Source: Sulfurimonas sp. (GTDB taxonomy: Bacteria > Campylobacterota > Campylobacteria > Campylobacterales > Sulfurimonadaceae). From it: a stretch of 55,519 nt of DNA. A program made the position numbers and the translations under genes. Below the pieces are notes generated by a model. It made no database searches, was not told the DNA's origin, and saw nothing but the letters and a program-made list of their open reading frames with translations. Every line of letters starts with the position of its first letter. Position 1 is the first letter of the stretch. Shown here piece after piece: positions 1 through 55,519 of this stretch. Location of the stretch: NCBI GenBank assembly GCA_026996295.1, contig JALWLL010000110.1, positions 1 through 55,519 of the forward strand, written 5' to 3'.

Positions 1-372
1 CTCTTGGCACCAGGGTTTTAACAGATGGTAGAGTTTTGCTTTACCGATATTTGGATATTTCTCTCTAAGCTGTTTAATCTTATTTACGATCTCTGGAGGT
101 GTTTGGGGTTTACGTTTTCTCTTAGGTGCTTTTGAGTGAGGGTTTAAAGCAAGGATATCTCTGTTACTTTTTTCATAAAGAGCTTTCCATCTGTAGAGCG
201 TTCTTCTACTGATATCGAAAGCTTCAAGGGTTGCTGCTAAACCATACTTCTCAAAAAACTTTAAAATCTTTAATCTTTTTTGTGCGGTATCTGTTTCCAT
301 ATCCCAAAGATAACATACTCTTTGGAAATTTTTAAAACCTTTTAGTCCATGAAACAGGTAATCTGTCTGCAT
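1..372 (-). CDS. Transposase / integrase-core protein, N-terminal part (cut by window edge)
   Basis: Reading back from an ATG at 372 gives 124 uninterrupted codons that run off the left end of the window. The protein has a homeodomain-like helix-turn-helix at about residues 35-65 (…TLEAFDISRRTLYRWK…), then a basic linker (KAPKRKRKP) and a second helix-turn-helix-like segment (NKIKQLREKYPNIGKAKLYHLL). This is the usual front half of IS481/IS3-type transposases, which carry an rve integrase core behind such domains; that core would lie outside the window. A purine-rich ribosome site (AAGGAG) precedes the ATG. The gene marks the mobile nature of the region. The exact IS family cannot be fixed from the N-terminus alone. 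Confidence 0.75.
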   Translation of the reverse strand, partial: MQTDYLFHGLKGFKNFQRVCYLWDMETDTAQKRLKILKFFEKYGLAATLEAFDISRRTLYRWKALYEKSNRDILALNPHSKAPKRKRKPQTPPEIVNKIKQLREKYPNIGKAKLYHLLKPWCQE

Positions 373-427
373 ATTCACTCCTTATTGGAGTGCCATATGT
401 TTCTGAACTTATGTATTTTTTCAAATA

Positions 428-456
428 GGAGTATATTGGATCATCCTATATACTCC
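428..456. repeat. 9-bp perfect inverted repeat at the transposase/ardA junction
   Basis: GGAGTATAT at 428-436 is complementary to ATATACTCC at 448-456, with an 11-base loop. It overlaps the stop codon of ardA (441-443). It could end the ardA transcript or be a relic of an insertion-element end. There is no T-run, so terminator function is weak. Confidence 0.4.
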
Positions 457-971
457 CAAAAAATCCCCTCATCATCCCTAAAATAGCTCCCATTGATCTC
501 CATATCACGCCCAAGCGCCTCATAATCAAAATATCCCTGCAAATTCTCTGGCATTCTTTGTAGTAGTCCGCTCTCTTCAATATAATTGTAAGCGATATCT
601 TCCATACTATTTTCACCAGTACAAATTATATTTTCAAGATTTTCTATAGCTTCATCTATAGAGTTTACTATATAGTTTTCAAGCATCATTTTCACTGCCA
701 TTTTCTCACTTTCGTCCAACTCTTCAATTTTTTGTGCAATTTCATTGAGTTCATCAAGGCTGTCGTATTCGTCGATTTTCATATAATCACACTCAAAATC
801 TGAGATAAAATACTCTTCGTGTATATGGGCATGTTTGCAAACTTGTTGCCCTTTTTGCAACTCGTTTTGTATGGCTTGTGTAAGCTCCTCTTTGCTCATT
901 GGCAATTCATACCAACTTCCAACCAAATGACCGTTATTGTAAGCCTCTAAGTCTGTGATATAAACTCTCAT
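441..971 (-). CDS. ardA: Antirestriction protein ArdA
   Basis: The 176-residue product matches the ArdA family in length and plan. It starts with the typical beta strand and YNNG…GxW signature (residues 11-20) and is strongly acidic throughout (for example DELNEIAQKIEELDESEK, and the EDIAYNYIEE segment). ArdA proteins are elongated DNA mimics that bind and block type I restriction enzymes when mobile DNA enters a new host. The start is supported by AAAGGATC just upstream of the ATG. The gene sits in a mobile island that itself carries a type I restriction locus. ArdA genes usually belong to the leading region of conjugative elements. The DNA immediately upstream (1012-1657) is an unusual folded, non-coding tract. 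Confidence 0.92.
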   Translation of the reverse strand: MRVYITDLEAYNNGHLVGSWYELPMSKEELTQAIQNELQKGQQVCKHAHIHEEYFISDFECDYMKIDEYDSLDELNEIAQKIEELDESEKMAVKMMLENYIVNSIDEAIENLENIICTGENSMEDIAYNYIEESGLLQRMPENLQGYFDYEALGRDMEINGSYFRDDEGIFWEYIG

Positions 972-1042
972 GATGTGATCCTTTTATCAAATGTTTTCGT
1001 AAAATATTTGGCGACTATAAGTCGAAAGCAGCGAAGTTGAAA

Positions 1043-1198
1043 AAACTTCAAGACTCCCTTGTTCTTTTGGGCTTAAATGCCCTTTTGAACAAAGACAAAG
1101 AATTGCACTATGCTTGCAGAAAAATAAAAGAAGGTTTATTTTTTATGTCAGCTTTGCAGTGCATTAAAATTCTCTTGTTTCAAAAGGGCTTGAAGTTT
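1043..1198 (+). other. 5' domain of the structured element: four nested helices with an alternative fold
   Basis: Bases 1043-1052 pair with 1189-1198 (10 bp). Inside, 1079-1090 pair with 1177-1189 (12 bp, one bulged T), then 1104-1109 with 1158-1163, then 1120-1128 with 1135-1143 (9 bp). Competing local hairpins exist: GAAGTT 1033-1038 with 1044-1049, and TTGTTC/GGGC 1059-1072 with 1079-1092. The two sets are mutually exclusive, so the domain may switch between folds. Confidence 0.55.
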
Positions 1199-1309
1199 AA
1201 AAGAAGCAACAAAAATCAAAAAAAGATTGAACGCAAGTGAAATCCACCTTGTAGATAAATAGAAAAGCAATCCAGCTTTTCTTTACCTTGCGAGAGATCA
1301 CGAAGAGAA

Positions 1310-1355
1310 GATATTTTTAAAGAAATTACCTGGGAGGTGATTTTTTAAAAATGTC
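1310..1355 (+). other. 21-bp hairpin of the structured element
   Basis: The arm 1310-1331 pairs with 1335-1355 around a GGG loop, leaving one bulged G. Two of the pairs are G-U on the + strand (they would be A-C on the other strand). Two independent wobble pairs that keep the helix intact are what selection on a folded + strand would leave. Confidence 0.6.
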
Positions 1356-1364
1356 GTAACGGAA

Positions 1365-1574
1365 TGTGGGCGCGTCTGGATTCTCCAGACCCCGATGGCT
1401 CAAACCGTTCAGTTTAGACAGCCAGTTGCCCGGAGGCAAGTTGTGGATAAACTTGATGGTGGTCGAGTTTTGATTAAAAGAAAATGTTAACGCTCGCCAC
1501 TGCGTTAATTTTTTGTTTTCAACAAACACTCGATGGGACATCGGGGTCGGGAGGTAACTCCTGACGCGCCCACA
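1365..1574 (+). other. Closed multibranched domain of the structured element
   Basis: TGTGGGCGCGTC (1365-1376) pairs perfectly with GACGCGCCCACA (1563-1574). Inside it GACCCCGATG (1388-1397) pairs perfectly with CATCGGGGTC (1539-1548). Further stems are 1375-1380/1384-1389 (competes for two bases), GGAG-GTAA-CTCC at 1550-1561 (a GNRA tetraloop on this strand), TTGCC/GGCAA at 1426-1439, CAAGTT/AACTTG at 1437-1455, GTCGAGT/ACTCGAT at 1462-1534 (one G-U), TTAACGC/GCGTTAA at 1487-1508 and TTTGTT/AACAAA at 1512-1526. The layout is an RNA-like closed, branched domain. Confidence 0.65.
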
Positions 1575-1616
1575 AGGTGATAACACCGACCTTAGGAGGT
1601 TTTAGCACCGCAATAT

Positions 1617-1657
1617 CATTTAAAAGTTTGTTTACGAGTTAAATAAACTTTTAAATG
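1617..1657 (+). other. 18-bp hairpin at the 3' end of the structured element
   Basis: Bases 1617-1634 pair with 1640-1657 around a CGAGT loop, with a single G-U on the + strand. There is no T-run after it, so it is not a classical terminator for a + strand RNA. It lies just past the stop of the relaxation-like gene (1663) and could also protect the 3' end of that transcript. Confidence 0.5.
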
Positions 1658-1662
1658 GAGTA

Positions 1663-2328
1663 TCAAATAGGAGTTTCAAACAAACTCTGCTCCTGCGGAG
1701 TTGGCTTGATCTGTCCTGTTTGATCAATATTTTTTATCAGATCATCAACGCTGATAAAAAAGAGTTTATGCCATTTTGGCATAATGGTTGCAAAGGGTTT
1801 TATCTTCTCTTTGGAAGTTAAAACATAGATGATTGCATCGGGGTTATCCTTTGCAACGAGCTGCATGAGCTTAGCATATCTCGGAGCTGATTTTTTCGTT
1901 AGCTCCACCTCGATATTAATTTTATTGCCAGATTCATTTGTAAAAATGAAGTCTGGAATATGGTGCAATTTCCCTTTATGGATATAAACCGTTGTTCTCT
2001 CAACAGTACCGATTTTAGATAAATGAAAATCAACGATTTGCTCGATGATATTATGCTGGATAGTTGTACGATTGAGTTTAGCGTTTCGTGGTGTTATATC
2101 GAAATCGTTTTCAAGCATCGATTTTGTGTCGGAGGTAAGCACTATTGCACGGCGGGGTTTCATGAGAGTTGTATTCCAATAGGTGATAAGATTTTGCTTT
2201 GCTAAAATATTCATCCGATTTCGTGCAACTTGCTCGTTTGTAAAAAAAGTTTTTGCAAGTACTTCGATATAACTTTTACCGTATTTGTTGATAAACTTGA
2301 AAATCTCGATATCTCTATCTGTAATCAT
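1663..2328 (-). CDS. Winged-helix protein of replication-relaxation type
   Basis: The 221-residue protein has an N-terminal winged-helix segment (residues 1-70: ITDRDIEIFKFINKYG… EQVARNRMNILAKQNLITYW). A C-terminal alpha/beta domain follows in which a PD…(I)EVELTKK pattern (about residues 124-145) resembles a PD-(D/E)xK nuclease-like fold. This architecture is typical of replication-relaxation or mobilisation accessory proteins encoded beside VirD4-type coupling ATPases, which help a relaxase act at oriT. The start codon overlaps the end of the coupling-protein reading frame by four bases (ATGA), so the two are translationally coupled. Whether the nuclease-like site is active cannot be told. 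No relaxase gene is visible in the window. Confidence 0.6.
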   Translation of the reverse strand: MITDRDIEIFKFINKYGKSYIEVLAKTFFTNEQVARNRMNILAKQNLITYWNTTLMKPRRAIVLTSDTKSMLENDFDITPRNAKLNRTTIQHNIIEQIVDFHLSKIGTVERTTVYIHKGKLHHIPDFIFTNESGNKINIEVELTKKSAPRYAKLMQLVAKDNPDAIIYVLTSKEKIKPFATIMPKWHKLFFISVDDLIKNIDQTGQIKPTPQEQSLFETPI

Positions 2329-3856
2329 AATTGAAGCTCCTTTTTTGGCTCTTGCACCACTTCATCAAAGCTCTCTTGTTTTATCTCGACTCTAAAATCT
2401 TTTGAAAGTTGTGAAACTTCTGGCTCAATTACCAATTTGTCGTGTTTTGACCAGTCAAATTTTTGCTCTACTTCAATATGCCAAGTTTGCACTATCACAG
2501 GTGTATTGATTGATTCGGCAATTAACACAGCAACTCTGTCTCGCTTGAGTGCTCGAAGTCGTGTAATATTCAGTAGCGGTTCTTGAATTTGGCGGATAGT
2601 AACATCTGATTGATGTTTTGTGGTTTGTGTTACAAGCTCAAAACCTGAAATTTTTTCGATATACTCAAGTGTTTCGATATCACTACTTTTGTAAAAAAGT
2701 TTTGTTTGGCAATTTGAAAGGATTGGATTTTTGATTGTTTCATCATTTAGTTGTGCCAAATCTTGCAGTGCCAAGATAAAATGTACACCAAACCCTGCTA
2801 TCGTTGAGAGGCTATCTGAGAGTGTTTTTGTAGCGTAAAAACTTACTTCATCAGCTATCACTATGCAATTTGCTCTTTTTTTCTTGGCTTTTTGGATGAT
2901 ATCGACTTGCAATATTTTAAGCATTTTTAGACTCGCTTCATCCATCTGGTCTGCTTGTATATAGATGACTTGTCCATTGTATAGCGCATCTGAAATATCT
3001 ATGTGTGTAAAAATATTTGCATCACATAGCTCTAAAATGGTTTGATGCAACCCTTTAAGGGTAGAAATTTCATCAAATGAGAGTTCTATTTTTGGAACAA
3101 ATCTGGATCAAAGTAGCGTTTTGCATATCGCTCTATCAGATCCATATTTGGTTTGTTTTTTGAGATTTCGTGATTATAGTTTTGGGTGGCTGACAAATCT
3201 AAATAGAGGTACTTAATGAAGTTCGCAAAGCTTTTGTAGTTCATCTCAAATTCGATATCCAGCAAGGATAATGAGTTTAAAAATATATCGACTACTTTTT
3301 TTAAAAGTGTCCGCTCATTACGACGATAAAAGTCGGATTTTGGATCGCCAGATGGGGCTAAATCGAGTGCAACGATAAGCTTGTTTGCAAACTCTCTGTG
3401 TGTATCGGATTTGTCGAATCCTGAGTAGGAAAAATTATTTGGATATGATGCGATAATGAGATCATCTATCCTGTTTTGTCTATGAAGTTCTTCAAAAATT
3501 ACCTGAGGTAAAAAATCATCTTTTTTTGGATCAATAACAATAACCCCTTTTCCCTGTTTAAGGGCTTCTACGACTCTATGTGATAGTGCCACACCTTTTG
3601 CAGACCTTGTAGGTCCGCAATATAGTAAATGTGTACTATCTTCATATGGTAGATAAATCGGAGATTTTGAGTGCAACTCAAGACCGAAAAATTGTTGCTC
3701 TACATTTAAAAAATCAAGTGGATTGAAAGGAATATGTACTTTGTGTAGCTCATCTTTCGCAAATTGAACAGATGTTAGCCCTCGACCGTATGCACTTGAT
3801 GGTGCATATTGGTCAAAGTTGAGCGTTTTTTGAGGTTTCGTTTTTTTAAAAAACAT
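2325..3856 (-). pseudogene. VirD4/TraG-type coupling ATPase, split by a -1 frameshift
   Basis: Two adjacent frames together make one coupling protein of about 510 residues. The first (3856 to 3086) holds the Walker A loop GPTRSAKG (residues 81-88) and the strand VIVIDPKKDD. The second (to 2325) holds Walker B CIVIADEVSF and the LALQDLAQL motif of the TraG/TraD family. The first frame meets TAG at 3086 right after CCAAAAA. Moving to the -1 frame there continues directly as KIELSFDEI… into the second frame. A lost A in that A-run explains the break; ribosomal slippage on AAA before the stop or a sequencing error are alternatives. Coupling proteins pump relaxase-bound DNA to a type IV secretion channel. 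No VirB channel genes are visible here. Confidence 0.8.
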
Positions 3857-3857
3857 A

Positions 3858-4157
3858 TCATTTGCTCCATTTTTCGTAAGTTTTCAAAAGCAACAAAGCA
3901 ATAATACCTGCAATATTCATATACGCAAACAGTTCATTTTCTGGATGAAATGGACTGAGTTTGGAAAGGATTTCTATTAGTTTTGGATATTTTTCTGGTT
4001 CTAAAAATACAGTGCCACTATAAAAATAGGATGCACTACTAATACCCATTAAAAAAAGTGTGAATATTAAAGTAGTAGTTGTTTTGAGTTGCTTATAGAA
4101 TATCTTATCTTTGATCTCGGTAATTTGCTTACGACTTAGATCATAATCATTAAGCAT
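3858..4157 (-). CDS. Small membrane protein with two transmembrane segments
   Basis: A 99-residue protein with a short basic N-terminal tail, a membrane span at about residues 26-48, a loop with LSPFHPENE, and a second span at about 78-93. It ends one base before the coupling ATPase frame begins and overlaps the upstream gene by 22 bases, so it belongs to the same transcription unit. I recognise no family. Position beside a coupling ATPase suggests an accessory membrane component of mobilisation, but this is inference. Confidence 0.65.
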   Translation of the reverse strand: MLNDYDLSRKQITEIKDKIFYKQLKTTTTLIFTLFLMGISSASYFYSGTVFLEPEKYPKLIEILSKLSPFHPENELFAYMNIAGIIALLLLKTYEKWSK

Positions 4158-4564
4158 ATATGTAAAAAGACACGCTGCGCATAAAATTCACGAAGCATAA
4201 ATACTACAAATATGCCAATGATTGCAAGCGGTGTGTAAAATGATAAAATAGCGGTTATAACCATAACCAAAATTGATACAGAGATAAACTCATTGTCCCA
4301 ATATCTCTTATAATAGCGGATTACGGCTGCTTTGTCTCCTGCATTTAGGTTCCATTTTTTAAGCCGATTATGTTGGGCACTCACAAATTCATGCACTATA
4401 TGATCAAGCGCTTGTTCTGCTTGAAACTTGTATTGTTGCTTTTTTCGCTCTTCTTCTAGTTTTCGTTGAGCTTGAAGCTGACGATCCGCATCATTGTTTG
4501 AATTTTGATACGGATTATTATTCGTATATGGGCTGTTGTTTGAGTATGGATTATGATTTTGCAT
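4136..4564 (-). CDS. Asn/Pro/Tyr-rich coiled-coil membrane protein
   Basis: The 142-residue product starts with a low-complexity stretch built from repeated NPY(S/T/Q)N units (residues 1-25). A charged coiled-coil follows (about 28-60, QRKLEEERKKQQ…). A conserved-looking region (AGDKAAVIRYYKRYWDN) leads into a hydrophobic span of about 30 residues near the C-terminus. It overlaps the next gene by 22 bases. No family recognised. The cytosolic coiled coil plus a C-terminal anchor would suit a scaffold in the coupling/mobilisation complex, which is inference from position only. Confidence 0.6.
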   Translation of the reverse strand: MQNHNPYSNNSPYTNNNPYQNSNNDADRQLQAQRKLEEERKKQQYKFQAEQALDHIVHEFVSAQHNRLKKWNLNAGDKAAVIRYYKRYWDNEFISVSILVMVITAILSFYTPLAIIGIFVVFMLREFYAQRVFLHICLMIMI

Positions 4565-4575
4565 TTTGAATCCTC

Positions 4576-4809
4576 CTATACAATTTTTTTATTGTTATTT
4601 ACTATATAGTTGACTATGGTATCAATTGAATATTCCACAGGAGAATTCTTCGCTGTTCCCAGTTTTTTATACTCCAAATATAGCCCTTGCTTCTTCCACC
4701 TATCAATTGTTGCCACCGACTTTCCCAGAGTGTCAGCTACTTGTTTTCGAGTGAGTATCAGTGATCCATATTTGCTGTAAATCACATCCCAGATTTTCTG
4801 TCTATTCAT
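4576..4809 (-). CDS. Small helix-turn-helix DNA-binding protein
   Basis: A 77-residue protein with one clear helix-turn-helix at about residues 20-42 (LTRKQVADTLGKSVATIDRWKKQG), followed by a beta wing (YLEYKKLGTAKNSPVEY) and a short helix. It looks like the small excisionase/MerR-like or AlpA-like regulators found at the head of mobile-element operons. It is the first gene of a run that continues through two membrane proteins, the coupling ATPase and the relaxation-like gene. It may regulate that run through palindromic sites just upstream (4837-4950). Confidence 0.65.
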   Translation of the reverse strand: MNRQKIWDVIYSKYGSLILTRKQVADTLGKSVATIDRWKKQGLYLEYKKLGTAKNSPVEYSIDTIVNYIVNNNKKIV

Positions 4810-4836
4810 TTCTTATTCCTTGTAAAAAATTGACTT

Positions 4837-4950
4837 GTAGCTACTTGTCTTGAAAAGTATAAACAAATAAAATCATAAATAAAAGCCAAAAAATGGAGAT
4901 AAAAAAGGAGAATGTAGTCATATGAAATTATTTGAAATAATATGTAGCTA
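4837..4950. promoter_or_regulatory. Two related palindromic sites upstream of the helix-turn-helix gene
   Basis: CTTGTAGCTACTTG (core GTAGCTAC at 4837-4844) and TATGTAGCTATATG (core TAGCTA at 4945-4950) are similar near-palindromes about 100 bases apart. They lie between the start of the regulator gene (4809) and the hsdR terminator. Their similarity suggests operator sites for the adjacent DNA-binding protein. No function is shown by sequence alone. Confidence 0.3.
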
Positions 4951-4980
4951 TATGTAAAATAAGAAAAAATAAGAAAAATT

Positions 4981-5013
4981 TTTCAAGTTGTTACATAAAG
5001 TAACAACTTGAAA
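4981..5013 (-). terminator. Terminator of hsdR
   Basis: A perfect 14-bp stem (4981-4994 with 5000-5013) with a 5-base loop lies 11 bases past the hsdR stop. On the minus strand it is followed by a T-rich stretch (AAATTTTTCTTATTTT). This is a standard factor-independent terminator layout. Confidence 0.85.
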
Positions 5014-5024
5014 GAGTTGAAAAA

Positions 5025-8000
5025 TTATTTTGCAGTTGTTAGTTCTTCAGCTATCATCTCAGCCTGTTTAAGGACAGTCTGTGTTGCTAGTTTTTGCATA
5101 TCTGGTGGGTATCCAAATTGTCGTAGTGTTCGCTTCACTATTACTTTCAGCTTTGATCGTACACTTTCTTTAATAGTCCAGTCGATAGAAGCATTTTCTT
5201 TCACTCGCTGGGTGAGCACAACTGCTAGTTCACGAAGTTTCTCTTGTTGCATCACCTCTTTTGCACTGTCATTGGAAGCGATGGCGGTGTAAAACGCATA
5301 TTCAAAATCAGTCAAACCCATCTCTTTTGGTTCGGCATCCATTTTATGTATATCTTTACTGAGATTAATGAGTTCTTCTATAACTTCGGCGGCGGTGATT
5401 ATCTTGTTGTGGTATTTTTTGATAGAGTTTTCCAACATCTCCATAAGAGTTTTACTCTGTACAAGGTTTGTTTTTTGTCTTGTTTTTATCTCATCACCCA
5501 GTAATTTTTTAAGAACTTCAAGGGCAATATTTTTATGTTTCATCCCCTTTACTTCAAGCAAAAACTCCTCATCAAGGACAGAAATATCAGGTTTTTTAAT
5601 CCCTGAAGCATCAAAAATGTCTATTACCTGCTGCGTTACAAGTGCTTTGTCGATTACTTGCCTGATAGTGGTTTCCAACTCCTCATCACTTTGAGAACTT
5701 CCGGCAGTAAATTTCACAAGCCTGGCTTTCACAGCTTGAAAAAATGATATTTCATCTTTAACATCCATCGCTGTTTCTGCTGGAACAGCAATGGCAAAAG
5801 CTCGTGATAGTGCAGTAACTTCATCAATGTATCTTTTTTTACCATCTTCAAGCCCTAAGATATGCTCCTCGGCTTCAAGAATAAGTGAGAGTTTCTCTCT
5901 TGTGTCTGCCTGAAAATAGTTCTCATACGCAAACCCATGAAACATTTGCGATACAACTTCGAGTTTTTCAAGCATAAGTGCTACTGCTTGTTCTTGTGCA
6001 ACTGCCGGGTCACCTTTTCCTCCACTATCACTATAAAACGAAAGTGCCTTTTTTAAATCACTGGCAATCCCAAGATAATCAACAACAAGCCCAGCGGGTT
6101 TATCTTTGTAAACACGATTAACCCTTGCTATGGCTTGCATTAGATTATGCCCTTTCATCGGTTTGTCTATGTAGAGTGTGTGCATAGATGGAGCATCAAA
6201 CCCTGTAAGCCACATATCCCTTACTATGACAAGCTTCAACTCATCATTAACATCTTTCATACGGTTTGCTAAGTCTCTTCGTTGTTGTTTTGTAGTATGG
6301 TGCTTTTGTATCTGGGCCCCATCACTACTTTTTGAAGTCATCACAACTTTTATGACTCCCTTATCTAAATCGTCGCTATGCCACTGGGGTCTGAGTTTGA
6401 TTATTTCATTATAAAGTTCAACTGCAATTCTTCTACTCATAGCAACTATCATCCCTTTACCATCAAAAACTTCTTGGCGTTTTTCAAAATGGGAGACTAT
6501 ATCGCGTGCTACCTCTTTGATTCTATTTTTACTCCCTATAAGTGCTTCAAGTTGTGTCCACTTTGCTTTTGCTTTTTGTGTTTCACTCAAATCATCATTT
6601 TTTAGTTCGCTGTCTAACTCTTTAACAAGTTTTTTACCCTCATCACTCAAAGTAATCTTAGCAAGTCTGCTTTCATAGTAAATCTTAACAGTAGCCCCAT
6701 CTTCAACCGCTTGAGATATATCGTAAATATCTACATAATCCCCAAATACAGCAGGAGTGTTTACATCGCTACTCTCAATAGGTGTGCCGGTAAATCCAAG
6801 GTAAGTAGCATTTGGCAAGGCATCTCTGAGATACTTCGCAAATCCATAAACAATTTTTTTACCAATGACATTGCCGTCTTTATCCTTTTCATCGACAGTT
6901 TTTGGTTTAAATCCATACTGTGTGCGGTGTGCCTCATCTGCTATAACAATGATGTTTCTTCTGTCTGAAAGTTCATCATAAACATTTCCCTCTTCGGGTT
7001 GAAATTTTTGAATAGTGGTAAATATAACTCCACCGGAGGCTACTTTTAAAAGTTTTTTCAAATGCTCTCTATTTTCTGCTTGTATCGGTTCTTGTCGTAA
7101 AAGTGAAGCGGAACTTGCAAAAGTATCAAAAAGTTGGTCATCTAAATCATTTCTATCTGTAAGCACCAAGACAGTTGGGTTATTTAAAGCCAAAACAATT
7201 TTACCGGTATAAAACACCATAGAGAGTGATTTACCGCTTCCTTGTGTATGCCAAATAACTCCACCTTTTTTATCTCCATCCTCACTACTTGCTTTTATGG
7301 TTCGCTCTACAGCTTTATTTACTGCGTAGTATTGATGATAAGCAGCTAGTTTTTTTACTGTTTCAATGGTGGTTATACCGGTTTTACTATCTTCTTTTGT
7401 TGTTTTTTCATAAACGATAAAATTTCGGATTAAATCCAAAAGAGTAGTTGGATTCAACATCCCTGTACACATAGTTTCAACTTGAGATATTAACTTAGAA
7501 GCTTCACTTTTGCCATCACTACTCTTCCAAGTCATAAAACGGCTCAAACCCGCTGAAATAGTTCCTGCACGAGCTTCGAGTCCATCACTAATGATACAAA
7601 AAGCATTATAAGTAAAAAGAGAGGGGATAACACTTTTGTAAGTTTGTATCTGCATATATGCTGAAGCAATAGTAGCGTTTTCATCTACGGGGTTTTTAAG
7701 CTCTATCACAACCAATGGCAAGCCATTTACAAAGAGAATTACATCGGGTCGCTTATTGATACCGTTTTCTACGATGGTAAATTGATTTGACACGACAAAA
7801 TCATTGTTAGCTACATCATCAAAATCTATAAGTTTTACAATCTCTCCACGAGTTACACCATCAATTTGAGTTTCAACAGTTATACCCTCTGTAAGCATTT
7901 TATGAAAATCTTCATTATCTGTTAAAAGCTCTGTGCTTCTTAATCTTTGTATCTCTTTTATAGCATATTCTATAAGGTCATATTCCAAAGTAGGGTTGAT

Positions 8001-8174
8001 GGTAGTGAGTGCGTTTTGCAGTTTTTCTTTTAGTATGACATCTTCAAAAGATTCTCTCATAGGAGTTTGGCTATCGGGTGCTATGTTTGGAGCATAGATA
8101 TACTCAAAGCCTTGCTTTTCTAAAAGCTCAATGGCGAAGAGTTCTATTTCATTTTCGGTTATTTTGTTGCTCAC
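5025..8174 (-). CDS. hsdR: Type I restriction enzyme R subunit
   Basis: The 1049-residue protein is full length for HsdR. The N-terminal nuclease has the PD…ELK motif at residues 143-160 (D144, E158, K160). The helicase motor follows with Walker A TQGSGKS (about 310-316), [11 protein letters not shown] (337-347), the DEAH box [11 protein letters not shown] (411-421) and motif III FTGTP. The C-terminal half is the helical region that docks on the methylase. HsdR translocates DNA and cuts it only as part of an R2M2S complex. It is separated from the rest of the locus by a terminator (8242-8269), so it must have its own promoter. All catalytic motifs are intact although hsdM in the same locus is broken. 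Confidence 0.95.
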
Positions 8175-8241
8175 TTATGCTCCCACTGTAAATAGGTAAA
8201 TGTAATTTATTTAAAGCTACTAATTTTATGGGGTTAAATTT

Positions 8242-8269
8242 AAAAAAAATCGGAATTTCCGATTTTTTT
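8242..8269. terminator. Bidirectional terminator between the inserted cassette and hsdR
   Basis: A perfect stem (AATCGGAA/TTCCGATT core within 8248-8264) flanked by A8 on one side and T7 on the other works in both directions. It lies after the stop of the 333-residue protein (8308) and before hsdR (8174), so it splits the hsd locus into two transcription units. Confidence 0.85.
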
Positions 8270-8307
8270 AATCAGTGCTAAAAATTTTTGCAAAGACTAC
8301 TTTCGAT

Positions 8308-9309
8308 TTACTGTAATAATTCAATATTAGTAACATTGATTGTCTGAGGTTTTACCTTGTTGCCATAAACTTTAATTTTAGTTGTACTAAAACTATCCAA
8401 ATCTTTTAAAATATTTATCACCTGTTCATATCTTGAAAAATCATTTTGCGATAAACTTTTCAGATGGCAATAAAATTTCCCTTTATCTTCTGAATACATT
8501 TCAAAAGAATCTGAACGCTTCTTATATGCTTCAAATATCCCTGTTAAATCAATAACTTCATGATAAATATTTTTACTTTGTTCTTTTAAATATTTTCTTT
8601 TAGTTATTTCAAATTCTTGACCATCAATAATAACATAGAATTTTTGTAATCTTTTTTGAGAATTTAAATCATTTAAATTTTTAATAATAGTTTGATAACG
8701 ATACTGTTGTTCTTTATCATTGAATTTAAAAGGATCAATTTCTTCATTTTCAATATCATTATAAATGGAACGGATGAAAGCAATAGGTTCTTCATATTTT
8801 TTTGTTGCTTCAAGGGTTAATTTTAAACTACCATGAGCTTTTTTAATATAAATATCATCACTCCTGTAGCTAGTATTGTTAGCAACAAACAATTGAGTTT
8901 TAATGCCATGTATGCTATTCATAGCATTAAATTGAGCACTCTCAAGCATAGGGCTGTTTTGATTTCCCCTAAAACCAGCACCTATTAGTCTTACTCCAAA
9001 ATGTTCACATAAATCTGTTTCTCTTAAGAGTACTGATAATCCATAAAAATCAATTAAAAATGATTTAAATTTATTTAAATTTTCTTCATAATCCCCAGAT
9101 TCTATATTGAAAGTATGTTTATTATAATTTTCACTATCATGATATTCTAAACTAAGTTCTCCATTTAATGCCTCAAGCATTAATGGTTCATAAGTTTCAT
9201 TTAAATCAAAAAATAAATCATAATCATTTTTTGAATGTACAATTGCATGAAAACATAAATTGTCATCTATTTGTTCACTAGTTAGATATACTTTTATTTC
9301 TGCACTCAT
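8308..9309 (-). CDS. Protein of unknown function, partner of the GNAT-like protein
   Basis: A 333-residue soluble, acidic protein without signal peptide, membrane spans or a motif I recognise. It is rich in alternating beta-strand-like segments at both ends (KVYLTSEQIDD…, YVIIDGQEFEITKRKY…, TTKIKVYGNKVKPQTINV). The middle is helical. The start ATG overlaps the stop of the upstream gene (ATGA) and has GGAG in front, so the two are translationally coupled and probably act together. They are wedged between hsdS and hsdR, a usual place for extra defence or toxin-antitoxin genes in type I loci. Function is open. Confidence 0.8.
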   Translation of the reverse strand: MSAEIKVYLTSEQIDDNLCFHAIVHSKNDYDLFFDLNETYEPLMLEALNGELSLEYHDSENYNKHTFNIESGDYEENLNKFKSFLIDFYGLSVLLRETDLCEHFGVRLIGAGFRGNQNSPMLESAQFNAMNSIHGIKTQLFVANNTSYRSDDIYIKKAHGSLKLTLEATKKYEEPIAFIRSIYNDIENEEIDPFKFNDKEQQYRYQTIIKNLNDLNSQKRLQKFYVIIDGQEFEITKRKYLKEQSKNIYHEVIDLTGIFEAYKKRSDSFEMYSEDKGKFYCHLKSLSQNDFSRYEQVINILKDLDSFSTTKIKVYGNKVKPQTINVTNIELLQ

Positions 9310-9920
9310 GCTATCTCCTTATACATTTTGGCCAAACCAATTTTACCAAAACCGTTATAGACCCATTCTTTAAAATCTATATTGTCATCTTTTAGATAAT
9401 GCAAACTAATTGAAAATGGGTTATTTTTAATTGCTTTTTCTATTTCCTCTATCGACATATTTTTAATTTCTCGTAAGTACCTTTGTATTGCTATTTTTAT
9501 TAAACTTTCATCTTTAGCACTTGCAAATTTGAAAAACATTTTTTTCCATACTACAAGACCATCCCATGCAGCCTCCAATTGAATCTCATCAAAGTTATTT
9601 CTACGATATGCTTCTAGTTCTTTCACATGAATAGAAGAAGCAATCTTCTTTCCTTGAAATTCATCTTTTAAAATAAAATACTCATGCTTTACAACTTTAC
9701 CTATCTCTTCTTGCTTGGATAGTAGTTCTTTATTTCTAAAATATGCTCTTTCTATATCTCGTTGCAACATGCACGAACTATTTTTATCAAAAACTTTAAT
9801 GAAAACTTTTTTAGTATCTGGAGTTTCGCAATGACTTACAACATTATTTGTAACAATTAAATTGTCGTCTTTATAAATATTCTCTATATCACTATTACTT
9901 ATCAAATCGTTACAAGACAT
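9306..9920 (-). CDS. GNAT-like acetyltransferase-fold protein in the hsd locus
   Basis: The 204-residue protein shows the order of a GNAT fold. There is a beta hairpin (KKVFIKVFDKN), then a central segment YFILKDEFQGKKIASSI (about residues 102-118) that matches the acetyl-CoA loop pattern (Q/R)-x-x-G-x-(G/A). A helix, a strand (EIQLEAAWDG) and WKKMFFKFA, equivalent to the usual 'GF' strand, follow. The glycine-rich loop is imperfect (QGKKIA), so catalytic ability is uncertain. The C-terminal part is helical. It lies 45 bases behind hsdS and overlaps the 333-residue partner. It could be a modifying toxin, an immunity factor or an accessory of restriction; the fold call is my own pattern match. 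Confidence 0.6.
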   Translation of the reverse strand: MSCNDLISNSDIENIYKDDNLIVTNNVVSHCETPDTKKVFIKVFDKNSSCMLQRDIERAYFRNKELLSKQEEIGKVVKHEYFILKDEFQGKKIASSIHVKELEAYRRNNFDEIQLEAAWDGLVVWKKMFFKFASAKDESLIKIAIQRYLREIKNMSIEEIEKAIKNNPFSISLHYLKDDNIDFKEWVYNGFGKIGLAKMYKEIA

Positions 9921-9965
9921 ATGTATTCCAAAAGTTTATTTCTTCGATTATAGCTAGTTTTTTAT

Positions 9966-11153
9966 TTAAAAATATTTAACTCTCACTTCCCCGCTCATAA
10001 GCTTAGGTAGAAGTGTATCTCTTAGATTTTCAAGAGTTTTTATTTGTTGTTGGTTTTTCCTTTGTTTCAAATAGTTTGGTTCTAATAGTTTTGAAAATTC
10101 TTTCATCTTTTCAATAGATGGTGTAAAGAAACTAATATTGAAAATATCTTCAGGCTTAACTCGTTGATGGCTCCCGCTTGTTCCTGAAGCTGACATAGCC
10201 AATTCATTTTTTACTTTATCTGATTTTAAAAGTGTAGAAATAAAAGGGAAAAGCTCTTTATCGTTTGGTAGTATAACTTGAAATTCAGTTGAACAAATAG
10301 AGTTTTCTTCTGGTTCAAAATATATATCCCAAACCCTTGGAGTTTTAGGATTTAATTTTGACATTAAAATAGAATAAGGTTCTACTCGATACTTATTACT
10401 TTTTATATCTGAACCAAGTTCTTGCAATGGTTCTTTATTTGCATCAAATGCAGGTAAGCTAAAATGTAAAAAACTACCATTTGGATTTTTAGCTGGCTTA
10501 ATACTGATTTTTTTATGAGTTGCAAAATCTCTTATTTCATACTCTTCCCACTCATCCTTAGCCTCTTCAATAAGCCATTGTCTAAAAAGTGTCTGTGCTA
10601 AGCTTTCAAGAGTTTTGTTTTGGTGGTGGAGGAGGTCGATTTTATCATCAAGAGAGCTTAGAACTTCTGCTATTGCTTTTTGTTCTTTTAGTGGGGGGAG
10701 TGAAAAATCAAAACTAGCAAATTGTTTTGCATTTGCTCCAGGTTGGGCAGAACCACTGATAATTCCCTCTACAAACCCTTTCCATTTATATGATTGTAAA
10801 TTATATGCCACATAATAAGGATTCGCTATTTTAGTGTTTATTCTATATCTTATTAAGTATGAGGCAAAAACTGCATTTTGAGTTTTGGTTATTAACTTAT
10901 TGTAGCCAGTTGTCGCACCTGTTCTAGCGATTACAACATCACCAAATTGAAGATTATATTTGTCTTTTTTTTCATCTTCAATAAAGCAATGGGGAACTGT
11001 ATCCCAATTAATTCTATCTGGCACAATATCGGTTATTCTTAAAAATTTAGGTCCACATTCTTCCTGACTTGCACTAGCTGTATATCCATAAGAAATATCG
11101 GTACTGATTTCACCTAGTGTTGTGCAAATCCACTCACCCATCACAAACCCCAT
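9966..11153 (-). CDS. hsdS: Type I restriction specificity subunit
   Basis: 395 residues, normal length, with two half-repeats. The first target-recognition domain (residues 5-150, WICTTLGEISTDISYGYTAS…) ends in a conserved coiled-coil spacer (LPPLKEQKAIAEVLSSLDDKIDLL…ESLAQTLFRQW, about 155-195). The second recognition domain follows (205-370), with a second spacer (KNQQQIKTLENLRDTLLPKLMSGEVRV) at the end. HsdS sets which DNA sequence the HsdM/HsdR complex binds. The start may be ATG at 11153 or, better placed after a GGGG run, the ATG four codons later. The frame is open, but its methylase partner is broken. Confidence 0.93.
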   Translation of the reverse strand: MGFVMGEWICTTLGEISTDISYGYTASASQEECGPKFLRITDIVPDRINWDTVPHCFIEDEKKDKYNLQFGDVVIARTGATTGYNKLITKTQNAVFASYLIRYRINTKIANPYYVAYNLQSYKWKGFVEGIISGSAQPGANAKQFASFDFSLPPLKEQKAIAEVLSSLDDKIDLLHHQNKTLESLAQTLFRQWLIEEAKDEWEEYEIRDFATHKKISIKPAKNPNGSFLHFSLPAFDANKEPLQELGSDIKSNKYRVEPYSILMSKLNPKTPRVWDIYFEPEENSICSTEFQVILPNDKELFPFISTLLKSDKVKNELAMSASGTSGSHQRVKPEDIFNISFFTPSIEKMKEFSKLLEPNYLKQRKNQQQIKTLENLRDTLLPKLMSGEVRVKYF

Positions 11154-11209
11154 TTTTGACTTTTAACGCATTCTCAGCTATCATAAACTTACAATTGTCC
11201 TTCGGGATG

Positions 11210-11229
11210 CCCCTTGAATTTTCAAGGGG
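11210..11229. repeat. Perfect 9-bp inverted repeat between hsdM and hsdS
   Basis: CCCCTTGAA (11210-11218) pairs with TTCAAGGGG (11221-11229) with a 2-base spacer. In a polycistronic unit such a short strong palindrome can stabilise or partly end the upstream message. There is no T-run. Confidence 0.4.
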
Positions 11230-11236
11230 AGAAAAT

Positions 11237-12545
11237 CTACACATTTACAATCACCTTCGCCAAATTCTCATTTATCCGTTTATTTAGCTCTTGCTCCTGC
11301 TTCATCTGCTCTTGTAACTCTTTTTGAAGCTCCAAAAATCGCTCTTTAAAATCAAACTCATCATCCACCTCTTCAAGTCCTACATATCGCCCAGGAGTAA
11401 GCACATAGTTTAACTCTCGTACCTCCTCTAAACTTGCACTTTTACAAAACCCTTTTATATCTTCATACTCTTTGTTATTTTTCCAATTATGATAAATCTG
11501 AGCGATATAGTCAGTATCCTCATGGCTAAACTCTCTAGTTCTTCGGTTGATAAGATGTCCCATATTTCGTGCATCTATAAAGAGTATATCTTTGGTGGTT
11601 CTTCCTCGCTTCATAAACCATATACTTGCTGGGATTTGGGTATTTAAAAAGAGTTTTGCAGGAAGGTTTACTATGCAGTCCACAAGATTGGCTTCGATGA
11701 GGGCTTTTCGTATCTCTCCCTCATTGGAAGTGTTAGAAGTGAGGCTTCCTTTTGCTAAAACAAACCCCGCCGTTCCAGTTGGTGCTAAGTGGTAGAGAAA
11801 GTGTTGTATCCATGCGTAGTTAGCGTTATGTGGTTTGGTTTGACTCTTGACCATAGATAGATATATCGTTAATTTTGCCTTGATGTTTACGCACAAACTT
11901 TTCAGATTGTATGAACATACCGCCACTACCACAACAAGGATCAAAGACTCTGCCTTTATATGGCTCTAACATTTTTACAAGAAGCTCAACTACACTTTTA
12001 GGCGTATAAAACTGCCCACCCTGTTTGCCTTCAGCAAGTGCAAACTCCCCTAGAAAGTACTCAAACACATGACCAAGTACATCGGCACTTCTTGCTTTTG
12101 CATCCCTAAAGGCAATATTACCTATGAGGTCTATAAGCCCACCAAGAGATTTGGAGTCTAAGTTCTCTTTTGCATATACTTTTGGGAGTACTCCTTTGAG
12201 CGAGCTATTTTCTTTCTCTATGGCATCCATCGCCTCATCAACAATTTTGCCGATGGTAGGGAGTTTTGCACAAGACAAAAGAAACGACCATCTAGCAGTC
12301 GGGGGAACAAAAAATACATTTTCAGCTTTATACTCATCTCTATCTTCAGGGTCAGCACCTACATATTCACCCTCACCAGCTTTGAGTTTGTCATACAGCT
12401 CTTCAAAACTATCAGAGATATACTTTAAAAACACAAGCCCCATCACCACATGCTTATACTCAGCAGCATCAATATTTTTTCGCAGTTTATCTGCGGCTTT
12501 CCATAGTTGTTTTTCGAGTGATTCTTCTTGTTTTTGCTTTGCCAT
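11237..12545 (-). pseudogene. hsdM: Type I methylase subunit HsdM with internal deletion and frameshift
   Basis: The N-terminal frame (from ATG 12545 to 11826) carries the helical HsdM domain ([21 protein letters not shown]…) and AdoMet motif I ([11 protein letters not shown]), and runs up to [10 protein letters not shown] before a stop. The C-terminal frame resumes at about 11836 with NANYAWIQHFLYHLAPTGTAGF and continues normally to 11237. In intact HsdM proteins roughly 60-70 residues, including the catalytic (N/D)PPF motif, stand between GQESN-x-TT and GNANYAW. Here they are absent and the frames no longer match. A tandem AAACC at the junction (CAAACCAAACC) suggests deletion between short repeats. 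The subunit cannot methylate; since HsdR needs HsdM-HsdS, restriction should be lost too. Confidence 0.9.
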
Positions 12546-12560
12546 ATTTTTGTATTCCAA

Positions 12561-12962
12561 TGATGAAAAATTATTTTTCTATATTTTAGCGAAACTTGTT
12601 GATAAATGAGTTTATTTACAATTATATAATAAAATTTTATCGGGATGAGCTTGATAAAGAAAATTGAACCTTTATTGAGGCAGAAGGTTTGAGAAATATA
12701 GAAAGCCTAATTCTGGAAAAGGCTATATGGAGAATATCAAGTCTACAAACTTAAAAACATACATTGTTCTTTGAGGTATTGACGAGTATTGATAACGTTA
12801 TCAAACTGAATCACATGTAATGATTTAGAAAAGAATAAATGGGCAAAACTGCAAACAAAAGTGGTTTTGATAGAAAGTTACTAAATGTTAGCACTGTGCT
12901 TAAGCTTTGTAAATTGATCACTTACGAGGTTTGGCATCGTGACTTTGTTATAAGATTCAACA
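12561..12962. other. Non-coding, AT-rich stretch upstream of hsdM
   Basis: About 400 bases upstream of hsdM hold no convincing gene. One + strand frame reads FYRDELDKEN-stop-TFIEAEGLRNIESLILEKAIW…, broken by stops, and could be decayed coding sequence. A + strand frame beginning at 12839 has no recognisable domain. The hsdM promoter should lie at the left end. The only sharp feature is the palindrome at 12789. Confidence 0.5.
12789..12804. promoter_or_regulatory. Perfect 16-base palindrome, candidate operator
   Basis: TTGATAACGTTATCAA is a perfect palindrome with no spacer, the form of a binding site for a dimeric regulator. It lies 244 bases upstream of the hsdM start and 174 bases upstream of a small helix-turn-helix-like frame on the other strand (12963). 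No matching second copy was seen. Confidence 0.4.
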
Positions 12963-13217
12963 GTGAGTCAAAAACAAAGGCGAGCACAAAAAAATGTAAG
13001 AAAGGTCATTGTCACATCACTAGACAATAAAAAACTACTTACAAAAGAAGAACTGGCTGCATATTTTGGTTTAAGTACCAACTCAAGTTGGGTTAATCAG
13101 CAAATGCAAAAGGAGGTGCTTATGAAAAATAGACATTATATTTATTTTGGTGTCTCGCCTATGTTTATCCGTGAAGTTATTGAAGATGATCTAATCTCTG
13201 GTAAACTTCATTTTTAA
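12963..13217 (+). CDS. Small AlpA/excisionase-like protein, possibly decayed
   Basis: An 84-codon frame with a GTG start and no clear ribosome site. Residues 28-75 (LTKEELAAYFGLSTNSSWVNQQMQ…) read like the first helix-turn-helix of a small regulator or excisionase. They end in a beta/helix tail (HYIYFGVSPMFIREVIEDDLISGKL). The N-terminal 25 residues are basic and less protein-like. The true gene may be shorter or a remnant. It stands divergent from hsdM at the tRNA-side edge of the island, where excisionase-like genes often lie. Confidence 0.4.
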   Translation: MSQKQRRAQKNVRKVIVTSLDNKKLLTKEELAAYFGLSTNSSWVNQQMQKEVLMKNRHYIYFGVSPMFIREVIEDDLISGKLHF

Positions 13218-13316
13218 AAAAAACAAGCAATCAATCTTCATCCTAATGCCTCATTCACTTCTTCTCTTTCTTCACAATTCCAGAGTGAGACGGAAGGGAG
13301 AGGCTGCAGTTAGGGG

Positions 13317-13333
13317 CTTTTCGGGCGCCGAAA
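13317..13333. repeat. Perfect 7-bp hairpin TTTTCGG-GCG-CCGAAAA
   Basis: A compact hairpin, followed on the + strand by TTTT and preceded on the same strand by a GC-rich stretch. It could end a + strand transcript, or (read on the other strand) a minus-strand one. Confidence 0.35.
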
Positions 13334-13370
13334 ATTTTGCCAGAATTCCCCGCTCTCGAAAATTGCATAT

Positions 13371-13398
13371 TTAGAATATAACTAAATTATGCTACAAT
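13371..13398 (+). promoter_or_regulatory. Possible + strand promoter in the anonymous region
   Basis: TTAGAA (13371-13376), a 16-base spacer and TACAAT (13393-13398). The -35 match is poor. If used, it would start a transcript running into the GC-richer tract 13400-13670, antisense to the frame there. Confidence 0.25.
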
Positions 13399-13670
13399 TC
13401 CATCGTTTCGATCGTCGGTCGATTACGCCTCTTCGCCTTTTGCACGCTAAGCAAGAGCATACCATCAGCTGTCGGTTGTGCTGTACAGCTTGTTCCATGC
13501 CAAATATGTGAGAGTTTTTGGTTTAGGTCGGGTATGAGAAGGTGATGAGAGCATAGTATCATCCACAGCGCCCAAATCCGCGTGTGGTCGATCCCTCTTT
13601 TGGTTTCCCTGTGAGAGCCAGTCGCAACTGCATCGACTTCTACTCTTTTTTCAATATACCAGGTACGCAT
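13392..13670 (-). CDS. Unrecognised 92-codon frame
   Basis: An open frame beginning MRTWYIEKRVEVDAVATGS with AAAAGG about seven bases before the ATG, ending RPTIETMEL. Composition is unusual for this genome (many His, Trp, Arg and Cys), and I recognise no domain. It may be a remnant of foreign coding DNA, or a chance frame in a GC-richer tract that has another role. Confidence 0.25.
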   Translation of the reverse strand: MRTWYIEKRVEVDAVATGSHRETKRGIDHTRIWALWMILCSHHLLIPDLNQKLSHIWHGTSCTAQPTADGMLLLSVQKAKRRNRPTIETMEL

Positions 13671-13779
13671 TATGCCTTTTAACTATGATATTACTCATAA
13701 ATGGTACATCTACTTCACCAGACGCTCGATGATACGCCTATCAAATCTTGGACAATAGAAAGTGTTTGAGTGGGGAACA

Positions 13780-13873
13780 GGTACCAAGTGCTCCCGCCAA
13801 ATTACTCAACGGGAAGCCAGGTAGCTTCCTTCACTTTTGGGAGTGAAAAACACTTGGTACCCCGTTGAATAAT
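13780..13873. repeat. Interleaved inverted repeats (pseudoknot-like element)
   Basis: GGTACCAAGTG (13780-13790) is a perfect inverted match to 13851-13861. ATTACTCAACGGG (13801-13813) is a near-perfect inverted match to 13861-13873. The two pairs cross each other rather than nest. Between them are two local hairpins, GGAAGC/GCTTCC (13812-13829) and TTCACT/AGTGAA (13830-13847). The one imperfect pair would be G-U on the minus strand. The crossing design, if folded, is a pseudoknot; as DNA it could be a recombination or protein-binding site. Confidence 0.6.
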
Positions 13874-14145
13874 CACGGGGAAATTATAAAAAAATACAGA
13901 GCCTTGATGCCTGAGAGCAAAAATGCTTACAGATGATGATATATGATGAAAGTTGAAATGATTTGAGGAGATAAAAACTTGGTTTCAAATAGAAAAAACT
14001 TAAACTCACTGAGAAATTGAGGTAGTAAAAATCTCTAAAATTCAGATTTGGTGACTAATAGATGACTAATGAACAAAATAGTAAAACTTAAGAAAGTCGT
14101 CTAGCTGCGGTATTTACGGTGTTTTTGAAGCTTTTTGAACTAAAG

Positions 14146-14230
14146 TGGTGCGGACGAAAGGACTTGAACCTTCACACCTTGCGGCACCAGATCCTAAGTC
14201 TGGCGTGTCTACCAATTTCACCACGTCCGC
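14146..14230 (-). tRNA. tRNA-Leu (UAG)
   Basis: Cloverleaf with acceptor GCGGACG/CGTCCGC, anticodon stem CCAGA/TCTGG around CTTAGGA (anticodon TAG), a class II variable arm (TGCCGCAAGGTGT) and T-loop GTTCAAGTC. CCA is encoded at 14146-14148. It is the last tRNA of the cluster and its 3' end faces the island, the usual place for integration. Confidence 0.95.
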
Positions 14231-14272
14231 GTGGATAAGTTTTTAGTGTCACTTCTGACAAACAATATGAAG

Positions 14273-14349
<77 letters not shown>

Positions 14350-14359
14350 ATCTAAATAA

Positions 14360-14436
14360 TGGTGCGCCCGATAGGGTTCGAACCTATAACCGTCGGTGCC
14401 GAAAACCGATACTCTATCCAGTTGAGCCACGGGCGC
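14360..14436 (-). tRNA. tRNA-Arg (UCG)
   Basis: Acceptor GCGCCCG/CGGGCGC, anticodon stem TCGGT/ACCGA around TTTCGGC (anticodon TCG), T-arm ATAGG-TTCGAAC-CCTAT, encoded CCA. Confidence 0.93.
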
Positions 14437-14477
14437 CACAATATTTTTAATTTATTATCTATAGTTTTATTATTACA

Positions 14478-14555
14478 TGGGGTGAGATACGGGATTCGAA
14501 CCCGCGACCCCCGGCACCACAAACCAGTGCTCTAACCAGCTGAGCTAATCTCACC
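14478..14555 (-). tRNA. tRNA-His (GUG)
   Basis: Acceptor GTGAGAT/ATCTCAC with an extra G at position -1 facing discriminator C, the identity mark of tRNA-His. The anticodon loop TTGTGGT gives GTG. T-arm and encoded CCA are present. Confidence 0.95.
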
Positions 14556-14582
14556 ATACAATCTAAATAAACAAAAATAAAA

Positions 14583-14660
14583 TGGTCGGGGTGAAAGGAC
14601 TCGAACCTTCGGCCCCTTGGTCCCAAACCAAGTACTCTAACCATACTGAGCTACACCCCG
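14583..14660 (-). tRNA. tRNA-Pro (UGG)
   Basis: Acceptor CGGGGTG/CACCCCG, anticodon stem CTTGG/CCAAG around TTTGGGA (anticodon TGG), T-loop GTTCGAGTC, encoded CCA. It is the first gene of the minus-strand tRNA operon. Confidence 0.95.
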
Positions 14661-14771
14661 ACCTATACAAAAACCAACCGTTTAGCTGATTAATGAGGCG
14701 AAATTATAGTCAATAAAGAGAGTAATGTCAATACTTTAAGAGGATTTCTTTTAAAAAAAACTATATTCTAG

Positions 14772-14777
14772 TATAAT
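14772..14777 (+). promoter_or_regulatory. -10 element of the NSS transporter operon
   Basis: TATAAT stands 28 bases before the ATG at 14806, behind an A/T-rich run without a clear -35 box, as is usual for housekeeping promoters of Campylobacterota. AGGAAG serves as ribosome site. Confidence 0.55.
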
Positions 14778-14805
14778 TCATCCAATTTAAATAGGAAGTT
14801 ATTAT

Positions 14806-16146
14806 ATGAAAATAGCTAGGTTTAGTAGAATTGGATTTATTTTAGCCGCGGCCGGTAGTGCTGTTGGTCTTGGAAACATCTGGAAGTTCCCTTATATTGC
14901 GGGGGAATATGGAGGCGGTGCTTTTGTACTGATATATTTGTTGACGGTGCTTCTTATTGGTTTTTCTATCATGATCGCTGAAATGCTTATTGGTTATTTG
15001 GGCAGAAGAGATACCGTTACCTCTTTTGAAGAGCTTGCGCCAAAACATAAACAATTTTGGAAGCTCGGTGGCTTTCAAGGTTTAGCCGGTTTGTTTATTA
15101 TGATATTTTACTCCGTAGTTATAGGGTGGATATTTAACTATATTATTACCTCTTTATATTTTCTTCCATCTTCTGTCAAAGAGGCCGAAACGATTTTCAC
15201 CTCTATGCTTCACACAGATATCATGACACAACTTATGTACCATACCTTGGCCTTTGTGCTGATAACCTATGTTTTAACAAAAGGTATAAAAGGTGGTATT
15301 GAAAAGCTTAACCTCTTTTTAATGCCTACATTGATGATCATCCTCATAGGGATGTTTATCTATGCTCTAACGCTTGACACTTTCTCTCAGGCAGTTAGTT
15401 TTATGTTCTCAGCTGATTGGTCGAAAATAGATTCAGAAGCCTTTGTGGTAGCTGTAGGACATGCTTTTTTCACCCTTTCGCTTGGTATGGGTGCCATCAT
15501 GACTTATGCGGCATCTTTAGAGAAAGACTCAAACATTGTAAAGAGTGCTTTTTGGGTTGTCTTTTTAGATACCACCATTGCCATAGTTGCAGGGCTTATG
15601 CTTTTTACTTTCCTTTACCAGTATGGTTCCGGACCTGCTAAAGGGCCTGGACTTGTCTTTATTTCACTCCCTGCTGCATTTTACGAGATGGGCATACTTG
15701 GAAATATCTTTGCCGTACTCTTTTTTATTGCTCTTGCGTTTGCAGGTCTTACATCTTCTGTATCATTGGTTGAACCTATGGTGCAATACTTTATAGACAG
15801 ATTTAGTTGGAGCAGACTCAAAGCTTCCATAGCTATGGGGCTTTTCTTTTACCTTTTTGGTATTGTTGCTTTACTTTCAAATATAGAAGGCTTCTCCGCA
15901 TATTTAACCTGGAATGGAAAAAACTTCTTTGATTGGGTTGATTATGTCACGGCAGCCATTATGCTGCCTCTTGGTGGACTTATTATGGCTGTTTTCGTTG
16001 GTTTTATCATAGAAAAATCTCGTGTAGAAGCAGTAATGAGACCACAACTCAAATGGGCTTTTGAGCCTTGGTACTTCAGCTTACGCTACATCACGCCTGT
16101 TGCTATGCTTATTGTTATGCTAAACCTTATGGGAGTTGTTTCATGA
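14806..16146 (+). CDS. Sodium-dependent transporter, NSS/SNF family
   Basis: A 446-residue membrane protein with about 11 transmembrane helices. The first helix carries the family signature GFILAAAGSAVGLGNIWKFPY (residues 8-28), where the unwound Gly-rich segment binds Na+ and substrate, followed by NGGGAF-like GEYGGGAFVLIYL. Bacterial relatives such as LeuT and TnaT import amino acids with sodium. The substrate cannot be read from the sequence. The stop codon overlaps the start of the next small gene (ATGA), so both form an operon. Confidence 0.93.
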   Translation: MKIARFSRIGFILAAAGSAVGLGNIWKFPYIAGEYGGGAFVLIYLLTVLLIGFSIMIAEMLIGYLGRRDTVTSFEELAPKHKQFWKLGGFQGLAGLFIMIFYSVVIGWIFNYIITSLYFLPSSVKEAETIFTSMLHTDIMTQLMYHTLAFVLITYVLTKGIKGGIEKLNLFLMPTLMIILIGMFIYALTLDTFSQAVSFMFSADWSKIDSEAFVVAVGHAFFTLSLGMGAIMTYAASLEKDSNIVKSAFWVVFLDTTIAIVAGLMLFTFLYQYGSGPAKGPGLVFISLPAAFYEMGILGNIFAVLFFIALAFAGLTSSVSLVEPMVQYFIDRFSWSRLKASIAMGLFFYLFGIVALLSNIEGFSAYLTWNGKNFFDWVDYVTAAIMLPLGGLIMAVFVGFIIEKSRVEAVMRPQLKWAFEPWYFSLRYITPVAMLIVMLNLMGVVS

Positions 16147-16415
16147 GTACGCCAAAAGAGGAATGCTTCTCTCTTTTGGAGTCACATGGAATTAACAAGA
16201 TCTCAAGTATTGATTTTAAGGTCAATGAAGAGCTTCATTCTCTGACATTTGAGTATATCATAAATACATATATGCAGGCTTCTGAAACATCACAGTATGT
16301 TTTTGTCAGTGCTCTTAAAAAAGCGCTTACAGCTCAAAATATGGGTATAGAAAAGTTTTTTGAAGGTATGGGTCAACTACTTTTGATGACACATTTATCA
16401 GATAAATTACAATAG
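16143..16415 (+). CDS. Small conserved-type protein coupled to the NSS transporter
   Basis: 90 residues from the ATG that overlaps the transporter stop (ATGA). An earlier in-frame start would read through the transporter and is not needed. The protein is soluble and helical (VNEELHSLTFEYIINTYMQAS… MGIEKFFEGMGQLLLMTH). No family recognised. Translational coupling suggests it supports or regulates the transporter. Confidence 0.75.
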   Translation: MSTPKEECFSLLESHGINKISSIDFKVNEELHSLTFEYIINTYMQASETSQYVFVSALKKALTAQNMGIEKFFEGMGQLLLMTHLSDKLQ

Positions 16416-16468
16416 ATTGGGAATTTAGGTTTATCTTAGAAGAGTAAGTTCCAAGCAGATGCTTGAAA

Positions 16469-17170
16469 CTATTTGTTATGACAACCTAGGCAAAGTTTAC
16501 TGCCTGATCTTTGTTGTCTAGTGTACAATCCATATGGGGTACCGTGTGGATCATGACAACTTACACATTCCACTTTACCATTTCTGAGTAAATCACCAAT
16601 TGTATTTGCTCTATACCAACCATCACCACTGATAACAGTACTTGTCGGTTTTAAACTTGCTTTACCTTCAATATAGTCGATTGACAATGGATGGTCATCT
16701 GCGAGATTACCATCCTTACCAATTGTAACCGCAACATCATTACGAATTGGTTTTGGATCTATCTCTCCGATAATAATACCATCTGTAGCATTCACTCTAC
16801 CAGAACCCGGAGCATTGATAACACTGTTCATAGCACTCACACCATCATGACAAGAAAGACATGCTAAGGTCATACTTTGAGGCTGTTTGGATGTTAGTGT
16901 ACCCGCTATAGTCTCACCCTCTATATTTGTCGTAGCCGCACCGTACATCGTAAAGCCATTCGTCAATTCCAGATCAGTTGCCGGTTTATTCCATAGCGGA
17001 ATCGGCCCCAAATTATTTCGGCTGTTGTGCGGCGTATGACAATAAACACACACTTCATCATTCGAGCCATTATTAAACGATGATATACTTGCATGCGGTC
17101 CAAACAGAGCAAACAGTCCTGTTGATGAAGCAGCAAGAACAACCATGCTTCTTAATACCATTTTTCTCAT
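16469..17170 (-). CDS. Periplasmic four-haem cytochrome c
   Basis: The 233-residue product starts at the ATG at 17170, placed by AAGGGGG upstream; an ATG six codons earlier lacks a site. It has a signal peptide (residues 1-27) and four CxxCH haem motifs at 41-45, 104-108, 202-206 and 227-231. The motifs CHTPHN and CHDPHG are typical of the doubled-CxxCH and NapC-type multihaem families. It should carry electrons in the periplasm. Its redox partner is not encoded nearby, so the pathway is open. Residues between motifs 2 and 3 form a long insert without cysteines. Confidence 0.9.
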   Translation of the reverse strand: MRKMVLRSMVVLAASSTGLFALFGPHASISSFNNGSNDEVCVYCHTPHNSRNNLGPIPLWNKPATDLELTNGFTMYGAATTNIEGETIAGTLTSKQPQSMTLACLSCHDGVSAMNSVINAPGSGRVNATDGIIIGEIDPKPIRNDVAVTIGKDGNLADDHPLSIDYIEGKASLKPTSTVISGDGWYRANTIGDLLRNGKVECVSCHDPHGTPYGLYTRQQRSGSKLCLGCHNK

Positions 17171-17519
17171 ATATCCCCCTTGATACATTTTATTAACATA
17201 ATTTCAAAGTATCTAACATAAAGCATAAAGCGTTAAATACTGACATAAAAATCATAACTGAAAATATTATAACTATTTTTTATAGCAAAAACAAGAAAAA
17301 ACCGACGAAATTTGTAATTTTTTTATACGCATGTGTTTTTGAAACAGTTTATGTTATCACAATCCCATAAACCAAGGGATTCCCTCTATGTTTCAATATT
17401 TTTCATAAAGTTACACTCTCAAGTATCTCTCAAAAATTATATCGAATATTTTTATATTGTGATACTTATGTGGTGTACACAAGAAAGAGAAGCTATCTTT
17501 CTTTTTCTTGCATATTTTC
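17171..17519. other. Intergenic region between thiG and the cytochrome gene
   Basis: About 350 bases, AT-rich. The part near 17171-17330 should hold the cytochrome promoter. A weak hairpin (AAGAAAG/CTTTCTT, about 17483-17505) lies just past thiG and may end its message. A short palindrome AGGGATTCCCT lies at about 17375. No gene seen. Confidence 0.5.
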
Positions 17520-18302
17520 TTAAAACTGGATCATTCCATCTACAGGAGATGACGCTGTTGCATAAGGGCGTTTGGGAATTCTACCTGCCAAATAACTCAT
17601 ACGTCCCGCTATTATAGCGTGCTTCATCGCTTCTGCCATAACCATAGGGTCTTGTGCCTGAGCAATCGCAGTATTGGTCAAAACACCTTCTGCTCCAAGC
17701 TCCATAGCATAAGCTGCATCACTTGCACATCCGATACCGGCATCAACTATAACAGGCACACTTACAGCTTCTCTAATAAATACAATATTGTATGGATTTT
17801 GGATCCCAAGACCGCTTCCAATAGGTGCTGCCAAAGGCATAATAGCGTGAGCGCCCGCATCTTCAAGGCGTTTCGCCATAATCGGATCATCTGAAGTGTA
17901 TGCCATAATTGTAAAGCCATCTTTAGCCAACACTTCACACGCCTTTATAGTCTCAAGTACATCAGGGTAGAGAGTTTTTTGCGTATCTCCGATAACCTCA
18001 AGTTTAATAAGGTCTATCCCCGTTGCCTCACGCGTTAGACGAAATGTTGTTATCGCCTCTTCGTGCGTCACACATCCGGCAGAATTTGGTAAAAACTTTA
18101 CATTTGTTCCTGCAAAGGTATCGCGAAGGTTCTCTTTGTCTGGGTCTGTAATATTCAAACGACGCACAGCAACAGTAATAAGTTCACTTCCAGATGCCAA
18201 AGTCGCTTCCTTGGTAGTTTCAAAGTCTTTATATTTTCCACTGCCGACAATTAAGCGGGAACCAAGTTCATACTTTCCAATTTTTAATGTATTATCCATC
18301 AT
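17520..18302 (-). CDS. thiG: Thiazole synthase
   Basis: The 260-residue TIM-barrel protein matches ThiG over its whole length. It shows [10 protein letters not shown] near the N-terminus, [23 protein letters not shown] with the Schiff-base lysine, [16 protein letters not shown] and [12 protein letters not shown](Y)AMELGA (phosphate-binding loops). ThiG builds the thiazole phosphate of thiamine from deoxyxylulose phosphate, a glycine- or tyrosine-derived imine and ThiS thiocarboxylate. Its usual partners thiS, thiF and thiH are not adjacent. The start has AGGAAT in front. Confidence 0.97.
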
Positions 18303-18433
18303 TTATTCCTAAATATTTTAGTTTTTGATTTATAGCATAAGCATTCTTATAGTAAAGCTAAATTATTTAATAACGTACAATTCTTAACAAATGGTATGAA
18401 TGTTGTTTATATTTGCTCTATAGACAAGAGTTT

Positions 18434-19615
18434 TCACTTCCTTTTTTTCTCTTTATACATCGCATCATCCGCTTTTAAAATAAGTCCCTGCATATCTTGT
18501 GCATCATCAGGGTAGATACTCACCCCTATTGATGTACTTATTTGAATAGAAAAGTTTTTAAAAAGTACCGCTTTTTTAAGACTTTCGTTGACTTTGTTGA
18601 TGATAAATGCAACCTCATCTTTATTGTTAAGATGCGGCACAATGGCAATAAACTCATCGCCACCTATGCGAGAGAGCGTATCACTTGCCCGCAAAACACC
18701 AGAAACCCTTTTAGCAAACTCAATGAGCACACAGTCTCCCGCCTCATGTCCAAATGTATCATTAATATCTTTAAAACTGTTCAAGTCAAAAAAGAGCAAT
18801 GCAAACTTTTGTTTTTCTCTATATGATTTTTGTACCTCACTTTTTAGTCTATCCATCAGCAATGAACGGTTTGGAAGTTTTGTCAAGCAATCATGCAAAG
18901 CCATATGTTTTGCTTCTTGATGTTGCTTATATACATTAGTAATATCTCGAATAATTACCCCAAAAACTCCATCGATATGAATAATCTTTATCTCAAAAAA
19001 ACAATCACTTGTTTGTAAGGTATCCACAAACATTATCATCTTATCGTTGAAGTTTTTCAACTCTTGAAGTTGTTGCTCAATTTTATGCACATTTTTTTGA
19101 CATAAATGATCCAAAAAAATATGACTGTGCCCTTTAAACTTGTTCCATGGCTTATTATGTTCAATGATCTTAAATTTTTGTGATGTAACAAGCACAACCT
19201 CATCAAGTTCTTCAAGGATTTTTAAAAAATTATTTTGCCTGTGCAGTATTTTAATGTTGTGTCGCATAAGCTGTTGTACCTCTTTGGCAAATCTATATAT
19301 CTCATCATCACTCTCTTGCAAAGCGCAAAAGACTTTTTTATCAATCTTGGCATCTTGAAGGTAGCTGTATAAAAAACTTTCAAAATATTGCAGCCGTAGA
19401 AGATGTGTTTTTATCATTCTGTTTAAAATAATATATATAAAAAGAATTATAAGAGTAAAGGCGATCACGGGTTTGATCAAAAAATCATTATAGGACAACT
19501 CATATTCAGACAATGAATAGTATTGAAAAGTTGAGACTATGACTATTACAAGCATAGTAAGGATGTATATGAAAATAAATCTGAAAGTGATGTTTTTTTC
19601 AAATGAATTTTGCAT
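18434..19615 (-). CDS. Membrane-bound diguanylate cyclase (GGDEF)
   Basis: 393 residues from the ATG at 19615, chosen because GGAGG stands six bases before it; the frame is open to a GTG four codons upstream. Two membrane helices (about 11-30 and 48-65) are separated by a short periplasmic loop. A coiled-coil and a PAS-like region (about 130-230) follow, then the GGDEF domain with DxLTxLPNR (242-250), FKDINDTFGHEAGD and the active GGDEF at 318-322. RASD at 309-312 is the inhibitory I-site, so product feedback is likely. It makes cyclic di-GMP, which governs the choice between swimming and attachment. Confidence 0.94.
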   Translation of the reverse strand: MQNSFEKNITFRFIFIYILTMLVIVIVSTFQYYSLSEYELSYNDFLIKPVIAFTLIILFIYIILNRMIKTHLLRLQYFESFLYSYLQDAKIDKKVFCALQESDDEIYRFAKEVQQLMRHNIKILHRQNNFLKILEELDEVVLVTSQKFKIIEHNKPWNKFKGHSHIFLDHLCQKNVHKIEQQLQELKNFNDKMIMFVDTLQTSDCFFEIKIIHIDGVFGVIIRDITNVYKQHQEAKHMALHDCLTKLPNRSLLMDRLKSEVQKSYREKQKFALLFFDLNSFKDINDTFGHEAGDCVLIEFAKRVSGVLRASDTLSRIGGDEFIAIVPHLNNKDEVAFIINKVNESLKKAVLFKNFSIQISTSIGVSIYPDDAQDMQGLILKADDAMYKEKKRK

Positions 19616-19697
19616 AACATCCTCCACTACTAAATGCTATAACAAAATATATAAAAAACTTACTCTCTTTTTATACTACATATATTATTTAATTTCC

Positions 19698-21089
19698 TTA
19701 TAATTCTGAAATTTCATGTATAAGATCAATCGGACTTAGAGAAAAGTTAGCACCTTTATAGTTTCGAGCAAGTAAAGTGTGTGTTAGCGAAGCATTTTTT
19801 GCAGCTTCCAAAGCACTATGGCCCTGCGCCAGAAGTGCCCCTATAAGACCGCTGAGCACATCACCACTACCACCTTTTGCCAAAACAGATGTTCCGTGTG
19901 GATTGATATAAAACTTCTCTTTATGTGCAATGATTACATTCGCACCTTTTAAAAGTAAAACAACTTCAGGAAAACTTTTGCTAAAAAGCTCCACGTAAAA
20001 AAAGCGATTTTTTTGTAACTCCTCCGCGCTAATATCGGCTAGATCTGTATGTTTGAGAAGAGAAACAAACTCTTTTGGATGGGGGGTCAAGACCAGATGT
20101 TTGCGTTTGAGCAGATCTTTTATGAGAGGTTTTTGAAACATATCTGCATCTACAACCATAGGAAAATCATTATCCAAAAAGTTTTTCATCTCAGCATCGC
20201 TGAACTCCTCCCCAAGCCCCATACCGATAGCCAATGCAGACGTTGTTTGCGGAAGTGTGTGTGAGTACATAATCTCATAAGGGATCTGCTCATTTTCATA
20301 CCCCACAAGTGTCACCAGCCCCGTGCCAAACCTCAGTGCAGCCTGTGCACTCATCACACTCGCCCCCGCTTTACTTCCAGAAGCAATCGCCAAGTGGCCG
20401 TAAACCCCTTTATGAGAGTTTTTTTGCTCTCTGTTTGGAAGTTTCAGATCATCAAACTCTAAAAGCTGCCAACTGCTTGGCTTCTCATAAACACTGCGAG
20501 AGACACCAAGATCAACTACCCTGACAGTTCCAACATACTCCTTAGCCTCATCTAAGAACATACTCTTTTTCAAAGCACCCATACTCAAAGATATATCTGC
20601 ACAAAAGGTATCTTTTGCACACTGGCCGTTTGCTCTAAGACCTGATGGAACATCGCAAGCGATTTTAAATGCTTCCAAGGCATTGATCTCTTGCATAACA
20701 CCGCTCAATGTTTCGTTGAATTCACCTTCAAACCCCGTACCTACAACCGCATCTACAACTACATCACACTGCAAAACCTTGTGTGTCTCTTGCACACCGA
20801 GAGCTCTTGCCCTTTTTTGCTGAAGCTTCGCCATGGGGGATCTTAGCTCTTTGACATAAAACAGACGCACATCATAGTCTCCGTGTAAAAGCCTTGCACA
20901 CGCTATACCGTCTGCTCCGTTATTACCGCTTCCACAAACGATGAGCACCTTTGTATATTTTTCAAAATGCTCTCGTATATAACACGCCATCCCCTCTGCC
21001 GCATGTTCCATCAAAAGATCCTCACTCAGACCAAATTCATCATAACAGCGTTTGTCCAAAGAGGCAACTTCATCAAAAATGTTTTGCAT
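19698..21089 (-). CDS. nnrDE: Bifunctional NAD(P)H-hydrate epimerase / ADP-dependent dehydratase
   Basis: 463 residues in two domains. The N-terminal epimerase (about 1-210) has LMEHAAEGMA and the nucleotide loop VCGSGNNGADG. The C-terminal ribokinase-like dehydratase (about 220-463) has HKGVYGHLAIASGSKAGASVMSA, LTPHPKEFVSLL and the GGSGDVLSGLIGALLAQG phosphate-binding motif. The enzyme repairs hydrated NADH and NADPH. The order of domains and length are as usual for bacterial fusions. Confidence 0.95.
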   Translation of the reverse strand: MQNIFDEVASLDKRCYDEFGLSEDLLMEHAAEGMACYIREHFEKYTKVLIVCGSGNNGADGIACARLLHGDYDVRLFYVKELRSPMAKLQQKRARALGVQETHKVLQCDVVVDAVVGTGFEGEFNETLSGVMQEINALEAFKIACDVPSGLRANGQCAKDTFCADISLSMGALKKSMFLDEAKEYVGTVRVVDLGVSRSVYEKPSSWQLLEFDDLKLPNREQKNSHKGVYGHLAIASGSKAGASVMSAQAALRFGTGLVTLVGYENEQIPYEIMYSHTLPQTTSALAIGMGLGEEFSDAEMKNFLDNDFPMVVDADMFQKPLIKDLLKRKHLVLTPHPKEFVSLLKHTDLADISAEELQKNRFFYVELFSKSFPEVVLLLKGANVIIAHKEKFYINPHGTSVLAKGGSGDVLSGLIGALLAQGHSALEAAKNASLTHTLLARNYKGANFSLSPIDLIHEISEL

Positions 21090-21156
21090 CTGTAGTTCCT
21101 TTTGTTATACTTTTAGGTTGACATCGTTCAATTATATCTTATGAAGATAAAAAGGG

Positions 21157-21169
21157 TATAATCTCATTA
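21157..21169 (+). promoter_or_regulatory. Promoter giving a leaderless kdsD message
   Basis: TATAAT at 21157-21162 is followed only six bases later by the kdsD ATG (21169), so transcription should start on or next to the A of ATG. No ribosome-binding site fits between them. The preceding AAAAAGGG is part of the promoter spacer. Confidence 0.55.
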
Positions 21170-22131
21170 TGAATTATAAAGAAATTGCACAAGAAACTTT
21201 AAATATTGAGGCGCAAACACTCCTCGATGCAAGCAAAAATATAGATGACTCTTTTGTCCTTGCAATAGAGACCATTCTCTCTTGCAAAGGTAAGCTTGTG
21301 GTAACAGGAGTTGGGAAGTCTGGGCTTATAGGTGCTAAAATGGCAGCTACTTTTGCCTCAACCGGTACACCCAGTTTTTTTCTGCACCCCACAGAAGCAC
21401 TTCACGGTGACTTAGGGATGATAGGAAAAAATGATGTTATCCTTGCTATTAGCTACAGTGGAGAGAGTGAAGAGTTAAGCTCCATTCTGCCACATATCAA
21501 AAGGTTTGAGACACCCCTTATAGGGATGACAAAAAGTAGAACATCCACACTTGGAAGCTACAGTGACGTGGTTATAGATGTTGTTGTAAAAAAAGAGGCC
21601 TGCCCTTTGGATATTGCCCCTACGAGTTCTACAACACTTACCCTTGCTTTGGGTGATGCTCTTGCTGTCTCACTGATGAAGGCACGCAACTTTCAAAAAA
21701 GTGATTTTGCTTCATTTCACCCCGGTGGTGCACTTGGAAAAAAACTTTTCATCAAAGTAAAAGATCTTATGAAAAGCAAAAACCTTCCTATCATCTCAAA
21801 AGATACAAAAGTCAAAGATGCCATCCTCAAGATCAGTGAGGGGCGTTTGGGTACGGTTCTTGTAACAGATGAAGATGAAAAACTACTGGCTCTTGTAAGT
21901 GACGGTGATATCCGTCGAGCTTTGATGCAGGAGGATTTTTCTATTGATGATAATGTTTTAAAATATGCAACGATAAACCCTATGAGCATAGATGATGAAA
22001 ATATGCTTGCAAGTGAGGCACTTATCCTTATAGAAGAGAAAAAAATACAACTTCTTGTTGTAACAGACAAAGAGAAAAAGATACAGGGTGTTCTTCATAT
22101 TCATACACTCATAGAAAAAGGAATCTCATAA
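21169..22131 (+). CDS. kdsD: Arabinose-5-phosphate isomerase
   Basis: The 320-residue protein has a SIS sugar-isomerase domain (about 1-190) with VVTGVGKSGLIGAKMAATFASTGTP, SYSGESEEL and PTSSTTLTLALGDALAVSL. Two CBS domains follow (about 200-320). It converts ribulose 5-phosphate to arabinose 5-phosphate, the first step to KDO for lipopolysaccharide. The gene opens a tight + strand run: its stop abuts the next start with no spacing. The message may be leaderless. Confidence 0.95.
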   Translation: MNYKEIAQETLNIEAQTLLDASKNIDDSFVLAIETILSCKGKLVVTGVGKSGLIGAKMAATFASTGTPSFFLHPTEALHGDLGMIGKNDVILAISYSGESEELSSILPHIKRFETPLIGMTKSRTSTLGSYSDVVIDVVVKKEACPLDIAPTSSTTLTLALGDALAVSLMKARNFQKSDFASFHPGGALGKKLFIKVKDLMKSKNLPIISKDTKVKDAILKISEGRLGTVLVTDEDEKLLALVSDGDIRRALMQEDFSIDDNVLKYATINPMSIDDENMLASEALILIEEKKIQLLVVTDKEKKIQGVLHIHTLIEKGIS

Positions 22132-22920
22132 ATGAGACTAAATAAATTTATAGCGCATCACTCCAGCTACTCACGCCGCGAGGCAGACAAGGCTATACAA
22201 GATGGCTATGTACGAGTAGATGGGGAGATACAGACAAACCCTGCTACACAGGTGGATGAAAACAACTCAGATGTTTACATAAGCGGTAAAAGGGTAGCTC
22301 CAAGAGACAAATATACCGTTATTGTTTACAACAAACCCAAAGGGGAACTCGTTACGAAAAATGACCCCAAAGGGCGAAAAACCATTTATGATTCGCTCGA
22401 TAGAAAGTATAAACATTTTATTCCCGTCGGGAGACTCGATTATGCAACGGAGGGGGTTTTACTGCTCACAGATGCTTCTAAGGTTGCAACAGCTTTAATG
22501 ACTTCCAATCTCGAACGTATATACAAAGTCAAGATCAAAGGTGAGGTCACTTCTGAGATGGAAGCTGCGATGCTCAATGGTCTCGAACTCAAAGATGCCA
22601 CCGCCGGCGGACATGAAAAAAGTGAGATCACCTCTATGACTTTTGCGCCGTTTTTGGGGTATAAAATCCAAAAAAACGCTCACAACTACTCTGTTTTAAA
22701 AATTGCTATCAGCGAGGGAAAAAACAGAGAGATCAGAAGATTTTTCGCACATTTTGGTACTGATGTTGCCGATCTTAAACGCATCAGTTTTGCAGAGATA
22801 GAACTTAACAACCTGCCAACAGGCAAAACACGATTTCTGTCACGCTCAGAGTACTCGGCACTCCACACATTTTTAAAAGAACAAGAAAAAAAAGCTAAAG
22901 AAAAAGGAGAAAAACGATGA
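22132..22920 (+). CDS. rluB: RsuA/RluB-family pseudouridine synthase
   Basis: 262 residues. An S4 RNA-binding domain (1-60, RLNKFIAHHSSYSRREADKAI) is followed by the synthase domain with the catalytic aspartate D103 in GRLDYATEGVLLLTD. The conserved KIAISEGKNREIRRFFAHFG lies near residues 188-207. It isomerises a uridine in ribosomal RNA, by family most likely in 23S helix 89 (RluB) although RluE/RsuA-type targets are not excluded. It overlaps yjbQ by four bases (ATGA). Confidence 0.9.
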   Translation: MRLNKFIAHHSSYSRREADKAIQDGYVRVDGEIQTNPATQVDENNSDVYISGKRVAPRDKYTVIVYNKPKGELVTKNDPKGRKTIYDSLDRKYKHFIPVGRLDYATEGVLLLTDASKVATALMTSNLERIYKVKIKGEVTSEMEAAMLNGLELKDATAGGHEKSEITSMTFAPFLGYKIQKNAHNYSVLKIAISEGKNREIRRFFAHFGTDVADLKRISFAEIELNNLPTGKTRFLSRSEYSALHTFLKEQEKKAKEKGEKR

Positions 22921-23315
22921 AAACAATGAAGTTTCCGACAAGCCATAAAACGCAACTGATGGATATAAGCAAAGAGGTGAGTGAAGCAGTGATCACTTCC
23001 GGGATAAAAGATGGTATTTGTGTTGTTTTTACACCTCACACAACATCAAGCATATTTATGTTTGAAAACCAAGACCCTGCCCTTCGCCGTGACCTGCTCA
23101 ACGCACTCAACCGTGTCGCACCAAACGATGCACACTATCTGCATAACGGGGACAATGCATCTGCCCACCTCAAAAGCTCTCGCATGGGTAACTCCATAAG
23201 CATCCCTGTAGTGAACGCAAAACCTATCCTTGGGAAATGGCAAGGGATCTTTTTTGGTGAGTTTGACGGTCCAAGACAAGAAAGAGAAGTATATATCAAA
23301 GTGATCGCTGGGTAA
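22917..23315 (+). CDS. yjbQ: YjbQ-family protein (secondary thiamine-phosphate synthase type)
   Basis: 132 residues matching the UPF0047/YjbQ family over the full length, with VFTPHTTSSIFMFENQDP, a histidine-rich middle (NDAHYLHNGDNASAHLKSS) and the closing GKWQGIFFGEFDGPRQEREVYIKV. Some homologues complement loss of ThiE weakly, but the true role is unsettled. It overlaps rluB and is followed after three bases by the rarA start. Confidence 0.92.
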   Translation: MKTMKFPTSHKTQLMDISKEVSEAVITSGIKDGICVVFTPHTTSSIFMFENQDPALRRDLLNALNRVAPNDAHYLHNGDNASAHLKSSRMGNSISIPVVNAKPILGKWQGIFFGEFDGPRQEREVYIKVIAG

Positions 23316-23318
23316 ACA

Positions 23319-24509
23319 GTGGTTGATTTTACGCATATTTTACGCCCTAAAAACTTTGATGAAGTTGTAGGGCAGGATCACCTCTGCGCTCAGGATGCTC
23401 CTTTGCGCCTTCTGTGCGAAAAGGGTGTTTTGGGACACAGTTTTTTTTATGGCCCGGCAGGCTGCGGAAAAACATCTTTGGCACGTATCATCGCTTCTGA
23501 GATGGACTTGCCCTTTTATGAGTTTAATGCAACCTCACTCAAAATAGAGCAGCTCCGACGTATTTTTGAGCAGTACAAAAATGCTCTGCAAAAACCACTT
23601 CTATTTATAGATGAAGTCCACCGACTCGCCAAAAATCAACAAGAGGTTTTACTCCCTGTTATGGAAAACAACTCCGTGCTCATTATAGGTGCTTCTACAG
23701 AGAACCCTTTTTACTCTCTTACCTCTGCTATTCGTTCACGATCTATGCTCTTTGAGATCAAATCTATCTCTTATGAAGCATTGAAAGAGCTTCTGCACAA
23801 AGCAATAGCTCTTAAAAATATAGAGTGTGACACCGAAGCATTTGAATACCTGATACTCAGCAGTGGCGGTGACGCAAGAGCAATGTTAAAGCTTCTTGAG
23901 TTTGCCGCAAACGTTACAGAAAATATTACTCTCGATATACTCAAATCACTTAGACCAAATGCGCTCAGCACTGGAAGCAGTGAAGCCGGCGTGCATTATG
24001 ACCTTATCAGTGCAATGATCAAGTCCATACGAGGCTCCGATATGGATGCAGCGATCTACTATCTCGCAAGGCTTATTGACGGTGGTGAAAGTGCCGACTT
24101 TATAGCTAGACGACTCGTGATACTCGCTAGTGAAGATATAGGCAACGCAAACCCGCAAGCACTTACCCTGTGCAGTTCTGCTCTGAGTAGTGTCTCCCAT
24201 ATCGGATTTCCAGAAGCCCGCATCATTCTTGCCCAAGCTGTGATCTATTTATCTGCTTCACCAAAATCCAACAGTGCCTATCTCGCCATCAACAGTGCAC
24301 AAAAAGCCGTCAATGACGGAGTGATGCTTGATATTCCAAAAAACATCACACAAGACAATGAAGGTTATCTGTATCCTCATGACTTCAACGGCTATGTCAA
24401 ACAACAGTATCTCTCACAAAACCTCACATTTGTCACCCTTAAAGAGATAGGATATGAGGGTAAAATGAAACAATGGCATAAAAATATTACAAAGTGTGAT
24501 AAAAATTAG
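23319..24509 (+). CDS. rarA: Replication-associated recombination ATPase RarA (MgsA)
   Basis: 396 residues with a GTG start directly behind yjbQ. The AAA+ core shows GPAGCGKTSLA (Walker A, 45-55), LLFIDEVHR (Walker B, about 94-102), GASTENPFYSLTSAIRSR (sensor 1/arginine finger region) and the C-terminal tetramerisation part (YHYPHDF-like YLYPHDFNGYVKQQYL). RarA acts at stalled replication forks with SSB and RecA. Confidence 0.95.
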   Translation: MVDFTHILRPKNFDEVVGQDHLCAQDAPLRLLCEKGVLGHSFFYGPAGCGKTSLARIIASEMDLPFYEFNATSLKIEQLRRIFEQYKNALQKPLLFIDEVHRLAKNQQEVLLPVMENNSVLIIGASTENPFYSLTSAIRSRSMLFEIKSISYEALKELLHKAIALKNIECDTEAFEYLILSSGGDARAMLKLLEFAANVTENITLDILKSLRPNALSTGSSEAGVHYDLISAMIKSIRGSDMDAAIYYLARLIDGGESADFIARRLVILASEDIGNANPQALTLCSSALSSVSHIGFPEARIILAQAVIYLSASPKSNSAYLAINSAQKAVNDGVMLDIPKNITQDNEGYLYPHDFNGYVKQQYLSQNLTFVTLKEIGYEGKMKQWHKNITKCDKN

Positions 24510-24568
24510 ATAAAATTTTGTAAATTTTAGGTATTATTTACTTAGATAAAACAGATAAGGTTTACAAA

Positions 24569-24856
24569 ATGGACATCGAAGTATCTTCTGAGCATATTAC
24601 AATTACCGGAAACATTAAAAGTGTTAGCGATTTTCAACAGATCAAAAGTGCTGTGGATACTGTTGTATCTCAACATAAAAGTATTTTTATCCACATTGTG
24701 GACTCCTTATCCATGACATCCTCCGTCATTGGTTACTTTAACAAACTTGTTTTAAAAGATGGTATCAACCTGCAAATAAAGGTTGGGAACCAACAACTTT
24801 TAGATCTGTTAAATGACCTTCACTTAACATCTACTTTTAAAGTACACAAGGTTTAA
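24569..24856 (+). CDS. STAS-domain anti-sigma-factor-antagonist-like protein
   Basis: A 95-residue single STAS domain. The segment MTSSVIGYFNKLV lines up with MDSSGLGVIL of SpoIIAA/RsbV, and Ser52 falls on the residue those proteins have phosphorylated. The glycine after DSS is replaced by valine. AAGG precedes the start. It is followed three bases later by a chemoreceptor and then by a regulator with PP2C phosphatase and HATPase kinase domains, the partners needed to switch such a serine. It is likely the output switch of this operon. Confidence 0.85.
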   Translation: MDIEVSSEHITITGNIKSVSDFQQIKSAVDTVVSQHKSIFIHIVDSLSMTSSVIGYFNKLVLKDGINLQIKVGNQQLLDLLNDLHLTSTFKVHKV

Positions 24857-24859
24857 CAT

Positions 24860-26836
24860 ATGAGTATCAAAAACAAACTCAATCTCATTATGGCGATAGT
24901 GCTCACTTTTGCACTGATCATTATAGGTATAACGATAAAAAAGGCACTTGAAGAGAGGTCACATATCTCTCATGTACAGACATTAAATGTTCTTTCTCAA
25001 AAATTAAGCCTCTTAATTCATGAAACACAAAAAGAGAGAGGTGCAAGTGCTGGCTTCATCGGTTCTGAGGGGAAAAAATTTATAGATATATTACCCAAGC
25101 AAAGAACTCTGACAACACAAAGGAGTAATGAGCTTCTTAAATATATTGCGACACTGAAGCTTGATGAATATCCAAAAGAGTTCAAAAAAGAGATCACGGA
25201 GTTCAGCAATGCCATCAGTAATATTGACGCAATTCGCGCCAAAGTTGATGCACTCAATATCAGCGTAAAAGATGAAGTAGCGTATTATACGAAAATAAAT
25301 AAGAATATTTTAAATATCGTAGCGCTTACTGCAAAACTGGCAAATACTCCGGCACTCGTAAAAGCACTCGATGCATACACCAACTTCCTAAAATCCAAAG
25401 AGAGAGCCGGGATTGAGCGGGCAGTGCTCAGTGCAACTTTTGGAGCTGACAATTTTGCAAAAGATATGTTTGCCAAATGGGTCACACTTGTTGCAGAACA
25501 AAATGCTTACTTAGACTCTTTTGAAGCGATGGCTACAGATAAGGCAAAGCAATTTTTTAAAAATAAAATGAACTCTGAAGTTATTACAGAGGTTAATCAG
25601 ATGAGAGCAATAGCACAGGAGAAACATCTCGCTGGCGGCTTTGGGATTGACAGTGAAGTATGGTTTCAAACCATCACCAAAAAGATCAACCTTCTTAAGG
25701 AGGTCGATGATGAACTTGCTCGCCAAAACACAGAGATCTTAAATGAAATAGAGTCAACCTCTAAAACAAATATGTTAATTTCTCTTACGAGCTACACCCT
25801 TTTTGCAGTCATCATTTTTATCATCATCTTTACTATCAGCAAAGGTGTTAACAGAAGTGTTAGAAGCTCTCTTGAAAAAATCGAATGTGTCTCTTCTGAT
25901 CTTGACCTAACATGCGACATCATAGTGGAAGGTAAAGATGAGATCTCACAAATCTCTCGCGCGATACACACTATGATAAGTGCATTTAAACAAAGCGTTT
26001 ACAAAGCCAAAGAGGTTTCAATGACAACTTCCAAAGAGAGTCACAAACTTACAATAATCGTGGAAGAGCTTGCCAACAATACAAAAAAAGCCGATACAAA
26101 AATCGACAATATCAACTCTTTGGTGACCGAGATCGGTGAAAGACTTGACACAGTTGAGGAAGCTTCCATTACAGTCACTGAAGATTTAAACAAAACATTT
26201 AATGTACTAGATGATTTCATAAACCAACTTGTAAGTGTTGTTACCTCCATCGAGCAAGGGAGTGAGCACCAACAGGATCTTGTGCAAAAAGTAGCATCAT
26301 TAACCGAACAGGCTAAAAATATCAAAGAGGTACTAGAGATCATATCTGACATAGCAGATCAAACAAACCTTTTAGCGCTTAATGCTGCCATAGAAGCCGC
26401 ACGCGCCGGTGAGCATGGGCGTGGTTTTGCTGTTGTTGCCGATGAGGTGAGAAAACTTGCTGAGCGCACACAAAAAAGTTTAAGTGAGATCAGTGCCAAT
26501 GTTAATCTGATCACACAAAATGTTGTGGAGATTTCAGAAGAGACCTCAATCACATCAAGTAATATGCAAAATATTGCCGATGCTGCACAAAGCCTTATCA
26601 GCTCGTCAGAAGATACAAAAGAGAACCTCTCCATAACAACAGACAAATCAAATAATGTAATGCACCAAAGCACCTATATAGCTACAAAAACGAAAGAGCT
26701 TATCACTAATATGGAAGAAATTCTTGAAATCTCATCAAAAAATACGGAGCATAGACATCTTGTAGAAAATGCGGCAACAACACTTTCACATGATGCACAA
26801 ATACTTCAAGATGAACTGAGTAAATTTAAAATTTAA
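24860..26836 (+). CDS. Methyl-accepting chemotaxis protein with nitrate/nitrite-sensing type domain
   Basis: 658 residues. After a first membrane helix (about 8-27) comes an all-helical periplasmic domain of about 260 residues with the NIT signature ([23 protein letters not shown] near 50-72). A second helix (about 300-322), a HAMP-like linker and the cytoplasmic signalling coiled coil follow, with the hairpin tip [42 protein letters not shown] domains are proposed to bind nitrate or nitrite. Its stop overlaps the next start by one base, so sensor and regulator are made together. No CheA is nearby. Confidence 0.9.
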
Positions 26837-28545
26837 TGCCTAAGCAACTTATAAGTGTAAATAAATCAGCTTTAGAATACATAAAATCTTCAACGCTCCT
26901 GTGTGTTGAAGATAATAAAACAACGCAACTTCTCTATAGATCCATCTTTGAAGATCTTGTGGGGCATATTATATATGCAAACAACGGAGAGGAGGGGTAT
27001 GAAAAATATCTGGAGAAAGATGTTGACTTCATCATCACTGATTATGATATGGCTGTATTAAACGGTCTTGAGATGATCGCTCAAATAAGAGAGTACGACA
27101 ACAATACCCCTATAATCCTTGTAACTGCCATTGAAGACACTGAGGTTATAGTGGAAGCTCTACGCTTAAACGTCAATAACTTTATAAAAAAACCGATTAG
27201 ACCTACAGAAGTCATCGATGCCGTGACAGCTGCTTCAAAAGTTTTAATTGCAAACAGGTACTTAGAAGATCAAAGAAAAAAGAAGATCGAAGAACTTGAA
27301 AAAAAAGAGAAGTACAGCTCCTACCAAGAGGATCTGGCTTTTAAAAAAGAGCTGAACATTTTAAGAAATGACTTTTATTATCAAATGCTCGAATATAAAA
27401 AAGACGGCTTATCTCAATGCAACATACTCATAGATTTTCTATACCAACCGCTCGATATACTCAGCGGTGATGCCTATTCTGCAAGGATTATTGACAGTAG
27501 TAGAACTTTTTATCTCATAGTTGACGGGATGGGGAAAGGGATCTCTGCCTCACTCAGCTCAATGCTCGTTACAGCCTACATCAACCACCTTATCGATATA
27601 ATGAAAAAAGAGCACCGATTCAACTTATATGAAATAATCGATCAATCTATTGAATATTTACGACCTATCTTACTTGATGAGGAAGCTCTGGCAATAGATT
27701 TTATCGTTATAGATCATGTTCAAAACAACATGGAGTATGCAAAATTTGCAATGCCTGCTATTATGATGCAAAACATAAACGATCAAATACTTAAACTCAA
27801 ATCCAACAACCCTCCACTGAGTAAATATCTACATACTTTTTCAATATCATCTTGTGATATATCTACAATAACGAAGTTTCTGTTTTATAGCGATGGACTT
27901 GTGGAGAATGAAACCAAAGACTCCGGCAAACTCTACAATGATTTTATAGAAGAAGATTTTTTACACTCATTTACAAAAGAGGGATTCAAACAAAAAATGT
28001 TTGAGAAGATCACAACTCAAGAGGATGACATAACACTTATTTTTCTTCATAAACTTTTGCTTCAAGAGACAAAGATCGCTTCAAAACAGTTTGAGACGAC
28101 ATTAGCAGGCGTTGATGCAGCCAATGAATGGTATGCGCATGAGTTTGAACAGATCACACGGTGTGCCAAAACAATTTACAATGCAAATATTGTATTTACC
28201 GAACTCTTTATGAATGCTTATGAACATGGTAACCTGGGGTTGAGTGCACAGATGAAGCACCAACTTCTAGAAGATGATATCTATTTTGAAACCTTGGTTG
28301 AAAAAGAGAAACTCTGCCATAAACATATACATGTAACTATAGATAAGATCACTTATAATGAACACAATTATATCATTACTCAAATTTCTGATGAGGGGGA
28401 GGGTTTTGATACACAGATACTAAGTAATATCTTTAGAAATTCACAATCATTTAACGGAAGAGGTGTTTTTGTATCAAGATCTTCATCTTTGGGGATTTAC
28501 TATAATTCAAAAGGGAATGCTGTGCTGTATCTGCACAAAATATGA
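26836..28545 (+). CDS. Three-domain response regulator: REC, SpoIIE-type phosphatase, HATPase kinase
   Basis: 569 residues. REC domain 20-130 with acidic pair E25-D26, phospho-acceptor D69 and K119. A helical linker follows (135-185), then a PP2C/SpoIIE phosphatase (about 190-400) with SGDAYSA and IVDGMGKGISASL metal-site motifs, and a C-terminal RsbW-like HATPase (about 420-569) with FTELFMNAYEHGNLG. This is the HsbR/CrsR plan known from Pseudomonas and Shewanella, where one protein phosphorylates and dephosphorylates a STAS partner. That partner is encoded two genes upstream. Confidence 0.92.
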   Translation: MPKQLISVNKSALEYIKSSTLLCVEDNKTTQLLYRSIFEDLVGHIIYANNGEEGYEKYLEKDVDFIITDYDMAVLNGLEMIAQIREYDNNTPIILVTAIEDTEVIVEALRLNVNNFIKKPIRPTEVIDAVTAASKVLIANRYLEDQRKKKIEELEKKEKYSSYQEDLAFKKELNILRNDFYYQMLEYKKDGLSQCNILIDFLYQPLDILSGDAYSARIIDSSRTFYLIVDGMGKGISASLSSMLVTAYINHLIDIMKKEHRFNLYEIIDQSIEYLRPILLDEEALAIDFIVIDHVQNNMEYAKFAMPAIMMQNINDQILKLKSNNPPLSKYLHTFSISSCDISTITKFLFYSDGLVENETKDSGKLYNDFIEEDFLHSFTKEGFKQKMFEKITTQEDDITLIFLHKLLLQETKIASKQFETTLAGVDAANEWYAHEFEQITRCAKTIYNANIVFTELFMNAYEHGNLGLSAQMKHQLLEDDIYFETLVEKEKLCHKHIHVTIDKITYNEHNYIITQISDEGEGFDTQILSNIFRNSQSFNGRGVFVSRSSSLGIYYNSKGNAVLYLHKI

Positions 28546-28586
28546 AAGAGATTTAGCAATAGCTAAAGACCAGAAGGTCTTTAAAC

Positions 28587-28946
28587 TTATTTGCTAAGTG
28601 CTGCTTTTGATGCTTCCACAACTGCGCTAAACGCTGCTGCATCATTCATCGCCATGTCAGCAAGAATTTTACGATCAAGCTCGATACCAGATTTGTTAAG
28701 ACCATTCATAAACGTTGAATAGTTCATACCGTTAAGACGACAAGCAGCATTGATACGGATGATCCATAGTTTACGGAACTCACGTTTTTTCTGCTTACGA
28801 TCACGGAACGCATACATAAGTGAGCGTTCAATTTGCTCTTTGGCTTTACGGAAGTGTTTACGACGACCGCTATAAAAACCTTTTGCTAATTTTAATATTT
28901 TTTTGTGTCTTCTTCTACGAACAACACCTGTTTTTACTCTTGGCAT
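28587..28946 (-). CDS. rplT: 50S ribosomal protein L20
   Basis: 119 residues with the invariant basic N-terminus ([20 protein letters not shown]), [15 protein letters not shown] and [23 protein letters not shown]. It is an early 23S rRNA-binding assembly protein. It follows rpmI across a spacer of about 100 bases rich in hairpins, which could be the site where L20 represses its own synthesis. Confidence 0.98.
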
Positions 28947-28969
28947 TTTTTTCCTTTTTCTTTACCCAG

Positions 28970-29023
28970 CTACTTTGGTAGTCAAGGTGCCACTGCTTTG
29001 GTGGACTTGCCCAGATACTCTGG
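28970..29023 (-). promoter_or_regulatory. Hairpin-rich rpmI-rplT spacer, candidate L20 autoregulatory site
   Basis: Three stems follow one another: CTAC/GTAG (28970-28981), CAAG/CTTG enclosing CCAC/GTGG (28983-29009) and CCAGA/TCTGG (29011-29023). L20 is known to repress its operon in other bacteria by binding mRNA that imitates its 23S site. The spacer has the right position for that, but I cannot match it to a known L20 leader. Confidence 0.4.
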
Positions 29024-29045
29024 AGATTGGTTTCATTAACTATGA

Positions 29046-29237
29046 CTAGTTAATCATCGCTTTTACATTCGCTTCATCAACTTTAGCAACCACTTTTGGA
29101 GTGTTTTGCTTGCGACGAGTGCTTGCATCTTGTTTTGTTAAGATGTGGCTTCTAAACGCTGTACCACGTTTAACAGAACCGTTTTTCTTAACTTTAAAAC
29201 GCTTTACAGCGCCTTTTACCGATTTCATTTTTGGCAT
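29046..29237 (-). CDS. rpmI: 50S ribosomal protein L35
   Basis: 63 residues, highly basic, starting [20 protein letters not shown] with the family's SHILTKQ motif in the middle. It is co-transcribed with rplT. The usual first gene of the operon, infC, is not upstream; instead a divergent small gene begins 73 bases away, so rpmI has its own promoter. Confidence 0.98.
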
Positions 29238-29269
29238 CGATAATCCTTTACGTAAAATTTGGAAATCGG

Positions 29270-29275
29270 ATTATA
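29270..29275 (-). promoter_or_regulatory. -10 element of rpmI-rplT
   Basis: TATAAT on the minus strand lies 33 bases before the rpmI ATG. Promoter sense follows from the divergent arrangement with the gene at 29311. Confidence 0.6.
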
Positions 29276-29295
29276 CCTAAATTTTCCTAAATTTT

Positions 29296-29304
29296 TGCTA
29301 CAAT
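29296..29304 (+). promoter_or_regulatory. Extended -10 giving a leaderless small-protein message
   Basis: TGCTACAAT (extended -10) ends only six bases before the ATG at 29311, so the transcript should begin at the start codon. No ribosome site is possible in between. Confidence 0.5.
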
Positions 29305-29310
29305 ACTTCT

Positions 29311-29538
29311 ATGAATTCAATTAAACATATACAAAACGCCCTTAAAGAGCTCGATGATGAAGTACAAAAAATCCTTTTAGACTGGTCAATACCACTCAAT
29401 GAAAAAGACAACCTGATGCTTCCGATACTGCAACAAAAGAGAGTTTTAACACAAACACTCGAAGATCTAACCTACTTAAAAGAGCATCCTCCCAAGCCAA
29501 ACCAACCATGCGGAATCTCAAAATACAGAGAGGATTGA
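29311..29538 (+). CDS. Small helical protein of unknown function
   Basis: 75 residues, two predicted helices (about 3-25 and 30-60) and a proline-rich tail (EHPPKPNQPCGISKYRED). No domain recognised. It stands alone, divergent from rpmI and convergent with the secretion operon, whose last stop is one base away. The promoter points to a leaderless message. Confidence 0.65.
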   Translation: MNSIKHIQNALKELDDEVQKILLDWSIPLNEKDNLMLPILQQKRVLTQTLEDLTYLKEHPPKPNQPCGISKYRED

Positions 29539-29539
29539 T

Positions 29540-30067
29540 CTAGTACTCATTGAGCGCTTTGATCTTGAGTAAGATATCCTCTTGCTCCTTGAAATCAATA
29601 TGCACCAAAAACAGCTCACTTTGTATGCCGTCAATTTTTTTACTGCTGCTGTAAACCCTGAAACTCTTTACTTCACCCAGGTCATCAACACTAAAAACAT
29701 CCTCTTGCGAAAGTGGATACTCTTTAAATTTTTTCAGTGACTCAAGTCTGTAAAGTTTTTCATTCTTTACAAGATAGGCAATATAAGGGTTAAAACGTTT
29801 ATGTACAGAGTTGGCACTCTGAAAAAAAACCACATCCTCTTGCGGATTTTGTTTCCGTATAGAGACGTTTTCATCGAGCTTAAGTGCAAAGTCCAAATAT
29901 ATCACCCGCTTTTTAAGCTGTGTACTCTGCATCACATTGACTTTTGTTTCGTAAAAGTTGTTTGTAGTGTTGAGTGAAGCGTAACTTTTGTACAAAAAGA
30001 TCATCATAATAGAGAGGATACTAATAGAGACAAGTAACTCTATAAGGGTGAAGCCTTTTCTCATCAC
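29540..30067 (-). CDS. gspJ: Type II secretion pseudopilin, GspJ-like
   Basis: 175 residues with a short leader ending in RKGFTLIELLVSISILSIMMIFLYKSY, the prepilin peptidase site (cut after G, methylated F, Glu at +5) and hydrophobic N-helix. It is the last gene of the secretion operon and overlaps the previous pseudopilin by four bases. J assignment rests on its length and its place beside the I-like gene; sequence identity to known GspJ is not visible by eye. Confidence 0.75.
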   Translation of the reverse strand: MMRKGFTLIELLVSISILSIMMIFLYKSYASLNTTNNFYETKVNVMQSTQLKKRVIYLDFALKLDENVSIRKQNPQEDVVFFQSANSVHKRFNPYIAYLVKNEKLYRLESLKKFKEYPLSQEDVFSVDDLGEVKSFRVYSSSKKIDGIQSELFLVHIDFKEQEDILLKIKALNEY

Positions 30068-30549
30068 TGCATCCTTAATCGTATCAGTGAAGTGGAAGCT
30101 TCTTGAGTGCTGTCACTTTGTTTGACTTTTAGAATCGTTTTACCCACTTCAAATGCCATGCCTGAAGTGTTTTGCTTGAGTATCCCTTGTTCATCATATT
30201 GATCTACCTGATTTTCAGTATCTTCATACTCTTGCATATCAATTTTTTCAAGCTCTTGATAGATCACGGCAACCTTTACATTTTTGAGCTCCCTTTTAAG
30301 CTTACTCTCAATATCAAAATCTTTGACAAGCGCATCCATACGCACATTTTTTTTCTCAAAGCCATAATCAGGATTGGCTATAAAAAAAGAAGCATACTGG
30401 TTGACCTGAGCATCTTTGCCAAGTTTGGAAAATATAAAACTGCTGTTTCCCTGCATATTCAGAAGTGCTAAAATCACTACAGAGATGATCATCACGGCGA
30501 CCATAACCTCTATGAGAGTAAAAGCGCCTCTAAAATATGCTCTAGCCAT
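30064..30549 (-). CDS. gspI: Type II secretion pseudopilin, GspI-like
   Basis: 161 residues with leader and cleavage motif RGAFTLIEVMVAVMIISVVILALLNMQGNSS, where EVMVA and the early LLNMQ resemble GspI. The rest is a small globular domain. It overlaps gspE upstream (8 bases) and the J-like gene downstream. It should join the tip of the pseudopilus. Confidence 0.75.
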   Translation of the reverse strand: MARAYFRGAFTLIEVMVAVMIISVVILALLNMQGNSSFIFSKLGKDAQVNQYASFFIANPDYGFEKKNVRMDALVKDFDIESKLKRELKNVKVAVIYQELEKIDMQEYEDTENQVDQYDEQGILKQNTSGMAFEVGKTILKVKQSDSTQEASTSLIRLRMQ

Positions 30550-32059
30550 GCCCTAAACCGATACGGATCGCTTCATCAAGAGAGGTCTCACCATCTAAGA
30601 GCATAAGCCGTAACTGTGAAGAGATCGTTTTGAGACCATCTTTTTCCAATGCCGTCTTGATGGTATGCTCATCTGTCGTTACTTTCAGAAGATCTTTGAC
30701 ACTGTCATTCATCACCAAAAGCTCCCCAATGGAGCGGCGACCTGCATAACCACTGTAATTACAGCTTTTACATCCACATGCTTTATAGATTTTTGCACCT
30801 CTTGGGATACTGTAATCCTGTGCAAAATCTTTTGCGATATCATCTTCCTCTTTACACTCACTACACAGTACGCGAACAAGTCTCTGTGCCAATATTCCAA
30901 GCAATGATGAAGAGATCAAAAACGGCTCTATACCCATATCTGCCAAGCGTGAAATAGTTGCTGCAGCAGAGTTTGTATGGAGTGTTGAAAAAACAAGGTG
31001 GCCTGTCAGCGCTGCACGCACAGCAATAGCCGCTGTTTCTTCATCACGAATCTCACCTATCATGATCACATCCGGATCTTGCCGTAAGATAGAGCGAAGC
31101 GCAGCTGCAAAGGTGAGACCTACTTTTTCATTCACCTGTATTTGAGAGATATTGTCAGATTTGTACTCAACCGGATCCTCTACGGTTATGAGGTTTTTCT
31201 CAGGCTCTTCAACCTCACGTAAAAATGAGTGCAAAGATGTTGTTTTTCCAGAGCCTGTGGGACCGGTTACGAGGATAATTCCATGAGAAGATCGCAGCAG
31301 TTTTTTTACATCGCCAATGAGGCTCTCATTAAAGCCCAGCTCTGTGATATGGGGTATTTGAGAGCTTTGCATCAAAAGCCTCATAACAACACGCTCTCCA
31401 TAAAAAGTTGGAAGTACTGAGACACGAATATCTAAGGTCTCTCCCGCTATTTTTATTTGTGTTCGTCCATCTTGCGGGATCCGTTTTTCTGAGATATCAA
31501 GGTTTGAGATAACCTTGATACGACTAATGATCAAATTGAGTACTTTTTTCTCAAGGTCTGCATTTTTAGAGAGCATCCCATCTATACGAAAACGCACCTC
31601 ACCCCGTTTCTCCTGTACCTCTATATGGATATCAGAAGCCCGTTTTTTCACTGCCTGATAAAACAAAGCATTGACAAACTTGATAATAGGTGCCGATTCT
31701 TCTGAAGTTAAAATATCTGAAGATGTTCTCAAAAAATCGGTTAAAGAGATATCCTCCTCTTGCTCATCCTCTTTGGAATCCTCTTGCATACTCTCAATCG
31801 CCTTATCGGTTCTGAGTTCCAAAAAGCGGTTATAGAGTCTGTCGTAGGAGTCCTCATCTAAAAGTTTAAAAGGGTATTTGCTCTCAAGTTTTGTGTAAAA
31901 ATTTGTTGCTTCAACAAGATAACGCTCACAAGCCAAAGCTGTGACTTTACCCTCGATCTCACTAAAAAGCAGATAGTTTTTTACACTCAAGTCTGTTATA
32001 ACATCAGATGGCTCATACACTTCTAGTTTGAGATTGTGCAGAGGTTCAAGGTTTAACAT
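30542..32059 (-). CDS. gspE: Type II secretion ATPase
   Basis: 505 residues. The N-terminal N1E-like region (1-90) binds the inner-membrane platform. The motor has Walker A GPTGSGKTTSLH (266-277), the Asp box TVEDPVEY, Walker B DVIMIGEIRDEETA and the His box LVFSTLHTNSAAATISRL. A four-cysteine zinc site follows (CSEC and CGCKSC, about 405-435). It drives pseudopilus assembly. The stop of gspD abuts its start. Confidence 0.97.
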   Translation of the reverse strand: MLNLEPLHNLKLEVYEPSDVITDLSVKNYLLFSEIEGKVTALACERYLVEATNFYTKLESKYPFKLLDEDSYDRLYNRFLELRTDKAIESMQEDSKEDEQEEDISLTDFLRTSSDILTSEESAPIIKFVNALFYQAVKKRASDIHIEVQEKRGEVRFRIDGMLSKNADLEKKVLNLIISRIKVISNLDISEKRIPQDGRTQIKIAGETLDIRVSVLPTFYGERVVMRLLMQSSQIPHITELGFNESLIGDVKKLLRSSHGIILVTGPTGSGKTTSLHSFLREVEEPEKNLITVEDPVEYKSDNISQIQVNEKVGLTFAAALRSILRQDPDVIMIGEIRDEETAAIAVRAALTGHLVFSTLHTNSAAATISRLADMGIEPFLISSSLLGILAQRLVRVLCSECKEEDDIAKDFAQDYSIPRGAKIYKACGCKSCNYSGYAGRRSIGELLVMNDSVKDLLKVTTDEHTIKTALEKDGLKTISSQLRLMLLDGETSLDEAIRIGLGHG

Positions 32060-33973
32060 CTAAAAATCCTCATCATCTTGAAGTAAGATATTTTTGTGCT
32101 CATCTGCCTGATATTGCTCTTGTGTAGTTATCTTGGCTTTTGAACTCATCCCCTCTTTTTCAATTTTTTCAAACACTTTTATGTTGTACTCTCTTTGAAG
32201 TTTCGTGATAACCCCAAGATCTGCTTGAAGCTGTGAGAGTTTTTCACTTTTATCTATCACATAAGGGGTTAGGATAACCACCAGGTTATCCTGTTCAACC
32301 GTTGTTGTTCTTGAGGAGAACAGCCATTCACCTATCCATGGTATATCTCCAAGAAGTGGCACTTTCGTTTTTGATGTGTTGTCATAGTCTTTGACAAGAC
32401 CCCCAATAATAATATTTTCTCCATGGCGTAAAATAGCCTGAGTTCGCACCTCTTGTTTAGAAGTTATGGGTTGACCCGAGGTGTTGTTTCTTCCATCATC
32501 GAGTACATTTTCCAAAATAACCTCAACATCAAGTGTTACCTTGTCCCGAGAAGATACACGAGGTTTAATCTTTAAAGTAAGACCTATATCTTCACGCTTG
32601 TATGATACCGTAGTCCCAACTGTTCCCGTTGTAGAGCCAGAAGATACAGAGATGGTTTTACCGACATATATGGAAGACTCTTTGTTGTTCACACACAAAA
32701 TAGATGGGTTTGAAATCGATTTAGATGCCCCTTTGGTCTGTAAAAAATCTATAGCCGCACCAAGCGCAAACCCTTTTGTAATATCTGCACCTGTTAAAGA
32801 GGAAACAAGTCCCTCCCCGACAATACCACTCACAGGAGCACCACCGAAGTTGGAAGAGAAGGAGTACAACCCTCCGCTTGAACTTAGCACTGCACCGTCA
32901 AAACCATACTTCACACCAAGAGATTCGGTATCGGCTTTGTTGATCTCGATGATCTTGGCTTGTACATACACTTGATACTTTTCTTTATCAAGCTCATCTA
33001 TGATCAACTTGATCCCTTTGATAATAGAAGGCTCACCAATAGCAATAATAGCATTGATCTCTTCACTTTTAGATATATTTGGTTTCAGGGCAGGATCTGT
33101 ATATGTTTGTTTGGAGATGATCTCATTTAAACTTGCTAGAACAGCTTTGGCATCAGAATTTTTAAGCTCAAATATCTCAACACCTTTAGAGATGTTTGAT
33201 TCTACATCGAGATCTTTGATCAGCGCTTCCATGATTTTGACATTTGCTTCAAGCCCTACCAGGATAATACCGTTGATATTGTCATCTAAAATCACTTTGA
33301 CTTTTTGTGATGCAATTTTTTCATTGAAGAGTGATTTTGCAATATCGAGCAGTTTTGACTGAAGCTTTTTCACCTCGGCATATTTGATTTTGACGATTTT
33401 TACAACTGCCTGATTGTTGGTATCTATATCTTTGATAACTTTTTTGATTGTTTCAATATTTTTTGGATAATCGGTAATAAGAAGTGTGTTGCTCTCTTTC
33501 ATCGTCATAAGTTTTGCGGTTTTGGAGATAAGATAGCGAATCTTTGCAGCTACGATATCTACATTTTCCCCTTTGACTTTAATGGTTTGTGTCACCATCA
33601 AAGAGCCCTCAAGGCGTTTCCCCGGTTTGACCACTTTTGCATTGTGTTTGGCTGCCTCAGTTGAGCGCACCACCTCATACAAAGAGCCTTTTTGCATCAG
33701 AGTAAACCCTTTGGACTCCAAAACCGAGACCAAAATACCAATGAGCTCATCATCATAGATAGGGCTGTTACTGACAAGATCAACCGTACCGTTTATTTTA
33801 TTGTTGACTAAAATATTTTTATTGGTAATTTTTGATATCAGTTTTATAAAATCATTGATCTCTAAATTGGAAAAATTAACATTCACCTGTTCACGAGCAC
33901 TGAGGCTTAGCGTCAAACTCAGTATTAAAAATATTTTTGCTATGCTTGAGAGCGTTAATCTAGTTAATTTCAT
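32060..33973 (-). CDS. gspD: Type II secretion secretin
   Basis: About 637 residues from ATG 33973; an upstream TTG also lies in frame but the ATG is preferred. Signal peptide to about residue 27 (SLTLSLSA-REQ), N0 domain (VNFSNLEINDFIKLISKITNKNI), three N-type repeats with VLKYA-like LVKIKYAEVKKL, then the secretin barrel with LGVKYGFDGA, SNPSILCVNNKESSIYVGK, RHGENIIIGGLVKDYDN and VPLLGDIPWIGEWLF. The C-terminal tail is long and charged. It forms the outer-membrane channel. Confidence 0.97.
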   Translation of the reverse strand: MKLTRLTLSSIAKIFLILSLTLSLSAREQVNVNFSNLEINDFIKLISKITNKNILVNNKINGTVDLVSNSPIYDDELIGILVSVLESKGFTLMQKGSLYEVVRSTEAAKHNAKVVKPGKRLEGSLMVTQTIKVKGENVDIVAAKIRYLISKTAKLMTMKESNTLLITDYPKNIETIKKVIKDIDTNNQAVVKIVKIKYAEVKKLQSKLLDIAKSLFNEKIASQKVKVILDDNINGIILVGLEANVKIMEALIKDLDVESNISKGVEIFELKNSDAKAVLASLNEIISKQTYTDPALKPNISKSEEINAIIAIGEPSIIKGIKLIIDELDKEKYQVYVQAKIIEINKADTESLGVKYGFDGAVLSSSGGLYSFSSNFGGAPVSGIVGEGLVSSLTGADITKGFALGAAIDFLQTKGASKSISNPSILCVNNKESSIYVGKTISVSSGSTTGTVGTTVSYKREDIGLTLKIKPRVSSRDKVTLDVEVILENVLDDGRNNTSGQPITSKQEVRTQAILRHGENIIIGGLVKDYDNTSKTKVPLLGDIPWIGEWLFSSRTTTVEQDNLVVILTPYVIDKSEKLSQLQADLGVITKLQREYNIKVFEKIEKEGMSSKAKITTQEQYQADEHKNILLQDDEDF

Positions 33974-34772
33974 ATACAAATTCCTTCTCTTGGTTATTTC
34001 TTTTTACTACTATCTGCACTGTATCGAGTTCGCCTATATTTTTGTAGATCTCTATCGCATCCCTGTAGGACTCAAGAGTCACATTGTTAGCTTTGATAAT
34101 CACATCACCACGCTCTAGACCCAAAGCGGCAAACTTTGAATTTGGCTTGATCTTTGTGATCTTAAACCCTTTGATCTTTTTACCCTCTTTAACCTCAACG
34201 ATGGAGATATCTTTCCATATCTTTGCAGGGTTCTTGGCAAAATACTCTATATCTTGACGGTTGACTTCGCGCTGTATATCTTCATCATGGTATTTGTTTT
34301 TTTTCACTTTGCTTATTGCATCGCCCTTTTTTGGCTTTTCAAATTCTAACACATAATCTTTTTTGTTTTTTTCAAAGATAGCACTGTGTGGCGCAATAGA
34401 CTTAAGGGTGTAGCCTTTGTACTGCTCCCCTATGGCTATGATCTGTGTTTTTTTAGGGTTTGACCTCATTGCAACTATCACAAAACCTTTTTTTGGCGTT
34501 CCATAGAGCCCTTTGAGCACCATGTTTGTAATACTGATCCCAGAAGTTGTGTCTTGCTTCGTTTGTGTTTGGCTACTTGAGGTAGATCTTGTGATCATAT
34601 TTTTAAAATCATAACGTTTATACTGCGGCTGATAATTGTTTTTGACCTGTAACTCCACACTCTCACTTGGAAGATACCACCAAGCTACAACTGCTAAAGC
34701 CTTGGCAATAAAAAGAAGTACCAGAAGCGTTGTGAGCGTCTTGAGAAGATTTGAATTAGAAAGTTTTTTCAT
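33960..34772 (-). CDS. gspC: Type II secretion protein GspC (PDZ type)
   Basis: About 270 residues from the ATG at 34772, which has GGGGAG in front. One membrane helix (about 12-32), a homology region (ISITNMVLKGLYGTPKKGFVIVAMRS) and a C-terminal PDZ domain (about 190-270: ITKIKPNSKFAALGLERGDVIIKANNVTLES). GspC links the inner-membrane platform to the secretin and helps choose substrates. It overlaps gspD by 14 bases. Confidence 0.9.
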   Translation of the reverse strand: MKKLSNSNLLKTLTTLLVLLFIAKALAVVAWWYLPSESVELQVKNNYQPQYKRYDFKNMITRSTSSSQTQTKQDTTSGISITNMVLKGLYGTPKKGFVIVAMRSNPKKTQIIAIGEQYKGYTLKSIAPHSAIFEKNKKDYVLEFEKPKKGDAISKVKKNKYHDEDIQREVNRQDIEYFAKNPAKIWKDISIVEVKEGKKIKGFKITKIKPNSKFAALGLERGDVIIKANNVTLESYRDAIEIYKNIGELDTVQIVVKRNNQEKEFVYEIN

Positions 34773-35289
34773 AAACATACTCCCCGTTCTCATCTTTTTT
34801 AAAGTTTCTTAAAGTACTTCTGTATTTATTGAGCATGAGCTTGGATGGTTTCAGTGTAACATATACACTTCTTTGTAAAATATCATAAACTATATCCGCT
34901 TCACCAAAATCACCAAGAACCTCTCCACGTACATGCAGAGGATCTACGATAGAGTAGCGTATATCCCCCTTTTGTATCTCAAGAGGTACAAAAGAAGCCG
35001 CTGTATCTGAGAGTGTAATATCTTCTACGTGCACAGCATTGTATAAGACAAATATCTTGATATTTACCCGAGTGAGCTTAGCACTTTCAATAGACTTAAA
35101 TGAGATAACAGCATCTTCTATATCAAGGCTAAATCCCGTGTCATTTAACTTCTCAGAACTTATGATCACTCCGTAAGGTTTAAGCTGCTCTTCTAAAAAG
35201 TAAAATGCACTCACTTTAGGAGCAAAGTACATAAGGGCAACTATAAAAAAGAATGCATATGCAAAAAATTTCATTAACTTCTTCACCAC
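34756..35289 (-). CDS. Type II secretion GspN-like protein
   Basis: 177 residues with an N-terminal membrane anchor (6-27) and a periplasmic, strand-rich domain (FSLDIEDAVISFKSIESAKLTRVNI… VRGEVLGDFGEADIVYDIL) like GspN/YhdP-type beta-rich proteins. It lies between the M- and C-like genes and overlaps both. The N call is from fold impression and position. Confidence 0.6.
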   Translation of the reverse strand: MVKKLMKFFAYAFFFIVALMYFAPKVSAFYFLEEQLKPYGVIISSEKLNDTGFSLDIEDAVISFKSIESAKLTRVNIKIFVLYNAVHVEDITLSDTAASFVPLEIQKGDIRYSIVDPLHVRGEVLGDFGEADIVYDILQRSVYVTLKPSKLMLNKYRSTLRNFKKDENGEYVYEKTF

Positions 35290-35690
35290 TTTATCTCCAT
35301 CTGCACGCTTGCTTTCTCATCACTGAGTTTTTTAATGCTCAATGATGTAATGTTATACGAGCTGTTGAGTATTTTTCCCATCAAATAGTTTAACGCCTTG
35401 GCATCCATACTTTGAGAACTGATACTTATACCACTTTTTGTTGTATGCTCTTGGATCTGTGCATTTTTAAGCACTGTGTTACCAAGTATCCGTTTAATAT
35501 CTCTGCTAATCTTGCTCTTGTCTGTATAAACAGCCTTAAGCGTACTTAGCTCTTTGACAAGTGTCGCTGTATCTTTATACTCCTCTTGTGCTTGAAGGAG
35601 TTCACTTTTTGCACCAGAGAGTTTAAATATAACCATCAACAAAACAACAACGAGCAAAAGAGCAAGATAGAGTGGATTTATACGATTCAT
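35283..35690 (-). CDS. gspM: Type II secretion GspM-like protein
   Basis: 135 residues, one N-terminal membrane helix (9-25), a coiled coil (SELLQAQEEYKDTATLVKELSTL) and a small ferredoxin-like domain (GISISSQSMDAKALNYLMGKILNSSYNITSLSIKKL). This is the GspM plan. It overlaps gspL by four bases. Confidence 0.75.
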   Translation of the reverse strand: MNRINPLYLALLLVVVLLMVIFKLSGAKSELLQAQEEYKDTATLVKELSTLKAVYTDKSKISRDIKRILGNTVLKNAQIQEHTTKSGISISSQSMDAKALNYLMGKILNSSYNITSLSIKKLSDEKASVQMEIKW

Positions 35691-36628
35691 AATGTTATCT
35701 CCACATGAAGTACACCCTCTTTAAACTTCTCTTTGAGGTGCAACCCTTTGTTCTTAAGCTCTGTGAGTATCTTTTTTTCATTCCCTTGTTTGAGACCAGA
35801 AAAATTCACAATCAGTTTTTTATTTTTGAAGTTGATAAAGCTGATTTTTTGCTCCTTTGGAAGTCTTAAGGACAAAACTGCTGCTATAGACTCACGAAGC
35901 TTGCTTTGTAGGGTATGTATCTTTGTATATTTTTTTAGAAGTGCTTTGTTTTGCATAGTGGTTGCTTTTAAACCATTCTTTGCGAAGAGTTCCTCTTTTG
36001 CATCTACAATCGTTTGTGTCTTTTGTGATGTTATGAAATACTCACCACCCAAGAGTACTATAAAAGCGATCAACACCACCCCTAGAGTGTAAAAACTTTT
36101 CGTATTAAGAATATGTCCGTACTGTTGCAGCTGTATTTTGTGCTCAGGTAACTTCAAAGCTGAAATATCCAACTCTCCACTCTCTTTAATCCAACCAGAT
36201 GGAACAAGAAGTACAATACCCTCTTTTACATAAACACTTTGTGTCTCACTGACCCTAAATGCACCCTCTATACCCTCTAGTACACTCTGAGCCAGATACA
36301 CATTTGCCACATTGGATATCTGCAATCCTTTGTGTGCCATAAGTTCGAGTATCGCTTTGTCCTCATAAGCGACAACTACGAACTCATCCCCTTTTTTATA
36401 GGCGCTATAGCTATAGTTGCCTTCTGGAAGTGTATCTTCAAAAATAGAGGGGAGTAACTTTTTAACATCTCTGAGATACTTGAGAGGCAAATGCAGTTTT
36501 TTTACCCAATAAAGAGAGGGGGAAAGAACTACATTGACCTTTTGAGCGTTACTCAATGATGAATCAAAACCTTTAGAATCTTTATCTAAAAAAATTGTTT
36601 CATATTTGTTGTTAAATTTCATAAACAA
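35687..36628 (-). CDS. gspL: Type II secretion GspL-like protein
   Basis: 313 residues. A cytoplasmic actin-like domain is shortened (1-175, containing VNVVLSPSLYWVKKLHLPLKYLRDVKKLLPSIFEDTLP), followed by a membrane helix (about 185-205), a coiled coil and a C-terminal periplasmic ferredoxin-like domain. GspL recruits the ATPase GspE. Two ATG codons lie two residues apart at the start (ATGTTTATG). It overlaps gspK by 17 bases. Confidence 0.8.
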   Translation of the reverse strand: MFMKFNNKYETIFLDKDSKGFDSSLSNAQKVNVVLSPSLYWVKKLHLPLKYLRDVKKLLPSIFEDTLPEGNYSYSAYKKGDEFVVVAYEDKAILELMAHKGLQISNVANVYLAQSVLEGIEGAFRVSETQSVYVKEGIVLLVPSGWIKESGELDISALKLPEHKIQLQQYGHILNTKSFYTLGVVLIAFIVLLGGEYFITSQKTQTIVDAKEELFAKNGLKATTMQNKALLKKYTKIHTLQSKLRESIAAVLSLRLPKEQKISFINFKNKKLIVNFSGLKQGNEKKILTELKNKGLHLKEKFKEGVLHVEITL

Positions 36629-37517
36629 AGTTATACCCTTTTTTTGTTTTCATATTATACTCAAAACTGATCTTGGCACTTTGAGAGTTTTGTATGATTT
36701 CAACACTGACATCAAGATAAGGCTCAAAAAAACTTGTCTTAAATTTTGTTGATATAATTCTTTTTTCATCACTATTGAGAACTATATCCTCCAATTTTTC
36801 ATAAACTCCACTACTGAGCTCTTTGGCTCTGAGCTTGTCACAACCAAGCATCATCTCCCAAACATCAGGTGTTGCATGGTTGAGATCAATTTTATAATCT
36901 GCATCATTACTATAATAAAAAAGATTTTTAAACTGTATATTTTTCAAAGAGTTGTCATGATAGGTCATAGTATAAAACTCATTGATCTCATCAAGATGCT
37001 TTTTTGAAACTATATATGCACGAAACAACTCCGGTTTGATGTAAAAAATATCGCTATTATAAGATATTTGTTCTTGATTATTTCCATTGCCGTGCGTAAA
37101 ATCTTGCAAAATATCTATATAATCACCACTTACCATATACCTGCCGACATACTGTTTCAGAAAAAAGATATTTTGTGTGTTTATAGCATTGACATTGAAC
37201 TTTGATCGTGCACTTTTAAGCTCCATAATCACTTTGATACCTGAACTCTCAAAAGGGATAAAAGAGGCCTGAGACAAAAAAATCGAAAAAGCTTCACCCG
37301 ACTCATCTTTAGCTATCTCTTGAAGATTCTTGTCATTTTTCAAAATCCTCAACACATCATCCAGGATCATATTGCTTTGAAGTAAAAAGTTTTCCCCCTC
37401 TACGGACCTGGAAGCATCTTTGAGCTGTTTAAGACCCACTCCGATGGAGATGGTTATCGCCATAATAAAAAAAAGAGTGATAAGAAGAGCAATCCCTTTT
37501 TTACTTCTGTTACACAT
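36612..37517 (-). CDS. gspK: Type II secretion minor pseudopilin GspK
   Basis: 301 residues, starting CNRSKKGIALLITLFFIMAITISIGVGL, with the shortened cleavage site typical of GspK (no Glu at +5). A large helical domain follows, containing a helix-hairpin-helix-like segment (YKIDLNHATPDVWEMMLGCDKLRAKEL). GspK caps the pseudopilus with I and J. Confidence 0.85.
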   Translation of the reverse strand: MCNRSKKGIALLITLFFIMAITISIGVGLKQLKDASRSVEGENFLLQSNMILDDVLRILKNDKNLQEIAKDESGEAFSIFLSQASFIPFESSGIKVIMELKSARSKFNVNAINTQNIFFLKQYVGRYMVSGDYIDILQDFTHGNGNNQEQISYNSDIFYIKPELFRAYIVSKKHLDEINEFYTMTYHDNSLKNIQFKNLFYYSNDADYKIDLNHATPDVWEMMLGCDKLRAKELSSGVYEKLEDIVLNSDEKRIISTKFKTSFFEPYLDVSVEIIQNSQSAKISFEYNMKTKKGYNFVYEI

Positions 37518-37520
37518 CGC

Positions 37521-38735
37521 CTAATTGATACTCATAGAAAAGATTGGTAAAAGCATTGCCGCAACGATAAAACCGATGGAGCCGCCGACAAAGAGCATAA
37601 GAGCCGGTTCCAGCAAAGTGAGTAGCAGACTTATTTTGTCACGGTTCTCTTCAAAATAAAGCTCAGAAACATTGCTGAGAACGTTTTGCACTTGAGAAGT
37701 TTCTTCCCCAAGGGCTATGGACTGTATAAAAGCGTAGTCTATTTTTATGTTTGAATCATTTAGTGCATTGGAGAGCAGTTTTCCCTCAACCACCTTTTTT
37801 GCCGCATTGCTAAAGAGCTCTTTGAGAACCAGGTTGTTTAAGATATTTGAGCTGAGGTTGATAGTTTGCACAAAAGGGACACCTGAGCGTGTTAAAAGCG
37901 AAGCTATATAGGAGAAGCGTGCCAATTCACTTTTTTGGGCTATCTCACCAAAGAGAGGAAGTTTCAAGATCATTTTATGGATAAAATAAGCAAATTTGTA
38001 ACTTTTTTTCATCAGGATCATAAAGGTCGCGACACCTAAGAAAATAAGTGCCAAAATAATACCAAAGTTGTTGTTAAAAAAATCTCCCATAGCAATAACA
38101 ACTTGCGTAGGAACAGGCAGCTCCTGATCCATACTCTCAAAGATACCGGTTATTTGAGGTACAACAAAGGCAAGCATAAAAGAGATCATAAGCAGTGAGA
38201 TAACAATCATAAAAGAGGGGTAGGCAAAAGCCCCTTTTATCTCTTTGTTGATACGCTCCTGCTCTTTTAAAAAGCGGGAGAGCTCCATAAGCACTTCATC
38301 CAAAATACCGCCGCTTTCACTGACTTTTATGGACTGTTTGAAAAACTCCGGAAGGATCACGACTGTTTGAGACTCCAAAGCGGTGTAAAAATTTTTTCCC
38401 TCATCAAGGTGGGTACTGACAGTCGTTAAAAAGAGCTTCATCTTTTTGTTGTTTTGATAATGCGACTGCACGATCTTAAGTGCTGAAACGATACTGATTC
38501 CTGAACGTATATACATAGAGAGTTCACGTGAAAGAGCGGCGAGCTCTTTTGGAGGGATCTTATACTTTCTACTCAGCTCAAAGCTCTCATAAAAAGCGGG
38601 TGAGTCCTCTTTCATACTCTCATAAATGATCTTTTTCGCCTTGAGCTTGCTTTTTGCTTCCTCAAGTGAAGCCGCTTCTATCTTGTCACTGAGCCTTTTT
38701 CCCTCGGCATCGATCCCTTTAAACTTGAAAATCAT
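37521..38735 (-). CDS. gspF: Type II secretion inner-membrane platform protein
   Basis: 404 residues in two repeated helical domains (about 60-185 and 265-390) with three membrane helices. Family segments are IPPKELAALSRELSMYIRSGISIVSAL, ALESQTVVILPEFFKQSIKVSESGGILDEVL and GEETSQVQNVLSNVSELYFEENRDKI. Its stop is four bases from the gspK start. It overlaps the H-like gene by four bases. Confidence 0.96.
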   Translation of the reverse strand: MIFKFKGIDAEGKRLSDKIEAASLEEAKSKLKAKKIIYESMKEDSPAFYESFELSRKYKIPPKELAALSRELSMYIRSGISIVSALKIVQSHYQNNKKMKLFLTTVSTHLDEGKNFYTALESQTVVILPEFFKQSIKVSESGGILDEVLMELSRFLKEQERINKEIKGAFAYPSFMIVISLLMISFMLAFVVPQITGIFESMDQELPVPTQVVIAMGDFFNNNFGIILALIFLGVATFMILMKKSYKFAYFIHKMILKLPLFGEIAQKSELARFSYIASLLTRSGVPFVQTINLSSNILNNLVLKELFSNAAKKVVEGKLLSNALNDSNIKIDYAFIQSIALGEETSQVQNVLSNVSELYFEENRDKISLLLTLLEPALMLFVGGSIGFIVAAMLLPIFSMSIN

Positions 38736-39259
38736 CGAAGTACTTCCTCTATAACTCTCTCTTTCTCACTCACAGCTTCCTCCAAAGAGTTATATTTTGG
38801 AGTCGGCGTAAAATAGCTTGAAAAATCATACACATTGTTTTGAAACTCGACCAACACCTGCTTACCTACCCCCTTTTTATCCACACTGTAAGAAAAACAA
38901 ACCTCCTCTTCTACATCTTCTGAATTAAAGTAGGTTTCTCGAGGCTCTTTTATAGTACCGAGTGCGTATTCATACCTGTACACCTGCACACTCTCATCTA
39001 AAAAGTTTTCAACCTCCAGCTCTTTGCTTAGCTTTCCATCTACAAATATGTCACATTTTGAGCATCTCTCAAGACACAGCAGCTCTACACTCTGCTCGTG
39101 GGGAAACTGCATAAGATAGGTCTTGAGATTGTGCAAACTTAACTTTGTTTCACCCTCTTGCAGACGTTGAAAGTTACCTATTGCAAGAGTATAAACAATA
39201 CCAATGATCAAAATAACAATCAGAAGTTCTATAAGGGAGAAGCCCTTACGTAGATTCAT
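38732..39259 (-). CDS. Type II secretion pseudopilin, GspH-like
   Basis: 175 residues with cleavage site RKGFSLIELLIVILIIGIVYTLAIGNF. The remainder carries a CxxxCSKC cysteine set (LLCLERCSKCDIF) that is unusual for pseudopilins and may form a disulfide in the periplasm. It lies directly after gspG. The H assignment follows from position. Confidence 0.75.
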   Translation of the reverse strand: MNLRKGFSLIELLIVILIIGIVYTLAIGNFQRLQEGETKLSLHNLKTYLMQFPHEQSVELLCLERCSKCDIFVDGKLSKELEVENFLDESVQVYRYEYALGTIKEPRETYFNSEDVEEEVCFSYSVDKKGVGKQVLVEFQNNVYDFSSYFTPTPKYNSLEEAVSEKERVIEEVLR

Positions 39260-39264
39260 AAACT

Positions 39265-39684
39265 TTATTTACACTCGCTCATTCTGATATCTGCTTTGTC
39301 ATCTTTTCCACCCTCTTTTCTGTCGGCTCCAAGGGAGATAAGCTCTATAGCACCATCATCATTGATATAGATAAACTCGTTGCCCCAGGAATCCTTTGGC
39401 ATTTTGCCATCTTTAAAATAACCGCTTGTTGAGTAATTAGGGTACTTTTCAGGATCAGGATTGCTCACAAGAGCTTGCAGACCCTCTTCTGTTGATGGGT
39501 ACACACTGTTATTTATCTTAAACATATCAAGAGCACCATTATATATGCTTTTCATCTGCACACACACAAGGTTTCTTTTTGCCTCTTCCCCTTTTCCGGT
39601 TAGACTTGGCATAACCATCGCAGCAAGAAGCCCCAAAATAACGATAACGATCATCAACTCTATCAGTGAAAACGCTTTTCTCAT
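39265..39684 (-). CDS. gspG: Type II secretion major pseudopilin
   Basis: 139 residues with cleavage site RKAFSLIELMIVIVILGLLAAMVMPSL, the GspG middle (NNSVYPSTEEGLQALVSNPD) and the calcium-loop region DSWGNEFIYINDDGAIELISLGADRKEGG. It is the first machine gene of the operon and forms the pseudopilus shaft. A 69-base gap separates it from the exported protein gene upstream. Confidence 0.97.
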   Translation of the reverse strand: MRKAFSLIELMIVIVILGLLAAMVMPSLTGKGEEAKRNLVCVQMKSIYNGALDMFKINNSVYPSTEEGLQALVSNPDPEKYPNYSTSGYFKDGKMPKDSWGNEFIYINDDGAIELISLGADRKEGGKDDKADIRMSECK

Positions 39685-39753
39685 ACAAATAACCTTCTAA
39701 AAATTTTTTATTTACTTATTATAGTGTAAAAATATTACATAATTGATGTAAAA

Positions 39754-40047
39754 TCAGTAAAGTTTGAGCCTATAGGGTCTATAAAGTGTTGCTTTACCGT
39801 ATTTTTTTACTTTTTGGGGCATATCTTGCAGATCAACTCCCTCTTGTGCTTTAAAAAAACAGATAGAACTTCCTACACAATACACAAGCTCCAGCTCATA
39901 CTCTTTTTCAAAAGCCAAAAAATCAAATGTTTGCATATTTTCAATATTTAACTGCAATAAAGGAGTTTTCTCTACCTGCTTGTATGCATCTTTCTCAACA
40001 CCATATAGCATGAAAAAAGTAAAAAACATCATAACTACAAACTTCAT
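39754..40047 (-). CDS. Small exported protein between protease and secretion genes
   Basis: 97 residues with a signal peptide (1-16), a mature part of two alpha/beta-like segments and two cysteines close together (VYCVGSSICFF). The start overlaps the stop of the protease gene by one base. A small exported partner coupled to a subtilisin-like protease could be a chaperone or inhibitor, but no such family is recognised. Confidence 0.65.
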   Translation of the reverse strand: MKFVVMMFFTFFMLYGVEKDAYKQVEKTPLLQLNIENMQTFDFLAFEKEYELELVYCVGSSICFFKAQEGVDLQDMPQKVKKYGKATLYRPYRLKLY

Positions 40048-42452
40048 TAACGCCCCTTTACTATAAGTTGTAAACCTTGCAAGATACCATTATCAAGTTT
40101 ATGAGCATCTCGCACAATCACCTTCCAGACTCCTGCAGAAGACTCATCTAAAAAGCTCAATGAAGAAAAACGGAAACCATTTTTGTACGCTTCAAATTTT
40201 ATGTCATTAGATGTGATGATCTCACTTTTAGTTCCTGAGGGGGAGATCAAGTCTATATTTAAATCACCACAAAACGTATGGTTCGTTTTTACCTCAAGTC
40301 CAACCCACTCTATCGTGATATCCTCCTCCATCTGCAAGGTTGCATATATGGAAGTATTGTTATCGGGTATCTTTATATTTGGCTCAATATACGCTGATTG
40401 TACTGTTTTGTATGTGCCTAAAGGTTGGAAGTAACCGCTTTGACATTGTGAAATCATCTCAGAAGCATTAATGAGCCCAAAGCCGTAGTTGTTACTGTGC
40501 CAGATGCCGGCAGCGTTTTGTTGCCACGAGGTGTCGTTTGCATCAACTTTTATCGCTGTTTTTGCTACCAGATATTTCAAATCTCTCCATGAAAGATCGG
40601 GACATGCTTCGAGTGTTAGAGCAAGCACACCTGAGACCATCGGGGTCGCTGCACTTGTTCCGTTCATCGCAACCGTATAACTTTTACTTGTATCGGCATC
40701 ATCCGTTAGGGCACCTTTATCTGAATACAGCTCGCTTGCATAGTAAGACTTCCCGGTTAAAAGTGTTGTTGCAATAGTTGGGGATTCATAATAGCGTTCA
40801 CCGCCATAAGCACACACAAGCAGGTTTGCACCCGGGTTTGAATAGCTTGCATACTTGTTCTTATAGTTCAGTGCACCTACTGCAAAAACATAGGGATTGT
40901 TCACAATATAAGAAAGGTTTGCATTGCCGTACTCTTTTCGCTCATTACCGGCAGCAAGGACAAAAATACGCCCTTTTTTATCTCTGAGATTTGTAACAGC
41001 CAGCTCCATGATCTGCTCGAAACTCTCATCGTTTATAAAATAAGCACCCCAGCTGTTATTACTGATACTACACGCTTTTGCAGCATCAGAGTAGTACCAC
41101 AGATCCTCAAGTTTATTGATCTGACCGTTTTCAAGCCAGTTGCTTCCAACAACAACAGCTCCGGGAACAACTCCGCGTACACCCAAACCGTTTTGTGTTT
41201 TTGCAGCCACAATACCTGCAACTGCCGTGCCGTGTCCCACCACAAGGGGATCTGTTTTGTCAAAGAGAGAAAGCTCATCGACTGCCGTTGGATCATTTGT
41301 GCCGTTGACCGCATTTGAAGAAAGGTTCAGATCAACTTCCAAGTCTTCATGTGCCGCTTCCACTCCTGTATCTATCACTTGAATTTTTGGTTTTGAATCT
41401 TGTGTCGGCACTCTGGCATTGACACTGAAAATATTCAGATCATTCCCAACCACGGTAGCGACATTATTGGTGTTATCCACAACTGTTCCCTCGCTGTGTA
41501 AATGCCACTGTAAAAACAGCAACGGATCACCCTCAAGCCCGTCTTTTACCCCGTTACTATTCTCATCTCCATCAAGTGGATCACTGCCACTATGCAGCTC
41601 ACTTGCATCTCCTATATAGTCATGATCGCTGTCTGCAAGCAAAGCAGAGGTGCCAAGCAGGGTTTCATTCCTATCACTTAAGCCGTCAAAATCACTGTCT
41701 GCCCTATACAAAGACGTTCCAAGAGTAAACTCTTCGATGTCACTGAGTCCATCATTATCTGTATCTGTTTGCGTATCGAGCGCACCGAGTAAGATTTCTT
41801 GTAGTTTTGTAAGAGTGTCACCGTCATTATCCTCACGATACAGTGCACTTATGTTTTCATCATTGAGAAGCGCTTTGATAATTCCGTTATTTTCAAAAGA
41901 TTCCAAAAGATTTGGCTGTACAAGAGGAAGTGTATTATTTGGCAAAAAGAGAAGAATATCCTCTCTGTCTCTATCTCCATCATCATCTACTGAACTTCTA
42001 AGCACCTTAGAAGCAAAGGTATCAGTGTTTTGCTCATCGTAGAGCTCTTGAAGTAAACTCAACGCCGATATAACAATATGCATCTCACGTAACTCTTTGG
42101 CACTCACATGCAACTGCAACGTAGAAAAGAGAGCTGAACTATTACCATCTGCATCTTCAACAACTAAAGTTATGCTTGTATTGTCCTCTATAGTTTCATC
42201 AACAAAAAGCTCAAATGTTGATCCTCTTTGTTCATTAAATACAGATGTTTGCACACTTTGAAGTTTCTCACCATTGGCATACATACTTAGTGTTGCTTCT
42301 GAGAGTCCTTGAAAGTAGAGTGTGTGGTAAGAGGCGGGTAGCGTTTGCTCCCCCGCCTCTTCATCTTGTGGGTGTGACTTTGTACACCCACTCAGTAATA
42401 ATACCGCTGCAAAGCATGCAGCAGCAACGCTTTTACCATGCTTTAGATACAT
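40047..42452 (-). CDS. Subtilisin-like (S8) lipoprotein protease with calcium-type repeats and P domain
   Basis: 801 residues. The lipobox LLSGC puts the lipid at Cys23. Residues 155-310 contain several D-x-D-x-D-G calcium loops (TDNDGLSD, DSDFDGLSD, DSDHDYIGD, DENSNGVKD) like thrombospondin type 3 repeats. The peptidase S8 domain (about 350-660) has Asp361 (VIDTGVE), His407 (GHGTAVAG), oxyanion Asn503 (AAGN) and Ser600 (NGTSAATP). A kexin-type P domain closes the protein (about 690-801, GDLNIDLISPSGT…GVWKVIVRD). It is a likely type II secretion cargo or a surface processing protease, and overlaps the large lipoprotein gene by 20 bases. Confidence 0.92.
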   Translation of the reverse strand: MYLKHGKSVAAACFAAVLLLSGCTKSHPQDEEAGEQTLPASYHTLYFQGLSEATLSMYANGEKLQSVQTSVFNEQRGSTFELFVDETIEDNTSITLVVEDADGNSSALFSTLQLHVSAKELREMHIVISALSLLQELYDEQNTDTFASKVLRSSVDDDGDRDREDILLFLPNNTLPLVQPNLLESFENNGIIKALLNDENISALYREDNDGDTLTKLQEILLGALDTQTDTDNDGLSDIEEFTLGTSLYRADSDFDGLSDRNETLLGTSALLADSDHDYIGDASELHSGSDPLDGDENSNGVKDGLEGDPLLFLQWHLHSEGTVVDNTNNVATVVGNDLNIFSVNARVPTQDSKPKIQVIDTGVEAAHEDLEVDLNLSSNAVNGTNDPTAVDELSLFDKTDPLVVGHGTAVAGIVAAKTQNGLGVRGVVPGAVVVGSNWLENGQINKLEDLWYYSDAAKACSISNNSWGAYFINDESFEQIMELAVTNLRDKKGRIFVLAAGNERKEYGNANLSYIVNNPYVFAVGALNYKNKYASYSNPGANLLVCAYGGERYYESPTIATTLLTGKSYYASELYSDKGALTDDADTSKSYTVAMNGTSAATPMVSGVLALTLEACPDLSWRDLKYLVAKTAIKVDANDTSWQQNAAGIWHSNNYGFGLINASEMISQCQSGYFQPLGTYKTVQSAYIEPNIKIPDNNTSIYATLQMEEDITIEWVGLEVKTNHTFCGDLNIDLISPSGTKSEIITSNDIKFEAYKNGFRFSSLSFLDESSAGVWKVIVRDAHKLDNGILQGLQLIVKGR

Positions 42453-45400
42453 CTAAACCTATGCTAAATGGTTTTTGAAGTGATCTTGTCTCACTCTGTG
42501 TAGTTGTACGGGCAGAGCTAAGAGCAACCTCTTCGTTTGCAAAGTATACAGTTACATAACGTCTAGGCACATAGTACCACAAATCGAACTCCGATTCTGT
42601 TGCATAAGCACTACCGCTGACAAACAGATCTAACAGTTCATTCTCTGTTTTATCTTTATACTCTGTAACCGTCACACTACCACCGAGATAGTTTTGCTCA
42701 AGCATATCTTGTGAAAAACCGCTAATCGCGTCTTGAACATTTTGTGGCAACACTTTGCTAACATTAATATCAGGAAGAGCGTTTGCTACTTGCGTTGTTG
42801 TAAGTGTAAAATCAAACTGATAATTCGGTGCTGAACTGTACATAGAACCTGTAAGAAGATTGAGTTTAGCAACATCACCACCATCCATCTCTATTCCTGA
42901 AGTTCCTTCACTAAATGTTACATCAAGCTGAGGATAATCCGCTGTGTTGTATCTCGCTAGAAGCGAACCATCACCATAATAATTTGATGTAGCGTAAAAT
43001 AAAAAACCTAACTCATTACTTAAATATAGAGAGTTAGTAATAACATACTGTGCTGCATCTATCGGGTAAACATCCATGATATAACCGGTGTCAGTACTCG
43101 TTTGACTACCTGTATCAAAATACAGACCATTATACACCTCTAACAAACTAAAGTAATCGTTGAATGAAACACTTTTGACAACTTCCACCTCTGTCGGTGC
43201 TTGAAATGCAGCTGCATCTACACTCACACCAGCTTGAAGCGCTGTTGCATTTGCTTCAAAGAAAGTAAAATCTCCATCTGTAAGATTTTTAACTAGAAAG
43301 CTATAGTTTCCGTTTTCACCCATTGTATTTGCACTTACGCTAAACATTACACTACCCTGTGCATCTACAGGAGTACCATATGTAGAGGCATACCCACTTC
43401 CGTCAACGTAAAAGGTAGGCGTTGTATTTGGATCCAAGCCTGTCACAGTTAAATTAAAATCAAAACTCTCCTCTTCACCATTACATCCATCTATATACTG
43501 CACTATATCATAGCTTGATGCGCCTCGCTCATCTCTGCTTTCAAAAAGATATGAGAACGGAAGGTTATACTCTTGAACAGGGACAGATGCATACATCTGT
43601 GTGACAACGCTCTCTCTGTCATCGTTAAACTCACCCCATGTGATCTGGCCATCATTGTTAGTATCATCCATCTGTAGCATAATATTCATGATCTCAGAGG
43701 CACTAAGTACACCATCATTATTGGTATCAAGATCATCTGCCGTTGCCAATATCGTTCCATTTTCATCTCGTGGAGGATTCAAATCTGCTACCCAGTTAGG
43801 GATAGTGTCTGCATCATACGCCGCACACCAATCCATCTCTGAACATGTTACATTTGTATCCGGCTGATAAGAACACACACTTTGTGCTTCACTAAGTAAC
43901 ATCACTTTAACACTCTCCATCACCATATCATCGCTCATGATTGTGTCAGATGTCAATGAGACTGAGAAGCTTATTCTGTCCCCTACCACATTGAAACTTG
44001 CACGACCGTCGGCATCTGTAAGTGCCTCTTGTCCAGAGATAGGTTCAAGTGTTGCACTATCATGAATTGCGACAAGGAGTCCCGGTACTTGTGTATTGAC
44101 GATCAAAGTACCTGTTTGCGTCGGATCTGTTACCGTAATAGTTGCACTTGTTGTAGCACTCTCACCATCTTGATCACTTGCCGTACAGGAAATTCTCACC
44201 TGTCCTGTTTCACTAAATGTACGCGTATACTGATCTGAGAAGTTATTGATATATGTACCATCAACACTCCACTCATATGTGACCCATGTTCCTTCCGGAT
44301 CTGTTGCCGTACATCTAAACGTTTTCTCTGTATTGATATTTACAGTTTCATTAACAAGTTCATATGTAAATTGTGGTGCCTGATTATTTTCTATAGTCTG
44401 CACACTTACTGTATAGTCACTACTGTTACTGTCATTATTGTCAGTCGCTCTAATAGCAAACGTGTAAGTTCCCACAGCATTTGGCGTCACCTGTGCTTCA
44501 TACATATATCTACTTGCATTGAAAGTAAACGGATATATGGTTCCATTTTGATCAATCGCCTGAACCGACTTGACATTAACGCCATCTTCTTTGTCTCTCA
44601 CATAAGCAAAAAGATCTATTGTATTGTTTGCTGAAGCAATATCTACAACATAAGAAAGCGCTCCTGCATAACTCACAACAGGAGGATGGTTTCCAACCAG
44701 CACTGCAAATGATCTGCTACTGCTTAAATTCCCATCGCTTGCACTCACCACAATAGTATGTGGACCATTTTGCAGACTCATATCTCTACTCTGAGTTACT
44801 ACACCATCAAGTGTATAACTAAAATCAACAATATCACCATTAGGATCATATGCATATGCATATATCGTGTAGTTACCTTCTGGAAGAATACCGTTGAGAT
44901 CCGTATATCTTCCCGTAGAGGTATTATAGAAGTACACACCATTAATGACAGGAGCGCGGTTTTGAAGAACTTCTAAAGTTGCGCTTGCTTCTGCGCTCAA
45001 TGTAGCATCAGAAAAAGTTGCTCTAAGATCGTATGACCCAGCTGCTAAACTTTTTGGTGCTATAGCAGAAACTTCAGCATTGGTGAGATCAAGCTCTCCA
45101 TACATATAATCATAGCCTGTCCCTTGATAACGCGCTTTAAGAGTATAGTGAGTTCCCTCAACCAAAGCGGTTCCATTGAGCGTTAAGCCATCGAAGGTAA
45201 TAGCATCTCCATTTGCATCCTTAGCACTTACATAAAACTTAACCTTCGTAGCTTTTTCGCTAATATTATTGTTTCTAAAGTACGCACTCACTCGCGGTGC
45301 TTGATTTTCATCTTGTACAGTAACACTTAAAGCTCTTGTACTATCAGCTGTTTCAGGAGCAACCACAGTACCATTTGCATTAACGCTCACAACTGTTGAG

Positions 45401-47043
45401 CGATATCTTACACTGTAAGTTACATTTGGTTTTACTTTAAAGCTTGCTATACCGTTTTCATCCACTGTAGCCGCTCGATAAAAATAATCACTATAACTGC
45501 TATTGGAAACAATTACACTATCTTTGCCTTCACTACCATCTATGTTCAGAGGCGTTACCTGCAGTGTCGTGCTAAATGGATTTTGAATAACGACATTAAG
45601 ATCATAATCACACTCATCATCTGTCGTATTTGCCACTATGTCATTATTATCCACTTGAACCTCTGTCCATCCTGACATATACCCATAATAAGTGATCTCA
45701 TAATCATCAAGATTATCTCCTGCAGTCAGGGCAACACTTGCTTCTCCATTTGCATCCGAGTAAGCATATGAGTACGCTGTACCGTTTCTCACAGTGAAGT
45801 TAAGACTAGTTATCGGGCTGTCATACTGATCAGTTGCTTTTATACAAATGTTCTTTGGCTTCTCAATTGCAAAATCATAATCAAGGTTCAGGTATTGACC
45901 CCAGTTTTCTGTCACACACATAGTTGCGTATGCTCTTGAATTTGCTGAATCTGCCGCACTTGTATAAACAGCTTCACCAAGATAACTCCAGATACCTGAT
46001 GCGTAACTATAATACCACATCGGTATTTCAAACTCAGGTGTGGTGTTATCATCATCACCCATCTGCTCAATAAGTGCTACTTGCGTATCCCCCAAATAAC
46101 GAACTTTTGTTTGTAAACAGCTATCCCAATCCACTGCTTGTGGACGAAGCTTAGAGGCTTTGATCGCAGATGTATCAAGCTCTATCGGATCTCCATTTTG
46201 ATCTGTTAAACTCACCAGATCAAAACCAACCGAGACCAATCTTGAAGGGGTTGTCGTACCATCTTTACCTTCACCCTTGTACTCACCCGGAAAATACTTA
46301 CTGTCTTGCGGATCTGTCGGATCAAACGCTTTCATATCAGCACGCACTTCCGTAACATCATCAGGGATAGCGTCAAGTGGAATAACAGAAGTTGAAAGAT
46401 CATCCTCACCAAAACTTGGGTCATCCGCTTCTGCTCTTAATTCACTTAGAGACATTATTTTTGCAAAAGATGTTACCCCTGTAGCTGAATGCTTCATACC
46501 GATTTTTAGGTAACTGCCTGCAGCGGTTGTGTTTTTGTCAATGGCAAGCACTTCTGTAAATACAGGCATAGCTGCTGCATCGGTCAAGATCGAAGCACTT
46601 TGGCCGTTTGCGAGGGTGACAATTTTTGTCACAGGGGCGTAGCCGTTTTTACGAACTGTCAATTGTGCTTGTGTTACCCCCTCCTCTGGAATCTGTATGT
46701 TCTCAAATGCAAAGGAGCCATCCGTTAAGACAGAGGATGTATAGACAATATCTGTCCCTCCAAACACCCCATCACCGTTGCCATCAACAACAACTTCTGC
46801 AGAAGCCTCTTCATCAACACCAGCAACAACATTGCTCGCACCGACTCTCGACACTGAAGGGCTTGTAGCACTTGAACTCGCTATGGTACCGCTTAGCGAC
46901 GCGGAACCATTGAGCACAGTAGAGGATGACGTAGCGCCATCATCTCCACCATCCCCACTACTACTGCTACTACACGCACTCATACCTATGAGCATTGCCG
47001 TTGCAACAGATAGAAGTGATAACTTCAACATATATGCTTTCAT
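42433..47043 (-). CDS. Giant multidomain surface lipoprotein (1536 residues)
   Basis: A lipoprotein signal (GMSAC, Cys24) is followed by a Ser/Gly/Asp linker. A region with carboxypeptidase-regulatory-like repeats follows, then a chain of Ig/cadherin/PKD-like beta domains (about 600-1050, with repeated QAPxF, ATDPEGTWVTYEWSVDG and DNNDS motifs). An EF-hand pair (DTNNDGVLSASE and DTNNDGQITWGE, about 1110-1145) comes next, then a C-terminal beta-rich region. It heads the protease and secretion block and overlaps the protease start. Large calcium-stabilised adhesin-like proteins of this type are common type II cargo. The ligand is unknown. Confidence 0.88.
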   Translation of the reverse strand: MKAYMLKLSLLSVATAMLIGMSACSSSSSGDGGDDGATSSSTVLNGSASLSGTIASSSATSPSVSRVGASNVVAGVDEEASAEVVVDGNGDGVFGGTDIVYTSSVLTDGSFAFENIQIPEEGVTQAQLTVRKNGYAPVTKIVTLANGQSASILTDAAAMPVFTEVLAIDKNTTAAGSYLKIGMKHSATGVTSFAKIMSLSELRAEADDPSFGEDDLSTSVIPLDAIPDDVTEVRADMKAFDPTDPQDSKYFPGEYKGEGKDGTTTPSRLVSVGFDLVSLTDQNGDPIELDTSAIKASKLRPQAVDWDSCLQTKVRYLGDTQVALIEQMGDDDNTTPEFEIPMWYYSYASGIWSYLGEAVYTSAADSANSRAYATMCVTENWGQYLNLDYDFAIEKPKNICIKATDQYDSPITSLNFTVRNGTAYSYAYSDANGEASVALTAGDNLDDYEITYYGYMSGWTEVQVDNNDIVANTTDDECDYDLNVVIQNPFSTTLQVTPLNIDGSEGKDSVIVSNSSYSDYFYRAATVDENGIASFKVKPNVTYSVRYRSTVVSVNANGTVVAPETADSTRALSVTVQDENQAPRVSAYFRNNNISEKATKVKFYVSAKDANGDAITFDGLTLNGTALVEGTHYTLKARYQGTGYDYMYGELDLTNAEVSAIAPKSLAAGSYDLRATFSDATLSAEASATLEVLQNRAPVINGVYFYNTSTGRYTDLNGILPEGNYTIYAYAYDPNGDIVDFSYTLDGVVTQSRDMSLQNGPHTIVVSASDGNLSSSRSFAVLVGNHPPVVSYAGALSYVVDIASANNTIDLFAYVRDKEDGVNVKSVQAIDQNGTIYPFTFNASRYMYEAQVTPNAVGTYTFAIRATDNNDSNSSDYTVSVQTIENNQAPQFTYELVNETVNINTEKTFRCTATDPEGTWVTYEWSVDGTYINNFSDQYTRTFSETGQVRISCTASDQDGESATTSATITVTDPTQTGTLIVNTQVPGLLVAIHDSATLEPISGQEALTDADGRASFNVVGDRISFSVSLTSDTIMSDDMVMESVKVMLLSEAQSVCSYQPDTNVTCSEMDWCAAYDADTIPNWVADLNPPRDENGTILATADDLDTNNDGVLSASEIMNIMLQMDDTNNDGQITWGEFNDDRESVVTQMYASVPVQEYNLPFSYLFESRDERGASSYDIVQYIDGCNGEEESFDFNLTVTGLDPNTTPTFYVDGSGYASTYGTPVDAQGSVMFSVSANTMGENGNYSFLVKNLTDGDFTFFEANATALQAGVSVDAAAFQAPTEVEVVKSVSFNDYFSLLEVYNGLYFDTGSQTSTDTGYIMDVYPIDAAQYVITNSLYLSNELGFLFYATSNYYGDGSLLARYNTADYPQLDVTFSEGTSGIEMDGGDVAKLNLLTGSMYSSAPNYQFDFTLTTTQVANALPDINVSKVLPQNVQDAISGFSQDMLEQNYLGGSVTVTEYKDKTENELLDLFVSGSAYATESEFDLWYYVPRRYVTVYFANEEVALSSARTTTQSETRSLQKPFSIGLDVSKAW

Positions 47044-47377
47044 TGTTTCTCCTTTACTCTCTACCTACGATAACTTTAACACATAGTACTATAGTGTTTT
47101 CTTAAAGTTTAAATAATATTAAAAAATATCACAAAAAAATATTTTTGAGATATAAAGATATTGTTTTTAACGGTGCTTAACGTGTAAAATTGATTATTGA
47201 ATGGGAACTAAAATTTGATGATTTTGAAGAAAAAGACTCCCTCTCAGATACCTGCGGCACATGATAATTCAAGGTGTGCTGCTGTATTCCTACCCTGACA
47301 CAGTATCTCAAAATACCATTGCACAGGTCTAAAAGGAAGCGGTGGAATTATATCTAAAAAAGCTAAAATTACAAAAT
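47044..47377. other. Intergenic region upstream of the giant lipoprotein gene
   Basis: The first 100 bases are AT-rich and should contain the promoter of the lipoprotein-protease-secretion block. The second part holds the folded element at 47247-47345. No gene seen. A -10-like TAAAAT at about 47190 on the + strand could serve that element. Confidence 0.5.
47247..47345 (+). ncRNA. Structured element with an SRP-RNA-like core
   Basis: Two folded parts. First, GATAC plus GCGGCACA (47247-47261) pairs with TGTGCTGC plus GTATT (47275-47288), with two G-U pairs on the + strand. Second, CCATTGC (47316-47322) pairs with GCGGTGG (47339-47345, two G-U), framing CAGGTC-TAAAA-GGAAGC. The bacterial 4.5S/SRP RNA core is CAGGUC-CGGAA-GGAAGC, so the spacing and 12 flanking bases match exactly. 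The tetraloop and a pairing 3' half do not: the sequence after 47345 is AT-rich. It is either a divergent or decayed SRP RNA, or another small RNA. Confidence 0.4.
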
Positions 47378-47716
47378 TTAACTTGGGATTGTTTGAATTG
47401 CGGCCTTTATAGCTTGAAAATAGCCCTCATAATCAAAAGCACCATTCGTATCTGCCGCAGCTAGTTCTATCGCTTTTGCCATCTCGTAGATCTCCTGAAG
47501 CTTTAAATTTCCGGCACTTCCCTTGATAGAGTGAGCATATGACTTGATCGCATCCATATCTTTCTTGTTTATTGCTTCACCCAAAGGGCTCATAATAGAA
47601 TCCGACTCTTCAAGGAAACTCCCTATAAGCATAGGCATATGCTTTGGTTTCAGTCCTATTTCACTCGCCATAGCATCATAATCAAGATCACTATAATCTG
47701 GTGTAAGTATTGACAT
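47378..47716 (-). CDS. Histidine phosphotransfer (HPt) protein
   Basis: 112 residues, a single HPt domain with the phospho-accepting histidine H62 in KSYAHSIKGSAGNLKL, followed by a conserved helix (IYEMAKAIELAA). It would pass phosphate between a hybrid kinase and a response regulator not encoded here. It stands alone. Confidence 0.9.
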   Translation of the reverse strand: MSILTPDYSDLDYDAMASEIGLKPKHMPMLIGSFLEESDSIMSPLGEAINKKDMDAIKSYAHSIKGSAGNLKLQEIYEMAKAIELAAADTNGAFDYEGYFQAIKAAIQTIPS

Positions 47717-47802
47717 TTAGAGCACCTTTTAGTTTTTTTTATGCAAAATTGTATCATAATGATATCACTTCTAAATTAATCTAAGTCAAAGGCTCTACAT
47801 AA

Positions 47803-48345
47803 ATGTTATATGTTCATACTGCTTTAAAGTCAGAGGCGCAGGCTTTTGTAGACAGATATAAACTTAACAAAAAGAGATTGGATCATTTTACTTTTTATAC
47901 AAATGCAACTATGTGCGTTGTTATCAGCGGGATCGGTATTGAGAAAACTCAAAGAGCTTTAGGGATTCTTGCTCAGTATTTTCCCCCTACTTCTGATGAT
48001 ATTTTTATCAATGTCGGCATATGCGCGGCATCCCATAAGTATGCTATCGGTGAGCTTATTGAGATCAGTTGTGTAAAATATAAAGATCACACTTACACCT
48101 TTAAACACCATATCAATACTGGTATCAACTGCGTAGATACGCCCCAATTCACTTCTGAATATGAGATCGTAGATATGGAGTCATTTGGTTTTTATACTGC
48201 ACTCAAAGACAAAACACAGCATATCCATATTTTCAAGGTTGTCTCCGACCATTTTGAACCCCATAAAGTAAACAAAGAGGATACAAAAAAACTTATTTTT
48301 AATGCAATAGATGCTATAAATAATAAAATAAAGGTTAGTTCATGA
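47803..48345 (+). CDS. Nucleoside phosphorylase/nucleosidase-family protein
   Basis: 180 residues of the PNP/UDP superfamily fold: VVISGIGIEKTQRALGIL near the N-terminus, INVGICAASH (substrate loop), and VDMESFGFY (about 131-139), where the Glu normally holds the ribose hydroxyls. It is shorter than 5'-methylthioadenosine/S-adenosylhomocysteine nucleosidase (about 230), so the substrate is open; futalosine or MTA-type hydrolases are candidates. It overlaps the SDR gene by four bases (ATGA). Confidence 0.8.
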   Translation: MLYVHTALKSEAQAFVDRYKLNKKRLDHFTFYTNATMCVVISGIGIEKTQRALGILAQYFPPTSDDIFINVGICAASHKYAIGELIEISCVKYKDHTYTFKHHINTGINCVDTPQFTSEYEIVDMESFGFYTALKDKTQHIHIFKVVSDHFEPHKVNKEDTKKLIFNAIDAINNKIKVSS

Positions 48346-49040
48346 AAAACGCAGTTGTTACCGGTGCTCGCAGTGGTATAGGAAAAGCGATCACCTTAAG
48401 GCTTTTAGAACTTGATTATAAAGTTATCGGTATCAGCAGAACCATTGAGCAAGAAGATATCAACCATAAAAACTTTATCGCCCTCAAGGCTGATCTTTCC
48501 AAGAGTGATGAAACCATCAAACTCTCTAAAAAACTACAAAAAGAAAATATATCGGTACTTGTCAACAGCGCAGGCTTTGGAAGATTCGCACCGCATGAGG
48601 AGTTAAGTGCGCACATAATCACAGAGATGACTTTTGTCAATCTGAGTGCACCTATGCTTTTAACGAGTGCTTTATTAAGAGACCTAAAGAAAAACAGCGG
48701 TTATCTTATCAACATTAACTCCATAGAAGCACTTCGTTCAAGTAAGTTCGCAGCGCTCTACAGTGCAACAAAGGCAGGACTTAAAGCCTTTGGTGACGCT
48801 CTTTTTGAAGAAACACGAAAAAGTGAACTCAGTATCACCAACATCAACCCCGATATGACACAAAGTGCATTTTATGATGAGCTTCGCTTTTCTCCAGGTC
48901 AAAAGGAGTACGAAAAACTTCTCACTTCCGATATAGCTGATGCCGTTGAGCATATACTGAGTATGAGAAAAGGTGCTGTGGTCAGTGAGTACACCATAAG
49001 AAGCTTATGTTTTGGTATAGAGAAAAAAACTAAGAAGTGA
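48342..49040 (+). CDS. Short-chain dehydrogenase/reductase
   Basis: 232 residues with the cofactor motif TGARSGIGKA (7-16), NSAG (75-78), catalytic Ser127, Tyr140 and Lys144 (YSATK). A classical SDR; the substrate is not evident. Arg and Ser after the first Gly favour NADPH. It is coupled to the nucleosidase-like gene, and its 3' end overlaps the convergent fliT-like gene. Confidence 0.92.
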   Translation: MKNAVVTGARSGIGKAITLRLLELDYKVIGISRTIEQEDINHKNFIALKADLSKSDETIKLSKKLQKENISVLVNSAGFGRFAPHEELSAHIITEMTFVNLSAPMLLTSALLRDLKKNSGYLININSIEALRSSKFAALYSATKAGLKAFGDALFEETRKSELSITNINPDMTQSAFYDELRFSPGQKEYEKLLTSDIADAVEHILSMRKGAVVSEYTIRSLCFGIEKKTKK

Positions 49041-49284
49041 TATCGAACTTGTTTGAAGCCACCCTCTCAGTAGAGTTTAAAAAGGCAATATTTTTTTTAA
49101 TTTTCATCATATCGGCAGCTGTTTGATCTTTAAGGGTGTGAAGAAGTTCAAGAGCCTCTCTTAAAAGGTAAAGAGCCTGCTCTTGGGACTCTTTGTCTTC
49201 ATATTTTGGAATATCATTAAGTAATTTTTGTAAAGAATCGGTATTTTTCTCGATAATGGCTATTTTTAAGCTATTGAGCCACAT
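49030..49284 (-). CDS. Small protein in the fliT position
   Basis: 84 residues, entirely helical (KYEDKESQEQALYLLREALELLHTLKDQTAADMMKIKKNIAFL). It starts inside the end of fliS (14-base overlap), which is where the export chaperone fliT sits in many flagellar operons. Sequence similarity to FliT cannot be claimed by eye. It also overlaps the convergent SDR gene by 11 bases. Confidence 0.65.
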   Translation of the reverse strand: MWLNSLKIAIIEKNTDSLQKLLNDIPKYEDKESQEQALYLLREALELLHTLKDQTAADMMKIKKNIAFLNSTERVASNKFDITS

Positions 49285-49645
49285 TGCTTGTTTCTCTCCA
49301 TGCTTCTAAAAGCCCTTTAAAAACATTGGTACACTCATCAAGTTTTGCAACATCATTTTCTATCCCCGCAGCTGTTAAAAGCTGAATCTGATAGTTATAC
49401 AACCCTTCCAAATACTCAGCTATCTGCCCTTGAGAGATATCAAGAACAGAAATAAGCTCTGTAACGATAGCAATCGAACGATTGATCCAGTAAACACGCT
49501 TCTCCACATCACCGTCTTTGATCGCTTTTTTCGCCTGTGCATTGAAACGAAGCACACCTTCATAGAGCATCTCTATCAGTTTTGCCGGTGATTCAACACC
49601 TATATTATTTTGTGCGTACACATTATGCGCTACATTTCCATACAT
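49271..49645 (-). CDS. fliS: Flagellar export chaperone FliS
   Basis: 124 residues from the ATG at 49645, chosen because AAGGGATC precedes it and because FliS proteins start MYGNxAxNxY; a longer frame begins 11 codons upstream. It has the family's helical bundle (ESPAKLIEMLYEGVLRFNAQAKKAI … INRSIAIVTELISVLD). It binds flagellin C-termini and guides them to export. It follows fliD. Confidence 0.95.
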   Translation of the reverse strand: MYGNVAHNVYAQNNIGVESPAKLIEMLYEGVLRFNAQAKKAIKDGDVEKRVYWINRSIAIVTELISVLDISQGQIAEYLEGLYNYQIQLLTAAGIENDVAKLDECTNVFKGLLEAWRETSNVAQ

Positions 49646-49715
49646 GCTAGATCCCTTTTTTATGTTCTTTGTTTTCACTATTTAAATCGGCACTTTCTCA
49701 ATATACTTAAATTAT

Positions 49716-51083
49716 TTAACCATCGCTACTTGATGTGTTCTGCATCTCTGTGAACATCGCTGAAGCATTATTAAGTTGTGCTATCATAGCATCATATGCA
49801 GCATACTGCTGCTTCAATATCTCATACTTTGCATCAAGCCTTTCTATAGCATCTAGCTTTCTGTCTTCAAGTGACGATATTCCATCATCAAGATAACTTT
49901 GATACTGATCAAGCATTCCGTTATATTTCGTATATTCATCTACCAAAGAGAAAATATCATTAAAAGCACCATTGACTGCCGTGGTGCTTCCATCTGCATT
50001 TGTAAAATCACCACCGCTAAAAAACACTTCAACATTCGCCGGATTTTCATCCATTTTTGTGTTGAATACTGTTTTATCTATACTTAGCTTGCCATCCTTA
50101 TCCACATCAAAGCCATATTCATAGAGGTTACCAACTTCACTGCCGGCATCATCGAGCATACTTCTCAAAGCACTTTGCATACTCTTCATGGTACTCTCAC
50201 CGGAAAAAATACCCCTTTCTTCAGCATCTGTAGAGTTTTTTGTCGCACGACTTAGCTCAGAAACGGTGGCATTGTACTTCTCAATAAAACTATCGATCTT
50301 CTCAAGTATATTATCTCTGTTTTGCTCAACACTCACCTCTGAAGTGCCAAGCTCTTTAAGCGTGATATCATACCCTGTAATAAGGTCGGTGACATTATTT
50401 GATGTTCTTGTGATCGCCTGACCGTTAAAGGTAAACTCCGCATCAACTCCCGTCTGTACCGCTGTCATATCGGTAGTAAGCTGGGTACCGGAGAGATTTC
50501 CGCTGTTGTCTGTAAGCGTAATATCCTGTGTACTACCCGTATCTACAGAGTTTAAAAATAAACGATAATCTCCCTCAGCAACCTGAACAATAGTCGCACT
50601 CACTTTATCACCGGCAACATCATTGATAGACTTTTTCAAATCATCAAGTGTCGTTGTTGCATCATAATCTATAGTAAAGTCAACTCCATCAATATTAAGA
50701 TTTACACTTCCCGCAGCCGTTGCTATAGTATCGGTAGTTGCACCAAACGAACCCGATTCCTCTATCTGTTTTGTTGCAAGTTGCGTAACATCCAAAGTAA
50801 AATCCTGCAGATCACTGTTGGCAGATGCCGTGATCTCCACCGATGTTCCACTGACACTTGTCACTCTTTCATCAAAAAGTGCAGGCGTCTTTAACTCTGT
50901 AATAGCATCAGCAAGGTTAGTCATATTGGCATCTATGACATCATACTCCGCTTTTTTATCCTTTTCATTGGCTATTTCCAACTCTATAGGTGTCACCTGA
51001 GCAGCTTCATCTGCTTCTCTAAGCTGATCCAATAAGTCTTGCGTCAATATGCTTGATCCCGTTCCTAGTGCACTGATACCCAT
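49716..51083 (-). CDS. fliD: Flagellar filament cap protein FliD
   Basis: 455 residues: N-terminal FliD_N (MGISALGTGSSILTQDLLDQLREADEAAQ), a beta-rich middle with flagellin-IN-like repeats (DFTIDYDATTTLDDLKKSINDVAGDKVSATIV) and a C-terminal helical FliD_C (LNNASAMFTEMQN). It caps the filament. A sigma-28 type promoter lies upstream (51132-51158) and AAAGGATG precedes the start. Confidence 0.96.
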   Translation of the reverse strand: MGISALGTGSSILTQDLLDQLREADEAAQVTPIELEIANEKDKKAEYDVIDANMTNLADAITELKTPALFDERVTSVSGTSVEITASANSDLQDFTLDVTQLATKQIEESGSFGATTDTIATAAGSVNLNIDGVDFTIDYDATTTLDDLKKSINDVAGDKVSATIVQVAEGDYRLFLNSVDTGSTQDITLTDNSGNLSGTQLTTDMTAVQTGVDAEFTFNGQAITRTSNNVTDLITGYDITLKELGTSEVSVEQNRDNILEKIDSFIEKYNATVSELSRATKNSTDAEERGIFSGESTMKSMQSALRSMLDDAGSEVGNLYEYGFDVDKDGKLSIDKTVFNTKMDENPANVEVFFSGGDFTNADGSTTAVNGAFNDIFSLVDEYTKYNGMLDQYQSYLDDGISSLEDRKLDAIERLDAKYEILKQQYAAYDAMIAQLNNASAMFTEMQNTSSSDG

Positions 51084-51131
51084 AACACATCCTTTTGTTG
51101 ATAATCTTTCATTCTTATTTTGTTACTTACT

Positions 51132-51158
51132 ATATCGGTTTATTTTCAAAAACCTTTA
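51132..51158 (-). promoter_or_regulatory. Sigma-28 (FliA) promoter of fliD
   Basis: On the minus strand TAAA, 15 bases, then ACCGATAT, against the FliA consensus TAAA-N15-GCCGATAA. It lies about 50 bases upstream of fliD. Confidence 0.8.
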
Positions 51159-51163
51159 CAACA

Positions 51164-52192
51164 TTATTTGTCTTGATAGGTCTTTTTATACAGATCAGGT
51201 AAAAAACACTTTCGACACATTGCTATTTTGTCATAGTCACCTTGAGCATGTAGTTTTCTGATCTCATTATATTTTGGCGAATGCCAGATATCGATCAGCT
51301 TTTGCTCTTTCCAGTTACCCACAACATACTCATCATCACCATCTACACAGCATACCGTTACATTACCGTTACACTTTAAAAACATTCTTTGAAACAGTTG
51401 TTCACACGCAAAGCCTTCCACTTTTTCATATTCATGCTTCAAGTCTGCATGTCTTTCATTGAACACACCATATCCTAAAGAGTCAACAAGATCCCCCCAC
51501 ATCACTTTCATAGCTTCAAATTGCTGTTTCCATATAGGATCATCATAAACAACCATAGAGAGTCGTATGTGTGTTTGCGGATAAAACTTATCGCGTATCT
51601 TGATAAATTCATAGATATTATCTATCACTTTCCCTATCGTTGTGCCCACACGCTGCTGCTCATAAAGTTTCGGATTTACAGCATCAAAAGAGATAAAAAT
51701 CTTATCGAGCCCGGCCTCTAGAAGCTGAGCTGAGAGCTCCGGAGTCAAAAGAACTGCATTGGTGTTAAACATCACATCAAGCACCCCTTTTTTCTTTGCA
51801 TACTCCACTTGAAAAACAACATCTTTATGAAGTAACGGTTCTCCCAAGTACTGCAATTTTACAGCTTTTACACCATGTTCAACCGCCTGATCGATGATCT
51901 CCATGTAAGCTTCTTTGTCTATATAACGGCTTTTGACCTCATGCTCACTTTTGTCGGCATCTTTAATCGTTCTTGCACACATCGGACACTTTAAGTTACA
52001 TAGATCAGTTGTCTCTATGTCAAGATTTAAGGGGAAGTGAGAGGTATATCTCTCTTTTGGGTATTTCGCCCAGTTTACTCGGTACTCTTGATACTCCTCT
52101 GTGCGAAAACTCTCCCACTTTTTAGAAATGACAAACTCATTGGCATTATAGTTAACCTCTTCCTCTTTTTTCTCTATGTGTTCTATCGACAT
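51164..52192 (-). CDS. Radical SAM protein with SPASM-type C-terminus
   Basis: 342 residues. The radical SAM cluster motif is CNLKCPMC (Cys65, Cys69, Cys72) after LDIETTD. The TIM-barrel part has GEPLLH. The C-terminal extension has further cysteines (LKCNGNVTVCCVDGDDEY and CRKCFLPDL), the pattern for one or two auxiliary iron-sulfur clusters (SPASM). It lies between fliD and a Maf glycosyltransferase. In flagellated Campylobacterota such genes often sit in glycosylation regions, so a role in making or modifying the flagellar sugar is possible. Confidence 0.88.
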   Translation of the reverse strand: MSIEHIEKKEEEVNYNANEFVISKKWESFRTEEYQEYRVNWAKYPKERYTSHFPLNLDIETTDLCNLKCPMCARTIKDADKSEHEVKSRYIDKEAYMEIIDQAVEHGVKAVKLQYLGEPLLHKDVVFQVEYAKKKGVLDVMFNTNAVLLTPELSAQLLEAGLDKIFISFDAVNPKLYEQQRVGTTIGKVIDNIYEFIKIRDKFYPQTHIRLSMVVYDDPIWKQQFEAMKVMWGDLVDSLGYGVFNERHADLKHEYEKVEGFACEQLFQRMFLKCNGNVTVCCVDGDDEYVVGNWKEQKLIDIWHSPKYNEIRKLHAQGDYDKIAMCRKCFLPDLYKKTYQDK

Positions 52193-52242
52193 CTGCGCCT
52201 CTTTTGTATAAAGTTATTTGTTTTCTTGCATTTATTGTACCT

Positions 52243-52269
52243 AAATCGGTCAAAAATAAAAATAGTGTA
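52243..52269 (-). promoter_or_regulatory. Possible sigma-28 promoter of the radical SAM gene
   Basis: On the minus strand TACA, 15 bases, then ACCGATTT, close to the FliA consensus with one mismatch in each box. It lies about 50 bases upstream of the start, which would place the enzyme in the late flagellar regulon. Confidence 0.5.
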
Positions 52270-52323
52270 GCCAATAACGGTATGTTTTTTGCTTGTATTC
52301 ATATTATTTTCATAAGGCTTTTC

Positions 52324-54369
52324 ATGCAACACACCGATATTGAACAAACTGCCATACACACATACAATGAAAACTTACTTTTTCTTCAAGCTACACGACC
52401 CGATCTTTTTGAGAAGATCTCCGCTTTGAGTCATGCTATAGAGAGAGGCTTTTATAAAGAAAAGTACTCTTTGGAATATAAAGAAAATTATTTTGATGTT
52501 TTGGAAGCTCAAACAGGTAAGTGGCTCTATGGTGTAAATAGCCTTAAACATGCAAAGATCTCTGCTGAGAGTATCAACTACACCAAGACAGATAATGTCT
52601 ATGAGACATTTTACAATGTTAATATCTCGCCGGAATATGCACAGGAACTTGAACAACTCAGCATCGCCGATAACAGCTACTCAGGATCCGCCAGACTCAT
52701 AAGTTACTCCAACCAATATGCCGATAAAAAAACCACTACTATGAAAAAGCTCTACAAGTTTATCTTTTTAGGGGTTGGTCTCGGTCTGCATATCACGGCA
52801 ATCCATGAAAAGATAAACTCAAACGTTTACTTTATCATTGAAGATGATTTAGAGCTTTTTAGACTCTCCTTGTTTGTTACAAACTACAAGCAGATTACTG
52901 CAAAGGGTGCCACGATCGTTTTTTCCGTATTTGAAGATGAGGAGGAGTTTGCAAACTCTACGAAAATGTTTCTCAATGAACATTTTATCTATAACCATTT
53001 TATAAAATTTTTTCATCTTCTGAGCCATTCGGAGAAAAAACTTAAAACGATTCAGGGTACTATCGTTGGACAGAACTATCTCACATTTAACTACTCGGCA
53101 CTTACAACAAGTCTGCTCCGTCCCCTTACTCACTTAAAAAATGGTTACAGACTGCTTGATATCGGTTCCTCATACGCCGGAACTGTTTTTACAAAAAAAC
53201 CTGTGCTTCTTCTAGGAGCCGGTCCCTCCTTTGAAAGAAATACACAATGGCTTCAAGAAAACCACCATAAGTTTATCGTGGTAACGGTTGTTCCTTTGCT
53301 GGCAAAACTCCAAGAGTTAGGCATTAAGCCTGATATTGTTACACATGTACACGGCTTTAGCGATGCACTTCCCCATGTACAAAAGATCAAAGATTTCTCA
53401 TTTTTCGATGAAACCATCTCTCTTTTTGGAGGATTTACACAACCTGAGTTTTTAGAGTACTTCAAAAAAGAGAATGTTTTTATATTTGAGGGCTCTTCCA
53501 GATACAAACATGGATACAACGGAATAAGTTCTTCCAACATAGGTTCAGTCACCTATGGTCTTTTACTGATGCTCTACACAAAAGATATGTATCTGCTCGG
53601 GCTTGATTTTGCACTCGATCAGGAGAGTGGACAAACCCACTCCGATACTCACAAATATGCAAGAAAAGTGGAACTTGAAGAGGATGAGAGCATTGGTGGA
53701 GAACTGATCTATAATCAAGAGGTTATCAAGGTAAAGGGTAACTTTAAAGAAGAGGTTTTCACAACCTTGTTATTTAACGGCTGGAGAAATGAATGTCACG
53801 CTATCCAAAAAACCTACAGAACATTTGAGAATAAACATATTTATAACCTTAGTGACGGTGCAGCTATAAAAGAGACCATCCCGATGCATCTTGAGGATAC
53901 TCACATAGCCTCACTAAACGACATAAACAAGCATGAGCTTTATACACAGCTGCATACTCTCTTTCTCTGTAAATCTTCCGACAGCCTTACAGAAGCAGAA
54001 CTTCATGATCTGAGATTGCGTCTAAACTACTGTGATGAGATTATACAAACACTTCATATCCATACCAGTACACCCCATCAAAACATCGATATGTATCACT
54101 ATAATCTCCTTGGTGTTTTTTACAAGATTCTAAGAGATGAGGGTGATGTTGCCAGCTCTGACTTGAATTATGTTATCACACTCTACCTGCAACTTGTCTC
54201 CGGATATATCTTCGATCTGATCAATACAAAAGAGATTACAAACCATAAAAAACTCATCAAATATCTGGACAAAGTGGTCATACCACAAATTATCAGGGTG
54301 ATTGACTACTTTAAAGATCATATACAAGATTATTTGGATTATGCACAAATGAAGCAGGATAAAAGCTAG
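52324..54369 (+). CDS. Motility accessory factor (Maf-type flagellin glycosyltransferase)
   Basis: 681 residues from ATG 52324, which has ATAAGG upstream; an open frame extends 40 codons further without protein character. The central Maf/DUF115 domain (about 270-480) contains PVLLLGAGPSFERN, VVTVVPLLAKLQELGIKPDIVTHVHG, SSSNIGSVTYGLLLML and LLGLDFALDQESGQTHSDTH. Maf proteins transfer nonulosonic acids (pseudaminic or legionaminic acid) to flagellin in Campylobacterota. Neighbouring flagellin genes fit this. Confidence 0.92.
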   Translation: MQHTDIEQTAIHTYNENLLFLQATRPDLFEKISALSHAIERGFYKEKYSLEYKENYFDVLEAQTGKWLYGVNSLKHAKISAESINYTKTDNVYETFYNVNISPEYAQELEQLSIADNSYSGSARLISYSNQYADKKTTTMKKLYKFIFLGVGLGLHITAIHEKINSNVYFIIEDDLELFRLSLFVTNYKQITAKGATIVFSVFEDEEEFANSTKMFLNEHFIYNHFIKFFHLLSHSEKKLKTIQGTIVGQNYLTFNYSALTTSLLRPLTHLKNGYRLLDIGSSYAGTVFTKKPVLLLGAGPSFERNTQWLQENHHKFIVVTVVPLLAKLQELGIKPDIVTHVHGFSDALPHVQKIKDFSFFDETISLFGGFTQPEFLEYFKKENVFIFEGSSRYKHGYNGISSSNIGSVTYGLLLMLYTKDMYLLGLDFALDQESGQTHSDTHKYARKVELEEDESIGGELIYNQEVIKVKGNFKEEVFTTLLFNGWRNECHAIQKTYRTFENKHIYNLSDGAAIKETIPMHLEDTHIASLNDINKHELYTQLHTLFLCKSSDSLTEAELHDLRLRLNYCDEIIQTLHIHTSTPHQNIDMYHYNLLGVFYKILRDEGDVASSDLNYVITLYLQLVSGYIFDLINTKEITNHKKLIKYLDKVVIPQIIRVIDYFKDHIQDYLDYAQMKQDKS

Positions 54370-54413
54370 ACCTCCATGATCTGGAAGTCTTGAGTACTGG
54401 ATGAAACTTTTTA

Positions 54414-55232
54414 CTACTGTAAGAGTTTCATCACATTTTGTTGAACAGCATTTGCCTGAGTCATTGCGTATGAACCTGACTGCGCCAAAAGATTTCTTTT
54501 AGAGAAGTTAGCAGACTCAGCTGCGAAGTCAACATCACGGATCTGTGATTCTGCCGCTGTAATATTTACCTGTGTAACAGAGATATTTCTCACTGTTGAC
54601 TCAAGTTGATTTTGTGCAGCACCAAGTGTTGCTCTAAGTGTATCTATTGTATTGATAGCACTATCCATCATAGAGATAATAGTTGCAGCACTCCCTTGAG
54701 AACTTAAACCTGTTATCTGACTAGCAAATACAGCTGTTGTAAGAACACCACTAATTTGTGTTGTTGTTGTATCCCCTCTGTATGCACCAACTTGGAATGT
54801 ATATGTAGTAGTTGCCGAGAGAAGCTGTTTACCATTAAATTTAGTTTCACTTGCAATGTGATTTAGCTCACTTTGAAGTCTAACCATCTCTTTACCGATA
54901 AATGCACGAGAATCTGAATCTTGCGTATCATTGGCACCTTGAACTGCAAGTGTACGAATTCTGTTTAGGATATTTGTATACTCTTGAAGTGCACCGTCTG
55001 CTGTTTGAACAAGACCGATACCATCATTTGCATTTCTGATAGCCTGACCAAGACCGTTTGACTGAGCTGAGAGTTTGTTAGCTATCGCAAGACCTGCTGA
55101 ATCATCCGCAGCTTTATTGATACGAAGACCTGATGAAAGTGAAGCTAAACTTTTGTCTAGTTCAACATTATTTTGAGTTGAGTACATATGCGCATTCATC
55201 GCACCAACGTTTGTATTAATTCTAAATCCCAT
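54414..55232 (-). CDS. fla: Flagellin
   Basis: 272 residues from ATG 55232 (AAAGGATG upstream; two extra codons begin at a GTG). It has the N-terminal D0/D1 helices (MGFRINTNVGAMNAHMYSTQ…SLSSGLRINKAADDSAGLAIA) and a C-terminal D1/D0 ([34 protein letters not shown]). The middle is only about 60 residues, so the surface domain is minimal. It is expressed from a sigma-54 type promoter and probably glycosylated by the adjacent Maf. A 133-base tract is identical to the next flagellin gene. Confidence 0.96.
   Translation of the reverse strand: MGFRINTNVGAMNAHMYSTQNNVELDKSLASLSSGLRINKAADDSAGLAIANKLSAQSNGLGQAIRNANDGIGLVQTADGALQEYTNILNRIRTLAVQGANDTQDSDSRAFIGKEMVRLQSELNHIASETKFNGKQLLSATTTYTFQVGAYRGDTTTTQISGVLTTAVFASQITGLSSQGSAATIISMMDSAINTIDTLRATLGAAQNQLESTVRNISVTQVNITAAESQIRDVDFAAESANFSKRNLLAQSGSYAMTQANAVQQNVMKLLQ
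54511..54643. repeat. 133-base direct repeat shared by the two flagellin genes, first copy
   Basis: Bases 54511-54643 are identical to 55387-55519, where the window ends, so the identity may extend further. It encodes the conserved C-terminal helices. Sequence before it differs already at the next base. Confidence 0.95.
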
Positions 55233-55264
55233 AAGCACATCCTTTTGGATAATTTTAGAATTTG

Positions 55265-55282
55265 AAGCAAGTTACATTCCAA
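55265..55282 (-). promoter_or_regulatory. Sigma-54 promoter of the flagellin gene
   Basis: On the minus strand TGGAATGTAACTTGCTT: GG, exactly ten bases, then GC, matching the -24/-12 consensus TGGCAC-N5-TTGC. Start of transcription should be about 12 bases past the GC, some 20 bases before the ATG. Confidence 0.75.
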
Positions 55283-55289
55283 TTTTAAG

Positions 55290-55519
55290 TTATTGCAAAA
55301 GCCTGAGTATATTTTCCTGCACTGCATTGGCCTGACTCATCGCAAAAGAACCTGACTGCATTAAAAGGTTGAGCTTGGAAAATCTTGCAGACTCAGCTGC
55401 GAAGTCAACATCACGGATCTGTGATTCTGCCGCTGTAATATTTACCTGTGTAACAGAGATATTTCTCACTGTTGACTCAAGTTGATTTTGTGCAGCACCA
55501 AGTGTTGCTCTAAGTGTAT
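55290..55519 (-). CDS. fla: Second flagellin, C-terminal part (cut by window end)
   Basis: The last 76 codons of a flagellin gene, ending [12 protein letters not shown] with TAA at 55290-55292. It shares the 133-base identical tract with the downstream flagellin, then differs in the last 30 codons ([19 protein letters not shown]). It is in tandem, separated by about 57 bases that hold the sigma-54 promoter of the next gene. Confidence 0.95.

Follow-up and report, generated by a model that had tools for sequence, protein, structure and literature searches.

Mobilizable elements of the MOBC1 family encode a coupling protein of their own (PMC7431656). In the MOBC relaxase TraX, the N-terminus is a winged helix and the active site resembles that of restriction endonucleases; MOBC relaxases are PD-(D/E)XK enzymes (reviews, PMC12857230). 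Such relaxases act without a covalent link to DNA, and for the study of their mechanism a fold around the nick motif that is conserved from CloDF13 to Campylobacterota would be a concrete and testable substrate; in the literature that we searched, we found no description of a conserved fold of the MOBC nic domain. On the side of gene expression, the closest described system is Frpo, a single-strand promoter of leading-region genes (PMC11541004).

Here we describe a structured region at positions 1012-1657 of a window (the whole stretch of DNA that was analysed, 55,519 nt, forward strand) from Sulfurimonas sp. (GCA_026996295.1, contig JALWLL010000110.1). Given its computed structure, conservation, strand bias, gene linkage and an architecture common to the plasmids CloDF13 and pSULKU04, we put the probability at roughly 65% that this region acts in cis, as folded single-stranded DNA, within an integrated mobilizable element, with a transfer origin (oriT) in its 3' part (module B) and a single-strand promoter in its 5' part (module A). 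Rather than a giant RNA of a new kind, it is most likely a MOBC-type oriT of elaborate fold with a Frpo-like leader attached. The features are as follows (coordinates in the window, strand, description).

441-971, minus: ardA, an anti-restriction gene (Pfam ArdA, E 2e-37), proposed to be driven by module A
982-1212, fold on plus (the ardA template): module A, the ardA leader and proposed single-strand promoter (11 relatives, strand bias)
988-1010, no strand assigned: operator-like palindrome CAAATGTTTTCGTAAAATATTTG (helix 1), adjoining the ardA ribosome-binding site and present in all module A copies
1011-1024, plus: small hairpin GCGACT/AGTCG (helix 2), with a compensatory change to GCACTC/GAGTG in relatives
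1062-1205, plus: long imperfect hairpin of module A (fold, covariation)
1237-1657, plus: module B, the proposed MOBC-type oriT (6 relatives, topology as in pSULKU04 and CloDF13)
1310-1355, plus: hairpin in the 5' part of module B (fold, covariation helix 3)
1365-1376, plus: 5' strand of the outer helix P1, TGTGGGCGCGTC, pairing with 1563-1574 (helix 4)
1388-1397, plus: 5' strand of the enclosed helix P3, GACCCCGATG, pairing perfectly over 10 bp with 1539-1548 (helix 5)
1546-1551, plus: GTCGGG motif, invariant in 6 copies; analogy with CloDF13 places the predicted nick between 1545 and 1546
1550-1561, plus: mini-hairpin GGAG-GTAA-CTCC (helix 8)
1563-1574, plus: 3' strand of P1, GACGCGCCCACA, 12 bp, perfect
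1576-1609, plus: hairpin after P1 (helix 9), with compensatory changes
1617-1657, plus: terminal 18-bp hairpin (helix 10), with no T run after it
1663-2328, minus: MOBC-type relaxase, MobC family replication-relaxation protein (NF041423, pSULKU04 alignment, model)
2325-3856, minus: type IV coupling protein gene, broken in two by a frameshift but intact in the relative G101

The region folds to -234.6 kcal/mol, compared with -150.4 ± 4.7 kcal/mol in dinucleotide shuffles (z -17.9). In a fold scan of window positions 1-4000, strong structure was concentrated at ~1000-1800, and the pairing extends slightly beyond 1657, into the 3' end of the neighbouring gene. A protein-coding explanation was dropped, as the two small open reading frames (67 aa on the plus strand and 86 aa on the minus strand) contain stops or frameshifts in relatives, and no Rfam family matched the region at gathering or relaxed thresholds. 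Because the fold lies far below that of the shuffles, Rfam gives no match and the reading frames are unconserved, the structured stretch is real and non-coding. The original prediction, made from the letters of the window, had described a large, unannotated multi-helix element in mobile DNA beside ardA, devoid of a convincing gene, and this description stands: the structure folds best on the plus strand, compensatory changes accompany it in relatives, and the two perfect long-range helices (P1 and P3) and the terminal hairpin are all present as proposed. A GNRA loop had also been claimed; it exists (GTAA, 1554-1557) but is not conserved, the relatives having TTTA or TTCCA in its place. A dyad (TTTTTTATCAG/CTGATAAAAAA) was also observed at 1730-1761, within the 3'-terminal part of the relaxase gene, with the counterpart TTATTAG/CTAATAA in the relative G113; through it the structure may reach into that gene.

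The same prediction had taken 1012-1657 as one unit and compared it to the single large RNAs OLE, ROOL, GOLLD and HEARO. These are likewise large, ornate and often found in mobile DNA, and the size (~640 nt), fold depth and mobile context of the region would suit such an RNA. However, the stretch matches none of their Rfam covariance models, and its halves occur independently, each tied to different genes, which makes one large ornate RNA exceedingly improbable. The element is real, but it consists of two separable modules with differing distributions, A (~982-1212) and B (~1237-1657), and is not one RNA. Among 228 genomes of the family, one (G101) contains a near-copy of the stretch, a second (G113) a diverged copy of nearly full length and a third (G081) a copy of the 3' part only; a separate set of genomes matches only the 5' 200 bases. 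A wider search added 3' part copies in another family of the order (G498 and G533), and no module A was found in other families of the phylum. All six integrated copies of module B, from two families, adjoin the 3' end of a gene of the 1663-2328 type, with or without ardA nearby, and their neighbours are always the MOBC relaxase gene and a coupling-protein gene. The gene that directly follows module A is always ardA or a small J-domain gene. The halves are therefore separable, module A being tied to ardA and J-domain genes and module B to the relaxase gene. With the whole stretch as query, Blast found no match among plasmids and phages, and an exact-sequence scan of viral contigs was likewise negative; blastn of 1000-1665 against a plasmid collection that includes the F plasmid gave no match either, so that no sequence similarity to known Frpo was found.

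The product of 1663-2328 matches NCBIfam NF041423 with an E value of 1e-11, which is below the cutoff, and is 39% identical to the pSULKU04 relaxase; PLSDB types that plasmid as MOBC. The relaxase model (pLDDT 91; the protein is 221 aa long in the G081 or G498 version) gave weak matches to winged-helix proteins and PD-(D/E)XK nucleases. Judged from these genes, the locus is an integrated mobilizable element that, as in MOBC1, encodes its coupling protein itself. The frameshift in the coupling protein gene lies at window 3050-3086; in G101 (L032 6942-7600) it is the relaxase gene that is split, while the coupling protein gene is intact.

Module B is supported by covariation as well as by its position. 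Over its six copies, 35 of 137 pairs are changed on both sides, compared with 17.7 in shuffles, and a control in which the partners were slid gave at most 8 such pairs; in module A, 13 of 51 pairs are changed on both sides over 11 copies (7.3 in shuffles). GGGGTCGGGAG is invariant across the module B copies. A side hairpin is found in four of the six, and is missing in the window and in G101. A terminator-like hairpin is located mid-element, at 1486-1509.

The closest counterpart of module B is the oriT of CloDF13, a MOBC1 plasmid with relaxase MobC and coupling protein MobB. We take its nick site to be GGGTG/GTCGGG, with GTCGGG directly after the nick, the position being backed by one thing, the exact 11-mer in CloDF13. 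This 11-mer, GGGTGGTCGGG, lies at 9752-9762 in a non-coding region with a fold z of -10.9. The topology there consists of an outer helix, a side hairpin and an enclosed helix whose 3' strand contains the motif, followed by GTCGGGCGTGAGCC-TGAC; the corresponding contexts are GTCGGGAGTTTACTCC-TGAC in module B and GTCGGGCGTTAGCC-AGAC in pSULKU04, and GTCGGG is present in all three. Module B, pSULKU04 and CloDF13 thus have one architecture in common: an outer helix, an enclosed helix with GTCGGG on its 3' strand and a mini-hairpin. Module B further resembles the CloDF13 origin in an outer helix that ends GTC(AG)/CTGAC, in the side hairpin matched in four of its six copies, and in its association with a MOBC relaxase and a dedicated coupling protein. 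By contrast, module B has much larger inner-helix branches and a mostly different sequence, and it belongs to an integrated element of Campylobacterota, where it adjoins the relaxase gene at its 3' end. The 3,421-bp plasmid pSULKU04 (Sulfuricurvum kujiense) shares with the locus a related MOBC relaxase and, with most relatives, a TAGCGT side hairpin. Outside its relaxase gene, only part of module B resembles the integrated elements, the region having the same fold topology and a mostly different sequence. Unlike the locus in the window, pSULKU04 is a replicating plasmid without a coupling protein gene, and its element is inverted relative to the relaxase gene, which is a counterpoint to the oriT reading. 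We consider it very probable that module B contains the oriT; nicking and its position we infer by analogy with CloDF13.

The variable orientation would suit an RNA, and better folding of the plus strand, like the covariation, fits RNA and single-stranded DNA alike. Module B, or both modules together, could then be a plus-strand structured RNA needed for mobilization, for which a precedent exists in sgm-sRNA of Salmonella genomic island 1 (SGI1), a mobilization RNA encoded beside oriT that acts in trans (PMC9299015). Like sgm-sRNA, module B is a structured element beside the oriT or mobilization genes of a mobilizable island; the RNA of SGI1, however, has been demonstrated, whereas one from module B would be hypothetical, and the mobilization proteins are unrelated. 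We regard such an RNA as improbable here, since the conserved core matches the CloDF13 nic region and no Rfam family matches; the variable GNRA loop, the lack of a convincing plus-strand promoter and the lack of a terminator at the element end count against it as weak arguments.

The side hairpin raises a different possibility, namely that module B acts chiefly in priming the second strand in the recipient, as a single-strand origin (sso/ssi), with the oriT elsewhere. The CS-6 consensus of single-strand origins is TAGCG(T/A) (PMC10333310), and this motif is found in the side hairpin of G081, G533, pSULKU04 and CloDF13. The large stem-loop on the predicted transferred strand would also suit an sso, and ICEBs1 is a precedent for an sso in a mobile element (PMC4595007). 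The motif is, however, altered in G113 and G498, the hairpin is absent from the window and G101, and GTCGGG together with its position in the fold is better matched by the CloDF13 oriT; we therefore think it distinctly improbable that priming is the main role of module B. The two functions could coexist in module B: as the side hairpin often carries CS-6, module B may also prime the second strand, which we note as a lead only. A separate scan of genome contigs for a TAGCGT-hairpin pattern gave 53 matches, which were judged to be chance; none was near a MOBC relaxase gene or had a fitting fold.

Returning to the oriT, we built a nic-domain descriptor from the layout of module B, pSULKU04 and CloDF13. 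It found the MOBC plasmid pJBIWA002_4 blind and gave no match in seven control sequences (~156 kb); in the window, it gave one further weak match at 11068. The layout is also fitted by pYR8, as judged by eye, and p34399 fits it too. Four of six further MOBC plasmids (three of these scanned in part) had no true match: Vibrio pVPM09044, E. coli pCh103, Salmonella pCFSAN058591_02, in which one weak 8-bp match lies inside a gene, and Klebsiella pC16KP0050-4. The fold therefore seems to belong to part of the MOBC family. A looser descriptor requiring only GTC is not diagnostic alone, because it also gives background matches in control DNA. At three other MOBC relaxase loci (G124, G059 and G012), all on short contigs, no module B-like structure was found beside the gene. 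In p34399-43.5kb, ~1 kb of very structured DNA (L125:2583-3613, z down to -19.7) was observed upstream of the MOBC relaxase gene, and includes a 14-15 bp outer helix and GGGTGGTCAGTC.

The nic motif names the plus strand, independently of the fold, as the predicted transferred strand. When G-T pairs are allowed, module A gains 13 conserved pairs on the plus strand and none on the minus strand, and module B has 156 pairs on the plus strand versus 115 on the minus strand. In structures of module A, module B and the type 2 leader (see below) that were predicted without G-T pairs, 41 G-T stand against 20 A-C on the strand that is predicted to be transferred (the template), where p = 0.005 is indicative only, the counted sequences being related. 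All 13 structured ardA leaders that were folded have lower energy on the template strand, as do the F-plasmid leaders of ssb (Frpo) and of the antirestriction gene, which served as controls; two ardA loci without a structured leader do not. Of 13 J-domain loci, 10 likewise have the lower energy on the template strand, and the three that do not are weakly structured. On the strength of this bias and of the nic motif, both modules fold on the strand that is predicted to be single-stranded in transfer, the template of ardA.

Module A belongs to a wider set of leaders. A structured leader of one of three types precedes 17 of the 20 ardA genes of the family: leader A at nine loci (one of them weak), the type 2 leader at six and a third kind at two, with none at three (one of these on a contig too short to judge). 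Type 2 (L135-L138, L145 and L148) is ~350 nt long, with a long hairpin, 15 double-change pairs and its best fold on the template strand. The third type is known from two sequences (L139, from Sulfuricurvum kujiense, and L147) and has strong dyads, CTTATCGTT..AACGATAAG in L139. Among homologues of the J-domain gene, leader A is found at three loci and type 2 at at least five; in G498, a J-domain gene with a type 2-like leader was seen by eye. The J-domain proteins are small (~155 aa) and match the domain weakly (L034:476-937, L040:5020-5550, L064:15689-16001 and L165-L176). The type 2 leader is unrelated in sequence to leader A, and each precedes both ardA and J-domain genes. That unrelated leaders interchange before the same two gene families indicates that a shared function is carried by the hairpin. 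J-domain genes with ardA-type leaders are thus candidate early or anti-defence genes.

Could module A be an ordinary double-stranded promoter or messenger leader of ardA (an operator, attenuator or riboswitch) with no single-strand role? Its palindrome beside the ribosome-binding site and its constant place directly upstream of a gene would fit, but a messenger leader should fold best on the minus strand, whereas leader A and type 2 keep more pairs on the template, and such a leader would not account for the exchange of unrelated long hairpins upstream of ardA and J-domain genes. We consider an ordinary leader unlikely. Module A is instead probably a Frpo-like single-strand promoter, an activity that we infer from its likeness to Frpo/ssi of F and ColIb-P9: both are long imperfect hairpins upstream of an antirestriction or ssb gene, and both fold better on the template (transferred) strand. 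The differences are a lack of sequence similarity, another phylum and no clear -35/-10; a scan of the module A hairpin with an E. coli-type consensus gave no convincing match, and promoters of Campylobacterota differ from the E. coli type. Relative to the predicted nick, module A is moreover on the trailing side and so outside the first-entering (leading) region. With a nick between 1545 and 1546 and the plus strand entering 5' end first, ardA would enter last, which is the main difficulty of the single-strand promoter reading; for this reason module A is likened to Frpo in its working and not filed as a member.

In the mechanism that we propose, the adjacent MOBC relaxase would recognize module B as oriT and nick the plus strand at about 1545/1546, in the 3' strand of the enclosed helix, and the plus strand would be exported by the coupling protein of the element via a helper secretion system. 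The fold of module B (outer helix, branched inner helix and mini-hairpin, with a side hairpin in most relatives) would form in the displaced or incoming plus strand and may aid recognition or re-closure by the relaxase. Module A would form its promoter once the plus strand is single-stranded, its hairpin providing double-stranded promoter DNA from which RNA polymerase could transcribe ardA before second-strand synthesis, as Frpo does on F. A broader proposition, which we advance tentatively and consider somewhat doubtful, is that MOBC transfer origins constitute, from CloDF13 to Campylobacterota, a conserved domain that folds as a single strand and whose structure a non-covalent PD-(D/E)XK relaxase reads for nicking and for re-closing the transferred strand, and that Campylobacterota have in addition at least three unrelated, interchangeable families of single-strand promoters before anti-restriction genes and a J-domain family that is a candidate for a new early role, in anti-defence. 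The range of single-strand promoters, which are known chiefly from plasmids of enterobacteria, would then extend to another phylum, with unrelated, interchangeable versions before the same genes, and the leaders would single out the small J-domain proteins as candidates for early expression from mobile DNA that enters a cell. On this reading, what looks like a giant structured 'RNA' in a mobile element can in fact be a DNA site that folds.

The contig begins inside an apparent insertion-sequence transposase (window 1-400, by eye), so that the left end of the element is out of view; no integrase gene was recognized in the window. At 11237-12560, a type I restriction modification gene (hsdM-like) is seemingly split into two overlapping frames, as judged from translations only, and adjoins long hsdR-like and hsdS-like open reading frames. 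Five tRNA genes are clustered at 14149-14660, at the right side of the island, and mark a possible integration site.
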